Shown here piece by piece: positions 1 through 64,000 of a stretch of DNA of 64,000 bases. The position numbers were made by a program, and so were the translations under genes. Under the pieces are notes generated by a model. The model was not told where the DNA came from, made no database searches, and was given only the letters and a program-made list of their open reading frames with translations. Source of the DNA: Geoalkalibacter subterraneus. Its GTDB lineage: Bacteria; Desulfobacterota; Desulfuromonadia; Desulfuromonadales; Geoalkalibacteraceae. The first letter of the stretch is position 1. Every line of letters starts with the position of its first letter. The stretch covers positions 2,542,001 through 2,606,000 of the forward strand of contig NZ_CP010311.1 of the NCBI RefSeq assembly GCF_000827125.1. The letters are read 5' to 3'.

Positions 1-210
1 ATCATGAGCGATCGCACCGAGCTTGTCGAAGCGCTGGCCTTGTGCGACGCCGTTCTTGCCGCGCGTCTTCCGGGCTGGGAGCAGGTTGCGCAACTGCTGG
101 CCGAAGGCGCAGCGATCCGCGCACGGATGGCGGCGGAAAGGAAGCAGATTCTCTGCCGTACCCAGGTCGATTTCTCGCTGCTGGATGAAGCGGGGTGCGA
201 AGATGCTTGA
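1..210 (+). CDS. phnG: C-P lyase subunit PhnG, C-terminal part (cut by window edge)
   Basis: Only the last 69 codons or so are inside the window; the frame is open to base 1, so the start lies upstream and the ATG at base 4 is not the true start. PhnG is about 150 residues in Enterobacteria and is a core subunit of the carbon-phosphorus lyase complex (PhnGHIJ), which with PhnI transfers the phosphonate onto ribose of a nucleotide. The visible tail ends in a T-x-VDF-type motif (RTQVDF) like the C-terminus of PhnG proteins. It overlaps phnH by 8 bases, as expected in a translationally coupled phn operon. The assignment rests partly on context. Confidence 0.8.
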   Translation: MMSDRTELVEALALCDAVLAARLPGWEQVAQLLAEGAAIRARMAAERKQILCRTQVDFSLLDEAGCEDA

Positions 211-757
211 GTTGAGTTTGATCTGGAAACCGGAGATACAGCAACAGCTCTTCAGGGCTCTGCTCAACGCCATGGCTCGCCCCGGGTCGCTGGAGGAGAG
301 CGTCTGCACTCCGGAGGGTGGTGCCTCTGGTTTGCCGGTGCTGGCGATGCTGGTGGACGGTGAAGTTTCTCTTGCTGACCCCCATCAGTTGTTACAAAAA
401 CGCGACTGGTCGCTCTTGCAAGCCTCAGAAAAATCTGCCGATACGGCCGATTATGTTCTCTGCAATGGAAAAAGAACTGCGGAGTTTACACCTAAGCTCG
501 GCACACTGACCAGTCCGGAGCAGTCGGCCACTCTGGTGATTGCGGTCAGCGACTTAAATTCTGGAACGACCCGTCTGAAACTTATGGGGCCAGGCATTGC
601 CGAGACGACATATCTGCATATTGATGGGCTCGATACGTCCTGGATTCAAGCACGGCAAGACTGGGTGTGCGAGTTTCCCCTCGGCGTCGACCTGATCCTG
701 GTCTCTGAGACACAGCTGGCGGCCATCCCCAGAACGACGAAAGTAGAGGTGCTCTGA
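203..757 (+). CDS. phnH: C-P lyase subunit PhnH
   Basis: A protein of 184 residues, close to the usual size of PhnH, a core subunit of the C-P lyase complex in the cytoplasm. The start ATG at 203 gives MLELSLIWKPEIQQ and overlaps the phnG end; a longer open frame upstream has no family support. The motif F-R-A-L-L-N-A-M-A-RPGS (residues about 17-29) is the typical N-terminal PhnH signature, and the C-terminal part has the PLGVDLILV segment. PhnH is not known to have an active site of its own and acts as a structural subunit. The stop overlaps the phnI start by one base. Confidence 0.95.
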   Translation: MLELSLIWKPEIQQQLFRALLNAMARPGSLEESVCTPEGGASGLPVLAMLVDGEVSLADPHQLLQKRDWSLLQASEKSADTADYVLCNGKRTAEFTPKLGTLTSPEQSATLVIAVSDLNSGTTRLKLMGPGIAETTYLHIDGLDTSWIQARQDWVCEFPLGVDLILVSETQLAAIPRTTKVEVL

Positions 758-1869
758 TGGGATACGTAGCAATCAAGGGTGGTGGCCGGGCCATTGCCGG
801 CACCAAGGATGTTTTTGACCATCTGCGCACCCGGCAGGGAGAAGCAGGAACTCCTCTCAATACCGACACTATCGAGCAGCAGCTGCGGCTGCTGCATAGT
901 CGTGTCCTCTCGGAAGGGGGCGTTTATGCGCCGCAGCTGGCTTCGCTGGCGCTGAAACAGGCCCAGGGGGATACGCTGGAAGCGGCATTCATTTTACGCG
1001 CTTACCGTTCAACCCAACCCCGGCTCACCGAAACGCCACTGCTCGACACCACAAAGATGCGTCTGACCCGGCGCATTTCGGCGGCTTTCAAGGATATTCC
1101 CGGCGGGCAGATGCTGGGCGCGACAACCGACTATCACCTGCGAATGCTGCGCATGGAGCTGCTCAAGGAGTCGCCGGAAGAGTTCCGCCGGATCAGTCGG
1201 GACTGGTTTTCATCGGCCGCAGAGTCTGATCTGCCCGACAGCTTTCCCAAGGTCCTTGACGGGTTGCGGAGGCAGGGCCTGCTCCCCCAGCCAGACGTTG
1301 CTGCGGCTGAACGTGAGCCTTTTGATATCACCCGCGAACCGCTGATCTTCCCGGTCCCGCGCTCGGCTGCACTGGCGACAATGGCGCGGGCCGAACAGGG
1401 ATCTTTACTGGCCATCGCCTATTCGAACATGCGCGGCTACGGAGATGTTCATCCGACGGTCGCCGAGCTGCGGGTCGGCTATCTGCCGGTTCTTCTGCCG
1501 CATCCGATCACCGGGGAACTGACCGAAGTGGGCGAAGTTGAAATGACCGAGTGTGAGGTCATCGCCATGTACGAAGACAACGCCGATCAGAGCAAGGCGG
1601 TTTTCACGCTTGGTTATGGTGCCTGCTACGGCCACAACGAAGTCAAGGCGATCAGCATGGCGATTCTCGATCGCGCCCTGCAAGCAGGGGTGAAGTCTGG
1701 CCCGCGCAACCCGTCGGAAGATCCGGAGTTTGTTCTGCTGCATGTCGACGGCATCGACTCCATGGGCTTTTGCACCCACTACAAGATGCCCCACTACGTG
1801 ACTTTCCAGTCTGACATGGATCGCTTGCGCACCACCCAGAAAAAACAGACCGACAAGGAGCAGGGTTGA
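757..1869 (+). CDS. phnI: C-P lyase subunit PhnI (nucleosidase component)
   Basis: 370 residues, near the family length of about 355-370. In E. coli PhnI, with PhnG, H and L, replaces the adenine of ATP by a phosphonate to form a ribose 1-phosphonate 5-triphosphate. The sequence begins MGYVAIKGGGRAI, a typical PhnI start, and carries the conserved stretches YSNMRGYG and LGYGACYGHNE. TGATG overlaps with phnH before it (ATG at 757) and phnJ after it point to translational coupling. Confidence 0.97.
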   Translation: MGYVAIKGGGRAIAGTKDVFDHLRTRQGEAGTPLNTDTIEQQLRLLHSRVLSEGGVYAPQLASLALKQAQGDTLEAAFILRAYRSTQPRLTETPLLDTTKMRLTRRISAAFKDIPGGQMLGATTDYHLRMLRMELLKESPEEFRRISRDWFSSAAESDLPDSFPKVLDGLRRQGLLPQPDVAAAEREPFDITREPLIFPVPRSAALATMARAEQGSLLAIAYSNMRGYGDVHPTVAELRVGYLPVLLPHPITGELTEVGEVEMTECEVIAMYEDNADQSKAVFTLGYGACYGHNEVKAISMAILDRALQAGVKSGPRNPSEDPEFVLLHVDGIDSMGFCTHYKMPHYVTFQSDMDRLRTTQKKQTDKEQG

Positions 1870-2750
1870 TGAGCAGTGCACAAAATTTTGGCTATCTGGA
1901 CGAATATGCCAAGAAGGAAGTTCGGCGCAGCGCCTTGAAAGCGGTGGCGATCCCCGGCTACCAGGTTCCTTATTCCAGTCGGGAAATGCCGATGGGCAGA
2001 GGCTTCGGTACCGGCGGCTTGCAGCTGACCCTGTCGCTGATCGGGCCGCAGGAGACTCTCAAAGTGATCGACCAGGGTTCGGATGATTCGGTGAATGCCG
2101 TCAACCTGCGCAGCTTTATCGAGATGACCTGCCCCGGCATCGACACAACCACCAAAACAGCCGCAGCCAGCCTGATTCAATCGCGCCACCGGATTCCGGA
2201 ACAACCGTTGCGCGAGGATCAGATCATCGTGTTGCAGGTTCCCTATCCCGATCCCCTGGTGCTGGTTGAACCGTCAGAAGACAAGCGCAAGCAGATGCAT
2301 GGCGAAATGGATTATTCACGCCTGCTGGTCAAGCTTTATGAAGATATGGTCCGGTTCGATGAAATTACGATTTCGCATCGTTACCCGACCCGGATCAACG
2401 GTCAGTATGTCCTCGACCCGTCGCCGATCCCGCGTTGGGACGTGCCGAAAATGAATCACGCAAAAGCGCTGATTCTGTTCGGTGCCGGGCGGGAGAAAAA
2501 AATCTACGCCGTGCCGCCGTACACGGACGCCGAGCCGCTGGTCTTCAGTGATGTTCCCTTCCGCGTCGAAGATTTCACCGACGAGGCGGGCAACCGTCGC
2601 GCCTGCCGGATCTGCGGCTGCCGATCAAGCTTTCTGGATGAATACAACGATTCCCGCACCGGGGAGACCGTCTACCAATGTTCCGATGCTGACTGGTGCC
2701 AGGAATTCAGCCAGTCCTCAGACCTGAATAGAGGGGGCAGTCATGAATAA
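1869..2750 (+). CDS. phnJ: Alpha-D-ribose 1-methylphosphonate 5-phosphate C-P lyase PhnJ
   Basis: 293 residues counted from the ATG at 1869, which overlaps the phnI stop as TGATG; an in-frame TTG one codon earlier is less likely. PhnJ is the radical SAM enzyme that breaks the C-P bond of ribose-1-phosphonate-5-phosphate. All residues expected from E. coli (C241, C244, C266 for the 4Fe-4S cluster and C272 as thiyl residue) are present here at C246, C249, C271 and C277, shifted by exactly five, within CRICGC and CSDADWC. The enzyme therefore looks intact. There is an additional C251. Its end overlaps phnK by 8 bases. Confidence 0.98.
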   Translation: MSSAQNFGYLDEYAKKEVRRSALKAVAIPGYQVPYSSREMPMGRGFGTGGLQLTLSLIGPQETLKVIDQGSDDSVNAVNLRSFIEMTCPGIDTTTKTAAASLIQSRHRIPEQPLREDQIIVLQVPYPDPLVLVEPSEDKRKQMHGEMDYSRLLVKLYEDMVRFDEITISHRYPTRINGQYVLDPSPIPRWDVPKMNHAKALILFGAGREKKIYAVPPYTDAEPLVFSDVPFRVEDFTDEAGNRRACRICGCRSSFLDEYNDSRTGETVYQCSDADWCQEFSQSSDLNRGGSHE

Positions 2751-3576
2751 AGTTCTTAACGTTTCCAGCCTGTCCAAGGTGTACGGGTCCGGTTGCCCCC
2801 ACTGTTTCAATCTGACCGGGCCACAGTTTGACACCAACATCTGCCCTCGCTGCAAGAGTGTGGTTGCCGCCCATAATGTCTCCTTTGATCTCTATCAAGG
2901 GGAAATTCTCGGCATTATGGGGGAATCCGGATCGGGCAAATCAACCGCAGTCAAGTGCCTCTACTTTGATGAGCCGCCGACGGCCGGGCGAGCAACCTTT
3001 TTCGCTGTGGATGGAAAACAGCATGACCTGTTTTCGTTGAATGCCGCGCGCCAGAGGTGGTTGGCCAACCATCACTTCGGGATGGTTTATCAGAATCCGC
3101 ATCTGGGCCTTAACTTCGACATCACCGCCGGCGGGAATATCGCGGAACGTTTGTTGATGTCAGATGTCGACAGTTTTAACGATATCCGCAGTCGTGCCAA
3201 AGAATTGCTGACCCGGACGGAAGTGCTGACGGAGCGAATGGATGAACTGCCGAAGAATTTTTCCGGGGGGATGCAACAGCGGGTTCAGATCGCTAAAGCA
3301 CTGGCGACCCAACCCAGCCTGTTGTTTCTCGATGAGGTGACGACGGGCCTCGATCTCTCAGTGCAGGCCGCCATTCTTGACCTGATTATGGAAATTCAGC
3401 AGGAGATGGCGACCGCCATGGTTGTCGTGACCCATGATCTGGGCGTGATACGCCTGCTGGCCGGTCGGACTCTGGTGATGAAATACGGCCGGGTGATCGA
3501 ATCGGGATTGACCGACCAGATTCTGGAAGATCCGCAACATGCCTACACCCAGCGGCTGGTTGCTTCAGCGCTATAA
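2743..3576 (+). CDS. phnK: C-P lyase ABC-type ATPase PhnK with a four-cysteine insertion
   Basis: 277 residues; an ABC-type ATPase that binds the PhnGHIJ core. Walker A is GESGSGKST (about residues 62-70), the signature is FSGGMQQR and Walker B is LLFLDEVTTGLD. Between the first beta strand and Walker A, residues 18-37 hold two CxxC pairs (C18/C21 as CPHC and C34/C37 as CPRC) which look like a small zinc- or metal-binding ribbon; E. coli PhnK lacks this stretch. The ATG at 2743 overlaps the end of phnJ. Usually two ABC subunits, PhnK and PhnL, work with this complex and both are present here. Confidence 0.96.
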   Translation: MNKVLNVSSLSKVYGSGCPHCFNLTGPQFDTNICPRCKSVVAAHNVSFDLYQGEILGIMGESGSGKSTAVKCLYFDEPPTAGRATFFAVDGKQHDLFSLNAARQRWLANHHFGMVYQNPHLGLNFDITAGGNIAERLLMSDVDSFNDIRSRAKELLTRTEVLTERMDELPKNFSGGMQQRVQIAKALATQPSLLFLDEVTTGLDLSVQAAILDLIMEIQQEMATAMVVVTHDLGVIRLLAGRTLVMKYGRVIESGLTDQILEDPQHAYTQRLVASAL

Positions 3577-3598
3577 AGCCGAAAATGTGGAGGAAAGA

Positions 3599-4324
3599 AT
3601 GACCTTGGAGCCGATACTCCGTATAGAAAATTATTCGAAGCACTTTGATCTGCACGAGCAGGATAAGCAAATCCCTTCGTCCGATAATGTCAGCCTGAAT
3701 GTTTACAGCGGTCGCTTAACAGCTCTGGTCGGTCCGACCGGTGCAGGCAAATCGACTGTCCTCAAAGGTGTCTACCGAACCTATCTGCCGTCAAGCGGGC
3801 GCTTGCTCTACCGCGATGCCACTCACCACCTGATCGACCTGGCCCAAGCCGATGAGCATCAAATTCTGGCCCTGAGAAAGACCGAAATCAGTTTCGTGAC
3901 CCAGTTTTTGCACGCCCTGCCGCGGCAGGCCACAGAGGATGTCGTCGCACAGCCCCTGTTTCAACGGGGTGTCGATCGTGAGGAAGCCCGGGGAAGAGCC
4001 CGCACGCTACTTGCCGCCATGAATCTTCCGGAAAGATTGTGGGGGATTTCACCGGCAACCTTCTCTGGCGGAGAAAAACAACGGGTCAACCTGGCCCGGG
4101 GCCTGATTGCGAAACCGCGGCTGCTGCTGCTGGACGAGCCGACGGCCAGTCTGGACAAGAAAACCAGTGAACGTGTTGTGTGTTTGATCGAGCAGTTGAA
4201 AGATGAGGGGACCGCCATTCTGGCTATCTTTCACCATCCGGAGTTGATCACCCGCATGGCAGATCAGGTCGTTGAACTCGAAGCCCCTTTTGACAACACC
4301 AAAATTCTTGCGGAGGTCAGCTGA
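3599..4324 (+). CDS. phnL: C-P lyase ABC-type ATPase PhnL
   Basis: 241 residues from the ATG at 3599, preceded by AGGAAAG as ribosome binding site; a longer frame starting at 3539 lies within phnK and is not needed. The protein has Walker A GPTGAGKST, signature FSGGEKQR and Walker B LLLLDEPTASLD. PhnL is the second ATPase of the C-P lyase system and, with PhnG, H and I, supports formation of the ribose phosphonate. The stop overlaps the phnM start (CTGATGT). Confidence 0.96.
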   Translation: MTLEPILRIENYSKHFDLHEQDKQIPSSDNVSLNVYSGRLTALVGPTGAGKSTVLKGVYRTYLPSSGRLLYRDATHHLIDLAQADEHQILALRKTEISFVTQFLHALPRQATEDVVAQPLFQRGVDREEARGRARTLLAAMNLPERLWGISPATFSGGEKQRVNLARGLIAKPRLLLLDEPTASLDKKTSERVVCLIEQLKDEGTAILAIFHHPELITRMADQVVELEAPFDNTKILAEVS

Positions 4325-5478
4325 TGTCCTGTATTTTTATCTCTCATGCCCGCCTGGTTTTACCGGATCAGGTTCTGAATAGCAGCTCCCTGCTGATTGA
4401 GGATGGAATTATTCGCAGCATCGCCGGTACGTGCCCGCCAACCGCGACTGAGGTCGACTTACGTGGCCAAACCCTTATCCCCGGAATTGTTGATCTGCAC
4501 TGCGATGCGCTGGAAAAGGAAGCGGAACCGCGACCCAACGTCTTTTTTCCACCCGGTCTTGCGGTTTCGCAAATTGATCGACGTAACGCTCATGCCGGGG
4601 TTACGACTGCTTTTCATGCAATCTCTTTTGCCGGTAAAGAGTTGGGGGTCCGCAGCATCGATATGGCACTGCAGCTGGTTGCTGCGCTGCGCCAGGCCAG
4701 TGACACAAGCCTCATTCATAATCGGATTCATTGCCGTTACGAAGTCACCGATGCCCAAAGCCTGCCTGCGCTGGAAGAGCTTCTTGCAACCGGTTCGATC
4801 GATCTTCTTTCTCTGATGGATCACACCCCGGGGCAGGGACAGTTCAAGGATCCGGAGGCCTACGGGAACTATCTGGCCAAAAGCTATGGCAAATCGGCAG
4901 CCGAAATAGACCAAATCCTGGATTTGAAGCTTGCGCAGCAGTCATCCTCTACAGAACGGATTGAACGGCTGGCACTGTGCGCCAAAAAATACGCGGTGCC
5001 TCTCGCCAGCCATGATGATGACAGCAGCGTGCGGATTCAGATTATGAAATCACTCGGGGTCAGAATTTCTGAGTTTCCGATCAATCTCGAAACCGCACAA
5101 GAAGCCTGTGATCAAGGATTGAAGACCGTCTTCGGCGCACCAAACGTTCTACGCGGGAAAAGCCAGAGCGGCTCTGTTCGTGCCCATGACGCTTTGGCTG
5201 CAGGGGTCGCCAGCTGCCTTTGTTCTGACTACCATCCCGGAGCCTTGCTGCCCGCAGTCCTGAGATTGGAGGCAGAAGGGATGCCATTTGCCGATGCCGT
5301 TCGGCTGATCACCTGTAATCCCGCCCAGGCCGCCGGCTTGACGGATCGAGGGTCTTTAACCGTGGGCTATCGTGCCGATCTGGTGGCATTTGTCTCTGAC
5401 TCCGGCGTTCCTCAGGTCACCCAAGTGTGGCGCGATGGAATTCAAGCGTATCTTGCGAGGTGGTGCCATGCTGCGTAA
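4324..5478 (+). CDS. phnM: Alpha-D-ribose 1-methylphosphonate 5-triphosphate diphosphatase PhnM
   Basis: 384 residues, the usual size. This amidohydrolase-fold enzyme removes pyrophosphate from the ribose 1-phosphonate 5-triphosphate, making the substrate of PhnJ. The metal site is visible: GIVDLHCDALEKEAEPRP carries the first HxD-type metal ligands, SLMDHTPGQGQ and ASHDDDS carry further ligands, and the C-terminal SDYHPGALLPAV is a family hallmark. The start overlaps phnL by one base and its end overlaps phnN by 11 bases. Confidence 0.97.
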   Translation: MSCIFISHARLVLPDQVLNSSSLLIEDGIIRSIAGTCPPTATEVDLRGQTLIPGIVDLHCDALEKEAEPRPNVFFPPGLAVSQIDRRNAHAGVTTAFHAISFAGKELGVRSIDMALQLVAALRQASDTSLIHNRIHCRYEVTDAQSLPALEELLATGSIDLLSLMDHTPGQGQFKDPEAYGNYLAKSYGKSAAEIDQILDLKLAQQSSSTERIERLALCAKKYAVPLASHDDDSSVRIQIMKSLGVRISEFPINLETAQEACDQGLKTVFGAPNVLRGKSQSGSVRAHDALAAGVASCLCSDYHPGALLPAVLRLEAEGMPFADAVRLITCNPAQAAGLTDRGSLTVGYRADLVAFVSDSGVPQVTQVWRDGIQAYLARWCHAA

Positions 5479-6046
5479 GTCTGGTCGATTATTTTATGTC
5501 ATCGGGGCCTCGGGAGCCGGCAAAGACAGTTTGCTCAATTACGCACGGCAGCAGTTGAAAAATATTCCGACCATCGCCTTCGCTCACCGCTATATCACGC
5601 GACCTGCGTCAACCGATGGGGAAAATCATGTCGCCCTGAGTAATGAAGAATTCATGGTTCGTGTGCGCAACGGGATGATCGTCATGCACTGGCAAAGCCA
5701 CGGCAATCACTATGGAGTCGGCAGCGAAATAAACAGCTGGTTGGCCAATGGAATAGACGTAGTTGTCAACGGTTCCAGGGAATATTTGCCTACAGCAGCG
5801 AAGCTTTTTCCGGAGATTCGACCGGTACTGATAAATGTTTCAGAGGTGGTCCTGTTGCGCCGCCTGCTGGGCCGCAATAGGGAAGATAAGGAAGAGATCG
5901 CAGCACGAATTAATCGGTCGAAGCAGGTTTCTGTCACGCAAGAATGGCCCAATATTCACATCATAAATAATGACAGTAAGCTTGAAAATGCCGGGGAGGA
6001 GTTCATCGAGCTTATCACTATGGCGCGAGAGTCTGAATGCGTCTGA
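5468..6046 (+). CDS. phnN: Ribose 1,5-bisphosphate phosphokinase PhnN
   Basis: 192 residues from ATG 5468 inside the end of phnM. PhnN phosphorylates ribose 1,5-bisphosphate to PRPP, returning the sugar of the C-P lyase pathway to nucleotide metabolism. The P-loop GASGAGKDS sits at about residues 12-20, followed by the guanylate-kinase-like segment AHRYITRP. It overlaps phnP by 10 bases. The gene order phnN-phnP without phnO (the acetyltransferase of E. coli) is common outside enteric bacteria. Confidence 0.95.
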   Translation: MLRKSGRLFYVIGASGAGKDSLLNYARQQLKNIPTIAFAHRYITRPASTDGENHVALSNEEFMVRVRNGMIVMHWQSHGNHYGVGSEINSWLANGIDVVVNGSREYLPTAAKLFPEIRPVLINVSEVVLLRRLLGRNREDKEEIAARINRSKQVSVTQEWPNIHIINNDSKLENAGEEFIELITMARESECV

Positions 6047-6789
6047 CCTTGCTTGGAACAGGTGCCGCTGGTGGCGTGCCATTGTACGGCTGTCAATGTT
6101 CTGCCTGCCAACGGGCGCGAGATTATCCCCGCTATCAAAGACGCCCATGCAGCGCTCTTCTGGAGGTTGGCAATAAACACTATTTACTGGATGCCGGGCT
6201 GATGGACCTTGATCAGCGATTTCCTGTGCAGACACTGGATGGCATTTTCTTGACCCATTTTCATCCTGATCACGTCCAGGGACTGTTCCATTTACGCTGG
6301 GGTACTGGAGACCACATCCCGGTTTACTGCCCACCGGATCAGGACGGGTGTGCGGATCTGTATAAGAATCCCGGCATTCTAGCGTTCCGCGCCATGCAGC
6401 CCTTTGTCAAAGAAGATATGGGAAACTTTTGTGTTACCCCTCTCCCGCTGATTCATTCCAAGCTAACCTTTGGCTACCTGTTTGAATCGGTCCACAAGCG
6501 CATTGCCTATTTAACCGACACCAAGAGCTTATCACAAGAGGTGCTGAATATTTTACACACAGGTTCTCTTGACCTGGTCGTTCTCGATGCCTGCACTCCG
6601 CCAAGCGTGGAACACGCCAACCACAATTCCATCGATGAAGCCATCGCTCTGGTCGAAAAAATATCACCCCGTAAAGCATTCCTAACTCATATAAGCCACG
6701 ATCTAGATCGTTGGTTATTGGAAAAAAAGCCTGCCCTTCCTCAGAATGCGTTGATCGCTGAGGATGATATGCTTGGAGTTGTTAGGTGA
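6037..6789 (+). CDS. phnP: Phosphoribosyl 1,2-cyclic phosphate phosphodiesterase PhnP
   Basis: 250 residues, metallo-beta-lactamase fold. PhnP opens the cyclic phosphate made by PhnJ, giving ribose 1,5-bisphosphate for PhnN. The signature THFHPDHVQGL (about residues 73-83) holds the two-metal site, and the N-terminal CQCSAC motif matches the extra structural zinc site of this enzyme. It is the last gene of the phn operon: the next 359 bases hold no gene until thiF. Confidence 0.95.
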   Translation: MRLTLLGTGAAGGVPLYGCQCSACQRARDYPRYQRRPCSALLEVGNKHYLLDAGLMDLDQRFPVQTLDGIFLTHFHPDHVQGLFHLRWGTGDHIPVYCPPDQDGCADLYKNPGILAFRAMQPFVKEDMGNFCVTPLPLIHSKLTFGYLFESVHKRIAYLTDTKSLSQEVLNILHTGSLDLVVLDACTPPSVEHANHNSIDEAIALVEKISPRKAFLTHISHDLDRWLLEKKPALPQNALIAEDDMLGVVR

Positions 6790-6828
6790 ATCGCCATGAT
6801 GTCCTCAGTGACTGATCGCAAAATTATA

Positions 6829-6875
6829 CCTGATTAGCAACGCACGCCGCAGCGCGGCGTGCGTTGCTAATCAGG
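6829..6875. repeat. Perfect 22-bp stem, 3-base loop hairpin between phn and thi operons
   Basis: The arms 6829-6850 and 6854-6875 are exact reverse complements, with the loop AGC. The + strand side is followed by AAAAATATTG, so there is no U tract for the phn direction; on the minus strand the stem is followed by a weak TATAATTTT tract. It may end phn transcripts without a U tract or insulate the two operons, but a remnant of a palindromic repeat is equally possible. Confidence 0.8.
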
Positions 6876-6882
6876 AAAAATA

Positions 6883-6911
6883 TTGACGGACACTGGAACC
6901 AATGATAGCGT
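6883..6911 (+). promoter_or_regulatory. Possible sigma-70 promoter of the thi operon
   Basis: TTGACG at 6883-6888, 17 bases of spacer, then TAGCGT at 6906-6911. The -35 is good, the -10 is poor. The site lies about 27 bases upstream of the riboswitch, which is where a promoter is needed. Confidence 0.4.
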
Positions 6912-6937
6912 GAAAAATTGCAACACCATACAGAACG

Positions 6938-7039
6938 AACGCCCTAGGGGAGTGGAAACTGAGAGTTCCGCCGACACGGTATGTCGCGGAAGACCCTTGG
7001 AACCTGATCCGGTTTGCACCGGCGGAGGGAAGCGGCGTC
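6938..7039 (+). promoter_or_regulatory. TPP riboswitch (THI element)
   Basis: The element holds the conserved core of the thiamine pyrophosphate aptamer: GGGGAGT...ACTGAGA in the first arm, then ACCCTTGGAACCTGATC and the CCGGCGGAGGGAA segment. Flanking ACGCC (6939-6943) and GGCGT (7034-7038) can form the closing P1 helix. The stretch GGTTTGCACC replaces the more usual GGATAATGCC. It stands in front of thiF-S-G-H-E, so it senses the end product of that pathway. Confidence 0.95.
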
Positions 7040-7073
7040 GGCAACAGACTCTATTAGATCTGCATTCCGACCA

Positions 7074-7094
7074 GGCCGCATTCGCGGTCTTTTT
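7074..7094 (+). terminator. Intrinsic terminator in the riboswitch expression platform
   Basis: GGCCGC (7074-7079), loop ATTC, GCGGTC (7084-7089), then TTTTT. It sits 34 bases past the aptamer and 54 bases before the thiF ATG, so TPP binding most likely causes premature termination here rather than only blocking translation. Confidence 0.75.
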
Positions 7095-7148
7095 CCGTTT
7101 ATCCCCTCCCTCCATCATGCACGCCGTTGAAAGACAGGCCATCATCGC

Positions 7149-7955
7149 ATGGATATTCTGATCAACGAAAAAAAACAAACCGTTGCGGAGGGATCGTCTC
7201 TTTACCAGATCCGCGACCGCTTCAAGCCGCTGGCCGATGTTCTGATCGTCAACGGATTCCCGGCCGCGGACGACCTGCCGCTGGCTTCAGGCGACCAGGT
7301 CATCCTGATCCGGCGCGGCGAAATTCCCGCCGCGGATGAACTCGACGCCTTGATGCGTGCCCGTCACACACCGGGCGTGCATGAAAAGCTGCGCACGGCC
7401 TGCGTCGGCATCGCCGGTGTCGGCGGACTCGGCTCGCATGCGGCCATGGCCCTGGCCCGTATCGGGGTGGGACACCTGATTCTGGTCGACTTCGACGTGG
7501 TCGAACCCTCGAACCTCAACCGCCAGCAATACTTTGTCGATCAGATCGGCCAGCCGAAAGTCCAAGCCCTGGCCGAAACACTTGCCCGCGTCAACCCGTG
7601 CGTCACAATCACTCCCGTTCACCTGCGCCTGAAGCCAGGCAATATCGCCGAAGCTTTCTCACAGGCGGACATCCTGGTCGAAGCGTTTGACCTCGCTCAG
7701 CAGAAAGCGATGCTGGTGGAGGCTTTTCGGCATCATTTCCCCGAGCGCCCCGTTGTCGCCGCATCCGGACTTGCAGGCTGCCACCCTTCCAACACGGTCG
7801 TCACCCGGCGCGCCGGACGCAACCTGGTCCTCGTCGGCGACGGGGAGAACGCCGCCCGCCCCGGTGAGGGGCTGATGGCGCCGCGAGTTGGAATTGCGGC
7901 TCATCACCAGGCTAATGCCGTAGTGCGACTGCTGCTGGGCGAGGAACCCTGCTGA
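7149..7955 (+). CDS. thiF: Sulfur carrier adenylyltransferase ThiF with N-terminal ThiS-like domain
   Basis: 268 residues. The main part (about 75-265) is an E1-like Rossmann domain with GVGGLGSHAAMALARIGVG and LVDFDVVEPSNLNRQQY, the ATP site that adenylates the C-terminus of ThiS. Residues 1-64 form a separate ubiquitin-like segment that resembles ThiS itself but does not end in Gly-Gly. This arrangement is known from ThiF proteins of anaerobes. A stand-alone thiS follows 20 bases downstream, so the fused domain is probably not the sulfur carrier. Confidence 0.9.
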   Translation: MDILINEKKQTVAEGSSLYQIRDRFKPLADVLIVNGFPAADDLPLASGDQVILIRRGEIPAADELDALMRARHTPGVHEKLRTACVGIAGVGGLGSHAAMALARIGVGHLILVDFDVVEPSNLNRQQYFVDQIGQPKVQALAETLARVNPCVTITPVHLRLKPGNIAEAFSQADILVEAFDLAQQKAMLVEAFRHHFPERPVVAASGLAGCHPSNTVVTRRAGRNLVLVGDGENAARPGEGLMAPRVGIAAHHQANAVVRLLLGEEPC

Positions 7956-7975
7956 CCAAAAGGAGCACGAACCTC

Positions 7976-8176
7976 ATGAAGATTACCGTCAATGGCCGCG
8001 AGCGCGAAGTCGCAGACGGACTGACCCTGACACAGCTGCTCAGCGAGATGAAGCTGGACCCGCGCAGCCTTGCGATTGAACGCAATCAGACCATCGCCGA
8101 ACGTGAGAACTTTGACACGACCATCATTGAAGATGGAGACCGGCTTGAAATCGTTCAATTTGTCGGCGGCGGCTGA
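7976..8176 (+). CDS. thiS: Sulfur carrier protein ThiS
   Basis: 66 residues ending in VGGG, giving the C-terminal Gly-Gly that ThiF adenylates and that carries the thiocarboxylate sulfur for the thiazole ring of thiamine. AAAGGAGC lies before the ATG. It sits between thiF and thiG, its two working partners. Confidence 0.95.
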
Positions 8177-8222
8177 GCCGGACAGAGTTATATCAATTCC
8201 TCAAAGAAAGGTTACCCATACC

Positions 8223-8999
8223 ATGACGAACGATTCACTGGTGATCGGCGGGCGCACATTCACCTCACGCCTGCTGGTTGGAACCGGAAAATTTTCCTCC
8301 AACAAAGCGATGATTGAAGCCATGGAAGGTTCGGGCTGTGAAATCGTCACCGTCGCGTTGCGGCGGGTGGATATCGAGAACCCCGAGGACAGTATGCTCT
8401 CTCATATCGACCGCGACCGCTACCTGCTGCTGCCCAACACCAGCGGCGCACGCGACGCGGAAGAAGCGATGCGGCTGGCAAGGTTGGCACGCGCGGCCGG
8501 GTGCGAACCCTGGGTCAAGCTGGAGGTCACCCCCGATCCCTATTACCTGCTGCCCGATCCCATTGAAACCCTGAAAGCCGCCCGGATTCTGGTAAAAGAA
8601 GGGTTCACCGTGCTGCCCTATATCAACGCCGACCCGGTGCTGGCCAAGCATCTGCAGGAAGCCGGCACTGCGACCGTCATGCCGCTCGGCGCCCCCATCG
8701 GGACCAACCGGGGGCTTCGCACCCGTGACCAGATCCGCATCATTATCGAGCAGGCTATCGTTCCGGTGGTGGTTGACGCCGGCCTCGGAGCTCCTTCCCA
8801 TGCCGCCGAAGCCATGGAGATGGGCGCCGACGCGGTGCTGGTCAATACTGCCCTGGCCGTCTCCCCCAACCCCGGCGCCATGGGCGCCGCCTTCAAAAAG
8901 GGCGTTCAGGCCGGGCGAGAGGCCTTCCTTGCAGGACTGGGCGAGCAGAGCCAGAAGGCGCAGGCCTCGAGCCCCCTGACCGGCTTTCTCCACGATTGA
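8223..8999 (+). CDS. thiG: Thiazole synthase ThiG
   Basis: 258 residues from ATG 8223 ([24 protein letters not shown]), preceded by AAAGAAAGG; a longer open frame reaching back into thiS is not coding. ThiG is a TIM-barrel enzyme that builds the thiazole phosphate from deoxyxylulose 5-phosphate, ThiS thiocarboxylate and iminoacetate. The conserved segments [21 protein letters not shown] and [24 protein letters not shown], which includes the phosphate-binding region, are present. Confidence 0.97.
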
Positions 9000-9042
9000 A
9001 ACCTGAGTAGATGCAGGCTGAAACGGGCCTGAGGGACACCAC

Positions 9043-10170
9043 ATGACTTTCCACGACATCCTGAACCAATACGATATCGACCGCCTCGAAGAAATGATCA
9101 GCACTCAAACAGCGCAGGACGTACAGCGCGCCCTGGCGGTTGAGCGGCCGGGACCGGATGAATTGATGGCGCTGCTGTCGCCCGCCGCTGAACAGTTCGT
9201 TGAACCCATGGCGCAGAAGGCCCATGCCATCACGGTGCAGCGCTTCGGGCATAATATCCTGCTTTATGCACCGCTCTACATCTCCAACGAGTGCGTCAAC
9301 GGCTGCCTGTACTGCGGTTTCAGCGCCCGCAACCGCGTGCCGCGTCACACTCTGAGCCTCGAGGATGTGGAAAAAGAAGCGCGCTACCTCCACGCGCAGG
9401 GCTTTCGCCACATCCTGCTGGTGACCGGCGAGTCACCCAAAGCGGTGGACAACGATTACCTGGCCGCAGTGGCACGGCGCCTGCGCCCGCTGTTCAGCTC
9501 CATCAGCATCGAAGTCTATCCCATGGAAACCGAGGGCTACCGCCAGATGGTGGAATCGGGAGTCGATGGGTTGACCATCTACCAGGAGACCTACGACCGG
9601 GATCTTTATGGGCGCATGCACCCTTCCGGCAAGAAAAGCGATTTCGATTTTCGCCTGGAGACGCCCGAGCGCGGCGGGCGGGCGGGACTGCGCCGCATCG
9701 GCATCGGTTCGCTGCTCGGGCTGGGTCGCTTCCGCAGTGAGGGTTTTCTGACCGGGCTGCATGCCCTTTTTCTTTCCCGTCATTACTGGCGCACCCAGGT
9801 CTCGGTCTCTTTCCCGCGCATTCGGCCGGCTGACGGCGGTTTTTCCCCGCTCCACCCGGTTTCCGACCGCCAGTTTGTTCAACTTTTGTGCGCCCTGCGC
9901 CTGCTGCTCCCGGATGCCGGCCTGGTTCTGTCGACCCGCGAGAGTGCCGCCCTGCGCGACAATCTGCTGCCACTGGGCATCACCCAGATGAGTGCCGGAT
10001 CCTGCACAGCACCGGGAGGATATTCAGACCCCAACCACAGCACCCAGCAGTTCGCCATCGATGATGACCGTTCTCCGGCCGAAGTCTGCCGCCTGATCCG
10101 CGCCAAAGGTTATGAAGCGGTGTGGAAAGACTGGGACGGCGCGTTTCTCGACCGTACTGCTGAGCAGTAG
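9043..10170 (+). CDS. thiH: 2-iminoacetate synthase ThiH (radical SAM)
   Basis: 375 residues. This radical SAM enzyme cleaves tyrosine to give dehydroglycine (iminoacetate) for ThiG, the oxygen-independent route that fits an anaerobe. The cluster motif CVNGCLYC gives C84, C88 and C91 (CX3CX2C). Further family marks are the TGESPKAV segment and LSTRESAALRD near the C-terminus. It follows thiG by 43 bases and precedes thiE by 9. Confidence 0.97.
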   Translation: MTFHDILNQYDIDRLEEMISTQTAQDVQRALAVERPGPDELMALLSPAAEQFVEPMAQKAHAITVQRFGHNILLYAPLYISNECVNGCLYCGFSARNRVPRHTLSLEDVEKEARYLHAQGFRHILLVTGESPKAVDNDYLAAVARRLRPLFSSISIEVYPMETEGYRQMVESGVDGLTIYQETYDRDLYGRMHPSGKKSDFDFRLETPERGGRAGLRRIGIGSLLGLGRFRSEGFLTGLHALFLSRHYWRTQVSVSFPRIRPADGGFSPLHPVSDRQFVQLLCALRLLLPDAGLVLSTRESAALRDNLLPLGITQMSAGSCTAPGGYSDPNHSTQQFAIDDDRSPAEVCRLIRAKGYEAVWKDWDGAFLDRTAEQ

Positions 10171-10179
10171 ACACGGGTC

Positions 10180-10821
10180 ATGAATGCCATGGCGGTGGAT
10201 TTTTCTCTTTACCTGATCACCGACCGCACCTGTCTGCCCACGGGCCGCACCCTGATTGATGCGGTAGCGGGCGCCCTTGCCGGGGGAGTGCGGGCGGTAC
10301 AGCTGCGTGAAAAAGATCTCAGCGCCGCACAACTCTATCCCCTGGCCTGTGCCCTGCGGGAACTGACCGCCCGGTACGGAGCGCGTCTTCTGATCAACGA
10401 CCGTCTCGACCTCGCGCTGGCGGTCCAAGCCGACGGGGTGCACCTGGGCGAACACTCCCTGCCGCCAACCGTGGCGCGCAAGGTTCTCGGCCCTGGATAC
10501 CTGATCGGGGTGTCCACCCACGCTCATCATCAAATCCGCTCAGCCCATGAAAGCGGCGCGGATTTCGTCACCTTCGGTCCTGTCTTCACCACCCCTTCCA
10601 AAACCCGCTTCGGGCCGCCGCAAGGGATTAAGGCACTGCGTTGCGCCTGCGCTTCTGCCCCCCTGCCCGTTTTCGGTCTGGGCGGCATTGAATACCGCAA
10701 CCTCCCCCAGGTTCTTTCCGCCGGTGTTCAGGGCGTTGCCCTGATCCGCGCCGTTCTAGCCGCCTCAGATCCGGCAATGGCCGCCGACAGCCTGCTCAAA
10801 GCGATCAATACTCCAGCATAA
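10180..10821 (+). CDS. thiE: Thiamine phosphate synthase ThiE
   Basis: 213 residues; joins the pyrimidine and thiazole phosphates to thiamine phosphate. Conserved parts are YLITDRT, VQLREKD (pyrophosphate side), LLINDRLDLALAVQADGVHLG, the STHAHHQI segment, and GPVFTTPSK. Two further ATG-like starts (MNAM) are close together; the first one is used here. It is the last gene of the operon. ThiC and ThiD, needed for the pyrimidine half, are not in the window. Confidence 0.95.
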   Translation: MNAMAVDFSLYLITDRTCLPTGRTLIDAVAGALAGGVRAVQLREKDLSAAQLYPLACALRELTARYGARLLINDRLDLALAVQADGVHLGEHSLPPTVARKVLGPGYLIGVSTHAHHQIRSAHESGADFVTFGPVFTTPSKTRFGPPQGIKALRCACASAPLPVFGLGGIEYRNLPQVLSAGVQGVALIRAVLAASDPAMAADSLLKAINTPA

Positions 10822-10910
10822 ACACCCCAGCATAACTCGGCCGTTTTCCCGCCCCACGCCTGTAGAGAAGTAAGCAAAGCCCTCCCTTGTCAAAAGTTAA
10901 CGAATTATCA

Positions 10911-10940
10911 TTGACAGATTTAAACTAGAGAAATTATACT
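10911..10940 (+). promoter_or_regulatory. Sigma-70 promoter of the hemerythrin chemoreceptor
   Basis: TTGACA at 10911-10916 and TATACT at 10935-10940 (18-base spacer; TTATAC gives 17). A strong match to consensus, 65 bases before the start codon. Confidence 0.7.
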
Positions 10941-11004
10941 GAGCAGAGTTTGTCACCCACAGGAATATGAGCGACCAACGGGGTTAATCAGGCGGGAGTT
11001 GAGA

Positions 11005-12759
11005 ATGAATGTTTCGATGAAATTAACGGGAAGCTTTGTTGTCCTGGCGCTGCTTTTTATCCTGACCGGCACCATCGGCTGGAGCGGCCTTGGTACTGAG
11101 GGTTCCCGGGGCAGCGTATTGCTGGTGATGACAATATCGGGGGCGGGCGCTCTCGTAGCGATTGCGGCCGCTTTGTCTTTTGCCCGCGGTTTCAGCGCAC
11201 CGTTGAAGGCGCTGCACGCGCAGGTTGAAAATCTGCGCAGAGGCAGAAGAACACTACCGCTGGAACTCAAGCGCAACGATGAAATCGGGCGGCTGAGCAC
11301 CTCGCTCGATGCGCTTGGCCAAAGCCTGGAAAAGGAAATCGTCGCGAGCTTGCAGAAGATGTCCCGCGGACACTTCGATGAAAGTATCCGCCCCCTCGAC
11401 AGTGAGGATATTCTGCGCCATGCTCTGCGAGCCCTCAGTGATGAGATGAGGGAGCTCCTCGGCCAGATCGGGCTGGTGGGCAATCAGATCGGCTCGGCCG
11501 CATCACAGGTCGCCGATTCCAGCCAGACCCTGTCGCAGGGGGCCACGGAACAGGCCGCTTCCCTGCAGGAAATATCGGCCTCCATGAACCAGATCACCTC
11601 GCAGACCCAGCTCAACGCCGACAACGCGGGACAGGCCAGCACACTGGCCGGGCAGGCACGCGACAGCGCCGACCGCGGCAACCAGCAGATGAGCGAAATG
11701 GTCAACGCCATGGCCGCCATCAATGAGTCAGGGAACAGCATCTCGAAGATCATCAAAGCCATCGATGAAATCGCTTTTCAGACCAACCTTCTGGCGCTTA
11801 ACGCCGCAGTGGAGGCGGCACGGGCCGGTCAGCACGGCAAGGGCTTTGCCGTGGTTGCCGAAGAGGTACGCAATCTCGCGGCGCGCAGCGCCAAAGCCGC
11901 CCAGGAGACCTCGGCCCTGATCGAGGATGCCGTTGCGCGCGCCGAATATGGCTGCAAAATCGCCGACCAGACCGCAGAATCACTCACCGAGATCACCACC
12001 GGCATCACCCGGGTTGCGGATCTGGCGGCGGAAATTTCGGCAGCGTCCAGTGAACAGGCGCAAGGTCTCGAACAGATCAATATCGGCCTCGGGCAGATCG
12101 ATCAGGCCACTCAGCAGAACACCGCCAGTGCCGAAGAAAGTGCAGCGGCTGCGGAGCAGCTCTCCGGCATGGCAGCAGAACTCAACCAGCGCCTGGAACA
12201 GTTTCACTGCACAGCGAAACAAAGCAACGCTGGGCGCAGGGAGTTCTCGGCATCTCCAGGTTCCCCTCGCTCCAGATCAACACAGATCGCAGCGCCCTCG
12301 CACCGGCCTGCCGCGGCGACAAAACCATCCACGGGAAAAGAGGAGACCACGCACTCGCTCATAGACTGGAGCGACGATTTGAGCGTTAACATCGGGGTGA
12401 TCGATATGCAGCACAAGAGGCTGGTGGAGATGATCAACAAGCTCTACCACGCCATGAAAACCGGCAAGGGCGACCAGGTCATGGGCCCGCTGTTCGTGGA
12501 CCTGATCGAATACACCGGCAAGCATTTCGCCACGGAAGAACGGTTCATGAAGGACAAGACCTATCCCGATTATGAAAGCCACAAGGCAGAGCACGAAAAA
12601 CTCGTCGCCCGGGTGCTTGAGCTCAAGGCGAAACTCGAGAAAGGCGAAAAGGTTTTCTCCTCCGAGGTGTTCAATTTCCTCAAGGGCTGGCTGATCAACC
12701 ATATCCAGGGAACTGACAAAAAATACGCCCCGTTCCTGAACGAAAGGGGCGTCTACTGA
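11005..12759 (+). CDS. Methyl-accepting chemotaxis protein with C-terminal hemerythrin domain
   Basis: 584 residues from ATG 11005 behind CGGGAG; a TTG two codons earlier is less likely. Two membrane helices (about 9-27 and 38-60) are separated by only some ten residues, so there is no periplasmic sensor domain. A HAMP-like stretch follows, then the long MCP signalling hairpin with its tip at [21 protein letters not shown] (about 255-275). After a low-complexity Ser/Pro/Thr linker (402-450) comes a bacteriohemerythrin domain with the full di-iron ligand set H470, H507, E511, H526, H530, H566 and D571. It should sense cytoplasmic oxygen (or NO) and report to the chemotaxis system. Confidence 0.95.
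12718..12752 (-). terminator. Terminator of the rhomboid/radical SAM transcript, inside the MCP 3' end
   Basis: Read on the minus strand: ACGCCCC, a 14-base loop, GGGGCGT, then ATTTTTT. It lies directly after the stop of the radical SAM gene and overlaps the last codons of the convergent chemoreceptor gene. Confidence 0.65.
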
Positions 12760-12760
12760 A

Positions 12761-13651
12761 TCAGAAACGATCCTCCCGATAATCCGGGACCTCGTCGTAC
12801 CACTCGGGACGCTGGGCCGCCAAATTCAGGGCCTCCTGCGCCTGGGAGATGATCTTTTCACGATCCCGCGGGTAGCTGCCTGCCAGGTTCAGGATGTTGG
12901 AGACGTGATTGGAGCGAAGAATGGTCCGCCGTGGATTAAGCTGCGTAACAAGATTCAACGCTTCTGCCAGGATGCCGCCGCGCGTGAGCGGTTCCAGCGA
13001 GCGGAAGAAATCGTCATTGTGTCGATGGAACAAGGTCAACAGAGAAAAATAGGTGGGCGACAGGGCATTGATCCAACGGGCGGTGGCGGCCGCATGCACA
13101 TCGGAACGCTCCCGCCCTGCCAGTCCGAGAATGGCGGTGACGGAAAGCTTCATCCCGGTCTCATGCGCTTTGCGGCATAAAGCGAGCATTTCATCCGCGC
13201 CGTAGCCCTTGTTCACCTCACTCAACGTCCGGTCGTCGCCGCTTTCCAGCCCGAAATAAAGAAGCTTCAACTTCTTTTCCCGCAACAGCACCAGATCATC
13301 GACCGTCTTCGTGGTCAGGCTGCTTGGTGAAGCGTAAGCTGCCACCCGGCGCAGGTTGGGCAGCATCTGATCAAGGGCGTCGAGGATTTTCACCAAACCC
13401 TCCTGTGGATACACCAGGGCATCGCCGTCAGCAAGAAAGACCCGCTGAATCATTGGGCGGTGTGTCGCCGGAATCGCGGCAACCTGGGCCACCACCTCCT
13501 CGGCCGGACGCACGGTAAAGTGCTTTGTCTTGTACATGCCGCAGAATGTGCAGCGATTCTGGGAACATCCAAGCGTAACCTGCAGAATCAGCGATTGTGC
13601 CTCTGACGGTGGCCGATAGACCGGTTCGTCGTAATCGAAATACCAGAACAT
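12761..13651 (-). CDS. Radical SAM protein of unknown substrate
   Basis: 296 residues. The cluster motif reads LGCSQNRCTFCGMY, a CX4CX2C spacing instead of the common CX3CX2C. FLADGDALVYP and FGLESGDDRTL fit the Elp3/MiaB-type radical SAM barrel. The start MFWYFDYDEPVYRPPSEAQ has the look of the family found in related bacteria; no accessory domain can be seen, and the reaction is unknown. It is only 3 bases behind the rhomboid protease gene, so both are probably co-transcribed. The stop lies one base after the end of the convergent chemoreceptor gene. Confidence 0.85.
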   Translation of the reverse strand: MFWYFDYDEPVYRPPSEAQSLILQVTLGCSQNRCTFCGMYKTKHFTVRPAEEVVAQVAAIPATHRPMIQRVFLADGDALVYPQEGLVKILDALDQMLPNLRRVAAYASPSSLTTKTVDDLVLLREKKLKLLYFGLESGDDRTLSEVNKGYGADEMLALCRKAHETGMKLSVTAILGLAGRERSDVHAAATARWINALSPTYFSLLTLFHRHNDDFFRSLEPLTRGGILAEALNLVTQLNPRRTILRSNHVSNILNLAGSYPRDREKIISQAQEALNLAAQRPEWYDEVPDYREDRF

Positions 13652-13654
13652 AAC

Positions 13655-14428
13655 CTACTCTTCCCCTGATTTTCGTAACTGTTTAGCATGCCCCGGAAAC
13701 CGATCCATCCCCCAGGCGATGCCGAGTCCGCCTAAAAAACCTCCGATATGGGCGCCATGGGCGACCCCACCGCCTCCGCCACCACCGGTGAGCAGAAACG
13801 GCAGCAGGTTGTCGATCACCAGGTAAAACCCCAGCACCAGGCGCGCCGGCACCATGAATGTGTTCATGATAAACGGAAACAGAAAAACGAAAACTTTGAC
13901 CATGTTACGGGGAAACCACAGGAAGTAGAAGCCGAGCACCCCCGAAATTGCCCCTGACGCCCCCACCATGGGGGTCTGAGAATGGGGGACAAACACGGCG
14001 AAAAACACCGTGGCCAGTATTCCTGTCACCATGTAGGCAAAAAAGAACGGAATATGGCCGATGCGATGTTCGACATTATCGCCGAAAATCCATAAAAAGA
14101 GCATATTCCCAATCAGATGGAGCCATCCGCCATGCAGAAACATGGCCGTAAAGAGAGTCAGAAAAGAGGGGTCGGCCGGGCGATAGCCATACTGGTAGAT
14201 AAACAGATCGTAGGCACTGACCTGCTCGAAGATAACTCGGGCGGGAACGGACCCCTGAACACCCAGATCCCTGAGGTACTGCATCAGAACAGGATCGTTC
14301 AGATCGGGGCGGGCCGTGCTCAGCGGCAGGGCAACCACCAGCCATACCACGACATTGGCCGCAATAAGAAGATAGGTCATGACCGGCGTGGTGCGTGGGT
14401 TAGGATGATCGCCAACCGGCAGGAACAT
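13655..14428 (-). CDS. Rhomboid-family intramembrane serine protease
   Basis: 257 residues from ATG 14428, preceded by AGAAAGGA; an upstream in-frame start at 14476 lacks such a site. Six membrane segments are visible. The catalytic pair is the Ser of VGASGAISG and the His of AHGAHIGGFLGG; the segment HGGWLHLIGNMLFLWIFGDN is the L1/second helix signature. A seven-glycine loop precedes the last helix. Substrate unknown. It shares a transcript with the radical SAM gene downstream. Confidence 0.93.
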   Translation of the reverse strand: MFLPVGDHPNPRTTPVMTYLLIAANVVVWLVVALPLSTARPDLNDPVLMQYLRDLGVQGSVPARVIFEQVSAYDLFIYQYGYRPADPSFLTLFTAMFLHGGWLHLIGNMLFLWIFGDNVEHRIGHIPFFFAYMVTGILATVFFAVFVPHSQTPMVGASGAISGVLGFYFLWFPRNMVKVFVFLFPFIMNTFMVPARLVLGFYLVIDNLLPFLLTGGGGGGGVAHGAHIGGFLGGLGIAWGMDRFPGHAKQLRKSGEE

Positions 14429-14537
14429 CTTTTTATCCTTTCTGGAAGCGTAATGGCGAAAGTTTGAATATACCATGTCGGCAAAGTACGCTGAACAGGC
14501 ACTCTGCCAGGCTCACTCATTGTCATGAAAGAACGGC

Positions 14538-14564
14538 AGGAAATGAACTTTCCTGTCATTTCCT
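14538..14564. repeat. 9-bp inverted repeat in the divergent intergenic region
   Basis: AGGAAATGA (14538-14546) and TCATTTCCT (14556-14564) are exact reverse complements with a 9-base gap. The site lies between the divergent rhomboid and FAH-hydrolase genes and could be an operator; TAAAAT at about 14588-14593 is a possible -10 for the plus-strand gene. Confidence 0.4.
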
Positions 14565-14682
14565 CTTCATTCGCGAACAAGGAATGGTAAAATGAAAGAC
14601 GTATCCGATCAACCGACCAAAACAAATCGGCACATTCTCACAAAATATACACCCCTGCGCAAATAAAGGAGAAAAAAGATTC

Positions 14683-15339
14683 ATGCATATGGTGCACATG
14701 CGCGGCAGCAGCCGCAACTACAACGTCGGCAAAATCATCTGCCTCGGTCGCAATTACGCAGAGCATGCGCGCGAGCTCGGCAATCCCGTTCCCAAGGAGC
14801 CTGTCATATTTCTCAAGCCCGCCACCGCCATCATTCGCAGTGGTGAGCAGATCGTAATACCGTCCTATTCCAACGAGTGCCACCACGAAGTGGAAATGGC
14901 CGTTCTTATCGGAGGTTATGGCCGCAACATTGAGAAGGACAAAGCACATGAGCTGATCGCGGGTTACGCGGTGGCGCTCGATATGGCCCTGCGCGATGTA
15001 CAGAACCGCCTCAAAAAACAGGGATTACCCTGGGAGATTGCCAAAGGATTCGACACCTCGTGCCCTCTTTCCGACTTCACCCCCCGTGATAAGGTGACCA
15101 CGCCTGAACGTCTCGGCATCCGCCTCAGCATCAACGGGGCCATCCGTCAGGAAGGCAACACGGATCAGATGATTCTGGATCCCGCCGAAATTATTGCGCA
15201 CGCATCGACGATCTTCACCCTTGAGGAGGGAGATATCATTCTGACCGGAACTCCGGCCGGCGTCGGCCCGGTTCGGAGCGGCGATCAACTGCGCGCGGAG
15301 ATTGACCAACTTGGATCGCTGGAGGTATCGGTCAGATGA
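14683..15339 (+). CDS. Fumarylacetoacetate hydrolase (FAH) family protein
   Basis: 218 residues with AAAGGAG upstream; further in-frame ATGs at 14689 and 14698 make the exact start uncertain. The sequence matches the compact FAH-fold acylpyruvate hydrolases/oxaloacetate decarboxylases: KIICLGRNYAEHARELG, PVIFLKPATAII, HHEVEMAVLIG (acidic metal ligands) and LTGTPAGVGPV. The substrate is probably an acylpyruvate or oxaloacetate. Its stop overlaps the next gene's start (AGATGA), so the two are coupled. Confidence 0.9.
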   Translation: MHMVHMRGSSRNYNVGKIICLGRNYAEHARELGNPVPKEPVIFLKPATAIIRSGEQIVIPSYSNECHHEVEMAVLIGGYGRNIEKDKAHELIAGYAVALDMALRDVQNRLKKQGLPWEIAKGFDTSCPLSDFTPRDKVTTPERLGIRLSINGAIRQEGNTDQMILDPAEIIAHASTIFTLEEGDIILTGTPAGVGPVRSGDQLRAEIDQLGSLEVSVR

Positions 15340-16211
15340 AACCGAAACGACTAGCCATTATCGGCACAGGCGCAGTGGGACAGAGTGTCGCCAGCCTGCT
15401 GCATGACGCGGGGCACGATATCCGGGCCATTATCAGCCGCGACCGCAGACGGGCCGTCTCTGCCGCCCGCTTTGCCGGGGTTCGGCAGGCGGCCACGACG
15501 GATATGTCCTGCGTGCGCGAGGCGGAAATCATCCTGCTGGCGGTCAGCGACGACCAAATCGGTTCAGTAGCGGCCCACCTGCGTCGCAAAGTCGGGTTGG
15601 CCCCCGGCACAGTTTTGATCCATTTCAGCGGCATCCACCGCGCGGACATTCTGCTGGGAGATCAGGCGGACGGGCTTCACGCCCTGGCCATTCACCCCCT
15701 CAAATCATTCCCGGATGAGGTGGTCGGTGTCCGGGCCCTGCCGGGCAGCCCTTTTGCAATAGAGGGTGACGAAGAACTTCTGCCGCTGGCGCAGGAACTG
15801 ATTCAGGCAATGGGCGGGATCGCCTTTCGTATCAAAGGGGAACAGAAACCCCTCTATCACGCAGCGGCCTGCGTTGCCTCCAACTACATGGTCACTCTTG
15901 TCAGCGTGGCGCGCGACATCATGGCGGCCTGCGGCTTCAGCCAGCAGGACGCCTTCCGCATGCTGACCTCGCTGATGAAGGATACAGGAAAAAACCTGGC
16001 CGCCCTCGGTCCGGAAAACGCTCTGACCGGTCCTATCGCCCGTGGCGATGTCCGCACCGTGGAAAAGCACCTGCGCGCCCTGGAAGCGTTGCCTGAAGAT
16101 GTCGGGGAAATTTATCGTGTGCTGGGTCGAAAAACGGTTGAACTGGCACGTCATAAGGGAGCGTTGGCAGCCGAACAAGCCCGCGAAATTCTGAAAGCGC
16201 TTGATGAGTAG
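15336..16211 (+). CDS. Rossmann-fold / DUF2520 domain oxidoreductase-like protein
   Basis: 291 residues. The N-terminal half is a dinucleotide-binding fold (LAIIGTGAVGQSVASLL, IISRDRRRA, ILLAVSDDQIG), and the C-terminal half (about 135-285) is the helical DUF2520 domain with CVASNYMVTLVSVARDI and GPIARGD. Such proteins resemble ketopantoate or pyrroline carboxylate reductases, but no reaction is established. The 4-base overlap with the FAH gene suggests joint function. Confidence 0.88.
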   Translation: MKPKRLAIIGTGAVGQSVASLLHDAGHDIRAIISRDRRRAVSAARFAGVRQAATTDMSCVREAEIILLAVSDDQIGSVAAHLRRKVGLAPGTVLIHFSGIHRADILLGDQADGLHALAIHPLKSFPDEVVGVRALPGSPFAIEGDEELLPLAQELIQAMGGIAFRIKGEQKPLYHAAACVASNYMVTLVSVARDIMAACGFSQQDAFRMLTSLMKDTGKNLAALGPENALTGPIARGDVRTVEKHLRALEALPEDVGEIYRVLGRKTVELARHKGALAAEQAREILKALDE

Positions 16212-16214
16212 CTC

Positions 16215-16661
16215 TTAAAGCTGGCAGCGCAACATCTTGCGCCCCTGCTCGAACAGCACTTCCATCTTATTCGGCTTGAAAACCGCAACCACCTGGCCAA
16301 GACCGAAAACCGGGTGACGCACGAGATCTTCAACCTCGAAGCTGCCATCCATCGTATAACCGACAGCCGCAGCAGGATCGCGGTCGCGCACATTCTGCTG
16401 CCACTCTTCCTGATCAGCCGTTGCTTTTTTCGAACTGGCGGCTTTATCGGTCACCCGTCGTGCTCCGCCGCTCGCATTAGCTTTAGTCGTACGCATAGCT
16501 TTGGCAGGCCGGTATTTATGCGTACCTTCGCAGGTATTGCATTGTACCTTGACAACCGTGGCCTCCACCATGGCAACAATTGTGTGATTGGTCACACGAC
16601 CGCACTTGGTGCACTGGGATTCGACATGCCCACCAACCGTAGGGTTTTGTACAGAACTCAT
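16215..16661 (-). CDS. Small protein with N-terminal zinc ribbon and C-terminal HPxFGxG motif
   Basis: 148 residues. CTKC (17-20) and CNTC (41-44) form a four-cysteine zinc ribbon; a Lys/Ala/Ser-rich linker follows; the last 40 residues contain LVRHPVFGLGQVVAVFKPNKMEVLF, resembling the short beta-barrel (CarD/UvrD-tail type) that binds RNA polymerase or nucleic acid. Function not known. It is convergent with the DUF2520 gene. Confidence 0.75.
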   Translation of the reverse strand: MSSVQNPTVGGHVESQCTKCGRVTNHTIVAMVEATVVKVQCNTCEGTHKYRPAKAMRTTKANASGGARRVTDKAASSKKATADQEEWQQNVRDRDPAAAVGYTMDGSFEVEDLVRHPVFGLGQVVAVFKPNKMEVLFEQGRKMLRCQL

Positions 16662-16737
16662 AAAACTCTGAAATTCCTCTTCAAAAATAATGGGTTACTC
16701 GCTAAAAATTCCCGTTCCATCGAAAGAAGGGAACCTT

Positions 16738-16766
16738 TTGTATCATTGCATGATTGACGGCGTCAA
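16738..16766 (-). promoter_or_regulatory. Probable promoter of the zinc-ribbon protein gene
   Basis: On the minus strand TTGACG (16766-16761), 17-base spacer, ATACAA (16743-16738), about 77 bases ahead of the start codon. Confidence 0.5.
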
Positions 16767-16785
16767 GGGACGAACCCCAGAAGTC

Positions 16786-16831
16786 CATACCAGAAAAGGC
16801 CGCCCCCCAGGGAGCGGCCTTTTCTGGTATG
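16786..16831 (-). terminator. Strong hairpin terminator after ppdK
   Basis: Arms 16786-16803 and 16814-16831 form an exact 18-bp stem with a 10-base loop, 24 bases past the ppdK stop. The stem contains an internal CCTTTTC run rather than a separate U tract. It may work in both directions. Confidence 0.75.
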
Positions 16832-16854
16832 ACAGAAGTGGATGGTATAAGGGA

Positions 16855-19518
16855 TCAAGCCTCGTCCATTAGTGCGGCGTGGGCAGCCGCCAGCCGGGCG
16901 ATCGGTACCCGGAAAGGCGAGCAGGAGACATAATCGAGCCCAATCTTATGGCAGAAGATGACGCTCTCGGGATCACCGCCATGCTCGCCGCAGATCCCGA
17001 GCTTGATTCCGGGGCGGGCCTTGCGTCCTTTTTCACAGCCCATTTCCACCAACTGTCCAACCCCACGCTGATCGAGCGTGACAAAGGGATCATTGGGCAG
17101 GATGTTCTGCTCGACATACTGCGGCAGGAACTTGCCGGCGTCGTCACGGGAAAGACCGAAGGTGGTCTGAGTGAGGTCGTTGGTGCCGAAGGAAAAGAAA
17201 TCAGCCTGGCTCGCCACTTCGTCAGCGGTCAGGGCTGCGCGCGGCAATTCGATCATGGTCCCGATCAGGTATTCGACTTTGGCGCCCAGGCGTTCAATCA
17301 CACCATCGGCTATGCGCACGGCATTGGCGCGCATGATTTCCAACTCCTTCACATGGCCGACCAGGGGAATCATGATCTCCGGCACGATCCGATAGCCCTC
17401 TTCCTGAATCAGTTCGCAGGCCGCTTCCATAATCGCCTGCACCTGCATGTCGTAGATTTCCGGATAAGTGATGCCGAGGCGGCAGCCGCGATGACCCAGC
17501 ATGGGGTTGAACTCGTGCAAATAGTCGACCTTGTGCCGCAGCACGGATGCGTCGACACCCATCACTTTAGCGATCTCTTCGATTTCCGCTTCCTTCTGCG
17601 GCAGAAACTCGTGCAGTGGCGGATCGAGCAGGCGGATGGTGACCGGCAGCCCCTTCATTTCGCGAAACAGGCCCTTGAAATCACTTTTCTGCATGGGCAG
17701 GATCTTGGTCAAGGCTTTTTTGCGCCCTTCGACGTCTTCCGAGAGAATCATCTCACGCACCGCCATGATCCGCTCTGCATCGAAGAACATGTGTTCGGTA
17801 CGGCACAGGCCGATTCCTTCGGCGCCGAACTTGCGTGCGACAGCTGCATCGTTGGGCGTATCGGCGTTGGTGCGCACCTTGAGCTTGCGGAACTTGTCCA
17901 CCCACTCCATCAGCATGGCGAAGTCGCCGGTCAGTTCAGGCGACACGGTGGGAACCGCACCCTGCATGACCTCACCGGTAGAACCGTCAAGGGTGATCAC
18001 ATCGCCCTTGCGAATTATGGCACCGCTTTTGGTGGCGAACTGCTGCTTGGAATAGTCAACCTTGATATCACCGCAGCCGGCCACACAGCATTTACCCATA
18101 CCGCGTGCCACCACAGCCGCGTGGGAGGTCATTCCCCCGCGGGCGGTCAGGATCCCCTGAGCAGCGTGCATGCCGTGAATATCTTCGGGGCTGGTTTCGA
18201 TCCGCACCAGAATCACTTTGAGCCCGATGCGGGCGGCATCTTCGGCTTCGTCGGCGGTAAAAACCACCTCGCCGTTGACCGCACCGGGCGATGCGGGCAG
18301 TCCCTTGGCGATGACTTCCTTGCTTGCCTTGGGATCAAGCGAGGGATGCAGCAACTGGTCGAGCTGACGCGGCTCGACCCGCAAAACCGCTTCCTTTTCG
18401 CCGATCAGGCCCTCTTTGACCATGTCCACGGCGATTTGCACCGCCGCCCGTGCGGTGCGCTTGCCGCTTCGCGTCTGCAGCATATAGAGCTTGTGCTTTT
18501 CAATGGTGAATTCGATATCCTGCATGTCGCGGTAATGAGTTTCGAGGATCTGCTGAATTTTCATCAGCTGCGCGTAACACTCGGGCAGAACCTCTTCCAT
18601 GGATGGCAGATCGGAATCGCCCTTCCCTTTGTTGATCGGCTGAGGCGTGCGGATACCGGCCACCACGTCCTCGCCCTGGGCGTTGACCAGGAATTCGCCG
18701 AAAAAGATTTTTTCGCCGGTGGACGGGTTGCGGGTAAAGGCCACGCCGGTGGCGCAGTCGTCTCCCATGTTGCCAAACACCATGGACTGTACGGTGACTG
18801 CAGTGCCCCATTCAGCAGGGATATTGTTCAAGCGGCGATAGGTAATGGCGCGGGGGTTCATCCAGGAGCCGAACACCGCACCGATGGCTCCCCACAGCTG
18901 CTCGCGGGGATCGGTGGGGAAATCGCGTCCCAGGGTCTCCTTGACCTTGTCCTTGAACTGCTGAACCAGGGCCTTCATGTCGGCAGAAGAGAGCTGGGTG
19001 TCGAGCTCGACGTCACGCTCCTCTTTCATCTCTTCGAGAAGATCTTCAAGGATTTCGCCGTTCATGCCCAGCACCACGTTGGAATACATCTGAATGAAAC
19101 GACGATAGGAATCGTAGGCAAACCGCTCGTCCCCGCTCTGCTTGATCACCCCTTTGACGGTTTCATCATTGAGCCCGAGGTTGAGGACGGTATCCATCAT
19201 GCCGGGCATGGAGACACGTGCGCCGGAGCGAACCGAAACGAGCAGCGGATTCTCAGGATCACCGAACTTTTTCCCCATCAGCTCCTCGACCCGCGCAAGG
19301 TTCTTTTCCACCTCTTCGGTGAGTCCGTCTGGATACTGACGGTTGTTCTTGTAAAACTCGGTGCAGACCTCGGTGGAAAGGGTGAATCCGGGCGGTACGG
19401 GCAACCCGATGGAAGTCATTTCCGCCAGGTTGGCTCCTTTGCCGCCCAGCAGCTCTTTCATGTCGCCGCGGCCTTCGGCTTTCCCCTCGCCGAAGAAATA
19501 AACATACTTCCGTGCCAT
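16855..19518 (-). CDS. ppdK: Pyruvate, phosphate dikinase
   Basis: 887 residues from ATG 19518 behind GAGGAGGAG; a TTG one codon earlier is possible. The enzyme interconverts pyruvate + ATP + Pi and PEP + AMP + PPi, giving PEP for gluconeogenesis in acetate users. Visible parts: N-terminal nucleotide domain (GGKGANLAEMTSIGLPVPPGF), the swivelling His domain with TARGGMTSHAAVVARGMGK (catalytic His near residue 455), and the C-terminal TIM barrel with GTMIELPRAAL, SFGTNDLTQTTFG and LGICGEHGGDP. Length is as usual. It follows glyS by about 70 bases. Confidence 0.98.
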   Translation of the reverse strand: MARKYVYFFGEGKAEGRGDMKELLGGKGANLAEMTSIGLPVPPGFTLSTEVCTEFYKNNRQYPDGLTEEVEKNLARVEELMGKKFGDPENPLLVSVRSGARVSMPGMMDTVLNLGLNDETVKGVIKQSGDERFAYDSYRRFIQMYSNVVLGMNGEILEDLLEEMKEERDVELDTQLSSADMKALVQQFKDKVKETLGRDFPTDPREQLWGAIGAVFGSWMNPRAITYRRLNNIPAEWGTAVTVQSMVFGNMGDDCATGVAFTRNPSTGEKIFFGEFLVNAQGEDVVAGIRTPQPINKGKGDSDLPSMEEVLPECYAQLMKIQQILETHYRDMQDIEFTIEKHKLYMLQTRSGKRTARAAVQIAVDMVKEGLIGEKEAVLRVEPRQLDQLLHPSLDPKASKEVIAKGLPASPGAVNGEVVFTADEAEDAARIGLKVILVRIETSPEDIHGMHAAQGILTARGGMTSHAAVVARGMGKCCVAGCGDIKVDYSKQQFATKSGAIIRKGDVITLDGSTGEVMQGAVPTVSPELTGDFAMLMEWVDKFRKLKVRTNADTPNDAAVARKFGAEGIGLCRTEHMFFDAERIMAVREMILSEDVEGRKKALTKILPMQKSDFKGLFREMKGLPVTIRLLDPPLHEFLPQKEAEIEEIAKVMGVDASVLRHKVDYLHEFNPMLGHRGCRLGITYPEIYDMQVQAIMEAACELIQEEGYRIVPEIMIPLVGHVKELEIMRANAVRIADGVIERLGAKVEYLIGTMIELPRAALTADEVASQADFFSFGTNDLTQTTFGLSRDDAGKFLPQYVEQNILPNDPFVTLDQRGVGQLVEMGCEKGRKARPGIKLGICGEHGGDPESVIFCHKIGLDYVSCSPFRVPIARLAAAHAALMDEA

Positions 19519-19590
19519 CAATCGACTCCTCCTCGTCAGTGATGTTGGTTCAGACCGAAATGGTCCGCGCGCCGACTCCCCGGATAAAAT

Positions 19591-21657
19591 TCAGTCTGAG
19601 ATCCGAGAAAAGTCAGCAATCCCCTGAAACAGCCGGGCCACGGAGGTCAGAAGCGCAAGACGGTTGTTTCGCACCGCCTCATCTTCCGCCATGACCATGA
19701 CCCCTTCAAAAAAAGCATCCACAGGAGCACGCAACCCGGCAATGGATTGAAGGGCTCCTGCATAATCTCCATTTCCAACCTGCCGCTGCACTTGGTTTGA
19801 GACACTTGATACCGCCTCAGCCAGGTCCTTTTCGCATGCGGCTTCGAACAGCCCGGCGCGCACCACGCTGTCGACTCCGCCCTTAATGATATTCACCACC
19901 CGCTTGAATGCAACTGCCAGGGCATCGAAATCCTGGCGTTGCTTCATTTCAGCCAGTGCTTTGACGCGCTGCAGCGCATCGACGGGGTCGTTGAAGGCTT
20001 CAGCCAGCACCGCATCGACCACATCATGGGCAAAGCCCTGTCCGGTCAGCATGTTGAAGAAGCGCAGCCGGATGAATTCGATCACATCTTGGCGCACATC
20101 TCCTACAGGGCGCTGCAGCTTGGGCTCCAGCAGGTCGAGGCTGCGATCGACCAGTTCCGCAACCGAAAGCCGCAAGCCGCGGTCGAGAACGATGTTGAGA
20201 ATCCCGATGGCATTGCGGCGCAGCGCATAGGGGTCGGCAGTCCCGGTGGGGATGAGGCCGACGCCGAAGCAGCCGCAGATGGTGTCGATCTTATCCGCAA
20301 GCGACACAAAAGCGCCGATACTGTCCGAGGGCAGCTCGCCGCCGGCCTGAATCGGCAGATAATGTTCATGGATCGCCTTGCAGACGCGGGGGTCCTCCCC
20401 TTCGAGACGCGCATATTCACGCCCCATAACCCCCTGAAGCTCCGGGAATTCGTAGACCATGCCGGTCTCGAGGTCACACTTGGCCAACAGCGCGGCACGC
20501 TCCACAAGGGGAGCGGACTGCGGCTCGAATTTTTCGGCCAGGTCGAGGGCGATCTGCTTGAAGCGCATCACCTTCTCGTAGCTGGTCCCCAGCTTTGCCT
20601 GATAGACGACGTTCTTGAGCGCCTCAAGACGATTTTCAAGGGGGGCCTTGCGGTCCTCCTGCCAGAAGAACATGGCATCGGCCAGCCGCGCCCGCAATAC
20701 GCGCTCGTTGCCCTTGATCACCACCGCAGGATCGCGCGGTTTGGTATTGGCCACCGTGATGAAGCGCGGCATCAACTGCCCGTCGGATCCGGCCACGGTA
20801 AAATAACGCTGATGCTCCCGCATGGTGGTAATCAGCAGTTCGCGGGGAAGTTCGAGATATTTCTCCTCGAAACTGCCGCACAGAGCCACTGGATATTCGA
20901 CCAGAAAGGCGACTTCATCGAGCAGCTGCGGATCGGGGTTGACGGTCCCCCCGGCCTCACGGGCAGCACGATCGATTTGATCAGCAATAATCTCTCTGCG
21001 TTTTTGGGGCTGTGGCAGCACGAACTGCTGTTCACACTGCTTCAGCCAACTCTGGGCGTCGCGGACGGTAAAGCTGTCCGGCGCCATGAAGCGGTGCCCG
21101 CGGGAGAGCACTCCGCTGCTCAGGTTGCCAAAGGTGAAGGGAACCACATCGCCGTCAAAGAGAGCGACAATCCAGTGCATGGGACGTGCGAATCGAATAT
21201 CGAGATCTTTCCAGCGCATCGATTTCTTGAAAGGGATCGCGCCGATGACGCGGGGCAGCATTTCAGGAAGGATCTCAGAAGTGGGCCGACCTTCGACCAC
21301 CTTGGAAATATGGACGTACTCCCCTTTTTCCGTCTCGACCCGGCCGAGGTCAGCCACATCCACCCCGTTGGAGCGGGCGAATCCCATGGCGGCCTTGGAG
21401 GGGTTTCCATCCGCGTCAAAAGCGACCTTGACCGAAGGCCCCATCAGGTCAAGTTCCTGGCGCTGCTGTTCCGGAGCCACATCGGCGACGGAGATCGCCA
21501 GGCGGCGCGGGGTGGCGTAGGTCGTCACATCTCCGTGGGCGATACGCGCCGACTCGAACTCCTTGCGCAGCAGGCGTTCAAGATCAGCTTGAGCAACCGG
21601 CAGAAAGCCGGCGGGTATTTCTTCGGTTCCAATTTCCAAAAAAAGTTCGGCAGACAT
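19591..21657 (-). CDS. glyS: Glycyl-tRNA synthetase beta subunit
   Basis: 688 residues, the normal size. It begins MSAELFLEIGTEEIPAGFL, the family signature, and ends with the tRNA-binding domain with FFEGVMVMAEDEAVRNNRLALL. It works as an alpha2beta2 enzyme with GlyQ, encoded just upstream. Start supported by CCGGAG before the ATG. Confidence 0.98.
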   Translation of the reverse strand: MSAELFLEIGTEEIPAGFLPVAQADLERLLRKEFESARIAHGDVTTYATPRRLAISVADVAPEQQRQELDLMGPSVKVAFDADGNPSKAAMGFARSNGVDVADLGRVETEKGEYVHISKVVEGRPTSEILPEMLPRVIGAIPFKKSMRWKDLDIRFARPMHWIVALFDGDVVPFTFGNLSSGVLSRGHRFMAPDSFTVRDAQSWLKQCEQQFVLPQPQKRREIIADQIDRAAREAGGTVNPDPQLLDEVAFLVEYPVALCGSFEEKYLELPRELLITTMREHQRYFTVAGSDGQLMPRFITVANTKPRDPAVVIKGNERVLRARLADAMFFWQEDRKAPLENRLEALKNVVYQAKLGTSYEKVMRFKQIALDLAEKFEPQSAPLVERAALLAKCDLETGMVYEFPELQGVMGREYARLEGEDPRVCKAIHEHYLPIQAGGELPSDSIGAFVSLADKIDTICGCFGVGLIPTGTADPYALRRNAIGILNIVLDRGLRLSVAELVDRSLDLLEPKLQRPVGDVRQDVIEFIRLRFFNMLTGQGFAHDVVDAVLAEAFNDPVDALQRVKALAEMKQRQDFDALAVAFKRVVNIIKGGVDSVVRAGLFEAACEKDLAEAVSSVSNQVQRQVGNGDYAGALQSIAGLRAPVDAFFEGVMVMAEDEAVRNNRLALLTSVARLFQGIADFSRISD

Positions 21658-21757
21658 GCAATCTCCGGAAGTAACAAGTCTTTTATAGTGTCAGATCAAT
21701 TTTGAAGGCAACTACGCCCACCCCGGCCTGATGGTCGAACCTGCGGCAGGGGTGCGA

Positions 21758-22630
21758 TCAGCCTTTTTTAAGTAGCGGGAAACCCAGCTTTTCGCGCTGC
21801 GCCACGTAACCCTGAGCGCAAAGCTTGGACAAATTGCGCACGCGCCCGATGTAGTTGGCGCGTTCAGTCACTGAAATAGCGCCGCGCGCATCGAGAAGAT
21901 TGAAAGCATGGGAGCACTTGAGCACGAAATCGTAGGCGGGAAACACCAGGGATTTTTCCGCCAGGCGAATGCATTCCTTCTCGTACATGCCGAAAAGGGC
22001 GAACAGCATATTGGTATCGGCCTCCTCGAAATTGTAATGAGAGAACTCGACTTCGGTCTGATGGTGCACATCGCCGTACTTGACGCCTTCCACCCATTCG
22101 AGGTCGTAGACGTTGTCCACGCCCTGCAGGTACATGGCAATACGCTCGCACCCGTAGGTGATTTCGCCACTGACCGGTTTGAGGTCGATCCCGCCCGCCT
22201 GCTGAAAATAGGTAAACTGGGTGATCTCCATGCCGTCGAGCCAGACTTCCCAGCCCAGCCCCCAGGCTCCAAGGGTGGGCGACTCCCAGTCGTCCTCCAC
22301 AAAGCGGATGTCGTGTTCAGCGGCGTCGATACCGAAACTTTTGAGGGAGTCGAGATAGAGTTCCTGAATATTCATGGGCGAGGGCTTCAGGATAACCTGA
22401 AACTGATAGTAGTGCTGGAGGCGGTTGGGATTTTCGCCGTAGCGGCCGTCAGTGGGGCGGCGCGAAGGTTCAACATAGGCCACCTTCCACGGCTCGGGCC
22501 CCAGCACCCGAAGAAAGGTGGCGGGGTTGAAAGTCCCGGCACCTTTTTCCAGATCATAGGGCTGCTGGATGATGCAGCCCTGTTCGGCCCAATATTGCTG
22601 AAGGGAAAGAATCAGGTCTTGAAAGGTCAC
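21758..22630 (-). CDS. glyQ: Glycyl-tRNA synthetase alpha subunit
   Basis: 290 residues; the catalytic subunit. The start codon is GTG (22630) behind CGGAGG, giving [19 protein letters not shown]. Typical parts are [31 protein letters not shown] and [14 protein letters not shown] 100-base gap separates it from glyS. Confidence 0.98.
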
Positions 22631-22713
22631 GTGCCCTCCGAAAAAACAGTGTTTTTAAATCATCGTCAAAGACGCGAAAAGCGTATACTGTGTACAAAAT
22701 TAACAGAACGCAA

Positions 22714-22742
22714 AGCCTAGCCCACTCTGTGGCCTCTGTCAA
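22714..22742 (-). promoter_or_regulatory. Probable promoter of glyQ-glyS
   Basis: On the minus strand TTGACA (22742-22737), 17-base spacer, TAGGCT (22719-22714). It gives a leader of roughly 77 bases before the GTG of glyQ. No T-box or leader peptide was recognised in that leader. Confidence 0.55.
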
Positions 22743-22746
22743 GGCG

Positions 22747-22774
22747 GAAAAAACCGGCTCAGGGCCCGTTTTTA
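22747..22774 (-). terminator. Likely terminator overlapping the recO stop
   Basis: AAAAAACCGG and CCCGTTTTT flank a short loop; on the minus strand the stem is followed by a T6 run. One mismatch in the stem. It would separate recO from the glyQ promoter just below. Confidence 0.4.
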
Positions 22775-23550
22775 TCGTACTGACGCGGGGTTGCGTTCTC
22801 CAGAAAGCGATCGACAAATGCCTGGCTGCGCAAGGCATGAGGCAGATGAACCCGCAGGGCGTCGCCGAGGACAGCGGCCCCCTCAGCCATGGTCAGGGAA
22901 CCGAACCGGAATCCGGTGAAACGATCGGCCGCCACATTCAGGCAACGCGCCAGGGTTCCCAAGGTCAGGGGGGAGAGGCGCAGGCGGAAATCGCTGCCGG
23001 CACAGGACGGGCACAGCCGCCCGCCCCGCTCGGCAGAGAAGGCCACCTGTGAAGGCGTGGCCGTCTCGCCGCATTCGGCACAGTGGAGCAGGTGCGGCAG
23101 GTAACCGGCCGCCCGCAGCAGGCGCAGCTCGAAGAGCAGCTTGTAAGCGGCCCGCTCCTGCGCCGTTCCGGCAGGCAAGGCCACCAGATACGCCTCCAGC
23201 ACGTCGAAGACGTCGGCATGAGGTTCACCGTCGGCAAACAGAGCTTCAAGTACTTCGCATCCGTAGGCGGCCAGTGACAGGGTATCAAGTTCGGCCCGCA
23301 GATCGGGGCGCAGGTCCTGCAGTTCGGCTTCGCGCAGCCGCGCCAATCCGTCTCCACGCGCAGGCTGCCAGTGCAGCGTGATACGCGCGAAAGGCTCCAG
23401 GGCCGCTCCGAAACGACGACGACTGCCCCGGGCATGTGCGGCAAAACCTTTGATCAGGCCGGCATCGCGCGCATACAGGGTCACAATACGGTCAGCCTCC
23501 CCGTAATCGATACGCCGCAGAACAATGGCTTCGGAGCGTAGAATTTTCAT
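22759..23550 (-). CDS. recO: DNA repair protein RecO
   Basis: 263 residues. RecO loads RecA with RecF/RecR in gap repair. The N-terminal OB fold starts MKILRSEAIVLRRIDYGEADRIVTLY and the C-terminal part has a zinc finger with CAEC (about 157-160) and CPSC (about 180-183). The recO / glyQ / glyS neighbourhood is conserved in related bacteria. It lies 18 bases downstream of mgtE. Confidence 0.94.
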   Translation of the reverse strand: MKILRSEAIVLRRIDYGEADRIVTLYARDAGLIKGFAAHARGSRRRFGAALEPFARITLHWQPARGDGLARLREAELQDLRPDLRAELDTLSLAAYGCEVLEALFADGEPHADVFDVLEAYLVALPAGTAQERAAYKLLFELRLLRAAGYLPHLLHCAECGETATPSQVAFSAERGGRLCPSCAGSDFRLRLSPLTLGTLARCLNVAADRFTGFRFGSLTMAEGAAVLGDALRVHLPHALRSQAFVDRFLENATPRQYDKNGP

Positions 23551-23568
23551 GCAGACCAGATACCGCGG

Positions 23569-24924
23569 TTACAACAAAAGCTGCAGAAACATGGTGGCTG
23601 TCCCGAAATAGATGAGAATGCCGGTAATATCGTTGGCCGTCTGCACAAAGGGGCTGGAGGCGATGGCGGGATCAACGCCTATTTTCTTGAAAAAGGTCGG
23701 CGCCAGCACTCCCATACTGGCCGCAACCGTCATAGCGGTCACCATGGCCAGTCCCACCACCAGCCCCAGGTACGGGTTATGGTGCCAGAACCAGGCCACC
23801 AGCCCGATCGTCGAGCCGCAGACCGTCCCCATGATAAAACCAACGCGCAGCTCCTTGAAAAAAACCCGTCGCAGAGTCCCCATATCGATGCGGCCGGTGG
23901 CAAAACCGCGCACGACGATGGTGGCGGACTGACCGCCGACGTTGCCCCCCATGCCCGTGATGACCGGCACGAAGGAGACCAGGGCAACGATCTGTTCCAG
24001 GGTCGCCTTGAACATCCACATCAGGTAGCCGGTGATCACTCCGCCAAAAAGATTGACGAGCAGCCAGGGCAGGCGCAGACGGGCGATTTTAAAGGATTTG
24101 AAGCCGTAGAGCAGCTCCTCCTCACTGGCGCCGGCCATCTTGAAGATATCCTCGGTGGCCTCTTCGCGCATGACGTCGATGACGTCGTCGACGGTCACGA
24201 TACCCATCAGCTTGTTGCTTTCGTCTACGACGGGGATAGCCAGGATATTGTAGCGCGCCACCAGGTGCGCCACCTCTTCCTGGTCGGTGTCGGTGGTGAC
24301 GCGGATGACATCACGCGTCATGATATCCTTCAGCTGTGTTTGGGGCGGCACGGTCAGCAGCTGACGCAGAGAGAGCACGCCGACCAGATGGTTGTATTCG
24401 TCGGTGACATAGAGATAGAAAACCATCTCCACATCTTCTGCCCGCTGCAGCGCCTCGATGGCCTCCTGAACGCTCATGTCCTCGCGCAGCGAGAAAATCT
24501 CCGTCGACATGATGCCGCCGGCGCTGTCTTCATCGTAGCTGAGAAGCTGTTCGATCTCGGTGGAATCCTCATCCTGCATGATGTTGAGGATTTCCTCCGC
24601 AAGCTCGTCAGGCATGTTGCGGATAATATCTACCGCATCATCATACGGCATTTCCTGAAGCACTTCGGTGATCGTCTCACGGTCGATCTGCTCAAGCAGC
24701 TGCGCTCCCGTGCTGTGATCGAGTTCGGACAGCACGTAGGCCGAAATTTCCGGGTCCTCGATCAGGTTGAAGAGAATGCGCTGCTCTTTAAGATCGAGGT
24801 AACGAAAGAGGTGCGCAATATCTGCAGGATGTATTTTGGAAAGCAGCTTGGAGAGGTGCGGATAGGCACCTCGACGAATAAGACGACGCGCCGTATCAAG
24901 GAGAAGCTGATGCTTTTGTTCCAT
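23569..24924 (-). CDS. mgtE: Magnesium transporter MgtE
   Basis: 451 residues from ATG 24924, which has AAGGAG in front; an upstream in-frame ATG at 24942 lacks one. Order of domains: MgtE N domain (helical, IHPADIAHLFRYLDLKEQ), two CBS domains (about 135-255, with SAGGIMSTE and VDDVIDVMREE), and five C-terminal membrane helices with FVPVITGMGGNVGGQSATIV, the pore segment. The N and CBS domains close the channel when cytoplasmic Mg is high. No M-box is present upstream. Confidence 0.96.
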   Translation of the reverse strand: MEQKHQLLLDTARRLIRRGAYPHLSKLLSKIHPADIAHLFRYLDLKEQRILFNLIEDPEISAYVLSELDHSTGAQLLEQIDRETITEVLQEMPYDDAVDIIRNMPDELAEEILNIMQDEDSTEIEQLLSYDEDSAGGIMSTEIFSLREDMSVQEAIEALQRAEDVEMVFYLYVTDEYNHLVGVLSLRQLLTVPPQTQLKDIMTRDVIRVTTDTDQEEVAHLVARYNILAIPVVDESNKLMGIVTVDDVIDVMREEATEDIFKMAGASEEELLYGFKSFKIARLRLPWLLVNLFGGVITGYLMWMFKATLEQIVALVSFVPVITGMGGNVGGQSATIVVRGFATGRIDMGTLRRVFFKELRVGFIMGTVCGSTIGLVAWFWHHNPYLGLVVGLAMVTAMTVAASMGVLAPTFFKKIGVDPAIASSPFVQTANDITGILIYFGTATMFLQLLL

Positions 24925-25025
24925 AGGGGTCTCCTTGGGCATTCAGTAAAGAAATCAATCCAGCAACGACGGAAAAAGCAAGTGGGATGCCTTTGAAGCC
25001 GAGCAGAAAATTGCAAACACGCCAT

Positions 25026-25053
25026 TGTATAGACTGCGTCGCCGGGCTGTCAA
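25026..25053 (-). promoter_or_regulatory. Sigma-70 promoter of mgtE(-recO)
   Basis: On the minus strand TTGACA (25053-25048), 16-base spacer, TATACA (25031-25026); TACAAT two bases on is an alternative -10. It gives a leader of about 95 bases. Confidence 0.7.
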
Positions 25054-25089
25054 TGAGGGCTCGCTGAAAACAGCTGTGCCTTAAAAAAC

Positions 25090-25122
25090 AAAGCCCCGGC
25101 ACCGCATTGCGGACCGGGGTTT
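25090..25122 (-). terminator. Terminator of the hemerythrin operon
   Basis: A 9-bp GC-rich outer stem (AAGCCCCGG/CCGGGGTTT) with an inner CCGC-ATT-GCGG stem; the minus strand continues TTTGTTTTTTAA. It lies 35 bases after the hemerythrin stop. Confidence 0.75.
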
Positions 25123-25156
25123 CTTCATCTGGCATTCTTATCTGTTCGTGCAGGTG

Positions 25157-25714
25157 TCAGGCCGCACTCTGTTTTTCGTATTCTTCCACCATGCGCCGGT
25201 AGCGACTTTCAATGTCCGGGTCCCGCGCTTCGGCATCCCGGTAGGCCTGTACCATTTCGGGCCGGACCTCGGCGGGCAGCACCCGTTCAGCCAGGGGATA
25301 GAGAATGTTGTCTTCCTTGTCGATGTGATCGCGCAGCAGTTCGGCATAGCCGCGCGCATTTTCTGCAATCACCGGAATCTGCCCCGTTTCACCCGCCTGC
25401 GCTTTCAAAGCCGCTTCTTCCATGGCACGCACCAGAGTCCGCCCCTGGTCATGGGTCATCAGCATCGCGGCGACCGGTGAATTCTCCTTGGGCATGCCGT
25501 TCTTCACCAGGGCCTCGAACAACACGTCTTCCTCTTTGGCATGGTGAAAACGGTCGGCATAGTTGCGGATAAAATCAACGGCATCGAGGAAAAACTGCCA
25601 GTCGCGAAAGCGCCCCTGCTCCATCTGTTCGACGTTGCGCTCAAGCAGGGCGATCATGCGCAGAATAAGCCGGTGTTCCTCCACCATCACCTGGGTGACA
25701 TCCACCTTTTCCAT
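25157..25714 (-). CDS. Hemerythrin-like HHE-domain protein
   Basis: 185 residues. Metal ligands of the hemerythrin cation-binding (HHE) type are visible: EEHRLILRM (H14), the FHHAKEEDVLF motif, MLMTHDQGR, and RDHIDKEDNILYP. The protein is soluble. Stand-alone proteins of this type bind a di-iron centre and have been tied to NO or oxygen handling. AAGGAG sits inside the end of the preceding gene and only two bases separate the two genes, so they are coupled. Confidence 0.92.
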   Translation of the reverse strand: MEKVDVTQVMVEEHRLILRMIALLERNVEQMEQGRFRDWQFFLDAVDFIRNYADRFHHAKEEDVLFEALVKNGMPKENSPVAAMLMTHDQGRTLVRAMEEAALKAQAGETGQIPVIAENARGYAELLRDHIDKEDNILYPLAERVLPAEVRPEMVQAYRDAEARDPDIESRYRRMVEEYEKQSAA

Positions 25715-25716
25715 GC

Positions 25717-26172
25717 TCAGCTTCTCCTTTCACCATCGACCCCGATGATCGCTACCTCGAAGGGAATATCCTTGCCGGAAGCTTCCAGAGCCTGCTTGGC
25801 CATCATGGCAAGCCCGCGGCAGCAGGGTACTTCCATGATGGTGACGGTCAGGGATTTGATGTCGTTGTTTTTCAGAATCGCCGTCAGCTTCTCCATGTAC
25901 GGGCCGGTGTCGTCCAGCTTGGGACAGGCATTGACCAGCACTTTGCCCTTGATGAAATCGCGGTGGAAGTCGCCGTAGGCGAAGGGCGTACAGTCGGCGG
26001 CGATCAGCAGATGGGCGTCCTGCAGCCAGGGAGCGCTGGGCGGCACCAGGTGCAACTGGGTCGGCCATTGGCGCAGTTCGGAAGCCACTTTGCCGGTGGT
26101 GCTGTTGCTGGTTTCGTTCTTTTCGATGGTTCTCACGTTGCTGCCGGGGCAGCCGCAGGCCAGGTTTTTCAT
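25717..26172 (-). CDS. Small cysteine-containing protein, possibly iron-sulfur
   Basis: 151 residues from ATG 26172 (AAAGGAG upstream). The N-terminus is CGCPG, and single cysteines occur in IAADCTPFAYGDFH, VNACPKLDD and MEVPCCRGLAMMAKQA. This pattern matches small proteins annotated as Fe-S-binding oxidoreductases in anaerobes, without an established reaction. It stands between a DUF1858 protein and a hemerythrin, so a role in redox or nitrosative stress is inferred from context. Confidence 0.7.
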   Translation of the reverse strand: MKNLACGCPGSNVRTIEKNETSNSTTGKVASELRQWPTQLHLVPPSAPWLQDAHLLIAADCTPFAYGDFHRDFIKGKVLVNACPKLDDTGPYMEKLTAILKNNDIKSLTVTIMEVPCCRGLAMMAKQALEASGKDIPFEVAIIGVDGERRS

Positions 26173-26197
26173 AGTTCGATCTCCTTTTAAAATCAAT

Positions 26198-26312
26198 AAC
26201 TTTAACGCTGAGTCGCTGAGAGGGAGAGATTTTGAGAAAAAATCTTTTGGTTTTACTCTCCGTGGATTCTTAGGCTCTGCGTCTCTCCGTTTAGATCTTG
26301 GCGCCTTGGTGG
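26198..26312. repeat. Degenerate intergenic repeat within the hemerythrin operon
   Basis: Stretches such as ACGCTGAGTCGCTGAGAG, TCTCCGTGGATTCTTAGG, CTCTGCGTCTCTCCG and GATCTTGGCGCCTTGG resemble the noncoding repeats with CGCAGAG/TCTCTGCG units that I associate with environmental proteobacteria. It fills the 147-base gap between the DUF1858 and the Fe-S genes. Confidence 0.4.
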
Positions 26313-26319
26313 CTGCCTT

Positions 26320-26538
26320 CTATTCCTGCTCTTCCAGGTAACTGTTGATTTCCTCTTCGATCTTCGCTTCCGCCTGTTCGCCCAGGGCGTGGATGCCGAC
26401 CACGTCCTTGAGCAGGCAGATGCCGACGCCGCAGGTCACGCAGCCGATATCGTATTTCTGCAGAATCTCCCCGATGCGGGGATGTTTTTCGAGTACGGTC
26501 TGAATCTGCTCGTTGCCGAGATCGTTTTTCAGGTTCAT
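26320..26538 (-). CDS. DUF1858 / ScdA N-terminal-type small protein
   Basis: 72 residues, behind GAGGAGGC. The segment IQTVLEKHPRIGEILQKYDIGCVTCG is the DUF1858 pattern; the two cysteines (CVTC) and a third in GICLLKD stand out. In other proteins this domain accompanies hemerythrin-like RIC/ScdA iron-centre repair proteins, which fits the downstream hemerythrin gene. Confidence 0.85.
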   Translation of the reverse strand: MNLKNDLGNEQIQTVLEKHPRIGEILQKYDIGCVTCGVGICLLKDVVGIHALGEQAEAKIEEEINSYLEEQE

Positions 26539-26567
26539 GCCTGCCTCCTCTTTGTTGATCTGGACGC

Positions 26568-26608
26568 AGAATATCGCAGAACCCGCAAGGGGAACATGAC
26601 CTGGGTCA
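26568..26608 (-). promoter_or_regulatory. CRP/FNR-family-type operator with -10 box for the hemerythrin operon
   Basis: The palindrome TGACC-CA-GGTCA (26608-26597, minus strand, preceded by TT) reads TTGAC-N4-GTCAT, one base off the TTGAC-N4-GTCAA type site. A -10 box TATTCT lies at 26573-26568; if transcription starts seven bases on (26561), the palindrome is centred at -41.5, the class II activator position. No good -35 is present, as expected of an activated promoter. Confidence 0.6.
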
Positions 26609-26686
26609 AAAACCGGGGAAAAATGTTTTTTTCAGGGATGAAAGGGGAAAAAGTGACTGTCGAAGAGATAAAGGCACTCGCCGAAC

Positions 26687-27343
26687 CTACTCGCGCGCCG
26701 GACCCGGGGTATCGTCGCCGCGAGGGTTGGTCCCGGGGAGAGAGGATCCGGAACCGGGGATGGAGCCGGTGTCGAAATTGACTCCGCCCGGCTGAACGGC
26801 GTTCTGCGGAGTTTCGTAGATAAAGTCCCACTGGGAGTAGCGTTCAGCTCCGGAAAAAGCTTCCAGCCCTGCCGGAAAATTGTCCGTTTGAAACGGTTTT
26901 TCGTCACTGGAGCTGCGCACCCCACGGATACGACCGCCCTGATCCTTGATCAGCACAAAGGGCTCGCCGGTCATGGGGTCGGGATAGATGCTGCGAAGAT
27001 GACGCACCACGCCGGCAGAACGCGGGTCACGCACAAGATCCTCGAGGCGGCTGGGCAGCATTCCGGTACCGCTGGAGGTTTTTTCACGCCCCGGGGGTTG
27101 GAACGCACGAGGCTGGGATCCCCCGCGGAAATCGGCATTATAATAACTTTCAATGGCGCGCTGATACTGCTGGCCGACCCAGAGCAACTGCTGTTCGCGC
27201 GCCCGCTGGGTGATGGTTTTCCAGCTGGTACCGGCCAGGGCCGCCCCCAGACCCATTACGACCACCGCAACCAGCACGACAATCAACATGGCGCCGCGCT
27301 GATTGCGCAGGGGGTGCAACGGAGAACTGAGACAAGACTTCAT
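26687..27343 (-). CDS. Type II secretion / type IV pilus pseudopilin-like protein
   Basis: 218 residues. A short leader ends in NQRG before AMLIVVLVAVVVMGLGAALA, which looks like a prepilin peptidase site followed by the pilin hydrophobic helix; the usual Glu at position +5 is replaced by Val. The C-terminal part (IYPDPMTGEPFVLIKDQGGRI) matches the pseudopilin family often encoded in pilus or secretion gene sets of these bacteria, and the tail is Gly/Ser/Pro-rich. No other secretion genes lie next to it. Confidence 0.75.
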   Translation of the reverse strand: MKSCLSSPLHPLRNQRGAMLIVVLVAVVVMGLGAALAGTSWKTITQRAREQQLLWVGQQYQRAIESYYNADFRGGSQPRAFQPPGREKTSSGTGMLPSRLEDLVRDPRSAGVVRHLRSIYPDPMTGEPFVLIKDQGGRIRGVRSSSDEKPFQTDNFPAGLEAFSGAERYSQWDFIYETPQNAVQPGGVNFDTGSIPGSGSSLPGTNPRGDDTPGPARE

Positions 27344-27456
27344 CGCAGATCACTTGCGGCCAAATCGCACACCGGGTCCGGAATCATGAAGGCCATTTCG
27401 TGAAAAAACGGCTCCCCCGGCGGCGAAGCAACATATACGGGCTGAAGAACTCTCAC
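27340..27456 (-). CDS. Possible 38-residue protein coupled to the pseudopilin gene
   Basis: GTG at 27456, preceded by AAAGG four bases upstream, opens a frame of 38 codons that ends in an ATGA overlap with the pseudopilin start. The predicted peptide (MRVLQPVYVASPPGEPFF...) has no recognised domain or signal peptide. The spacing and overlap are those of coupled genes, but a short frame like this may also be chance. Confidence 0.35.
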   Translation of the reverse strand: MRVLQPVYVASPPGEPFFHEMAFMIPDPVCDLAASDLR

Positions 27457-27637
27457 ACTTTACCTTTTAAATCAGCAACTTGCACTGAACCCTTCGCTTC
27501 GCAAGCGAAAGGCATGATTTTTGGATGACATTTAACAGGATGTTCATAGAAATTAGCGTAAAACCACCCTCCAGGGCAAGAGTTCGCATCGTATCAAGGC
27601 GGCTGCAGCCCCATTTTCCAACCGGCGGAGAAACTGA

Positions 27638-28414
27638 ATGAGCCGACAATTTCTCGTTATCAACCACTCTTCAACCCTGCGCAAGATCGTCCGCACCCAG
27701 ATCCGTGCCACCCTCAACGACACGGTGGTTCTCGAGGCTGAACAGGCGGACGAAGCTCTGCGCATGATCCGGGACCGGCAATGCCACACGGCCCTCTTCC
27801 TTTGGGATCAGGCGTTGCCGCAGAATCGTGAACTGCTGGAGAAGCTGGCGGAACTGCCGGAAGATCAGCGGGTGCCGACACTGGTCATGACAACGGACGT
27901 GCGCAGCGAAACCCTCGACCTCTTCAGGCAGACCGGCATCAATGAACACCTGCCATGGCCCTGCCCTTCGGAAACACTGGCAGAGACACTCAACCGCATC
28001 TGCAACCCGGTCTCTTTACGCCGCGACAAACGCCACGCCTTCTCCCACGCCAATTTTCTTCTCGAACAGCGCGGCCACGCTTTTGAAGGAACCCTCGTCA
28101 ATGCCAGCCTCGGCGGACTGCTGGGTGAGATGCCTTACAGCGACAATTTCAACTGGTCGCTGCCCGCCACCGCCAGCATCAACCTGACCGTGGATGGCGA
28201 CAGTTATATCGCGCCCCATCTCTATTGCGCGGTGGTCCAGGTGACCGTCATTCGGCGCTACCCGGACTTTTCCCCCAAGATGCTGCGGATTTCTTTCAAC
28301 TTCCTGCAGATCCCGGAAACCTCCCGCCAAACTCTCGAGCGGGCCTTCGAGCGTGCCGAAGCGGCACAGGATCCTGGAGAGAACCTGTACGCAGAGAAGA
28401 TCACCGCAAACTGA
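27638..28414 (+). CDS. Receiver-like plus PilZ domain protein
   Basis: 258 residues behind GGAGAAACTG. Residues about 1-125 have the shape of a response-regulator receiver, with a possible phosphoacceptor Asp in LFLWDQALP, but the usual acidic pair near the N-terminus is replaced (FLVINHSSTL). Residues about 130-245 form a PilZ domain with RRDKRH and NASLGG, the two cyclic-di-GMP-binding motifs. It likely relays c-di-GMP level to motility or surface functions. Confidence 0.85.
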   Translation: MSRQFLVINHSSTLRKIVRTQIRATLNDTVVLEAEQADEALRMIRDRQCHTALFLWDQALPQNRELLEKLAELPEDQRVPTLVMTTDVRSETLDLFRQTGINEHLPWPCPSETLAETLNRICNPVSLRRDKRHAFSHANFLLEQRGHAFEGTLVNASLGGLLGEMPYSDNFNWSLPATASINLTVDGDSYIAPHLYCAVVQVTVIRRYPDFSPKMLRISFNFLQIPETSRQTLERAFERAEAAQDPGENLYAEKITAN

Positions 28415-28416
28415 AA

Positions 28417-29001
28417 TCACCTTTGCTGCCAGCTGCCGTCAGACTGCTGCAGGTACCAGCCGGGGCGCGCCTTCTCACGCCAGCTCTGGGCAAAAATCTG
28501 CTGGACTTCGTCAGCTTTATCGGCAAAACCGTTGGCGCGGGCAATCTCGGCATAGAGCCGCAAACGGTCGGCGTTTTCATCAGCCACCAGCCGGTTGACC
28601 CGTGCCCGCTCCTTCAATTCCAGACCATCGGGAGACCGCACTGCCAACAAACCATCCTGCCCGATTCCGATATGCCCGGAGTCAAGGAAGGGCGCCAATT
28701 CGGCGCCACGCTCGGTCATGGCCGCACGAATGGCGCGAATCTCCGGCGTGCTGATATCGATATCCTGCTGCGCATAGGCGCTTCGCGCCCCGAACAGCTG
28801 CTGCAGAAAGCTCCCGGGTCCGACTGGCGCGTCCTGCGCAGGGGACCTTTCCGCACCGGGTGCCCCTGGAGTACCGTACACCTCGTCCACGATCCGCTCC
28901 GCCGCCTGCCGCACATCCTCCGCCGGGAAATAGATATTGATCGTGACACAGGATACCGCCACAAGCATCCCGAACATCGCCCAAAAAAAGGATTTTCTCA
29001 T
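28417..29001 (-). CDS. DUF1318 (YdbL-like) lipoprotein
   Basis: 194 residues. Signal peptide with lipobox AVSC (C18). Directly after the cysteine comes VTINIYFPAEDVRQAAE, followed by a Pro/Gly/Ala-rich spacer and, from about residue 80, the DUF1318 domain with EIRAIRAAMTERG and ending in GWYLQQSDGSWQQ. E. coli YdbL is a soluble periplasmic protein encoded with YdbH and the lipoprotein YnbE. Here a single lipoprotein follows the ydbH-like gene by 22 bases; see findings for the possible fusion. Confidence 0.85.
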   Translation of the reverse strand: MRKSFFWAMFGMLVAVSCVTINIYFPAEDVRQAAERIVDEVYGTPGAPGAERSPAQDAPVGPGSFLQQLFGARSAYAQQDIDISTPEIRAIRAAMTERGAELAPFLDSGHIGIGQDGLLAVRSPDGLELKERARVNRLVADENADRLRLYAEIARANGFADKADEVQQIFAQSWREKARPGWYLQQSDGSWQQR

Positions 29002-29023
29002 TTCGCCTCCTCACTCCTGATCA

Positions 29024-32000
29024 TCACTGCACCCGCTCCATCCGTCCGAGCCGCTTGAGCATCTCCCGAAAGGAAATCTGATTCTGCGGAGCGATGATGT
29101 CGATTTTGGGCGGCAGCAGCCCCCCGTCCACAAGAACGTTACGCGCCGGGTCAGCCGTTCCCCTCAGCGTGAAAACATCATTTTCCAAAGTACAGGACAA
29201 CCCGATGGCACGGTAGTTATACGAATCGATAAAGCGGTGTATGCCGCTGGAAAGCGTCCCGTAGAGCCCTCCCTGGCTGAGTAGCGTCAGGTTGCGTACC
29301 GCTTTGACGTTGATGACACGCTCCCCCTCGGGGCGGGTCGCAAGGGTGGCCCGAAAATGCGTCGGCATGGTCCCGAACAAACTCAGATCCTGTACCCTGC
29401 CGTCCATGGTACCGGTGATCTCCCCGAGCTCGGCGGTTCGCGTCAACTGCCCGAGGTCGATCCCCTCGAAGGTCAGCTCTCCGCCGAAAACGGGAAAGCG
29501 CGTTCCGATGTGTTCCGCCCGGATTCCATCCAGCCGCACTTGTCCGTCAAACACGTTCGCAACCGCCTGCCCTTGCGTTTCCAGGCTGCCGTTACGGTAG
29601 TGCAGACGGGGCAGATCGGCTGCCAGTCGCCCGCTGATGCGCGGCAGGTCGTAACGTGAGGCGAGCAGATCCAGATCGATATCGGCAATCATCAGGCGGC
29701 CGAGAGCCTGAAACCCGTCGGGGCCCCAATCGAACTCAACCCCCGACAGACTAAGAATGCCACCTGCAAGAAAAAATACCAGCGGCGATCGCACTTCAAT
29801 ATGGTTGGTCCCGACCATCAGATCGATGCCCTGTTGTGGCGCAAACCGGGCGGGACCCAAAACCAGGTAGGAGGTCTTAACAAAACCCGCACGCGCTGCA
29901 GAACCCGCCGATTCCGGCATTGGGCCCTGCAAAAGCCAGTCGACAGGGATTCGTCCCTGTAGCCCGCGGACCTCGAAGGCATGACGGGGCCAGCGCAGGC
30001 GCACATTTTCCGGTTGGAGCACACCCTGCAGCCTCAAGCTGTCCTTCGCGCCCTGCAGCGAAGCATAGGCCCCGAAGCGGCCGGAAATTTCCAGATCGTC
30101 ATCGGCGAGAACAGGCGGCAGATCAATGCTCTGTCGTAGAGTCTGCCAACTGCGCTGCAGATCGGAAGCGGTCAGGCTGACTCGGAGATCGAGTTCGTCC
30201 CCCTGCCAAAGGGCGCTGCCTTCGATCGACGCCAGATCAGCAAGCTCGAAGTCGATCCTTTCCAGGTGACGGCGCTTCAGATCGGGCGAGAGCTCGCCTG
30301 CCAGCGAGAAGCGACCCTGCCGCCCGGAAAAGTCGGCAAAGAAATTGTTATGCAGAATCTCGCCGACCCCAATCTCTCCGTTAAAATTCCAGCGCAAGCC
30401 TGAATCAGGGTGCCAGATCAGCTCGCCCGTCAATCCGGCCGCCCCGCGGGTGAATCCGGAAAGACCGCTGGCGGCCAGATATTCAAAATCGGACAGCCGC
30501 ACCGATTCGGCAGCCAGGCGCGCCGCCGCCCCAACTCTGTCATAATGGATCTCCCCCTTTGCCTGCAGCTTAGCCTGAAGATCTTCTCTGCCCAGATCCG
30601 CAGAGAGGCTATTCAAGCAAAAGTGCACTTCATCGGGCGTTACGCGGGCATTCCCGGTCAGAGCCGGTGAAGAAATTTCCACGTCCTGCCATCGCAGGGC
30701 ATCGGCATCCGCTCTTATCTTTTCCAGCCGAATCGGATCGCCGGGATGAAAAACCAGGGAGGCCTGGCCACCGCGAAGCGAAAGACCGGTGGGCAGCGCA
30801 TTCCGGTTGAAAAGAGACGCAAATGTGGAATCGTCCAGGTTTGACAGACGTGCCTCCAGGCGCATCATTGTTCCCTGCAGATCGAGCAGCGTCCGCCCGC
30901 CCACAGACAAACGACCACCGATGGAGAGAGAGGGTGTGACTTCAAGCCTGAACTTCCCAGCCAACTCTTCGAGGCTGACCATCATTTCCGGGGAATCGGA
31001 CAGTGGATCTTTCGACTTTTGCCCCTGAAATTCCACGTCAATGACAGGCGCGTCATAGGTGCCCGATAAATGAGCAAGCGTCCTCAGCCCGCCACGAAGA
31101 GGAAAGGCCTCCTGCTGTATGAGAAGTTGCTGCAGCCAGGAACTCTCGACATACGGGGACGACAGCACGCCGGTTATCTCTTCGCCCGTTCCCTGCACCC
31201 GCCCCTGTACCTTCTGCTGCCCGAGCGGAGTCAACGACAGATCCGCGCGCCAGCGCGAATCGCCGGCCCCCAGATGGATCTCTGCGCCGCTGAAATCGAG
31301 CGTGCGCTCTTCGTGGGCAACTCGCCCCCGGGAAGCCGTCAGGAGAAGTTCAATGGCATCTTCTGCCGGCACCAGTCTGGCGACGAGGTCCTGCAGATCG
31401 AAGTCCAGCGAAGGAGGGAGGGCCAGAGAATGGCCGAAAACGGATGTCCAATGGAGAAGATCCTCTTTGTTGAACCGGGCAAGGGCGAAATGGATCTCGG
31501 AGGCTGAAAATCGCTCTCCGAAAAGAACGCGCACCGGGCGGCTCAGCAGGTCATGCTGATCCCAGTTCAGGGTCTCCAGTGCCAGAACGGCCTCGGGGGG
31601 TGGCGTAAGAGAGCCTCGTGCGGTCAGCGCAACGGAGCGTTGCTCGCCGACACGCGCACTCAGGTCAAAATCTAAAGGATCGTCCCGTGACCGGCTCTGC
31701 GCCTTCAGGTTCACCTGCTGCATCCGCAGGTTCAGGGTTCCCAGGTCGAAATGCAGGTCGCCCTGCACGATCTGAAGCTGTTCGACGTGAAAGCCTTTTG
31801 TCCCGGGGATGACGAGACCCGAGGAGTCCTGATCCGTTCTGGATTGGACCGCCAGGCGAGGATTTTCGATTTCTACGGCGGCCAGGGTGCGGTTTACGAG
31901 CAGTTGTTTCGGGGAGTAACGCAGCTGGATTCCGGGAACTTCAAAATGGAAATCGGGCGAGCGGCTCACCACCAGATCATTAATGCGAGCCCGGGACTTT

Positions 32001-32182
32001 TCCAGGTGCAAAGACCCGATACGCACCTGTCCCTCGAGGCGCTCGGCCAGAAAAGCCTCGATCCGTGGACGCGCCACCTCGTTCAACAGCGGATCGCGCC
32101 ACAGCCAGGCCGCGCCCAACAGGATACAGACGCCCGCAATGAGGATGGCGAATAGAACCAAAGCATTACGGAGCGTCTTCAT
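29024..32182 (-). CDS. YdbH-like AsmA-family envelope protein
   Basis: 1052 residues with one N-terminal membrane helix (about 8-28) and a long beta-rich periplasmic part. The beginning (RPRIEAFLAERLEGQVRIGS) is AsmA-like, and the C-terminal region (GTLSSGIHRFIDSYNYRAIG, TLRGTADPARNVLVDGG) matches the YdbH/dicarboxylate-transport family. In E. coli YdbH acts with TamB and YhdP in moving phospholipids to the outer membrane. E. coli YdbH is about 880 residues, so this one is longer. Operon with the DUF1318 lipoprotein. Confidence 0.85.
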   Translation of the reverse strand: MKTLRNALVLFAILIAGVCILLGAAWLWRDPLLNEVARPRIEAFLAERLEGQVRIGSLHLEKSRARINDLVVSRSPDFHFEVPGIQLRYSPKQLLVNRTLAAVEIENPRLAVQSRTDQDSSGLVIPGTKGFHVEQLQIVQGDLHFDLGTLNLRMQQVNLKAQSRSRDDPLDFDLSARVGEQRSVALTARGSLTPPPEAVLALETLNWDQHDLLSRPVRVLFGERFSASEIHFALARFNKEDLLHWTSVFGHSLALPPSLDFDLQDLVARLVPAEDAIELLLTASRGRVAHEERTLDFSGAEIHLGAGDSRWRADLSLTPLGQQKVQGRVQGTGEEITGVLSSPYVESSWLQQLLIQQEAFPLRGGLRTLAHLSGTYDAPVIDVEFQGQKSKDPLSDSPEMMVSLEELAGKFRLEVTPSLSIGGRLSVGGRTLLDLQGTMMRLEARLSNLDDSTFASLFNRNALPTGLSLRGGQASLVFHPGDPIRLEKIRADADALRWQDVEISSPALTGNARVTPDEVHFCLNSLSADLGREDLQAKLQAKGEIHYDRVGAAARLAAESVRLSDFEYLAASGLSGFTRGAAGLTGELIWHPDSGLRWNFNGEIGVGEILHNNFFADFSGRQGRFSLAGELSPDLKRRHLERIDFELADLASIEGSALWQGDELDLRVSLTASDLQRSWQTLRQSIDLPPVLADDDLEISGRFGAYASLQGAKDSLRLQGVLQPENVRLRWPRHAFEVRGLQGRIPVDWLLQGPMPESAGSAARAGFVKTSYLVLGPARFAPQQGIDLMVGTNHIEVRSPLVFFLAGGILSLSGVEFDWGPDGFQALGRLMIADIDLDLLASRYDLPRISGRLAADLPRLHYRNGSLETQGQAVANVFDGQVRLDGIRAEHIGTRFPVFGGELTFEGIDLGQLTRTAELGEITGTMDGRVQDLSLFGTMPTHFRATLATRPEGERVINVKAVRNLTLLSQGGLYGTLSSGIHRFIDSYNYRAIGLSCTLENDVFTLRGTADPARNVLVDGGLLPPKIDIIAPQNQISFREMLKRLGRMERVQ

Positions 32183-32251
32183 AGGTCTTTCGCCCGGTGT
32201 GTTTGAAGTTCACGTCCGGATCAAATCCCGGCATTCCGCCAGCATTACAGA

Positions 32252-34924
32252 TCAATGGGCTTCGCGCCAATTGGCGCCCACTCCCACCTCCACATCCAGC
32301 GGCACCCGCAATTCTACCGCGTTTTCCATTTCGTGCTTGACCAGCGCACTGACCTCATCCAACTCTGCGCGCGGCACATCGAAAACCAACTCATCATGAA
32401 CCTGCAGCACCATGCGGGTTTTGAGGGACTGGGCCTGCAGACGTTTGAAGACACCGATCATGGCGAGTTTGATGATGTCGGCCGCCGACCCCTGAATAGG
32501 GTAATTGGTGGCGTTGCGCTCGGCATAGCTGCGGAAGTTGGGGTTTTTGCTGTCGATCTCGGGGATGGCACAGCGCCGGCCCAGCAGGGTTTTGACGTAC
32601 TTGTTGCTGCGCGCCTCCTCGCGCCTGGCCTCGAGAAACTCCGCCACACGCGGCAGCCGCTCAAAATAGGCGTCGATAAAGCCCTGCGCCTGCTTGCGGT
32701 CGATCCCGAGGCTTTTCGCCAGGCTGAACGCGCCCATGCCGTAAAGCACGCCAAAGTTGATGGTCTTGGCCTGGCGGCGCTGTTCATCGCTGACCATCTC
32801 GGGAAAGACGCCGAAGATCTCGCAGGCGGTACGGCGATGGATATCCTCGCCGCGTGCGAAACTCTCCTTGAGAACCTCCTCGTCGGCCAGGTGCGCCAGA
32901 ATGCGCAGCTCGATCTGAGAGTAGTCGGCGGCCAGCAGGACGTTGCCCTCATCGGGGATGAAGGCTTCGCGAATCCGCCGCCCTTCCGGTGTGCGGATCG
33001 GAATGTTCTGCAGGTTGGGATCACTCGAAGACAGACGGCCGGTGGCAGTCACCGTCTGGTTGAAACTGGTGTGGATGCGCCCCGTTTCGGGATGAATCAG
33101 CTTCGGCAGGGCATCGGTGTAAGTGCCCTTGAGCTTGGAGATGCCGCGGTGTTCGAGGATGCGCGCGGCGATGGCGTGATCCTCGGCCAGCTTCTGCAGA
33201 ACCTCGACATTGGTGGACCAACCGGTCTTGGTCTTTTTGCCGCGGGCGAGGCCAAGCTTCTCGAACAGAACTTCTCCGGTCTGCTTGGGTGAGGCGATGT
33301 TGAACGTACAGCCGGCCAGCTCATGAATCTCAGATTCCAGGGCGGAGAGCTTCTGTTCCATCTCGCGGGAGAGATTGCCCAGCACCTGCGGATCGACGCG
33401 CACCCCCTGCCATTCCATATCGGCGAGGATCGCCACCAGCGGCATCTCCACCTCATGGAAGAGCTTTTCCTGTTCGCTCTTGTTGAGCATGGGGGCGAGC
33501 TTCTGCGCCAGCTGCAGGGTGACGTCGGCATCTTCGGCCGCGTAGGTCACCGCCTTTTCCACCTCGACCTCGGCGAAGCTGATCTGATTGCGCCCGCTGC
33601 CGGCGACCTCTGAGAAAGGGATGGTGCGGCGCCCAAGCAGCTCGGCGGCCATATTGTCCATGCCGTGGCTCTTGGCGGCAGGGTTGGCCAGATAGCTCGC
33701 CACCATGGTATCGAAATCGGTGCCCTGCACCCGGATGCCGGCCCGGCGCAGGACCAGCAGGTCGTACTTGGCGTTCTGGGCGATTTTGGGTTTATTGGGA
33801 TCCTCCAATAGCGGCCGCAGCCGCTCCAGCACCCGGTCGCGGTCCAGCTGCTGCGGGGCTCCCAAGTAGTGATGCCCCAGGGGGATATACCAGGCCTCGC
33901 CCGCCTGGACGGCAAAGGAGATCCCCACCAGATCGGCACGCATGGCATCGAGACTGGTCGTCTCGGTGTCAAAGCTGATGCGGGAAGCTTCTTCCAGCCG
34001 CTTTATCAGCTGATTGAGCGCCTCTTCAGTCATCACCGCCTGGTAGTCATCATCGCGTGAGCCGGCATCGGCAAAAAACTCCTGCTGCAGCTTATGAAAT
34101 TCCAGCTCGCCGAACAGTGCGGTCAATGCTTCACGATCCGGATCACCGGTAGCCAGGGCATCGTATCCGACCCCCAGGGAAAGATCATCGCGCAGCGTCA
34201 CCAACCGCTTGGAGAGCAGCGCCTGTTCACCGAACTCCTGCAGCTTGTCCTTCATCTTGCCTTTGACTTCATCGAGGCGGGCCAGCAGATTCTCCACCGT
34301 ACCGAACTGGGAGATAAGCTTGACGGCCGTCTTCTCCCCGATTCCAGGCACCCCCGGCACGTTGTCGGAGCTATCGCCGGCCAGCGCCTGCACTTCCACC
34401 ACCTTGTCCGGGGAGCCGCCGAAGCGCTCCTGCACCTCCTGCAGCCCGAAGACCTTGTCCTTCATGGTATCGAGCATGCGCACCCGCTCGGAAATGACCT
34501 GCATCAGATCCTTGTCGCCCGAAACGATGGTCACCTCCATCCCTTCGGCGGCATGCTTTCTGGCCAGCGTAGCGATGATATCATCGGCCTCGTAGCCCTC
34601 AAACTCCAGCGCCGGCAGGTTGAAAGCCCGCACCAGATCCTTGATCAGCGGAATCTGCGGCACCAGGTCCTCCGGCATCGCCGCGCGGTTGGCCTTGTAT
34701 TCGGGATAAATCTCCTTGCGGAAGGACGGCCCCCTGGCGTCAAACACCACCGCCAGGTGATCCGGCGCATGCTCGCGCATCACCTTGAGCAGCATGTTGG
34801 TAAAACCGTACACGGCATTGGTCGCCATCCCCTTGGAATTGGACAGGTGGCGGATGGCGAAATAGGCGCGGTAGATATAACTCGAACCGTCGATCAGGTA
34901 GAGGCGTTTGGGCTGTTCGGTCAT
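32252..34924 (-). CDS. polA: DNA polymerase I
   Basis: 890 residues from ATG 34924 (MTEQPKRLYLIDGSSYIYRAYFA) with AAAGGAAG upstream; a longer frame to 35029 has no family support. Order: 5' nuclease (1 to about 290, with VVFDARGPSFR and DKDLMQV), 3'-5' exonuclease (about 315-500; FDTETTSLD keeps the DxE metal ligands, so proofreading is probably active), polymerase (about 510-890; DPNLQNIPIRT, ADYSQIELRILAH, the O-helix RRQAKTINFGVLYG and VHDELVF). Confidence 0.98.
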   Translation of the reverse strand: MTEQPKRLYLIDGSSYIYRAYFAIRHLSNSKGMATNAVYGFTNMLLKVMREHAPDHLAVVFDARGPSFRKEIYPEYKANRAAMPEDLVPQIPLIKDLVRAFNLPALEFEGYEADDIIATLARKHAAEGMEVTIVSGDKDLMQVISERVRMLDTMKDKVFGLQEVQERFGGSPDKVVEVQALAGDSSDNVPGVPGIGEKTAVKLISQFGTVENLLARLDEVKGKMKDKLQEFGEQALLSKRLVTLRDDLSLGVGYDALATGDPDREALTALFGELEFHKLQQEFFADAGSRDDDYQAVMTEEALNQLIKRLEEASRISFDTETTSLDAMRADLVGISFAVQAGEAWYIPLGHHYLGAPQQLDRDRVLERLRPLLEDPNKPKIAQNAKYDLLVLRRAGIRVQGTDFDTMVASYLANPAAKSHGMDNMAAELLGRRTIPFSEVAGSGRNQISFAEVEVEKAVTYAAEDADVTLQLAQKLAPMLNKSEQEKLFHEVEMPLVAILADMEWQGVRVDPQVLGNLSREMEQKLSALESEIHELAGCTFNIASPKQTGEVLFEKLGLARGKKTKTGWSTNVEVLQKLAEDHAIAARILEHRGISKLKGTYTDALPKLIHPETGRIHTSFNQTVTATGRLSSSDPNLQNIPIRTPEGRRIREAFIPDEGNVLLAADYSQIELRILAHLADEEVLKESFARGEDIHRRTACEIFGVFPEMVSDEQRRQAKTINFGVLYGMGAFSLAKSLGIDRKQAQGFIDAYFERLPRVAEFLEARREEARSNKYVKTLLGRRCAIPEIDSKNPNFRSYAERNATNYPIQGSAADIIKLAMIGVFKRLQAQSLKTRMVLQVHDELVFDVPRAELDEVSALVKHEMENAVELRVPLDVEVGVGANWREAH

Positions 34925-34993
34925 GCAAAAGTCTTCCTTTCGTGGGATGGCCGGCATTATTCCACAGAAGGCGACAAAGAAAAAGACCGCTTG

Positions 34994-35022
34994 TTGACAA
35001 GCATGCCACATTGAAATACAAT
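34994..35022 (+). promoter_or_regulatory. Promoter of the RHH-MazF toxin-antitoxin pair
   Basis: TTGACA (34994-34999), 17-base spacer, TACAAT (35017-35022). The -10 overlaps an inverted ATTG-aaata-CAAT and is followed by a second TTTGACACAC, which could serve autoregulation by the RHH antitoxin. Confidence 0.7.
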
Positions 35023-35052
35023 TTGACACACAAAATGAACACAGGAGAATTT

Positions 35053-35349
35053 ATGCCCTCTCTAAGCCTACGTCTCCCCGACGACCTCGACCAGCGCCTC
35101 GAAAATGAAGCCCGCCGCAGCGGTGTGCCGCGCTCAGAAGTTGCGCGAGCGGCCATCGGCGAGTTTCTTGCGCGTCGCGAGCGTGAGCGCTTCATGGCCG
35201 AAATGGTCGCCGAGGCGCGCACCGCCTATGGCAACGAAGAGATCCACCAGGACGCCCTGGATTTGGAAAAAGACTTTCTCGATCTGGGCACACAACAAGA
35301 CAAATCCCCCAATAGCCATAAAAATCCGCAAGACAGATGGTGGAAATAA
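35053..35349 (+). CDS. Ribbon-helix-helix antitoxin of a MazF-type pair
   Basis: 98 residues from ATG 35053 behind AGGAG. The N-terminus SLSLRLPDDLDQRLENEARRS is a ribbon-helix-helix DNA-binding fold; the C-terminal half is charged (EKDFLDLGTQQDKSP) and would wrap the toxin. The stop overlaps the toxin ATG as TAATG. By analogy the antitoxin represses its own promoter. Confidence 0.88.
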   Translation: MPSLSLRLPDDLDQRLENEARRSGVPRSEVARAAIGEFLARRERERFMAEMVAEARTAYGNEEIHQDALDLEKDFLDLGTQQDKSPNSHKNPQDRWWK

Positions 35350-35690
35350 TGCGCCGCGGTGAAATCTGGGTGGCCAACCTCAACCCCGGTCGCGGCCGTG
35401 AAATCAGCAAAATCCGCCCTGTTCTCATCATCCAGGATGATGCCTTCACCGAGAGCGGCACCCCGATGGTCATCATCCTGCCCCTCTCCACGCAAGTCTA
35501 TCCGTCATTCAAACGCTGGCGCATCAGCATCGCCCCTCGCGAGCGCCTGCTGAAAGCCTGCCAGGTCATCGTCGATCAACCACGCGCCCTGGATCGTACC
35601 CGGCTGGGCGAAGGCCCCCTGACCATGCTGACAACGGATGAGATAGCCGCCGTGGAAAAAAGCCTCAAAGCGGTTTTGGGGCTACTTTAA
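35349..35690 (+). CDS. MazF/PemK-family toxin (mRNA interferase)
   Basis: 113 residues from ATG 35349, coupled to the antitoxin by TAATG; an in-frame ATG at 35337 is possible. The N-terminal MRRGEIWVANLNPGRGREISKIRPVLII is the MazF signature, including the RP of the nucleic-acid site, and PLSTQVYPS follows. Family members cut RNA at short sequences when the antitoxin is lost. Confidence 0.92.
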   Translation: MRRGEIWVANLNPGRGREISKIRPVLIIQDDAFTESGTPMVIILPLSTQVYPSFKRWRISIAPRERLLKACQVIVDQPRALDRTRLGEGPLTMLTTDEIAAVEKSLKAVLGLL

Positions 35691-35710
35691 ATGAAGCGCT
35701 GCCTACAAAC

Positions 35711-35746
35711 GGCAGCGGCCGAACCCTGACGGATCCGGCCGCTGCC
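35711..35746. terminator. Hairpin between convergent toxin and lipoprotein genes
   Basis: GGCAGCGGCCG (35711-35721) and CGGCCGCTGCC (35736-35746) form an 11-bp stem with a 14-base loop. No U tract on either side, so its strength as a terminator is open. Confidence 0.5.
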
Positions 35747-35784
35747 CTCTGCCCTCGCATGGTGTTGCATAAACAAACAGGCGC

Positions 35785-36063
35785 TTACCTGTCGTCTTCG
35801 TCACCCAGCACCAACGTCGCACTCCCTGCCAGCAGGGTGACATATCTTCGATCATCCTCGAACACATGACGCACAGCGATGCGCGTCTCTGCATCGGTGG
35901 GTTCGAGGACATCGCCCTCATGGAGTTCATACTCCTCGTCGAGCTGCATCACGATGACGCCGTCTTGCGCTGCATCGCTGCGGTTATTGCTGCTGCCGCA
36001 CCCCGCAATCCAGAGCCCCCCCACCAGAGCGGCAAGAACCAGACAAAGCGATTTTATATTCAT
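35785..36063 (-). CDS. Small hypothetical lipoprotein
   Basis: 92 residues with a signal peptide and lipobox IAGC (C22). The rest is acidic and has no recognised domain. The ATG lies only 5 bases from the end of the IS66 element, so the original promoter and ribosome binding site have probably been lost or replaced by IS sequence. Confidence 0.6.
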   Translation of the reverse strand: MNIKSLCLVLAALVGGLWIAGCGSSNNRSDAAQDGVIVMQLDEEYELHEGDVLEPTDAETRIAVRHVFEDDRRYVTLLAGSATLVLGDEDDR

Positions 36064-36068
36064 AGGGA

Positions 36069-37796
36069 GTAACTATTCTGCTCCCAAGCCGAGCCGAGTG
36101 ACATAGATGCTTGGAGATGGGTCAGTCCGATTCCATAAATCGAGGCGATTTGCCCTCAAACAACAGGCGCAAGGCAGCAGAGGCACTCAGCCCCTGCTTT
36201 CGGCATGTAGACAAGTAGCTGCGAATTCGGCAGAACATCTTTGCGCCTTCCCAGGAGCGGAAGCAACCTGAGATCTTCTGCTGAACCTTGGTCATTCGAA
36301 GGTCATTCTCAGCCTGATTGTTCGAGAAGGGGACCTCGTCTTCGACCATGAATCGCAACACATCGTTCTCAAAGTCTCGCAGTCGCTCCAGAAGGTTGCG
36401 GGCTTTGGAGCGAGCAAGCCGTCCCCTGCGCCCCTTTCGCTGACTTTCATCGGGGGCGGGGCACTCTTTTTCGGCCACATCGAGCAAGGCTCGATAGCGT
36501 TTTCGGTAAATGCCGGCAGCGAAATCGTCGAGATGGCCGCCGGCGTCCACAGTGGCCTTGTTGATCTCTTTGAGCAGGATCGTCATCTGTTGCGCCCACT
36601 GCTGCTTGTCCTGCTCCCAGGCCCGTTCCAGTTCTCTGAGGTGGTGAGCATTACACAGCGCATGGCAGGCGCCGTATTTATAGTAGGGCTTCCAATGGTC
36701 ATGGCACAGGATGCCTGAGAACGCTGGCAGAATGCCGATCTCATCCAGGGCCTCGCCTCCTCGCTTGGCGTGAGGATGGAAAAAGGTGAACTCGGCATTG
36801 GATGCACTGTGCAGCCATTGGCGCTTGCCCTCGATATTGATGCCGGTTTCGTCGGCATGGATCAGCCGCGATGCAGAAAGCTGCGCCCTGATCCATCGGT
36901 CAAAGGCTTCCAGCCGGTCATAGGCATCCTGGTTGAAATTGTAGATCGAACCAACGCTGACCGGAATCTGTATCTGCTCCCAGAAATGATCCCCGATACG
37001 GTTGTAGGGGAGCAGTTGGAACTGGGACATGTAGACAGCGTTGACCTTGACCCCGATGCCGTACTGTACCGCCCGGGTGACCCCTTCGGGGAAGGGCGCC
37101 ACATGGCGGTTGCCGCGCTCGTCCTCGAGAATCTGGGCCCGGTATTCGGTGACGATTCGAGAGATGTCCAGATCCACGACCTGCCGGGACTCGTAGCCGA
37201 TCTCGCGGTAGTTGCCCGCCGGCAGGGTACTGCGATCAAGTTGGAGCACTTCGATTTCATCGGGATCGGCGACCGGCTGCAGCGTTGTGCCGCGACGCCC
37301 TGGTTGCCCTCCCGGCTTGCGGTTGCTTTTGGCTCGGGACTGCTTCTCACGATTCGGATCAGCCGATGGCGGCTTGCTGCTGTTCTTGCTGTTCAGGCCA
37401 AAGCGGTTGGCAAGCAGCGTGACCAGGAGCAGAAGGACCTCAAGACTCGACTTGACCGCCGGGGACAGATCCTTCTCTTGGGCCAGCAGCGTTTTCACCT
37501 GCTCAATGGTCGCATCGACGTCGATATTGTTAATCGTCATTCTGGTCACCCGTGCTGAAGATGAGACATCTTAACACGGGTTTTCAGAATGGAATTTTTG
37601 TCCTGAGGTTGCCTTGTGTGGCGATATTTTTTCGCAGCCAATGCCGCATGCGCGAGCCGGGCGCTCTGTCCGACAAGCGCAATTCGGGGCATCTTCAGTG
37701 GGCCAATATGAGTACTTAGCCGAGAGCAAGCGATGCTGGCAATTTTTCAAAAAATCGCTGTCAAGAACTTTTTTCAATCCCCAGCTGAATAGTTAC
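36069..37796 (-). mobile_element. IS66-family insertion sequence (single-gene type), 1728 bp
   Basis: The ends are inverted: the left end reads GTAACTATTCTGCTCCC and the right end, on the minus strand, GTAACTATTCAGCTGGGG, with 13 of the first 14 bases equal. IS66 elements start with GTAA. One transposase gene fills most of the element; the tnpA and tnpB genes of classical IS66 are absent, as in the ISBst12 subgroup. IS66 makes 8-base target duplications, but the flanks here (CATAGGGA and AATAAAAT) differ. Confidence 0.85.
36122..37540 (-). CDS. tnpC: IS66-family transposase
   Basis: 472 residues from ATG 37540; a GTG three codons earlier is possible. Order: coiled N-terminus, basic zinc-finger region with SKPPSADPNRE and RKPGGQPGRRG, then the DDE core with HADETGINIEG (first Asp), CHDHWKPYYKYG (second Asp), the CNAHHLRELE motif, and NNQAENDLRMTKVQQKISG (Glu). 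No stop or frameshift was seen, so the element may be active. Confidence 0.92.
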   Translation of the reverse strand: MTINNIDVDATIEQVKTLLAQEKDLSPAVKSSLEVLLLLVTLLANRFGLNSKNSSKPPSADPNREKQSRAKSNRKPGGQPGRRGTTLQPVADPDEIEVLQLDRSTLPAGNYREIGYESRQVVDLDISRIVTEYRAQILEDERGNRHVAPFPEGVTRAVQYGIGVKVNAVYMSQFQLLPYNRIGDHFWEQIQIPVSVGSIYNFNQDAYDRLEAFDRWIRAQLSASRLIHADETGINIEGKRQWLHSASNAEFTFFHPHAKRGGEALDEIGILPAFSGILCHDHWKPYYKYGACHALCNAHHLRELERAWEQDKQQWAQQMTILLKEINKATVDAGGHLDDFAAGIYRKRYRALLDVAEKECPAPDESQRKGRRGRLARSKARNLLERLRDFENDVLRFMVEDEVPFSNNQAENDLRMTKVQQKISGCFRSWEGAKMFCRIRSYLSTCRKQGLSASAALRLLFEGKSPRFMESD

Positions 37797-37982
37797 AATA
37801 AAATGTTTGTCAAGATAGCTGCGCACGGCGTCAAGCTGTGCGGCGGTCGCAATCTGGTAGGGAGCATCCGACTCTCCCGTGCCGCCGGCAAAGGGAGGGT
37901 CAACAGCCCAGGCAGGCGAAACGAAAGCAAAGACAGACAGAGCGACTAGCCAGGCGAGAACCTGCAACCGACCAACTCTCAT
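37797..37982 (-). pseudogene. Secreted-protein gene cut off by the IS66 insertion
   Basis: 62 original codons remain, from ATG 37982 (behind AAAGGA) to the IS end; the frame then runs 12 codons into the IS. The product begins with a clear signal peptide ending AWA, followed by GGTGESDAPYQIATAAQLD and VRSYLDKHFIV, the start of GLUG-repeat/adhesin-type secreted proteins, which are normally hundreds of residues long. The missing part is not found on the far side of the element. Confidence 0.75.
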
Positions 37983-38010
37983 GGTTTAATCCTTTCACCG
38001 GTTAATAGTT

Positions 38011-38031
38011 GGGCGGCACAGGGCGCCGCCC
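38011..38031 (-). terminator. Possible hairpin after the large lipoprotein gene
   Basis: GGGCGGC (38011-38017) and GCCGCCC (38025-38031) form a 7-bp stem with a 7-base loop, 9 bases beyond the stop on the minus strand. No U tract follows, so it may not stop all transcripts, and the truncated gene downstream may still be read. Confidence 0.35.
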
Positions 38032-38039
38032 CCCAATAA

Positions 38040-40082
38040 TTATCGACTCATCTCAGCTAGTTGCAACGTTTCAAACCCCGACTCGATCAGAGTTCCGCTT
38101 TCATCGTCCTCTTCGTAGAACACCTCAAAGGTTTCAACGCCCTCGTCTTCGCCCTGCCCGACAAACCACATGCGGATTTCAGCGGCGCCTGACGCCTCCG
38201 GCCGAAGGGTCAGCAGACCGCTGGCCTGGTCGTAGGTCCAACTTCCGGTGAGGTCCTCGTTAAAGGGGTGAAACAAAAGGAAAGAACCATCGATTGCGAG
38301 GTGGACCCCTTCGAATTGCTCTTCGCCTTGAATCAGGTAGGACGAGGAAAAAACAAATCCCTGGCCCTCGATCTGCTCTTGTTGCAGCAGCAGGGGCGAC
38401 AGCAGGCGGGTATCCTCGTCATAAACCAGTTCACCATCGACGTCAGAAATCATCACTGTTCTTCCCCTGTCGTTGATGAAATAGATGGCGTCGACCTGTT
38501 CGCCGCTGTCGACCGATAAGCCGCCGTAGGGATCGATCCACCAGTCGATCGGGATAATTGCTGAGCTGTCGGGATAGTAGGCCAGTTCACCGGTGAGATC
38601 ATCACCATCCACCGCCAGCCACAGATGCCCGCCCCGTAAACTCCTGAAGTACTCATCGATACGCGAGTGCTGGTCCTTGATGATGTAATGGGCCGGCTCG
38701 GCACTCTGCTCACGCACCTTCACAAAGGGCAGGGCCATGGTTCCCGAAAGGCCCTCATAGATTTCTCCCCACATACGCATATAAAGGTGGCTCTGCCAAT
38801 CTGCGACCAGATCGACTTGCACGGAAAAATTCGATTCCTGGCTATTGATGCTGAGCACACCGTTTTCAGAAACCCACCAATCGCCGGAAACATATTCGAA
38901 CCAATCGTCTTCTTCGGAGAAAAACATCTCGACACCGTTTTTTTCGTCGTCAAAGAGAATCAGCGCGCCGTTATAAAACGCCTTGCCGGCAAGCATTTCT
39001 TGGTTGAATACCACTTCGGAGGTGCTGCCTAAGCTGGTGTCCTCACGCAGATAGAGATGTCCGGGATCGTTTTCCAGGCGGAGGTCGCCGGCCTCAAAGG
39101 CCGCGTGTACAGCTTCGCTGGTGAAGATATTGTTCATGACGTAGTAATTAAGCCCGAGTTGCGCGCCCTGCGCCCTATCGACAAGGGCCTTGAATTCATC
39201 CAGGAAGACCAAATCGTCGTCTTGCGCTTCCCGGCGTTCGACTTCCTGTTTCCACCAGGTGAATAGCGCGGGCGCGGTGTCGGCCACCTCGCGCATGGTC
39301 ACAGGCGGCAGTTCGCGGTTCTCAGGGAGGGTCGAGGCTATCCGTTCCATGCCCTCGGCGCTGATCACGTAGCAGACGGCTTCAATCAGATCGGCACGCA
39401 GAGGACCAACGCTCGTGAGCAGATTGTACGCCTCTTGCTTCGTCAGCCCCACCAGAAAGGCATCCATATAGAAGAAATCAAACAGAACCGCCACATAGAC
39501 GTTGGCGCGCACCCCGGCGAGATCTGCATCCGTCATGGAGTCCCTGTCGAGCAGATGCAGGCTGCCGTAAGGATCCGCATTGATGTGTGCCGCCGAAAAG
39601 CCGGGGATGACCGCGCGGGACTCGTCACCAAGCGCCAATGGCAGCGCCTCGGGCGGCTGGGTGAGGGCTTCGACGATTGCCTGCTCATCGAGTCCGAGAG
39701 CAACCAGGGTCGTCAGGGGCGATACAATGACCGATTCCGCATCCTCCTCCATAATTGTGCGTGCCAGCCTGCCGGTGTAAGGCAGACCCTGGTGGTCGCC
39801 GGCTTCGTGCATAATGATGGTGAGGCCGGCAGGTACGGGGCGATCAAAAGTAAAGTGCCCCCGTTCATCCGAAGGCGTGGAGATCTGCTCGCCCTCGTCC
39901 CAAAGACCATTGTCGTTGACATCTTCAAAAAACGTCGCACCGACAATGTAGGGATCAACCACCACTCCGCCCGTCACCGTCGCACTTTCAGTGTGACGGC
40001 TGCTACTGCTGCCGCCGCAAGCGACCAAACTCAAAAGACCGACACAAATAAACAGACACCCGCACATCTTGTAAAACGCCAT
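38040..40082 (-). CDS. Large hypothetical lipoprotein
   Basis: 680 residues from ATG 40082 behind AAAGGAG; a longer frame to 40112 lacks one. Signal peptide with lipobox LVAC, then GGSSSS. Residues about 30-90 hold a carboxypeptidase-like/SdrD B-type repeat with FFEDVNDNGLWDEGE, an EF-hand-like calcium loop. The remainder is acidic and rich in Trp/Tyr beta-strand motifs (GDWWVSENGVLSI, GELAYYPDSSAIIPIDWW). It is probably a surface or outer-membrane lipoprotein; no enzyme motif was seen. The truncated secreted-protein gene follows 57 bases downstream. Confidence 0.7.
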   Translation of the reverse strand: MAFYKMCGCLFICVGLLSLVACGGSSSSRHTESATVTGGVVVDPYIVGATFFEDVNDNGLWDEGEQISTPSDERGHFTFDRPVPAGLTIIMHEAGDHQGLPYTGRLARTIMEEDAESVIVSPLTTLVALGLDEQAIVEALTQPPEALPLALGDESRAVIPGFSAAHINADPYGSLHLLDRDSMTDADLAGVRANVYVAVLFDFFYMDAFLVGLTKQEAYNLLTSVGPLRADLIEAVCYVISAEGMERIASTLPENRELPPVTMREVADTAPALFTWWKQEVERREAQDDDLVFLDEFKALVDRAQGAQLGLNYYVMNNIFTSEAVHAAFEAGDLRLENDPGHLYLREDTSLGSTSEVVFNQEMLAGKAFYNGALILFDDEKNGVEMFFSEEDDWFEYVSGDWWVSENGVLSINSQESNFSVQVDLVADWQSHLYMRMWGEIYEGLSGTMALPFVKVREQSAEPAHYIIKDQHSRIDEYFRSLRGGHLWLAVDGDDLTGELAYYPDSSAIIPIDWWIDPYGGLSVDSGEQVDAIYFINDRGRTVMISDVDGELVYDEDTRLLSPLLLQQEQIEGQGFVFSSSYLIQGEEQFEGVHLAIDGSFLLFHPFNEDLTGSWTYDQASGLLTLRPEASGAAEIRMWFVGQGEDEGVETFEVFYEEDDESGTLIESGFETLQLAEMSR

Positions 40083-40493
40083 TTCTTTTCTCCTTTTTAC
40101 TTCGCGCCACAAAAGTTTTTGTCCATTGAAAAAAAACTAACCTTTCCCCGGAGAATAAAAAGTCGACTTTTTGTAAACTCTTGTGGTTTAAAACGGGTTT
40201 TTTGTATTTTTCTTCTGTCCGGTCGGTTCCAGAACGTAGCACCTGAACCCTTCAACGGGATCCGGACACCGTGTGATGGGTCTGATCTTCCCAGCAGGTA
40301 GGCACAATGGTTGCTTGATACCATGGAGACGGATAAAACCGCTGTATCTCCCGAATGCCCGATATCAGGTTAATAGCAGAGATAGCCGAACTCCAAAAGT
40401 CAGCGTTTTGTCAACTTTTGCTCTTTGTGTCACTTTTCTGTAAACTTAGTTTTTCCTTTTATGTCCCATGATCTGTGATGGATAGAGAATAAA
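40083..40493. other. 411-base divergent intergenic region with inverted repeats
   Basis: No gene. It contains an exact palindrome AAAAAGTCGACTTTTT near 40160-40176, and TGTCCGG (40216-40222) pairing with CCGGACA (40262-40268) around two smaller hairpins (GGTTC/GAACC and an ACGGGAT-containing arm). These may be operators for, or leaders of, the lipoprotein gene on one side and the LuxR-type regulator on the other. No known riboswitch class fits. Confidence 0.45.
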
Positions 40494-41837
40494 ATGTTGC
40501 CCACACTATCTTTTGCGGCTTTTGTTTTGTGGCTCCTGGCCGTTCCGATGAACGGGCCGCTGCTCAGTGCGGCAAGCATCAATAGTGCTGCGACTTTTTT
40601 CCTGCTCCCTCATGTCGCGTTTCTTTTTCTCACCGGAACGTTCACTTCTGCCGGCCTTTTGCGACGCCTGGTACCCCTCTGCGTTCTGATAACGGTGTTC
40701 ATATCCACGGCATTGCCCTTTATCCCGAATGCCGCGCAATGGTTTCTGATTCCACTCAGTGCATCTGCCGCTGTCGTCGCCATTGATGCGACCTCACGCC
40801 TGCATGCCGCAAAAGAACCGGTCCTGGCAGGCGCGCTCGGCCTCATTCTTGGCAATCTGCTTTTTTTCGTTTTACTTATCTGGCAAAAAGGGGACTTTCT
40901 GGCATTTGCCCTGGTCTCCCTCCCTTTAATGCTGCTGATCCTCCACCCGACGTACAGCAACTCTCCCGCTCCGACCTTCAAAGAGGCAAAACTCTGGCAC
41001 TATCTGCCGTTCGTGCTGGTGTTCCACATTGTTAGCGGGCTGATGTACGGCGTTCTTTACCCGGTCTATCAACCCGCGGCCTTTCTCCCGGGTGGGGAAT
41101 TGCCGTTTTACATGCTGACAGCGCTGGCTGCGGTCTTTCTGGTCAGGAAACAACAGGAATTTTCTCTGATTGCCGGCATTTTGCTTGCGATGGTTTCCTT
41201 TGCGCTGCTGCAGCACACCCACCCGGCAAGCATCAACCTAAGCATGTTCGCCATGCAGGCTGGACAGGGATTCGTCGATCTTTTTCTGCTGGCCTACCTT
41301 CTCTCCTTCCCCCGGCGGATTCGTGCCATCGGCATCGGCCTTGCCACCCTGTGCCTGGGCATTTACGGGGGCCAGTTGATCGGCCAATTTCTGCAGGATT
41401 TTGTCGGCGTCATCGTCATGGCAGGGCTGATCAGTCTCAACCTGGCGGTTTTGACACTTTACCTGCTGGGTCAACGCCGACTCGCCTCTACAAAAAATGA
41501 AGTGAGAGGGGAAAGTCCTGCGAGGACAGACTTCACCATTTCAGAGCTGCCCGCGTCCTCGGCCGATACCGCCTCCCACCCCGCACCTGAAGACATTCTC
41601 ACCCCAGAGAGTCAGCTTCCGGCAAACCTGCGACTCCTGCTTTCTCCCCGCGAATGCCTGGTTCTGACGCACAGCATCGAAGGCTGCACCTACCGCGAAA
41701 TCGCCCATCGTCTCGACATCTCGGAATCCACGGTCAAAACCTACATGAAGCGCATCTGCGACAAGCTGGGTGTGCAGGGGCGCAAGGGGCTTTTTGATGC
41801 ATTGGCCGCCATGAAGTCCCCGCTCTCAGCCTCATAA
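40494..41837 (+). CDS. Membrane-anchored LuxR-type transcription regulator
   Basis: 447 residues. The first 325 or so form about ten hydrophobic helices, with no extracytoplasmic domain of any size, resembling a transporter-like sensor. A linker (about 330-375) leads to a C-terminal LuxR/GerE helix-turn-helix: LSPRECLVLTHSIEGCTYREIAHRLDISESTVKTYMKRI. No receiver domain is present. Signal and targets unknown; the divergent lipoprotein gene is one candidate target. Confidence 0.85.
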   Translation: MLPTLSFAAFVLWLLAVPMNGPLLSAASINSAATFFLLPHVAFLFLTGTFTSAGLLRRLVPLCVLITVFISTALPFIPNAAQWFLIPLSASAAVVAIDATSRLHAAKEPVLAGALGLILGNLLFFVLLIWQKGDFLAFALVSLPLMLLILHPTYSNSPAPTFKEAKLWHYLPFVLVFHIVSGLMYGVLYPVYQPAAFLPGGELPFYMLTALAAVFLVRKQQEFSLIAGILLAMVSFALLQHTHPASINLSMFAMQAGQGFVDLFLLAYLLSFPRRIRAIGIGLATLCLGIYGGQLIGQFLQDFVGVIVMAGLISLNLAVLTLYLLGQRRLASTKNEVRGESPARTDFTISELPASSADTASHPAPEDILTPESQLPANLRLLLSPRECLVLTHSIEGCTYREIAHRLDISESTVKTYMKRICDKLGVQGRKGLFDALAAMKSPLSAS

Positions 41838-41853
41838 TCAGCGCCCCCTCAGG

Positions 41854-41882
41854 TTGACAACCCCGCCAGGAGTGATTAGCTT
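41854..41882 (+). promoter_or_regulatory. Probable promoter of lon
   Basis: TTGACA (41854-41859), 17-base spacer, TAGCTT (41877-41882). It starts 13 bases past the LuxR gene stop. No sigma-32 type CCCCAT box was seen. Confidence 0.55.
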
Positions 41883-41921
41883 GCCTGCATCCGCGAACTT
41901 CGCAGCAAGGAGCAAGCGCCC

Positions 41922-44387
41922 ATGAGCGATGAAAAAGACGAAATGATCGAGCCGGACCTCCCCGGCGACGAAGACAATAATCCCGAAGAGGAACAGGAAA
42001 GCGGGCTGGTGCTCGCTTCCGAAGTTCTGCCCTCATCTCTGCCATTGATTCCCCTGCGGCCGCGCCCGGCCTTCCCCGGCATCATCCTGCCGCTGGCGGT
42101 CAACGGCGCGGAGCGCGCGGCCACCATCCGCCAGGCGATGGATACGCCCAGTCGCGCTATCGGCCTGGTGCTGGTCGAGGATGGCGAAGAAGCCGACGGC
42201 CCGGACAATCTGCACAGCGTCGGCGTTGCCGGCAAAATCATGAAAATCCTCCACCAGGAGGAAGACACCATCCACCTGCTGGTCAATACGCTTGAGCGCT
42301 TCACCATCGAAGACATCGTCGTGCAGGATAATGGCGTATTGCGCGGGCGGGTGCAGTACCGCTACGGTGCGGAGATGTCCGTCAATCCGGAGCTCAAAGC
42401 CTACTCCATGGCCATTATCGGTGCTCTCAAGGAGCTGGTGCAGATCAACCCGCTCTATTCCGAGGAAATCAAGATGTTCCTCAACCGCTCGAGCCTTGAC
42501 GATCCTGGGCGGCTGGCAGATTTTGCCGCCAACCTGACCTCTGCAGACGGTCAAGAACTGCAGAACATCCTGGAAACTTTCGATGTCAAGAAGCGCATCG
42601 ACCGGGTGCTGGTACTGCTGAAGAAAGAACTTGAAGTTTCGCGCCTGCAGACCGAGATCACCAAGCAGATCGAGGAAAAGATCTCCAAGCAGCAGCGCGA
42701 GTTCTTCCTTAAGGAGCAGCTCAAGGCCATCAAGAAGGAGCTGGGGCTTGAAAAGGAAGGCAAGGCAGCGGAAGTGGAAAAGTTCGAAAAGCGCCTGGCT
42801 GAACTCAAGCTCAACGAGGAAGCGCAGAAAACCGTCAACGAGGAGTTGGAAAAGCTCAAACTGCTTGAACCCAACTCCCCCGAATACACCGTCACTCGCA
42901 ACTATCTCGACTGGCTGACCATCCTCCCCTGGGGGCGTTTCAGCAAGGACTCCTACCGCATTGATCGTGCCCGCAATGTCCTCGACCGCGATCATTACGG
43001 ACTGGAGGATGTCAAGGACCGGATCCTCGAGTTTATCGCCGTCGGCAAAATGAAAGGCGACATTTCGGGTTCGATCCTGTGCCTGGTGGGTCCGCCCGGG
43101 GTGGGCAAGACCTCCATCGGCCACAGCGTCGCCGACGCCCTGGGGCGCAAGTTCTACCGCTTCTCCCTGGGCGGCATGCGCGACGAGGCGGAAATCAAAG
43201 GGCACCGGCGTACCTACATCGGCGCCATGCCGGGCAAATTCGTCCAGGCGATGAAAAGCGCCGGCACCGCCAACCCGGTCCTGATGCTGGATGAGATCGA
43301 CAAGATCGGCGCCAGCTACCAGGGCGATCCGGCCTCGGCACTGCTCGAAGTGCTCGACCCGGAGCAGAACAGCAGTTTCCGCGACCATTACCTGGATGTG
43401 CCCTACGACCTGTCCAACGTGCTGTTTATCGCCACCGCCAACCAGCTCGACACCATCCCGGCGGCGCTGCTCGACCGCATGGAGGTGATTCGGCTCTCCG
43501 GCTACATCAAGGAGGAGAAGGTCGAAATCGCGCGCCGCTACCTGGTGCCCAAAGCCCTTAAAGGCCACGGCATCCCCAAGGGCAAGGTCGCCATCAGGCG
43601 CGACGCTCTCGAAAAGATTATCGATGACTATGCCCGTGAAGCGGGGGTGCGCAACCTCGAGAACCGCATCAAGAAGATCATGCGCAAAGCAGCCATGGAA
43701 TTTGCCGGCGGCCGCGAGTCGAAGATCACCATCACCAAAAAGGAGGTGGAATCCTACCTCGGCAAACCGGTCTTCACCCCGGATGAATTTTTCGAGGGCG
43801 TGCCGGGCGTCGTCACCGGGCTGGCCTGGACCAGCATGGGCGGTGCCACCCTGCAGATCGAAGCCACCGCCGTGCCCAGCAAGAACAAGGGGTTCAAGCA
43901 GACGGGGCAGCTGGGCAACGTCATGGTTGAGAGCAGCGAGATCGCCTATTCCTTTACCATGGGGCACCTGAAGAAATACGGCAGCGATGCCGACTTCTTC
44001 GACCGCCACTTCGTACATCTGCATGTGCCGGCCGGCGCCACCCCCAAGGACGGCCCCTCCGCGGGCATCACCATGACCACCGCGCTGCTGTCCATGGTGT
44101 TGAACAAACCGGTGCGTGATCGGCTCGGCATGACCGGCGAACTGACGCTGACCGGGCGGGTCCTGCCCATCGGCGGCGTCAAGGAAAAAACCATCGCGGC
44201 ACGGCGCGGCGGGCTCAAAATCCTGATTTTCCCGGAAGCCAACCGCAAGGACTTCGAGGAGCTGCCTTCCTATCTGCAGGAAGGGCTCGAAGTTCATTTC
44301 GCCACAAATTACGACGAAGTTTTTGAAATTGCCTTCAACCAGTCCCCGCCCAAAAGCACGAAAAGGGGCAAATCCAAAAACACATGA
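41922..44387 (+). CDS. lon: ATP-dependent protease Lon
   Basis: 821 residues with AAGGAG before the ATG. Order: acidic 30-residue N-terminal extension, LON substrate domain (about 40-230), coiled-coil (230-320), AAA+ domain with Walker A GPPGVGKT (390-397) and MLDEIDKIG, and the protease domain with the catalytic Ser in PKDGPSAG (S713) and Lys in GGVKEK (about 756). The enzyme degrades damaged and regulatory proteins in the cytoplasm. Confidence 0.98.
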   Translation: MSDEKDEMIEPDLPGDEDNNPEEEQESGLVLASEVLPSSLPLIPLRPRPAFPGIILPLAVNGAERAATIRQAMDTPSRAIGLVLVEDGEEADGPDNLHSVGVAGKIMKILHQEEDTIHLLVNTLERFTIEDIVVQDNGVLRGRVQYRYGAEMSVNPELKAYSMAIIGALKELVQINPLYSEEIKMFLNRSSLDDPGRLADFAANLTSADGQELQNILETFDVKKRIDRVLVLLKKELEVSRLQTEITKQIEEKISKQQREFFLKEQLKAIKKELGLEKEGKAAEVEKFEKRLAELKLNEEAQKTVNEELEKLKLLEPNSPEYTVTRNYLDWLTILPWGRFSKDSYRIDRARNVLDRDHYGLEDVKDRILEFIAVGKMKGDISGSILCLVGPPGVGKTSIGHSVADALGRKFYRFSLGGMRDEAEIKGHRRTYIGAMPGKFVQAMKSAGTANPVLMLDEIDKIGASYQGDPASALLEVLDPEQNSSFRDHYLDVPYDLSNVLFIATANQLDTIPAALLDRMEVIRLSGYIKEEKVEIARRYLVPKALKGHGIPKGKVAIRRDALEKIIDDYAREAGVRNLENRIKKIMRKAAMEFAGGRESKITITKKEVESYLGKPVFTPDEFFEGVPGVVTGLAWTSMGGATLQIEATAVPSKNKGFKQTGQLGNVMVESSEIAYSFTMGHLKKYGSDADFFDRHFVHLHVPAGATPKDGPSAGITMTTALLSMVLNKPVRDRLGMTGELTLTGRVLPIGGVKEKTIAARRGGLKILIFPEANRKDFEELPSYLQEGLEVHFATNYDEVFEIAFNQSPPKSTKRGKSKNT

Positions 44388-44408
44388 TGTCAGGAGTCAA
44401 AAACCGAA

Positions 44409-44639
44409 ATGAGTGTAGACGAATTGAAAGACGCCGTTCTGGCGCTGGAAGCCGATGAGAAAAAGCAGCTCCTGCTGGAGACCCTGCCCCAGTTGTCGCG
44501 CGAAGTCATGCAGGATCGCGAGTTTCTTATGCAGCTGCTGCCAATTTTCATGGGACTGATCAAGGACAGCGGAATCGACCTGGGCCAGCTGGCGCAGATG
44601 GCCATGATGATGAACGGCAACCGCCCCCCGCAGGCCTGA
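44409..44639 (+). CDS. Small hypothetical protein
   Basis: 76 residues, 21 bases after lon. Mostly helical with a Met-rich end (LAQMAMMMNG) and no cysteines or signal peptide. AGGAG is present but 13 bases before the ATG. No function recognised; likely co-transcribed with lon. Confidence 0.55.
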   Translation: MSVDELKDAVLALEADEKKQLLLETLPQLSREVMQDREFLMQLLPIFMGLIKDSGIDLGQLAQMAMMMNGNRPPQA

Positions 44640-44649
44640 TGATTGAGAA

Positions 44650-44678
44650 TTGACGCCGTGGAAGGAACCTGCTAGCTT
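44650..44678 (+). promoter_or_regulatory. Probable promoter of the trpS leader
   Basis: TTGACG (44650-44655), 17-base spacer, TAGCTT (44673-44678). Transcription would begin near 44685, almost at the leader-peptide ATG (44687), so that peptide may be read from a leaderless RNA. Confidence 0.5.
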
Positions 44679-44686
44679 ATAGCGCC

Positions 44687-44764
44687 ATGACGACGATGAC
44701 TGAACAAAAGCTTCTGAATAAAAACTGGTGGCGAATCTGGATGCACCCGGGTTCGCGCGCCTGA
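44687..44764 (+). CDS. Trp-codon leader peptide of trpS
   Basis: A 25-codon frame, ATG 44687 to TGA 44762-44764, with three Trp codons among five (14, 15 and 18; NWWRIWMHP). Trp is rare in proteins, so three in such a short peptide in front of the tryptophanyl-tRNA synthetase gene points to attenuation. A second ATG at codon 4 is possible. No Shine-Dalgarno sequence stands at the right distance (AAGGA is about 20 bases upstream). Confidence 0.75.
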   Translation: MTTMTEQKLLNKNWWRIWMHPGSRA

Positions 44765-44771
44765 CAACAAG

Positions 44772-44813
44772 GTTTCGCCGCGAATTCAGGACCGGCTCGC
44801 GGCGGCTCAAAAC
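44772..44813 (+). promoter_or_regulatory. Competing hairpin between leader peptide and terminator
   Basis: GTTTCGCCGCGA (44772-44783) can pair with TCGCGGCGGCTCAAAAC (44797-44813). Its 5' arm can also pair with GGCGAA overlapping Trp codon 15 and Arg codon 16, and its 3' arm (GCGGCT) with AGCCGC of the terminator stem. Such shared arms are what an attenuator needs; which fold wins with a stalled ribosome cannot be decided by eye. Confidence 0.5.
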
Positions 44814-44825
44814 CTCAATCAAAGA

Positions 44826-44861
44826 CGAAAGCCGCGGCCTCCTTACCGCGGCTTTCGTTTT
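44826..44861 (+). terminator. Intrinsic terminator in the trpS leader
   Basis: CGAAAGCCGCGG (44826-44837), 8-base loop, CCGCGGCTTTCG (44846-44857), then TTTT. The stem is perfect, 12 bp. It lies 37 bases before the trpS start and could also end read-through from lon. Confidence 0.85.
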
Positions 44862-44898
44862 ACATGCAAATCCCCATCCCAGGAAAAGGATTCAGGAA

Positions 44899-45864
44899 AT
44901 GAGAATTCTCAGCGGCATTCAGCCCTCCGGCAATCTTCATCTCGGTAATTACTTCGGCATGATGAAGAAGATGATTGCCTACCAGGAGAACGAAGATCTC
45001 TTCTGCTTTATCGCCAACTACCACGCCATGACCTCCGTCAGCGACGGCAAAGCCCTGGCGCGCGGGACCCTGGAAGCGGCGGCCAATTTTCTCGCTCTGG
45101 GGATGGATCCCGAACGCAGCACCTTCTGGGTACAGTCCGACGTCCCGGAAGTGCAGGAGCTGACCTGGGCGCTGTCGAACTTCACCCCCATGGGGCTGCT
45201 GGAACGCTGTCACAGCTACAAGGACAAGATCGCCAAGGGAATTGCGCCCAATCACGGCCTGTTCGCCTACCCGGTCCTGATGACGGCCGACATCCTGCTG
45301 TTTCAGAGCGAAAAGGTTCCGGTGGGCAAGGACCAGAAGCAGCACGTCGAAGTGGCGCGCGACATTGCCCTGAAATTCAATCATCATTACGGCGACATCT
45401 TCACCATCCCCGAACCCGAAATCGATGATGAGGTCGCAACGGTCCCCGGAATCGACGGCCAGAAGATGAGTAAGAGTTACGGCAATACCATCGATCTGTT
45501 TCAGGAAGACAAAGCGCTGCGCAAGCAGATCATGCGCATCGTCACCGACTCGACACCGGTTGAGGCCCCGAAAAACCCCGATACCTGCAATGTATTCCAG
45601 ATTTACCGCCTGTTCCTCGACAAAGAACAGCAGCAGGAACTGCGCAACAGATACGAGGCCGGCGGCATGGGATACGGGGAAGTGAAGCAGGAGCTGTTTG
45701 AAACGGTGCGCGACTTCTTCGCGCCCTATGCCGAGCGGCGTCGCGAGCTGCTGGCCGATCCGGACGGCCTGCGCGCCATTCTGGCGCGCGGTGCCGAAAA
45801 AGCCCGCGCCGCCGGGGCAAAAACCTTGCGCAAGGTGCGCAAGAGAACCGGCCTGGCTTATTGA
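44899..45864 (+). CDS. trpS: Tryptophanyl-tRNA synthetase
   Basis: 321 residues from ATG 44899 (MRILSGIQPSGNLHLGNYFG); a longer frame from a GTG at 44728 would run through the terminator and is rejected. A class I synthetase: the HIGH-type motif is PSGNLHLGNY (9-18) and the KMSKS motif occurs as GQKMSKSYG (near 190). Trp-site parts (TADILLFQ, VPVGKDQKQHVE) are present. Expression is probably controlled by the Trp-codon leader and terminator in front. Confidence 0.98.
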   Translation: MRILSGIQPSGNLHLGNYFGMMKKMIAYQENEDLFCFIANYHAMTSVSDGKALARGTLEAAANFLALGMDPERSTFWVQSDVPEVQELTWALSNFTPMGLLERCHSYKDKIAKGIAPNHGLFAYPVLMTADILLFQSEKVPVGKDQKQHVEVARDIALKFNHHYGDIFTIPEPEIDDEVATVPGIDGQKMSKSYGNTIDLFQEDKALRKQIMRIVTDSTPVEAPKNPDTCNVFQIYRLFLDKEQQQELRNRYEAGGMGYGEVKQELFETVRDFFAPYAERRRELLADPDGLRAILARGAEKARAAGAKTLRKVRKRTGLAY

Positions 45865-45870
45865 GCTGAT

Positions 45871-45916
45871 CTTCACCCGTGAAGGATGGGCAGGACCTCA
45901 CTCTTCACGGGTGAAG
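45871..45916. repeat. 14-bp inverted repeat at the trpS / DUF4177 junction
   Basis: CTTCACCCGTGAAG (45871-45884) and CTTCACGGGTGAAG (45903-45916) are exact reverse complements with an 18-base gap. The right arm also codes for the last residues of the DUF4177 protein. It may end both convergent transcripts, though no U tract follows on either side. Confidence 0.6.
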
Positions 45917-46065
45917 AAAACAAACGCCATGGCAGGACGCCGACTGCCCTCGTGCATGACGAATTTAACCGCATCGAACTGCCACCCCTGCTGCGTCCAT
46001 TCATTGAGAATTGCCTCCAGCGAATCGTCTGTCACGGTACTGGTTTCCACCACTTTGTAGCGCAT
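45898..46065 (-). CDS. DUF4177 domain protein
   Basis: 55 residues from ATG 46065 (MRYKVVETSTVTDDSLEAIL), behind AAAGGG; a longer frame to 46128 has no support. The pattern YKVVE...LEAILNEWTQQGWQFDAVKFV and VFFTR is the DUF4177 fold, a small beta-alpha unit of unknown role. Confidence 0.75.
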   Translation of the reverse strand: MRYKVVETSTVTDDSLEAILNEWTQQGWQFDAVKFVMHEGSRRPAMAFVFFTREE

Positions 46066-46391
46066 GGCATCACACCCTTTCCTTCCTGTCCACAAGGGGA
46101 GATTTCTACTGACTGCTCCCTCCTCCAATTAACGCTCGCCCATCCCCGTTACCGCATTTTTTTCACTTTCTGTTAAAAAACGAACAGGGTTATGACATAG
46201 CCCGAAAAATACGAAACAAACATAACGCAAAAAATAACATTTATTCACAGAAAGAAACCGTTTTTTACTTCTCCACAAAATCTTTGCGAACGCTTGCCTT
46301 TTGAAATATTTTTAAATCGTATTTTCAACAACTTACAAAGAATAAACAACTTTTCTCAGAGTAAAACACTACCCTAAATTTAAGTTTAAGG
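46066..46391. other. AT-rich intergenic region upstream of the acetate-uptake promoter
   Basis: No gene or RNA recognised. The stretch from about 46150 is clearly richer in A and T than its surroundings, with many A and T runs (for example AAATATTTTTAAATCG), and could bend or bind regulators ahead of the promoter at 46392. Confidence 0.4.
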
Positions 46392-46419
46392 TTGACACAA
46401 CTTTAGAACGGCGTATTAT
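46392..46419 (+). promoter_or_regulatory. Strong sigma-70 promoter of the acetate symporter operon
   Basis: TTGACA (46392-46397), 16-base spacer, TATTAT (46414-46419). Near-consensus boxes, about 310 bases ahead of the first gene, giving an unusually long leader. Confidence 0.75.
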
Positions 46420-46425
46420 GTCCAG

Positions 46426-46727
46426 GAAAAATTGCGCCCCGATATGGTTTTTTCTGCGTTTGTTGGGGGCGCATTTCTGGTAAAAATTAAACATTTTTCT
46501 GGCCGACTCCCTCACCGGCGGAACCGAGAGAAAGGAGGCAAAACATTGTCCCCGGGCATCCGGGAAAGACTACCGCACAAACAGACGCCACTTCCCTCAG
46601 TGAGCGTTTAAGGCCCTATCGGGCCACCATGCAACAATCATTTATTTTATTTTGTCTATTTTTTCATGCCATGCGCAATCCGTAGAAACTTCCAGAGAGA
46701 AAAACAGAGAGAAAAGGAGTAACGCAC
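46426..46727 (+). promoter_or_regulatory. About 300-base structured leader of the symporter operon
   Basis: Contains TGCGCCCC/GGGGCGCA (46433-46440 with 46466-46473), a CCCGG-CAT-CCGGG stem near 46552-46565, and GGCCC-tatc-GGGCC near 46612-46625 followed by T-rich sequence, ahead of AAAAGGAG and the ATG. No known riboswitch core was recognised. A short frame of 18 codons at 46629 may be chance. Confidence 0.45.
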
Positions 46728-46994
46728 ATGGGACACGGACCCGCAGTCAAACTCGGCAAGGACAACGCGGCCGGGTACAAATCCAAAATCGGCATCAGCA
46801 TGTTCGCCGTCTACACCATTATTTACGCCATTTTCGTAATGATCAACATTACTCAGCCAGAACTCATGCTTATCCAGATCTTCGGCCTTAACCTGGCCGT
46901 GGTGTTCGGCCTGGGGTTGATCATCTTCGCCTTCCTGCTGGCGCTTGTCTACAACTACTTCTGCACCCGGGCGGAAGCCCGCTTGAATAATTAA
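46728..46994 (+). CDS. DUF485 family membrane protein (YjcH-like)
   Basis: 88 residues with two membrane helices (about 25-45 and 55-78) and the DUF485 pattern. In many bacteria such a protein is encoded just before the ActP acetate permease, as here (15-base gap). It probably is an accessory subunit; the mechanism is unknown. Confidence 0.88.
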   Translation: MGHGPAVKLGKDNAAGYKSKIGISMFAVYTIIYAIFVMINITQPELMLIQIFGLNLAVVFGLGLIIFAFLLALVYNYFCTRAEARLNN

Positions 46995-47009
46995 AGGAGG
47001 AGATGACCA

Positions 47010-48953
47010 ATGATCTACGCACAATCCCCCCTGGCCATCGGCCTCTTTCTCAGTTTTGTTCTCCTGGTGCTTGGCCTCTCCTTCTACCTGGGGCGTCGCA
47101 CCACATCCTCTTCGGGCTATTACGCCGCCGGAGGGAACGTCCACTGGTTTACCAACGGGATCGCCTTTGCCGGCGACTATCTTTCGGCTGCCAGCTTCCT
47201 CGGCATCTGCGGCATGATCGCTACCGCCGGCTACGATGGCTGGATGTACGCCATCGGCTACCTCGCGGGCTGGATGGTCGCCCTGTTCCTGGTGGCTGAA
47301 CCGATGAAGCGTCTTGGCAAATACACCTTTACAGACGCCCTTGATTCCAAGTTCAACTCCAAGAGCATCCAGTTGATGGCAGCGATCAGCACCTTGGTTG
47401 TTTCGGTTTTCTACCTGATCCCTCAGATGGTCGGCGCGGGCACACTCGTCACTCCACTGCTGGGCCTTCCCCATTATGCTGGAGTCATTATCGTCGGCGT
47501 GGTCGTCACCATCATTGTCGCCAGCGCCGGCATGGCATCCACCACAATGGTGCAGTTCCTCAAAGGAGGCCTGCTGCTAATCTTCTCGACCATTCTGGTG
47601 ATCTCCGTTCTGTTCCGGGGCTTGTCCACCACCCCTGAAAACGACGGCAAACCCTACCATGAATTCGCGACCTTGCAGGCCAACGTGGAAAACGGTCGCC
47701 TGATCGTAGATGATCCGGCATACAACGTTCCGGCCAACTGGCGCGATTCCGAACTTGCCGAGGCAGGGTTTGTCAAACTGACCCAAAACGGCATCGAATC
47801 GATCTGGCACATCCAGGAGAACCCTCAAGGCGGCTATGTCCTTGAAGAAGCTCTTTTCCAGGCCCAGCTCAATGACGGCACACGTATTTACAACGGCGCG
47901 CCCGCTGAAGAAGGGCGTTTCTTTCCCGTCGGCCACATGAAAGAGATCAACATGGGCGGTGAAACCGTGATGCAGACCGGCGCCATTGGCCCCCTGGCCT
48001 TTCTGCGCACCATCCAGGACAGCACCATCGTTCTGTGGGGCACCAAGCATGTCCTGACCCCCGAGGGCTACTACAGCATCTATTACCAGAAACCAACCCC
48101 GGGCTCCCATATCCTCCGTCCGGGCCTCAAATTCAAAGTGGACAATGCGACCACTGCCGAGAAGTTCAACTTTTTCTCCCTGATGCTGGCTCTATTCTGC
48201 GGTACCGCAGCATTGCCCCACATTCTGATCCGCTACTACACGGTACCCAGCCAGGCGGCTGCACGTAAATCGACCCTAGTGGCCATCGCAGCCATCGGCT
48301 TCTTCTATATTCTGACCCTGTTCATGGGCCTTGGCGCCATGACCAATGGCGTCGTCAACATCATGGATAACAACATGTCGGCGCCTCTGCTTGCACTGTC
48401 TTTTGGGGTTATCCTGTTTGCCATCATCTCCTCGATTGCCTTTGCCACCGTCCTTGGTACGGTTTCGGGCCTGATCGTGGCGGCATCCGGGGCGGTCGCC
48501 CATGACCTGATGGACAACTTCTTCGGCATGAAAATGCAGGACAAGAACAAGGTTCTGACGGCCAAAATCGCCGCTGTCTGTATTGGCGTAATTGCCATAT
48601 ACCTGGGCATCGTGTTCGAGGGCATGAACGTCAGCTTCCTGGTCGGTTGGGCCTTTGCCATCGCCGCTTCGGCCAATCTGCCGGCAATCCTCATGCTGCT
48701 GTTCTGGAAACGGACCACGGCGCAGGGGGTTGCGGCCTCAATCTTGGTGGGCATCGTCTCATCACTTGGCCTGATTTTGCTTTCGCCTGACATGTATGTA
48801 CGTTATGGCCTGTTGCCCTCTGACGCGCCAATTTCCTTCAACAGCCCGGCAGCCATTTCCATTCCGTTGAGCTTCCTCGCCCTGGTGGTGATTTCACTGC
48901 TGACCAAGCGCGTTGAAGTGGCGGAAGATTCCACCGAGAACGCACACGCCTAA
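47010..48953 (+). CDS. Acetate/cation symporter of the SSS family (ActP-like)
   Basis: 647 residues, GGAGG upstream. A sodium:solute symporter fold with about 13 helices: FYLGRRTTSSSGYYAAGG, GDYLSAASFLGICGMIATAGYDG, and a second half from FNFFSLMLALFCGTAALPHILIRYYTVPS. Compared with E. coli ActP (549 residues) there is an extra hydrophilic domain between about residues 205 and 375. Acetate is the likely substrate, in line with growth on acetate in this group. Paired with the DUF485 gene. Confidence 0.92.
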   Translation: MIYAQSPLAIGLFLSFVLLVLGLSFYLGRRTTSSSGYYAAGGNVHWFTNGIAFAGDYLSAASFLGICGMIATAGYDGWMYAIGYLAGWMVALFLVAEPMKRLGKYTFTDALDSKFNSKSIQLMAAISTLVVSVFYLIPQMVGAGTLVTPLLGLPHYAGVIIVGVVVTIIVASAGMASTTMVQFLKGGLLLIFSTILVISVLFRGLSTTPENDGKPYHEFATLQANVENGRLIVDDPAYNVPANWRDSELAEAGFVKLTQNGIESIWHIQENPQGGYVLEEALFQAQLNDGTRIYNGAPAEEGRFFPVGHMKEINMGGETVMQTGAIGPLAFLRTIQDSTIVLWGTKHVLTPEGYYSIYYQKPTPGSHILRPGLKFKVDNATTAEKFNFFSLMLALFCGTAALPHILIRYYTVPSQAAARKSTLVAIAAIGFFYILTLFMGLGAMTNGVVNIMDNNMSAPLLALSFGVILFAIISSIAFATVLGTVSGLIVAASGAVAHDLMDNFFGMKMQDKNKVLTAKIAAVCIGVIAIYLGIVFEGMNVSFLVGWAFAIAASANLPAILMLLFWKRTTAQGVAASILVGIVSSLGLILLSPDMYVRYGLLPSDAPISFNSPAAISIPLSFLALVVISLLTKRVEVAEDSTENAHA

Positions 48954-49003
48954 AACCTGCGGGCAAGACTCTTGCCTGATAATTCATCTTGATGGCATAA
49001 TTT

Positions 49004-49032
49004 GGGCCGCCCTTGGGCGGCCCGATTTTTTT
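49004..49032 (+). terminator. Terminator of the symporter operon
   Basis: GGGCCGCCC, TT loop, GGGCGGCCC, then GATTTTTTT. A strong intrinsic terminator 50 bases past the symporter stop. Confidence 0.9.
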
Positions 49033-49052
49033 CCCCGCGAAAGGTTCTTATC

Positions 49053-49694
49053 ATGCTTCGATTTCGCTTCACCCTCATTGCTTTTGGCTTTGTACTACTC
49101 TACCTCGGCTACAACGATGCTTCACTCACCCTACGCAACCAGGAACCTTTGACCATTGACCTGCGAACGCTGATCAATGAGGGAGCGCCACGGGAATGGC
49201 TACACATTACCGGAGGCCACCAGAACCTCGATGAAGCTATCTCGACTTCAGGGCAGGCTGAACGTTTCGATGCCATGCTCATCCCACTTGTCCCCAATCC
49301 TGAGGACTCCAAATTTCACGTTCTGGTTGAAACTCGCGACCCCGAACTCCTGGAATTTCTCTACACCTACCACTTTGGATTTGATAGTGTTTTTGCTCGA
49401 GAACAGTTTCGGGAAGAAGAAGCTGAAACATTCCGCGCCCCCTGGGAGGTGACCGGAATGTTGACCAGCGGCAGGGTTGCCGCCAATAATCGTGAAAAAC
49501 TTTTTGAGCTGGCTGAGGCTGTCGATCTCAACATCAGCGACAATGTCGTTCTTGTCACCGAAGGAAAAACCCCTGCACGTTTTCGCGGATTCTTCTTTCT
49601 TGCCATGGGAGCAGCCGGCTTAATTAAAGGGTTTCTGATGTTTCGCAGACCCTCCACTAAACCCACGACACCACAACAGGCGGACAATCAGTAA
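49053..49694 (+). CDS. Hypothetical membrane protein
   Basis: 213 residues from ATG 49053 behind AAAGG; a longer frame begins within the terminator. Helices lie near residues 5-20 and about 180-200, so the middle (LTIDLRTLINEGAPREWLHITGG, LIPLVPNPEDSKFHVLVETRD) is probably outside the cytoplasmic membrane. No domain recognised. It lies directly behind the symporter terminator and may depend on read-through. Confidence 0.65.
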   Translation: MLRFRFTLIAFGFVLLYLGYNDASLTLRNQEPLTIDLRTLINEGAPREWLHITGGHQNLDEAISTSGQAERFDAMLIPLVPNPEDSKFHVLVETRDPELLEFLYTYHFGFDSVFAREQFREEEAETFRAPWEVTGMLTSGRVAANNREKLFELAEAVDLNISDNVVLVTEGKTPARFRGFFFLAMGAAGLIKGFLMFRRPSTKPTTPQQADNQ

Positions 49695-49739
49695 GATAGC
49701 TGCTTTAACCTCACACAAAGGGTACTCTGCGGTTTTTCC

Positions 49740-49768
49740 TTGACCAGCGATCCACTCCCTATTACAAT
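49740..49768 (+). promoter_or_regulatory. Sigma-70 promoter of cheW
   Basis: TTGACC (49740-49745), 17-base spacer, TACAAT (49763-49768); about 80 bases ahead of the gene. Confidence 0.7.
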
Positions 49769-49851
49769 ACTTTAATTGAATAGGTCTTACTGGCTGCACA
49801 GGACAATCCCAGCCGGATCAAAAATACGGCAAGGCGGACAAGGAGAAAATC

Positions 49852-50376
49852 ATGGCGCGAGCAAATGACCGACTTGAGATGAACGAAGGCTTCGGAGACG
49901 CCGAGGATACTCAGAAAGACAAATACCTCACCTTTCACCTGGCCAACGAAGATTACGGAATCGAGATCCGTTATGTGACTGAAATTATAGGCATTCAAAA
50001 GATTACCGAAGTTCCTGACATGCCTGAATTCGTCAAAGGCGTGATCAATCTGCGCGGTAAGGTGATTCCGGTTATGGACGTTCGCACCCGTTTCATGCTG
50101 CCCCCCCTGGAATACAACGACCGCACCTGCATCATCGTGGTCAACGTCAATGGGACAGCCGTCGGGCTGGTCGTCGATGAAGTGAGTGAGGTTGCAGACA
50201 TCCCCGAATCCAACATCGAGCCGCCACCACGCTCTACGCGCGCCGCTGCCAGTCACTACATTCAGGGCATGGGCAAAATCGGCGAAGACGTCAAGATTCT
50301 GCTTGATGTCACCTGCCTGCTGTACGATGAAAGCATGCTGCAGACCGCAGGAGCACAGGGAGCCGAGCTTTTCTGA
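49852..50376 (+). CDS. cheW: Chemotaxis coupling protein CheW
   Basis: 174 residues behind AAGGAG. The fold is clear: KYLTFHLANEDYGIEIRYVTEII, VPDMPEFVKGVINLRGKVIPVMD and VGLVVDEVSEV. CheW links chemoreceptors to the CheA kinase. It stands alone, with its own promoter and terminator; the hemerythrin chemoreceptor at 11005 could be one partner. The first 24 residues are a short acidic extension. Confidence 0.95.
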   Translation: MARANDRLEMNEGFGDAEDTQKDKYLTFHLANEDYGIEIRYVTEIIGIQKITEVPDMPEFVKGVINLRGKVIPVMDVRTRFMLPPLEYNDRTCIIVVNVNGTAVGLVVDEVSEVADIPESNIEPPPRSTRAAASHYIQGMGKIGEDVKILLDVTCLLYDESMLQTAGAQGAELF

Positions 50377-50400
50377 TCCACCTTAAAAACCTTATTCAAG

Positions 50401-50446
50401 CAAAAACCCAATCCGCCTCATCGGCACGAGCACGATTGGGTTTTTG
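50401..50446. terminator. Terminator after cheW
   Basis: CAAAAACCCAATC (50401-50413) and GATTGGGTTTTTG (50434-50446) form a 13-bp stem with U-rich 3' arm, loop 20 bases, 25 bases past the stop. Confidence 0.8.
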
Positions 50447-50571
50447 CATTTTCTCCGCCTGTTTTTACGGCTGCTGTTCTTGCCGCTGCCGCCCTCTTCG
50501 TGATAAAGTAGCAAACTTGTGCTTTCGGGCTTTTTCCCGACACAAAACCAGCGCGAGGAGAGATCTTAACC

Positions 50572-51318
50572 ATGGCAGGACATAGTAAATGGGCGAACAT
50601 CAAACACCGTAAAGGGGCCCAGGACGCAAAACGCGGCAAAGTTTTCACCAAACTGATCAAAGAGATCACCATCGCCGCCCGCATCGGCGGCGGAGAGATC
50701 GAGACCAATCCCCGGCTGCGGCTGGCGATCGACAAGGCCAAACAGGCCAACATGCCCAAGGACAATATCGACCGGGCCATTAAAAAAGGAACCGGCGATC
50801 TCGACGGCGTGACCTATGAAGAAGGCTTCTTCGAGGGTTATGGCCCCGGCGGCGTTGCCGTCATGGTCGAATTCATGACCGACAACCGCACCCGCACCGT
50901 GGCCGATGTGCGCCATATCTTCAGCAAGCACGGCGGAAATCTCGGGGTCAACGGCTCGGTGTCGTTTCTGTTCGAGCGAAAAGGCCTGATCTCCTTTTCC
51001 ACCGACAATGATTTCGAGGCCATTTTCGAAGCCGCCCTGGAAGCCGGAGCAGAAGACGTCAAAGACGAAGGCGATTCCTATGAGGTGCTGACCGCCCCGG
51101 AAAACTACATGGAAGTGCGTGACGTTCTGGGTGAGAACGGTCTTAAGTGGGAGAATGCCGAAGTTACTATGATCCCCCAGACCATGGTGCAGCTTGACGG
51201 CAAGCAGGCCGAACAGATGCTGAAACTGATGGATAAGCTCGAGGATAACGACGACGTCCAGAACGTCTACGCCAACTTCGACATTTCCGATGAGGAAATC
51301 GCCCGCATCATGGGCTGA
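50572..51318 (+). CDS. yebC: YebC/PmpR family regulator
   Basis: 248 residues, begins [23 protein letters not shown], the family signature, and has [22 protein letters not shown]. YebC-type proteins were seen as DNA-binding regulators; recent work supports a role of the family in translation of difficult sequences such as proline runs. It heads the ruvCAB cluster, 14 bases before ruvC. Confidence 0.96.
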
Positions 51319-51332
51319 TTGCCAGAATCAGG

Positions 51333-51842
51333 ATGCGAATTCTCGGCATTGATCCCGGCAGTCGCGCCACGGGATGGGGACTGATCGAAAAGCAGGGCAA
51401 CCGCCTGCTGCATATCGATAACGGCGTCATTACAACCCGTGCAAGCGAACCGCTGGGCGATCGCCTCGGCACGATCTACCAACACCTGTCCAAGGTCATC
51501 ACAGGCTACGCTCCCACAGCTGTTGCAGTCGAAGAGATTTTCATGGCCAAAAACGCCCGCTCCGCCCTTAAGCTCGGGCATGCGCGAGGGGTGGCTCTGC
51601 TGGCTGGGTTCAACCACGACCTGCCGATTGCCGAGTACAGCGCGTTGCAGGTCAAGAGTGCGGTGGTCGGTTACGGGCGAGCCGACAAAAAGCAGATCCA
51701 GGAGATGGTTCGCATTTTGCTGAAACTGCCCGAGATCGCTCAGGAAGATGCTTCGGACGCTCTGGCCGTCGCCATCTGCCATGCCCACAGCGCCGGCATC
51801 AATCAGCGCATTGCAGGCTCCGGCGGCCCAAACAGCCGCTAG
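51333..51842 (+). CDS. ruvC: Holliday junction resolvase RuvC
   Basis: 169 residues. The catalytic acids are D7 ([10 protein letters not shown]), E67 ([10 protein letters not shown]), D139 and D142 ([11 protein letters not shown]). With RuvAB it resolves recombination intermediates. Confidence 0.97.
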
Positions 51843-51887
51843 GACTCTGTCCTATTCAACGACTACCCCCTTAATCACGGAAACCCT

Positions 51888-52487
51888 ATGATCGCGCTGC
51901 TGACCGGGACAATCGCCTACAAATCTCTTGAGCATGTCATTCTCGACGTGGGCGGGGTGGGGTACCGTGTCGTGGTCCCCCTGTCGACCTTCTACGAGCT
52001 TCCCGACACCGGCACTACTACTCTGCATATTCACACCCATGTCAAAGAAGATATGCTCGCCCTGTACGGCTTCCTGACCTCCCGGGAAAAAGAGATGTTT
52101 ATCCTGCTGCTCGGCGTATCAGGGGTTGGCCCCAAACTTGCGGTCAATATTCTTTCCAACATCCCTGCCGCCGACCTCAGCGACGCCCTGATGAACCAGG
52201 ATGTGAAACGGCTTTCAGCCATTCCCGGCATCGGCAAAAAGACTGCCGAGAGGCTCTCTCTTGAACTCAAGGACAAGATTGCACGCATGTCCCCAGAGGG
52301 GCCGCGTCCCACCCCTCAGCGGGTTCATGCATCGGATGGAGCCTGTCTGGACGATGTCCTGTCCGCCCTGGTCAATCTGGGCTACAAAGAGAACCAGGCC
52401 CGCAAGGTGCTCGAATCCCTTGAGATCCCGCCGGAAACACACCTGGAGGATGTTCTCAAAGGCGCCTTGAAGATCCTGATGAAATAA
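51888..52487 (+). CDS. ruvA: Holliday junction helicase subunit RuvA
   Basis: 199 residues: OB-fold (1-63), tandem helix-hairpin-helix motifs (GVSGVGPKLAVNIL and IPGIGKKTAERLSLELKDK), and the C-terminal three-helix RuvB-binding domain (SALVNLGYKENQARKVLE). It binds the four-way junction as a tetramer. Confidence 0.97.
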   Translation: MIALLTGTIAYKSLEHVILDVGGVGYRVVVPLSTFYELPDTGTTTLHIHTHVKEDMLALYGFLTSREKEMFILLLGVSGVGPKLAVNILSNIPAADLSDALMNQDVKRLSAIPGIGKKTAERLSLELKDKIARMSPEGPRPTPQRVHASDGACLDDVLSALVNLGYKENQARKVLESLEIPPETHLEDVLKGALKILMK

Positions 52488-52523
52488 AGTCGATCGCCTT
52501 CAACACAGGACCAATGCAGACTC

Positions 52524-53549
52524 ATGGAAGATCGCCTTATCAGCCCACAGACCACCGGTGAGGAAATCCGCATCGAGGCCACGCTGCGTCCACGCTACCT
52601 CCGGGAGTATGTGGGGCAGGAGAAGGCCAAGGAAAACCTGGAGATTTTCATTCAGGCCGCCCGCTCTCGCCATGAGGCACTGGATCATGTGCTGTTCTAT
52701 GGGCCGCCCGGGCTCGGGAAAACGACCCTGGCCAACATCATCGCCTCGGAGATGGGAGTCAACATCAAGAGCACCTCCGGCCCGGTGATCGAAAAACCCG
52801 GCGACCTGGCGGCGATCCTGACCAATCTCGAAGAAGGCGATGTCCTCTTTATCGACGAGATACATCGCCTTTCGCCTGTGGTGGAGGAAATCCTCTATCC
52901 GGCCATGGAGGACTACCAGCTTGATATCATCATCGGCCAGGGCCCTTCGGCTCGTACCGTCAAGCTCGACATCCCCCGCTTCACCCTGGTCGGCGCCACG
53001 ACTCGCGCCGGGCTGCTTTCCTCGCCGCTGCGCGACCGCTTCGGTGTCATTGCACGCCTTGAATTCTATACGCCGGAGGATCTGACCCGCATCATCCGGC
53101 GCAGCGCCGACATCCTCGAAATTGAAACCGAGGCCGACGGCGCGTACGAAATCGCGCGCCGCAGCCGCGGGACACCCCGCATCGCCAACCGGTTGCTGCG
53201 CCGCGTGCGTGATTTTGCCGAGGTCAAAGGGAAGGGTATCATCACGCACGACATCGCCGACAAGGCACTGGAGCGGCTGGAGGTCGACAAACGTGGTTTC
53301 GACCACATGGACAACCTGATTCTGCTCACCATCATCGAAAAGTTTTCAGGCGGCCCGGTCGGGCTCGACACGCTGGCGGCCGCCGTCGGGGAGGAGAAGG
53401 ATACCATCGAAGAGGTGATCGAACCCTACCTGATCCAGCAGGGGTACCTCAACCGCACTCCGCGGGGACGCAAGGCCACGGCGCTGGCGTATCGCCATCT
53501 GCAGAGGCTCCCGCCCGAGAATGATCGCCAGGATGGGCTGTTTTCCTGA
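52524..53549 (+). CDS. ruvB: Holliday junction helicase motor RuvB
   Basis: 341 residues. AAA+ motor with Walker [10 protein letters not shown], Walker [11 protein letters not shown], sensor 1 [19 protein letters not shown] and the C-terminal winged helix ([16 protein letters not shown]). It drives branch migration with RuvA. Confidence 0.98.
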
Positions 53550-53604
53550 ACGCAGGGGGCCTTAGATCCACCTGACCTCTCTCTCATTCGATGGAGACGA
53601 TTTT

Positions 53605-53965
53605 ATGGGGATTAGATATTTCACTATTGCCCAAAAAATTGCAGCCGGCTACCTGCTGGTCAGCCTGTTCTGCCTATCAGCGGTGGTCTACGCGCTCTCG
53701 GCGCTAAGCCATCAGACCCAGCTCAACCAGGATCTGGTCAGGGTTGATTTCGCCACATTGCGCAACAAGCTTGTCGGCCAAGTAGAGCAGTTTCTGCGAG
53801 GGCACGAGCAGGCCATGGACCAACAGCTTGAACAAAAACATGCCCAGGCACGGCAGGAGCTTGATAATGAGCGTCAACTGAATTCAGATCTGACGGACAG
53901 GCTGAAAGGCCAACCTGGAAAAATTCAAGCAGATTCTGATCGAGACAGAGAAGTACTCCCCTTGA
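53605..53965 (+). pseudogene. Decayed N-terminal part of a membrane sensor
   Basis: The frame from ATG 53605 starts with a membrane helix (FTIAQKIAAGYLLVSLFCLS) and a coiled region (DFATLRNKLVGQVEQFLRG), as in histidine kinases or chemoreceptors. Near 53905-53920 the coding character changes frame: the next frame gives ANLEKFKQILIETEKYSP and stops at 53965, while the original frame continues with unlikely sequence to 54036 and overlaps the next gene. No HAMP, kinase or MCP domain follows. It reads as a frameshifted, truncated remnant. Confidence 0.55.
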
Positions 53966-53987
53966 ACACCCGACACGCAAGTAATTC

Positions 53988-56333
53988 ATGGATTTCGATA
54001 GACAGACCCGCCTTGCAGCGGAACTGGCCAAATTGACGCAACAAAAGATCGACGTTGGGCGCTACCCCTTCCGTCGCGCTGAAAGCACCCCGCGACTGCT
54101 GACAGAGCAAGGCGAAATTTCTCCGCCCCTGGTGCTCTGGATCAATCGCGACAGCTTCATGGCCGGGGGCATCCTTCTGCTCGACGACGAGGCCCCCGAA
54201 CAGTGCTTCTCCGCCGGCAGTGCCTGCGCCTCAGCATTAGGGGTGAGCCATTTTGTCACATGGTGCGCAACCGGCCTGGACCTCTGGCACTGCCAAGCCG
54301 ACAAGCCCCCGCAGCGGATCAAGCATCTGGAAGCCCCGGCTCCAGGCAACGCCTCGGCGGAAGAATCCCACCAGGTCCTGCAGCACCTTCTGGAAGAACT
54401 TAAACCGCTTTCGGTCATGGGTGCCATCGCGCCGGAAAACCTTGGAGCTTTTTATCTGGCAAACCTGTGCCTATCCCCCCTGGCTGCAGCCGAAGAGGAA
54501 TTGACCGAGACCGTCCGTAGTGCGCGCGCCAAAACACCGGACATGCCGAACCATCCCGCCCGGAGACTCGCACAGAGCAAAGGGATGCTGGTTCTTGCAC
54601 GGCTGCTTGCACTCATGCGGATCAACCAGATCCCGGGAAACGTCCGCCCTGAGAAGCTCGAGCGCGCCATCGAGCTTGTTCTCTCCTATCTTCCCGGGCC
54701 CGTTATCACCGCACTTGGGGCTTTCCCTGCCGAGCCGCCCCTGCCCTATGCCAGCGCAGTTCGTTTTCACCACCTGTTTCGACGCCTGGGACAGCTGCGC
54801 TGGGGAAGCGATTCCCAGAAAGTGGGCAAGGTTCTTGAGATACTGCTCCACTACCAAGCCAGAAGCCTGGGTTTGCCCTGTATTGAAGCGACCGAACCTG
54901 TGGCGGAAGGCACCCTGCTGATCAATCCCGCCTCCCCTCGCCCGGCCGGCACTTTTTCCGAAGCTTTTCAGGAACCCGCACTAAGGGCTTTGTCCGTCTT
55001 GCTGAGAGATCATTTGGAACTTTCTCACGCCCAGGAAACCTCCACGGACATTTTCAGTTTGCAGACACGTTCAGCGCCCCGAAATGTTGAAGGTGGGCTG
55101 GTCTTGCTTTCGGAAAAAATAACTGCGGCGGAGAGGGAGTTTTTCCGATTGAAACTGCGCACCTCCTGGCCCAACCGACGCCTTTCGCTGGCGCCTAAAT
55201 CCCCCCGTTATATCTGGGAGGCCGCCCATATTACCGGGCTCGCCGCCGACGGCGCCGTTATCCGCCTGACGCTGCCTGCCACCTGGCTCGTTCATGCATA
55301 TGGCAACAGCTTCTACAACCTGATAACAGAACAGTTCAGCATAATCAGGCTTGAGACCTTATCCCGGAGCCAGCTTTGCCTTACGCTCGAAAAGCAGCCC
55401 GACCTGAGCTGCGAAACGATCTTAAGGGGGCCCTGCGGGTCGCGAGCTTTTAACTGGCATACGCTGCGGCAGCAACCCCGCAGTTTTCTGAACCTGGCCC
55501 TGCGAGCCCCCGACTGCGTTCTCGAACTGCTCCAGCAGCAGAGACTCTCATTTAACTACGGCCCGGAAGCTTTTGCCGCGCCCCCCGGGATAGAGCGTTT
55601 TTTTGCCAGCCGGCTCGGAGGCTACCTGTGGAAGTCCCTGTCTCCCGGTCATCCCCTGCCGAGTTCCGGGCAGGTGGCCAATGAATGCCGCCGTCATCTT
55701 GTTCCACTGCCCGATCCCGAACTTTTGCAGCGACTCGCCGCCCTGTCTGAACCGGACGCCGAGAAAATAGAAAAAGCCATCCAGCAAAACCTGGGCGAAT
55801 TCTCAGGGCTACCTGCCCCTGAGCTGACCCCTGGTTCGGACGAAAGCGCCACACAGCGAAGCAAGCGTATCCGCGAAGAGGAAACAGCCCAGATCATCTC
55901 CGAGGTTTTCAAAGACGGGGTACCCCGCTTTCCTCAGAACTACCTGTACGATATTTACCGTCCGGAACTGCAAAAATTCGAGGTCAATGGAACCTTGCAG
56001 CAAACCAGCGAGTTCCTCGGGATGTTTGAACTCACCGATAGCAGCGGGCAGGTCATCCAGGTTGAGGGGGAAGAGACCGCACGCGCACTCGAACTGGCCA
56101 CCTTCAGCGAACAGACATTGATCGAGCTGCCTACAGACCGGCATCTGACCGCCTCCATCGTGGGAAAATACCTAGACGACTTGAACAGGCTCCAACAGGA
56201 TCTGCTGCATCAGACTTACAGCCGTCGCGACAAACCTCGCCTTGCCCGACAGTGGGCCCGCCGGATCTGGAACAGCCTGCCGCTGCCGCCGTGGGAAGAA
56301 CTTGAGGAACCTTTTACGACAAAAAGATCTTGA
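53988..56333 (+). CDS. Large protein of unknown function, restriction/methylase-like in parts
   Basis: 781 residues, no signal peptide or membrane helix. Residues 48-104 (LVLWINRDSFMAGG ... LGVSHFVTWCATGLDLWHC) resemble the N-terminal nuclease-like fold of type I/IIG restriction enzymes; 408-460 (YIWEAAHITGLAADGAVIRL, TLPATWLVHAYGN) resemble the stretch after the NPPY motif in N6-adenine methylases. But no NPPY, no clear AdoMet-binding FxGxG and no obvious PD-(D/E)XK were found, so any such ancestry is eroded. No good ribosome binding site. The gene sits alone between the sensor remnant and queH. Confidence 0.6.
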   Translation: MDFDRQTRLAAELAKLTQQKIDVGRYPFRRAESTPRLLTEQGEISPPLVLWINRDSFMAGGILLLDDEAPEQCFSAGSACASALGVSHFVTWCATGLDLWHCQADKPPQRIKHLEAPAPGNASAEESHQVLQHLLEELKPLSVMGAIAPENLGAFYLANLCLSPLAAAEEELTETVRSARAKTPDMPNHPARRLAQSKGMLVLARLLALMRINQIPGNVRPEKLERAIELVLSYLPGPVITALGAFPAEPPLPYASAVRFHHLFRRLGQLRWGSDSQKVGKVLEILLHYQARSLGLPCIEATEPVAEGTLLINPASPRPAGTFSEAFQEPALRALSVLLRDHLELSHAQETSTDIFSLQTRSAPRNVEGGLVLLSEKITAAEREFFRLKLRTSWPNRRLSLAPKSPRYIWEAAHITGLAADGAVIRLTLPATWLVHAYGNSFYNLITEQFSIIRLETLSRSQLCLTLEKQPDLSCETILRGPCGSRAFNWHTLRQQPRSFLNLALRAPDCVLELLQQQRLSFNYGPEAFAAPPGIERFFASRLGGYLWKSLSPGHPLPSSGQVANECRRHLVPLPDPELLQRLAALSEPDAEKIEKAIQQNLGEFSGLPAPELTPGSDESATQRSKRIREEETAQIISEVFKDGVPRFPQNYLYDIYRPELQKFEVNGTLQQTSEFLGMFELTDSSGQVIQVEGEETARALELATFSEQTLIELPTDRHLTASIVGKYLDDLNRLQQDLLHQTYSRRDKPRLARQWARRIWNSLPLPPWEELEEPFTTKRS

Positions 56334-56399
56334 TGGGCCGGTGGGGGCAGGGTCTATACTGTTGGAGATAATTACATTCGTTCGGGGAGAAATCTATTC

Positions 56400-56936
56400 A
56401 TGAAGGTTCTGCTGCACATGTGCTGTGCCAATTGCGCCATCTATCCCGTCGAGGAGCTGCGCTCGGCGCAACACGAGGTCACCGGATTTTTCTTCAATCA
56501 CAATATCCATCCCTATCAGGAATACCGCAAGCGTCTCGAGACGGTGCAGCAATATGCCGAGATCTGCTCCCTGCCGATGGTCTACCGGGACGCCTATCTG
56601 CTGGAGGAGTTTCTGGCCCAGGTTGCCGCTGACCCTGCAGCCCGCTGCAACTACTGCTACCGCTCTCGCCTGGAGGAAACAGCAAAGCACGCGGCCGAGC
56701 AGGGCTTTGAAGCCTTCACCACCAGCCTGCTCTATTCGCGCTACCAGCAGCATGACGCTATCGCTTCTTATGGGCGCCAGCTTGCGGAGGAATGGGGGCT
56801 GACCTTCATCTATGAGGACTATCGCCGCGGCTGGCAGCAGGGGATTCGCACGTCCAAGGAGATGGGACTTTACCGCCAGCAATACTGCGGCTGCATCTAT
56901 TCTGAAAAAGATCGCTATCACCCACGGCAGGGTTAG
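56400..56936 (+). CDS. queH: Epoxyqueuosine reductase QueH
   Basis: 178 residues, the usual QueH size. Cysteine pairs bind the Fe-S cluster and metal: MCCANC near the N-terminus, ARCNYCYRSR in the middle and QQYCGCIYSE at the end. HNIHPYQEYRKR and TSLLYSRYQQH are family segments. The enzyme makes queuosine in tRNA anticodons and is unrelated to QueG. Confidence 0.96.
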   Translation: MKVLLHMCCANCAIYPVEELRSAQHEVTGFFFNHNIHPYQEYRKRLETVQQYAEICSLPMVYRDAYLLEEFLAQVAADPAARCNYCYRSRLEETAKHAAEQGFEAFTTSLLYSRYQQHDAIASYGRQLAEEWGLTFIYEDYRRGWQQGIRTSKEMGLYRQQYCGCIYSEKDRYHPRQG

Positions 56937-56939
56937 ATC

Positions 56940-57149
56940 ATGTCCCCAGGAAAGTCTCTCATCATCCTTGGTCTCGTGCTGGTCGCCGTCGGCCTGATGC
57001 TGCATTTCAGCGGTAGAATCCCTTTCCTGGGCAGATTGCCGGGAGATATTCGCATTGAGAAAGAAGACTTCTCCTTCTATTTCCCACTGGGTAGCTGTCT
57101 GCTTCTTTCATTGGTCCTGTCTCTGCTGTTCTGGCTTTTTAAACGTTGA
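56940..57149 (+). CDS. DUF2905 family membrane protein
   Basis: 69 residues, two helices (about 5-24 and 48-67) separated by GRIPFLGRLPGDIRIEKED, the DUF2905 signature. It follows queH by 3 bases and its stop (TTGAAC) adjoins the patatin gene, so the three are co-transcribed. Confidence 0.88.
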   Translation: MSPGKSLIILGLVLVAVGLMLHFSGRIPFLGRLPGDIRIEKEDFSFYFPLGSCLLLSLVLSLLFWLFKR

Positions 57150-57169
57150 ACTCCATTGGACGAAAAATA

Positions 57170-58123
57170 ATGCCCTCAGAAAAATCGGCTCCATGCATCG
57201 GCCTGGCCCTGGGCAGCGGTGCGGCTCGCGGTCTCTGTCATATCGGGGTGCTCAAGGTTCTTGAGAAGGAACAGATCAGAATCAACTGCCTGGCGGGCAC
57301 CTCCATCGGAGCTTTTATCGGCGCACTTTACGCCGCCGGCATGTCCCCCGAACAGATGGAGGAGGTGGCAACCGGTCTGGACTGGAAGCGCCTGGCTCGC
57401 CTGATCGACCCGGTTGTGCCGACGGCAGGCCTGATTGATGGCGCTCAGGTGGCTGAGTTCATGGCGAAACTGCTCCCGGCGCGCACCTTTGAGGAGCTGC
57501 GCATGCCGCTGGCCGTCACGGCCACAGATGTTGAGACAGGAGAAGCACTGATCATCCGCCGCGGCAACCTGGTCGACGCTTTGCGCGCGGCCATCGCCTT
57601 TCCCGGCATCTTTACACCGGCCCGGTTCGGAGATCGCTTCCTGATCGACGGGGGGCTGTGCAATCCTGTCCCCGTCGATGCGGTCAGGCAACTGGGCGCT
57701 AAAAACATTATCGCCGTCTGTGCCATCCCACAGGTCGAAAAGCCCACCCACGAAACCTACCTCCCGCCGACAGAGGCGCCGGCACGGACATCAAAGCGGC
57801 GGCTTCCTCTGTTCAATACCACGCGCATCGAAAAGATTTTTGGCGAATTATGGCGGGCAAGGCCTTTCGCCGGACGGCAGCCTCCTCCAACAAAACCGGA
57901 GAAACGTCCTCCTAGCATTTTCAAAGTATGTGCGCAAAGTGTTGCCATTATGGAGAATCAGATCAATGAGCTGCGCCTGCAGCAGAACCATTTCGACGTT
58001 CTGATCCGTCCCGAATTCAATGATCTGACCCTGCTGGAGTTTCATCGCGCGGCCGAAGCGATTGCAGCCGGCGAAAAAGCGACGCAGGATGCACGCTCCG
58101 ACTTGGCGCACCTGCGTTGCTGA
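57170..58123 (+). CDS. Patatin-like phospholipase (RssA/NTE type)
   Basis: 317 residues from ATG 57170; a TTG eight codons earlier is an alternative. Visible: oxyanion hole LGSGAARGLCHIG, nucleophile S45 in GTSIG, and the catalytic Asp in LIDGGLCNP (D160). The C-terminal 100 residues are less conserved. A serine-aspartate lipid hydrolase of the inner membrane or cytoplasm; substrate not known. Confidence 0.92.
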   Translation: MPSEKSAPCIGLALGSGAARGLCHIGVLKVLEKEQIRINCLAGTSIGAFIGALYAAGMSPEQMEEVATGLDWKRLARLIDPVVPTAGLIDGAQVAEFMAKLLPARTFEELRMPLAVTATDVETGEALIIRRGNLVDALRAAIAFPGIFTPARFGDRFLIDGGLCNPVPVDAVRQLGAKNIIAVCAIPQVEKPTHETYLPPTEAPARTSKRRLPLFNTTRIEKIFGELWRARPFAGRQPPPTKPEKRPPSIFKVCAQSVAIMENQINELRLQQNHFDVLIRPEFNDLTLLEFHRAAEAIAAGEKATQDARSDLAHLRC

Positions 58124-58206
58124 GTGACGACAAATACGACCCTGTAACTGTTCAGCATGGGAGTGACGACCCCGCGAAGTGAATAGCCTGTTTTTTCAAT
58201 GTCTGA

Positions 58207-58255
58207 AATTCCTTCAAGGAATTACGATTGCATCAAAGTGCAGTCATGTTAGACT
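58207..58255 (+). promoter_or_regulatory. Promoter with adjacent 17-base palindrome, phasin gene
   Basis: The palindrome AATTCCTTCAAGGAATT (58207-58223) is perfect. Five bases on lie TTGCAT (58228-58233), a 16-base spacer and TAGACT (58250-58255). The palindrome would sit around -50, as an activator or repressor site. Confidence 0.5.
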
Positions 58256-58294
58256 CTTGAGACAAAAATGACTCTCATCCCCAAGGAGGAACTG

Positions 58295-58600
58295 ATGTTT
58301 GAACTTGCTGAAAAAATCATGCTGACCGGCATGGGCGCACTTTGCATGACCCAGAAAAAGGCAGAAGAATTGGCTAAGGAAATGAAAGAACGCTTCAACA
58401 TGACAGAAGAGGAAGGCAAGGCATTTATCGAAAAAATGCAGCAGAACTTTGAACAGTCCCAGCAGAAGCTCGAGGAAATGGCTCAGCAGGAAGTCCGTCG
58501 TGCCGCCGAACGCCTCGGCATGGTCACCCGCGAGGAATTCGAGCAACTCCAGCAGCGCATTGAGCAGTTGGAGCAAACCCTTGCGTCTTCAAAGAAATGA
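58295..58600 (+). CDS. Phasin-like coiled-coil protein
   Basis: 101 residues from ATG 58295, with AAGGAGG five bases ahead; an earlier ATG at 58268 is rejected. Begins MFELAEKIMLTGMGALCMTQKKAEELAKEM and is almost wholly helical, with Gln/Glu-rich heptads to the end. This is the pattern of the phasin/PhaI-type family, which coats storage granules or acts as a helper; no polyhydroxyalkanoate synthase gene lies nearby. Followed by a UbiB gene 31 bases on. Confidence 0.75.
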   Translation: MFELAEKIMLTGMGALCMTQKKAEELAKEMKERFNMTEEEGKAFIEKMQQNFEQSQQKLEEMAQQEVRRAAERLGMVTREEFEQLQQRIEQLEQTLASSKK

Positions 58601-58631
58601 TCTGCGTTGTTGACGCAGCGATTCTGAAAAA

Positions 58632-60323
58632 ATGCTGACCTTCGCGCGGATCAACCGCAACATCCGTTCGATCAAACGCTACCGCTACATCCTCGGTATC
58701 CTGATCAAGTACGGCTTTGGCCATGTGGTCGAACAGCTCAATATCGACTATTATCTCGAATTGGGCCGACGCATCGTTACGCTCGGCACGGCCTCGAAAA
58801 ACGTCGACCGCTTCAGCCAGGCCGAAAGGTTGCGTCTGGCCATGGAGGAGCTGGGGCCGACATTCGTCAAACTGGGGCAGATCCTTTCCACCCGCCCCGA
58901 TGTCATCCCCCGCGAATTTATCGAAGAATTCCGAAAACTTCAGGACGAAGTCCCGGCCGTACCCGTGTCCGAGTTGCGCGAGCAGGTCCGTCGCGAACTG
59001 GGGATGGACTTCGATGAAATCTTCGCAGAATTCGATTCAGAACCCATTGCCGCCGCCTCTATCGCCCAGGTTCATCGCGCCCGCCTCAAAAGCGGCGAGG
59101 AAGTGGCGGTTAAAATCAGGCGCCCCGGCATCGTTGAAACGGTTGAAACCGATCTCGACATCATGGCGGGGCTCGCCTTTCTGGTCGAGCGACATCTGCC
59201 TGGTGGCGAACTCTACGACCCGACCGGTCTGGTTAAAGAATTCCGCCGCACCATTTACCGTGAAATGGATTTTGCCCGGGAAGGTCACACGGTCGATCGC
59301 TTCCGCGTCAATTTTGAAGAAGACCCGACAGTTTACGTTCCCCAGGTTTTCTGGGACTTCACTGGAGAAACGGTTCTGACCCTGGAGTATGTCGAGGGGA
59401 TCAAGGTATCCGACCTGGAATATCTCAACGAACAGGGGTGCGATCTGCCGACCATCGCCCGCCGGGGGGCCGATTCCTTCCTCAAGCAGGTGCTGATTCA
59501 TGGTCTGTTTCATGGGGACCCTCACCCGGGAAATTTTTTCATCCTGCCCGACAATGTCATCTGCCTGTTGGACTACGGGATGGTGGGGCGCCTCGACGAA
59601 CCGCTTAAGTACCGCTTGGTCGATCTGCTCTCTGCCATATTGCAGCGCGATGTCGATCGTATTATCTCGCTGATGCTCTATTCCGGCGACATCAGCGATG
59701 AAACCGACCTCAAAAGTCTGCGACGCGATCTGTCCGAATTCATCGACGATTATTATGAAACACCCTTGGGAGAACTCAACGTCGGCCGCCTTTTAATGGA
59801 ATTCGTCGACCTGATGAACGCTTATCGCATCAAGTTCCCATCCGACCTGATGCTGCTGGCTAAAGCACTGGTCACCATGGAAGGGATCGGCCGTCAACTC
59901 GATCCCGAATTTAACATGATCGAGCATCTACGGCCGTTTATGGAAAAACTGATCCGCGAGAGATTGTCGCCCGGCAATGTTTCCAAAGAAGTCCTCGGGG
60001 TGCTTCAGTCCTACGGTTCCCTGTTCAAAACCCTGCCGCGGGACATGAAGGAGTTCATCAATCGGGTCAATCGCAACAAGTTCAAAATCGACCTTGAACA
60101 CCGCGGACTTGAAAAGCTGATGAACGATCTCGACAAGGCCAGCAACCGCCTGTCATTTTCCATGCTGATCGGTTCCCTGATCGTGGGCAGCTCCCTGATC
60201 ATCCAATCGGATAAGGGGCCGCAGCTTTTCGGCTTTCCCGTTCTGGGGATCTTCGGGTATACCATCGCCGGCTTCCTCGGCCTCTGGCTCGCCTTTGCCA
60301 TTTTACGTTCAGGCAGGCTTTAA
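58632..60323 (+). CDS. UbiB/ABC1 (AarF) family kinase-like protein
   Basis: 563 residues. The atypical kinase fold shows EELGPTFVKLGQILSTRPDVIP (KxGQ motif), AAASIAQVHRARL (A-rich loop in place of the glycine loop), VAVKIRRPG, HGDPHPGNFF and LLDYGMVGRL. Two membrane helices close the C-terminus. Relatives support quinone biosynthesis as ATPases; the substrate here is open, though a menaquinone role is plausible for an anaerobe. Confidence 0.93.
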   Translation: MLTFARINRNIRSIKRYRYILGILIKYGFGHVVEQLNIDYYLELGRRIVTLGTASKNVDRFSQAERLRLAMEELGPTFVKLGQILSTRPDVIPREFIEEFRKLQDEVPAVPVSELREQVRRELGMDFDEIFAEFDSEPIAAASIAQVHRARLKSGEEVAVKIRRPGIVETVETDLDIMAGLAFLVERHLPGGELYDPTGLVKEFRRTIYREMDFAREGHTVDRFRVNFEEDPTVYVPQVFWDFTGETVLTLEYVEGIKVSDLEYLNEQGCDLPTIARRGADSFLKQVLIHGLFHGDPHPGNFFILPDNVICLLDYGMVGRLDEPLKYRLVDLLSAILQRDVDRIISLMLYSGDISDETDLKSLRRDLSEFIDDYYETPLGELNVGRLLMEFVDLMNAYRIKFPSDLMLLAKALVTMEGIGRQLDPEFNMIEHLRPFMEKLIRERLSPGNVSKEVLGVLQSYGSLFKTLPRDMKEFINRVNRNKFKIDLEHRGLEKLMNDLDKASNRLSFSMLIGSLIVGSSLIIQSDKGPQLFGFPVLGIFGYTIAGFLGLWLAFAILRSGRL

Positions 60324-60538
60324 CCCTCCTCTCCAACATTCCCCATTATCGCATCTGCTTGTGTCCATCCCACCACAGCCTCTGGATGCAGAGTTGCAAC
60401 ACTGCCGCTTGGAAGCCACTGCCCGAAATCTGTTTTCCTGTTTTATATCAACAACTTCCACATAACCAAATTTATGGCAAAATATTTGCATTATGTTAGA
60501 GCTTGAAAGCGCACGCACTGTTGCACCAGGAGGAAGAT

Positions 60539-61468
60539 TTGCTTTTTCAACGAACTCTCGCCAATCCCGTCGCCATCTCAGGTATCGGCCTTCATTCCGG
60601 CCGCTGCATCACCATGCACCTGCGACCTGCCGAAGCGGGAACCGGCATCTTATTTCACCGCTCCGAAGGCGAGCGCACTGTAACCATTGAGGCCCATGTC
60701 TCCAATGTTGTTGACACCAGGCTTGCGACCGTCATCGGCAAAAGCGGCTTGAGCGTCTCAACGGTGGAACACCTGCTCGCCGCCCTCAGTGCTCTGGGCA
60801 TCGATAATCTTCACATTGATATCGATGGCCCCGAAGTGCCGGTGATGGACGGCAGTGCCGCTCCCTTTGTCGACCTTCTGGAAGATGCGGGACTGAGAAA
60901 ACTCAATCGCGGCCGCAAGTTTCTGGCCATTCGCGAGCCGATTTCACTGGTCGACGGAGAGAAGAGAGTTTCTCTGATTCCGTCGCGGTTTTTCCGCGTC
61001 TCTTTCGATATCGCATTCGATCACCCGAGCATCGCGCTGCAGAACTATTCCTTCAAGCATTCCTCACGTCAATTCCGCAAGGAGATTGCACCTGCGCGGA
61101 CTTTCGGATTCCTGCAGGAAGTCGAGTACCTCAAGGCCAATGGCCTGGCTCGCGGCGGATCTCTTGACAACGCGATCGTGATTGACGACAAAGGAGTTCT
61201 CAACCCTGAAGGACTTCGCTTCCCGGACGAGTTCGTGCGGCACAAGATTCTCGACAGTATCGGGGACTTCAGCCTCATCGGCTATCCGATTCTGGGCCAC
61301 ATTAAAGCGTACAAGGCCGGCCACGACATCAACAGCAAAATGGTTGAAAAGATACTTGCAACTCCGGAGTGTTACAAGCTTGTTGAATTCTCCGATGATG
61401 CCCTCAGGGCTGCGCAGGCCGGACCGGTTCCCGCCTTTGTCGGTGATCTGATTCCTTCCAAAATTTAA
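60539..61468 (+). CDS. lpxC: UDP-3-O-acyl-N-acetylglucosamine deacetylase LpxC
   Basis: 309 residues from a TTG start at 60539, chosen because AGGAGGAAGA precedes it and the product then begins (M)LFQRTLANPVAISGIGLHSG, the normal LpxC start; an earlier in-frame TTG at 60503 has no ribosome binding site. LpxC commits to lipid A synthesis. Zinc ligands and active site: STVEHLLAAL, DGSAAPFV, HKILDSIGD, GHIKAYKAGHDIN. It confirms an LPS-bearing Gram-negative. Confidence 0.97.
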   Translation: MLFQRTLANPVAISGIGLHSGRCITMHLRPAEAGTGILFHRSEGERTVTIEAHVSNVVDTRLATVIGKSGLSVSTVEHLLAALSALGIDNLHIDIDGPEVPVMDGSAAPFVDLLEDAGLRKLNRGRKFLAIREPISLVDGEKRVSLIPSRFFRVSFDIAFDHPSIALQNYSFKHSSRQFRKEIAPARTFGFLQEVEYLKANGLARGGSLDNAIVIDDKGVLNPEGLRFPDEFVRHKILDSIGDFSLIGYPILGHIKAYKAGHDINSKMVEKILATPECYKLVEFSDDALRAAQAGPVPAFVGDLIPSKI

Positions 61469-61500
61469 ATGCAGACATACCGTCTGTCCCTGATTGACCA

Positions 61501-61527
61501 AAGCGGCCCCAAAGGCCGCTTTTTTTA
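61501..61527 (+). terminator. Terminator after lpxC
   Basis: AAGCGGCC, short loop, GGCCGCTT, then TTTTTTATT; 33 bases after the lpxC stop. Confidence 0.9.
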
Positions 61528-61598
61528 TTCTTCTTCCCTTGCAAACCAAGGAAAACATCAAATAAACTGGGATCTTATTTTGCCTTGCGAGGAATAAG

Positions 61599-63863
61599 AT
61601 GACAGGCTCAAAAAAACAACCGACACCGCAACGGATTGAACATCGCAAGCGCCGCCGAGAGTGGGGACTTATCCTTTTAAGTCTGCTGCTGGTTTTTGCC
61701 CTGACTCAATACGAATCCCGCCTTCTCGATCTGACCTCCGAGGTTTCCCTGGTCAACAGTATCCTCGTATTGGCACTGATCAACGTCAATATCCTGCTGA
61801 TCATTCTGTTCTTCTTTCTGGTTTTCCGCAATCTGTTCAAACTTATCCTTGAACGAAGGCGCGGCGTGCCGGGCGCACGAATCCGCAGTAAACTGGTCGT
61901 CGCATTCGTGGCCCTGTCACTGGTGCCGACGATGCTTCTTTTTTTCGTTTCCGCCGGTTTCATCACCAATACCATTGAAAACTGGTTCAACAATCAGATC
62001 GAAAATTCTCTGCAGGAATCTCTCGAAGTCGCTGAGACCTACTACAAAAACTCTGCGTCCAACGCCCTGTACTATGGCGAGCAGCTGGCACGCATCATCA
62101 AGCGCGACAAACTGCTCAACGAAGCAAACCTGGAACAGCTTAAGGAATTTATCCAGGAAAAGCAGCTCGAGTACAATCTGGGCATTGTCGAGGTTTTCTC
62201 TTCCACCTATGAAGAACTCGTCCGGGTGAGCAACCCTTCTGTGCCCGCTGCTGATTTCACCGATCCCGGCTCTGATGCAATCCGCGAGGCACTTCAGGGC
62301 AATCGATTCACCCGCATTACGCCTGTTGGAAAGGCCGATCTGATCCGCGGCATTGTTCCTGTCTACTCCAACTGGAACCCCGAAGATGTCGTCGGCGTTG
62401 TCGTAGTCAATTACTATGTCCCTTATTCCCTGGTCAGCAAAATGAAAGAGATTAAGTCCTCTTTCGAGCAGTACAAAGGCACAAAGCTGCTCAAGGGGCG
62501 CATTCAGATGGGGTACGTAGTCGTCCTGCTGCTGATTGCACTCGTCATCATCTTTCTCGCTACCTGGTTCGGCTTCCACCTGGCGCGCGGCATCACAGTA
62601 CCGATACAGGAGCTGGCTGTGGCCACCAACCGCATTGCACAGGGTGATCTCGATGTGCGCATTGAGGTCGACAGCGATGATGAAATCGGCACCCTGGTAG
62701 ATGCTTTCAATACCATGACTGCAGATCTGCGCCGCAGCCAGAAAAGTCTTCAGGCGGCCAACCGTGAACTGCAGTCATCAAATCTCGAACTGGATCAGCG
62801 TCGCCGTTACATGGAAATCGTTCTGCGCAATATCACTGCCGGAGTCGTAGCGGTGGACCGCGGTGGATTTTTCACCACGGTCAACAAGTCGGCGGAGAAA
62901 CTCCTGAACACCAGTGCTTCAAAAGTGCTGGGAAAAAATTTCCGTGAGGTGCTCGAGCCGGAATATCTTCCACTGGTCAAAGACATCCTGCGGGACCTGA
63001 TGGAAACGGGTAAGGATCATGTCAGCAAACAGGTGACGATCCCCATTCAGGAGAACAAATTGACCCTGATGGTCAACGTCACAACCTTGCGTGACGAAAA
63101 CGGCGAATTTATGGGCACTGTCGTTGTTTTCGACGACCTGACCCAGTTGATCAAGGCCCAGCGGATGGCGGCATGGCGCGAAGTCGCCCGGCGCATTGCC
63201 CATGAAATTAAAAATCCGTTGACACCGATTCAACTCTCCGCGCAACGTCTGCGCCGGCGTTATCTTGAAAAATTCAGCAAGGACGATACGGTTTTCGATG
63301 AATGCACGGGCATGATCATCCGGCAAGTTGACGAGTTGAAAAACCTGGTCAACGAGTTCTCCAATTTTGCCCGGATGCCGGCCAGTCGCCCCACTCCAAA
63401 CAACCTGAACCAGATTGTTGCCGAAGCACTTATTCTGTTCGAGGAAGGGCACAAAGAAATCGATTTCTCTTTCGATCCCGATCCCGAGGTGCCGGTTTTC
63501 AACCTAGATCGCGATCAGATCAAACGATCGGTCATCAACCTGATCGACAACGCTGTTGGTGCAATGGATCAGCCTGGAACGATACACCTGGAAACGCACT
63601 TCAACCACGAACTGAAAATGGTCACGCTCACCGTCAAAGACACCGGCTGCGGCATTGCTCCTGATATCAAGTCTCGCCTTTTCGAGCCGTATTTCTCCAC
63701 AAAAAAAACAGGTACCGGCCTGGGGCTGGCCATTGTCTCCACGATCATTTCCGACCACAACGGCTATATCCGGGTCAGAGATAATCGCCCCAAAGGAACC
63801 CAATTCATCATTGAACTCCCGATCACGGACAATTCGCCCCAAACACACTCGTTCAACGGGTGA
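61599..63863 (+). CDS. NtrY-like sensor histidine kinase
   Basis: 754 residues. Three helices near the N-terminus (about 22-40, 52-80 and 100-120), a periplasmic sensor of about 180 residues, a further helix (about 305-328), HAMP (330-380), PAS (about 400-510), HisKA with the phospho-His in ARRIAHEIKNPLTPIQLSAQRL, and the ATPase domain with NLIDNAVGAMDQ, DTGCGIAP and KTGTGLGLAIV. The three-helix start and the NPLTPIQLSA box match NtrY-type kinases. A response regulator follows 23 bases on. Confidence 0.94.
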   Translation: MTGSKKQPTPQRIEHRKRRREWGLILLSLLLVFALTQYESRLLDLTSEVSLVNSILVLALINVNILLIILFFFLVFRNLFKLILERRRGVPGARIRSKLVVAFVALSLVPTMLLFFVSAGFITNTIENWFNNQIENSLQESLEVAETYYKNSASNALYYGEQLARIIKRDKLLNEANLEQLKEFIQEKQLEYNLGIVEVFSSTYEELVRVSNPSVPAADFTDPGSDAIREALQGNRFTRITPVGKADLIRGIVPVYSNWNPEDVVGVVVVNYYVPYSLVSKMKEIKSSFEQYKGTKLLKGRIQMGYVVVLLLIALVIIFLATWFGFHLARGITVPIQELAVATNRIAQGDLDVRIEVDSDDEIGTLVDAFNTMTADLRRSQKSLQAANRELQSSNLELDQRRRYMEIVLRNITAGVVAVDRGGFFTTVNKSAEKLLNTSASKVLGKNFREVLEPEYLPLVKDILRDLMETGKDHVSKQVTIPIQENKLTLMVNVTTLRDENGEFMGTVVVFDDLTQLIKAQRMAAWREVARRIAHEIKNPLTPIQLSAQRLRRRYLEKFSKDDTVFDECTGMIIRQVDELKNLVNEFSNFARMPASRPTPNNLNQIVAEALILFEEGHKEIDFSFDPDPEVPVFNLDRDQIKRSVINLIDNAVGAMDQPGTIHLETHFNHELKMVTLTVKDTGCGIAPDIKSRLFEPYFSTKKTGTGLGLAIVSTIISDHNGYIRVRDNRPKGTQFIIELPITDNSPQTHSFNG

Positions 63864-63886
63864 TTTTCTAAATACAGGACATCAAC

Positions 63887-64000
63887 ATGAAAACAATACT
63901 GATCATTGACGACGAAGACAGCATCCGCTTCAGCCTTGACGGCATCCTGCAAGACGAGGGATTTCGCCCTGTGTTTGCCTCCAACGGCGAAGAAGGACTT
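63887..64000 (+). CDS. NtrX-like response regulator, N-terminal part (cut by window edge)
   Basis: The first 38 codons of a receiver domain: MKTILIIDDEDSIRFSLDGI with the acidic pocket DDE. The phosphoacceptor Asp and output domain lie beyond the window. Pairing with an NtrY-type kinase suggests a sigma-54-dependent AAA+ regulator, which cannot be seen here. Confidence 0.85.
   Translation, partial: MKTILIIDDEDSIRFSLDGILQDEGFRPVFASNGEEGL

Follow-up and report, generated by a model that had tools for sequence, protein, structure and literature searches.

A candidate six-arm tryptophan attenuator, probably with a leaderless leader peptide, ahead of trpS in Geoalkalibacter subterraneus and other Desulfuromonadales

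In Geoalkalibacter subterraneus, the tryptophanyl-tRNA synthetase gene (trpS) lies behind a short reading frame with three tryptophan codons, a series of mutually complementary RNA arms and an intrinsic terminator. We propose that these parts form a ribosome-mediated transcription attenuator through which the supply of Trp-tRNA would set the expression of trpS, a reading to which we give a probability of about 0.83. Control of trpS by ribosomes stalling at the Trp codons had been suggested by a first-pass annotation of this DNA. It stands as the best reading of the locus, and it is supported by the regions upstream of trpS in relatives, 35 of 87 of which carry the element.

The window, i.e., the whole stretch of 64 kb that was analysed, contains the element, from promoter to trpS, on its forward strand. 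The gene downstream of the leader is certainly trpS: positions 44899-45864 encode a protein of 321 aa that matches TIGR00233 at 304.5 bits (cut-off 176.75) as well as PF00579, as had been proposed. Upstream of it, we read from the sequence a promoter, TTGACG-N17-TAGCTT (44650-44678), in which the TGC just 5' of TAGCTT makes an extended -10 element; the box TTGACG/C-N14-TGN-TANNNT also precedes the leader in relatives. A consensus promoter scan overlooked this promoter, whose TAGCTT is identical to TATAAT at three of six positions. From promoter geometry, transcription is predicted to start at 44685, the seventh nucleotide after the -10 box and 2 nt 5' of the leader ATG, which fits the earlier guess of a start near 44685. 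The leader frame (44687-44764; MTTMTEQKLLNKNWWRIWMHPGSRA followed by a stop) begins 8 nt after the -10 box and has 25 codons, with Trp at codons 14 and 15 (44726-44731) and 18 (44738-44740), exactly as first annotated. Its peptide has no match above cut-off in Pfam or NCBIfam.

The frame is followed by a strong intrinsic terminator (44825-44861). Its core had rightly been called a perfect 12-bp stem with a U tract: CGAAAGCCGCGG (44826-44837) pairs with CCGCGGCTTTCG (44846-44857) in 12 pairs, and the U tract is short, four T (44858-44861) and then ACATG. In the fold of the whole leader the stem extends to 16 pairs, between 44822-44837 and 44846-44861, and its outer part includes the U tract. 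This fold (44687-44870) has an energy of -70 kcal/mol, compared with -52.0 +/- 3.9 in shuffled sequences (z -4.6; none of 200 as low). Rfam returned no family at gathering score across the window. At 44600-44910, the Rfam Trp leader model was unmatched even at E up to 5, and no T-box covariance match was found, including among the eight weak Rfam matches there. Between lon and the leader lies a gene of 76 aa (44409-44639) that belongs to no Pfam or NCBIfam family above cut-off; by eye, a frame resembling it stands directly 5' of trpS in the loci of the nearest genus (L004-L007).

The position of the leader ATG suggests an unusual start of translation. Among 34 leaders, its distance from the -10 box is 7 nt in 12, 8 nt in 14, 9 nt in 7 and 10 nt in 1, too short for a Shine-Dalgarno site to fit in. 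Of 45 strict promoters with an ATG in the next 60 nt, 41 have the first one at 7-10 nt. Since transcription usually starts at the seventh nucleotide after the -10 box, the 5' end would be about 0-3 nt from the leader ATG. The leader is thus probably translated leaderless, without a Shine-Dalgarno site. The genome of G. subterraneus contains 11 sites with TTGAC-N18-TANNNT and an ATG at 7-9 nt (none in the reversed control). At four of them (L199, L202, L204 and L208) a frame of 228-368 aa begins with that ATG, and at the others, including the trpS leader, one of 4-78 aa. Leaderless starts may therefore be common in this genome, these sites being putative starts.

We analysed the conservation of the element among 98 genomes drawn around G. 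subterraneus, 95 of which have a TrpS match (E up to 0.001; weak in G021, G090 and G094). We took 90 regions upstream of trpS, of which 87 were usable, three (L019, L072 and L079) being dropped for having less than 230 nt upstream. A leader was defined by a TTGAC promoter, an ATG 6-10 nt further on, and from it a frame no longer than 45 codons that includes Trp-Trp. Such promoter-coupled leaders were found in 35 regions, none on the reverse strand and none in each of 20 shuffles. When the promoter is not required, the count remains at 35, against a mean of 0.85 in 20 shuffles (maximum 3) and one of 87 on the reverse strand. Scoring with a 17-nt spacer gives 34 leaders, the 35th (L011) having a spacer of 18 nt. 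All 35 are followed by an intrinsic terminator (34 of 34 scored, plus L011), commonly AAAGCCGCGG...CCGCGGCTTTT, and one common terminator arm motif occurs in 33 of 34. The leader peptides share little beyond Trp-Trp, which is followed by Arg in 31 of 35. Leaders are present in 11 of the 21 sampled families of the order. In 277 genomes of the class, the strict promoter-leader pattern has 32 matches (the reversed pattern has none), all within the 136 genomes of the order and none in the 141 outside it. By coordinates compared by eye, 31 of these sites are no more than about 400 nt 5' of trpS, and the remaining one (G125) was confirmed separately; in G020 (L060), one of the 32, the ATG and the Trp codons are in different frames. 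Across 395 genomes of the phylum, the pattern matches three times: in G. subterraneus, in one more member of its order, and in G479; the last was rejected as a leader, its ATG opening a frame of 218 aa.

The intact element is absent from 52 of the 87 regions, some of which retain parts of it. Promoter, ATG, a single Trp codon and terminator remain in L018 and L061; promoter, ATG and terminator, without Trp, in L066 and L073; promoter and half a terminator in L029 and L058; promoter and ATG with a frame of five codons in L045; and the promoter alone in L010, L021, L062 and L081. L025 and L053 have the terminator without a strict promoter at the leader position, and L053 still has the Trp-Trp pair. 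In the nearest genus, the leader is absent from all four genomes (L004-L007), as are its promoter and terminator. These partial copies are scattered among families with the intact form, and we thus take the element to be ancient in the order and to have decayed repeatedly. The first-pass annotation had named relatives that keep the terminator without the Trp codons as evidence against its reading: this pattern does occur in some of the 52 regions, next to 35 in which the element is intact. It had also called for joint variation of Trp codons, terminator and alternative stems among relatives. Trp codons, frame and terminator do occur together in the 35 regions, and no compensatory changes were found in the antiterminator stems (see below). 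TrpS itself is 77-92% identical to that of G. subterraneus in full-length hits within the order (73% in one case), compared with 34-40% in those from the other order of the class, a gap that suggests that the gene was replaced in one of the two. In that other order, the promoter-leader pattern was not found; a short Trp-Trp frame occurs in 5 of 30 upstream regions (L173, L179, L180, L183 and L194) and is absent from 25.

Reading the leaders side by side, we found that the RNA comprises six arms, built from a single motif and its complement, and that each arm can pair with either neighbour. Typical arms are UGGUGGCGCUGGACC (A), CGGUUCGCG (B), CGCGGACC (C), GGUCCGCGG (D), AGCCGCGG (E) and CCGCGGCU (F). 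In the fold of the G. subterraneus leader, arm A (44727-44740), over the Trp codons, pairs with B (44747-44761) in a first hairpin that the earlier annotation had not listed. The intermediate hairpin that it had listed is real (44770-44815) and is made of C (44770-44787) and D (44797-44815), through 44776-44783 with 44797-44804; its arms can indeed pair to either side. On one side, B can pair with C (44749-44757 with 44779-44787; nine pairs, two of them G-U), and on the other D can pair with E (44797-44803 with 44831-44837). Arms E (44825-44837) and F (44846-44861, including the four-U tract) are the 5' and 3' arms of the terminator.

Compared with dinucleotide shuffles, the A-B-C-D-E chain has a mean z of -3.9 over 33 leaders and is the stronger in 32 of them, 30 beating 12 of 12 shuffles; it was not found in L088. 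We then compared the alternative pairings with a structure-preserving null, in which base pairs are permuted inside each hairpin and the hairpins are kept. In 27 leaders, B:C reaches -12.4 against -9.1 in the null, and D:E -15.0 against -9.2, with none of 300 as strong in either case. For 14 hand-picked leaders from 13 genera the result was also 0 of 300 for each pairing, and for the G. subterraneus leader taken singly p was 0.043 (B:C) and 0.013 (D:E). The exceptions are the clade of family f18 (L052, L063, L069, L070, L071 and L074), where B:C is no better than the null, and L023 and L037, which fail for B:C, L023 failing also for D:E. The chain, own-versus-other-species and structure-preserving tests use the set of 34 leaders, to which L011 does not belong; L009, whose terminator motif was unmatched, was left out of these and of the ordered-folding test, and six leaders without a clean two-hairpin fold (L008, L026, L028, L049, L051 and L088) were left out of the structure-preserving null.

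We also compared pairings within and between species. With arms chosen blind to how they might otherwise pair, D:E does better inside a species than across species (9 of 5000; 102 of 5000 for 16 hand-picked leaders), and B:C does not (2792 of 5000; 775 of 5000 for the 16). These 16 leaders represent 14 genera, L026/L037 and L032/L059 being congeneric. A version of this comparison with chain-optimised arms was dropped because the choice of arms biases its result, and the blind-arm and structure-preserving tests were used instead. In an alignment of 18 sequences, chosen by hand and leaving out the f18 clade, 94% of cells are paired in both exclusive structures (27-49% in slid controls). The classical covariation test is weak here because the 18 rows vary too little: in the antiterminator no pair changed on both sides (0 cells, versus 7 in the terminated structure), and it is no better than column shuffles, 361 of 500 having as many paired cells and 422 of 500 as high a covariation, compared with 6 of 500 for the covariation of the terminated structure. 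The mutually exclusive antiterminator pairings B:C and D:E thus beat their null without compensatory changes, and the sequences support a putative six-arm chain in most leaders, those of the f18 clade and L088 excepted.

We infer the following kinetics and response to tryptophan. Transcription would begin about 2 nt 5' of the leader ATG, and a ribosome would load onto the very 5' end, with no Shine-Dalgarno site involved. When Trp-tRNA is plentiful, it would pass the Trp codons and reach the stop. Either A:B and C:D or just C:D would then form, leaving E free to pair with F, and transcription would end at 44861. A ribosome at the stop codon, or none at all, would permit C:D and E:F. When Trp-tRNA is scarce, the ribosome would stall at codon 14, 15 or 18 and cover A (such a ribosome shields some 13-16 nt from the Trp codons), B would be free for C, D would take E, and with F left single-stranded the polymerase would continue into trpS.

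The pairing order had previously been judged, by eye, not to give the classical sign. It probably does, i.e., low Trp-tRNA gives more trpS, if six arms are counted rather than four, with B:C and D:E as the alternatives, and may do so in the G. subterraneus leader taken singly. At equilibrium the terminator prevails. The equilibrium pairing of E in RNA cut before F (means of 0.59 without ribosome, 0.66 with a stalled one and 0.54 with one at the stop) hardly distinguishes the three states and was dropped as a test of the sign. In a model of ordered folding with a barrier of 9 kcal, read-through was obtained in 22 of 34 leaders for a stall at the second Trp codon, 15 for the first, and 3 each with the ribosome at the stop and with none; with a barrier of 3 kcal, the numbers were 5, 3, 2 and 1. 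The model is crude, its outcome varies with the settings, and it favours the classical sign only at the high barrier.

Three other explanations were weighed, all of them improbable. The one that survives best, though we regard it as quite unlikely, involves no termination of transcription: the stalled ribosome would act on the translation of trpS or the decay of its mRNA, or the leader RNA or peptide would act in trans like rnTrpL and peTrpL. Such action in trans is described for the products of trpL in Sinorhizobium meliloti, whose RNA begins at the leader ATG (PMC7298713), and the trpS leaders of Vibrio and Photobacterium have no clear terminator. The presence of a terminator in every leader of the order argues against this explanation, and the dissimilarity of the peptides outside Trp-Trp and Arg speaks against a function of the peptide. 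Somewhat less likely still is that the hairpin simply terminates the upstream unit of lon and the small gene, the Trp frame being incidental and the trpS promoter lying further down. The terminator does sit between two genes on the same strand, and a few relatives (L025, L066 and L073) have it without paired Trp codons. Yet the promoter that we identified is upstream of the terminator, no second promoter of the TTGAC type was found between terminator and trpS in any of 34 leader loci, and the combination of promoter, ATG, Trp-Trp and terminator recurs across 35 regions but not among shuffles.

The least likely explanation keeps the attenuator and inverts its sign: a ribosome at the stop codon would cover part of C, so that D:E forms and plentiful Trp gives read-through. 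It draws on the G. subterraneus leader, whose RNA folds as D:E when free from 44776 with F absent, and which is one of the three that, for a ribosome at the stop, read through in the ordered-folding model (under each of its three barriers, and under two of four from 44775 in a second run with another step). We consider it very improbable, as C:D is still possible and its computed stability exceeds that of the bare D:E helix (-14.9 versus -11.4), the ribosome stays only briefly at a stop codon, and the model terminates in 29-32 of 34 leaders in this state. For the G. subterraneus leader the outcome of the model shifts with step and ribosome edge, the second run mostly terminating.

We also searched one genome per species (84,980 species) for the promoter-ATG-Trp-Trp-Arg pattern and found 42 stretches, 29 of them in frame. 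Seventeen of the 29 precede trpS of Desulfuromonadales (the locus L095 ends before the gene), two a divergent trpS (Vibrio, Photobacterium), six a TrpB-like gene (Meiothermus), one a planctomycete trpE, two a conserved gene of Gastranaerophilales, and one (L098) a gene with no evident link to Trp. In the Meiothermus loci (L097, L100, L112, L114, L124 and L128) the promoter-coupled leader reads MR.RTPR.YKWHHQRWWR and is accompanied by hairpins and T runs, and the gene that follows encodes a PLP-dependent enzyme resembling TrpB (PF00291 in L097, the one tested). In Gastranaerophilales (L093, L103), a Trp-Trp leader (..RNSLNLNRNWWRL) and a terminator precede the gene of a conserved protein (about 410 aa); that of L103, the one tested, matches no Pfam family. 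In Vibrio zhanjiangensis and Photobacterium sanctipauli (L120, L122), the divergent TrpS is about 32% identical, and in an Anaerohalosphaeraceae bacterium (L126) a Trp-Trp leader and terminator lie 5' of trpE (PF00425, PF04715). It is conceivable, if rather doubtful, that the combination of a leaderless start with a Trp-Trp-Arg leader evolved repeatedly, loading at the first nucleotides keeping the ribosome in step with the polymerase.

If the proposed attenuator is real, a Gram-negative order beyond the alphaproteobacteria attenuates through leaderless leader peptides. The switch would be carried by a tRNA synthetase gene, while trpE of G. subterraneus shows no Trp-Trp leader (no TGGTGG within 700 nt upstream of the domain match). 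The scattered decayed copies, with the promoter kept and arms or Trp codons lost, would be a natural series on what an attenuator requires, and the leaderless start would make the timing of ribosome and polymerase directly testable.

A Trp attenuator of trpS is of a kind already known and, going by the literature searched, is new to this group: on trpS and leader-peptide attenuation in Geobacter, Pelobacter and Desulfuromonadales it yielded only a Caulobacter paper, and the group may be covered elsewhere. Judging by its title, Lopatovskaya et al. 2010 (Mol. Biol. 44:128) deals with attenuation of aminoacyl-tRNA biosynthesis operons, and trpS of the group may already be listed there. Vecchione and Sello 2010 (J. 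Bacteriol. 192:3565) are said to treat an auxiliary, indolmycin-resistant trpS of Streptomyces, in S. coelicolor. In the alphaproteobacterium Caulobacter crescentus, a study based on ribosome profiling reports a small leader frame in the trpS mRNA, the part of it available describing no attenuator structure (PMC4117421).

The closest counterparts by gene are in Streptomyces, where attenuators were predicted before trpS, e.g., trpS2 of S. avermitilis (PMC1262725), and where the trpS leader TrpL2 and a leuS leader of S. lividans are transcribed leaderless (PMC8079986). As here, a Trp leader peptide lies 5' of the gene for tryptophanyl-tRNA synthetase. Unlike here, TrpL2 has one Trp (MMTRTCTQLWRAA) and two hairpins without a uridine-rich stretch, in another phylum (PMC8079986), and the accessible portions of both sources describe no six-arm design. 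The attenuators of trp operons (E. coli, S. meliloti trpL) share the consecutive Trp codons and the terminator, but control trpE operons; here the gene is trpS and six arms are proposed. The trpL attenuator of E. coli uses four segments. The enteric his operon attenuator has six arms, A to F, of which A:B, C:D and E:F terminate and B:C and D:E read through; it differs in its His codons, in a leader with a Shine-Dalgarno site and in its biosynthetic operon, and its six-arm scheme is the same as the one proposed here.
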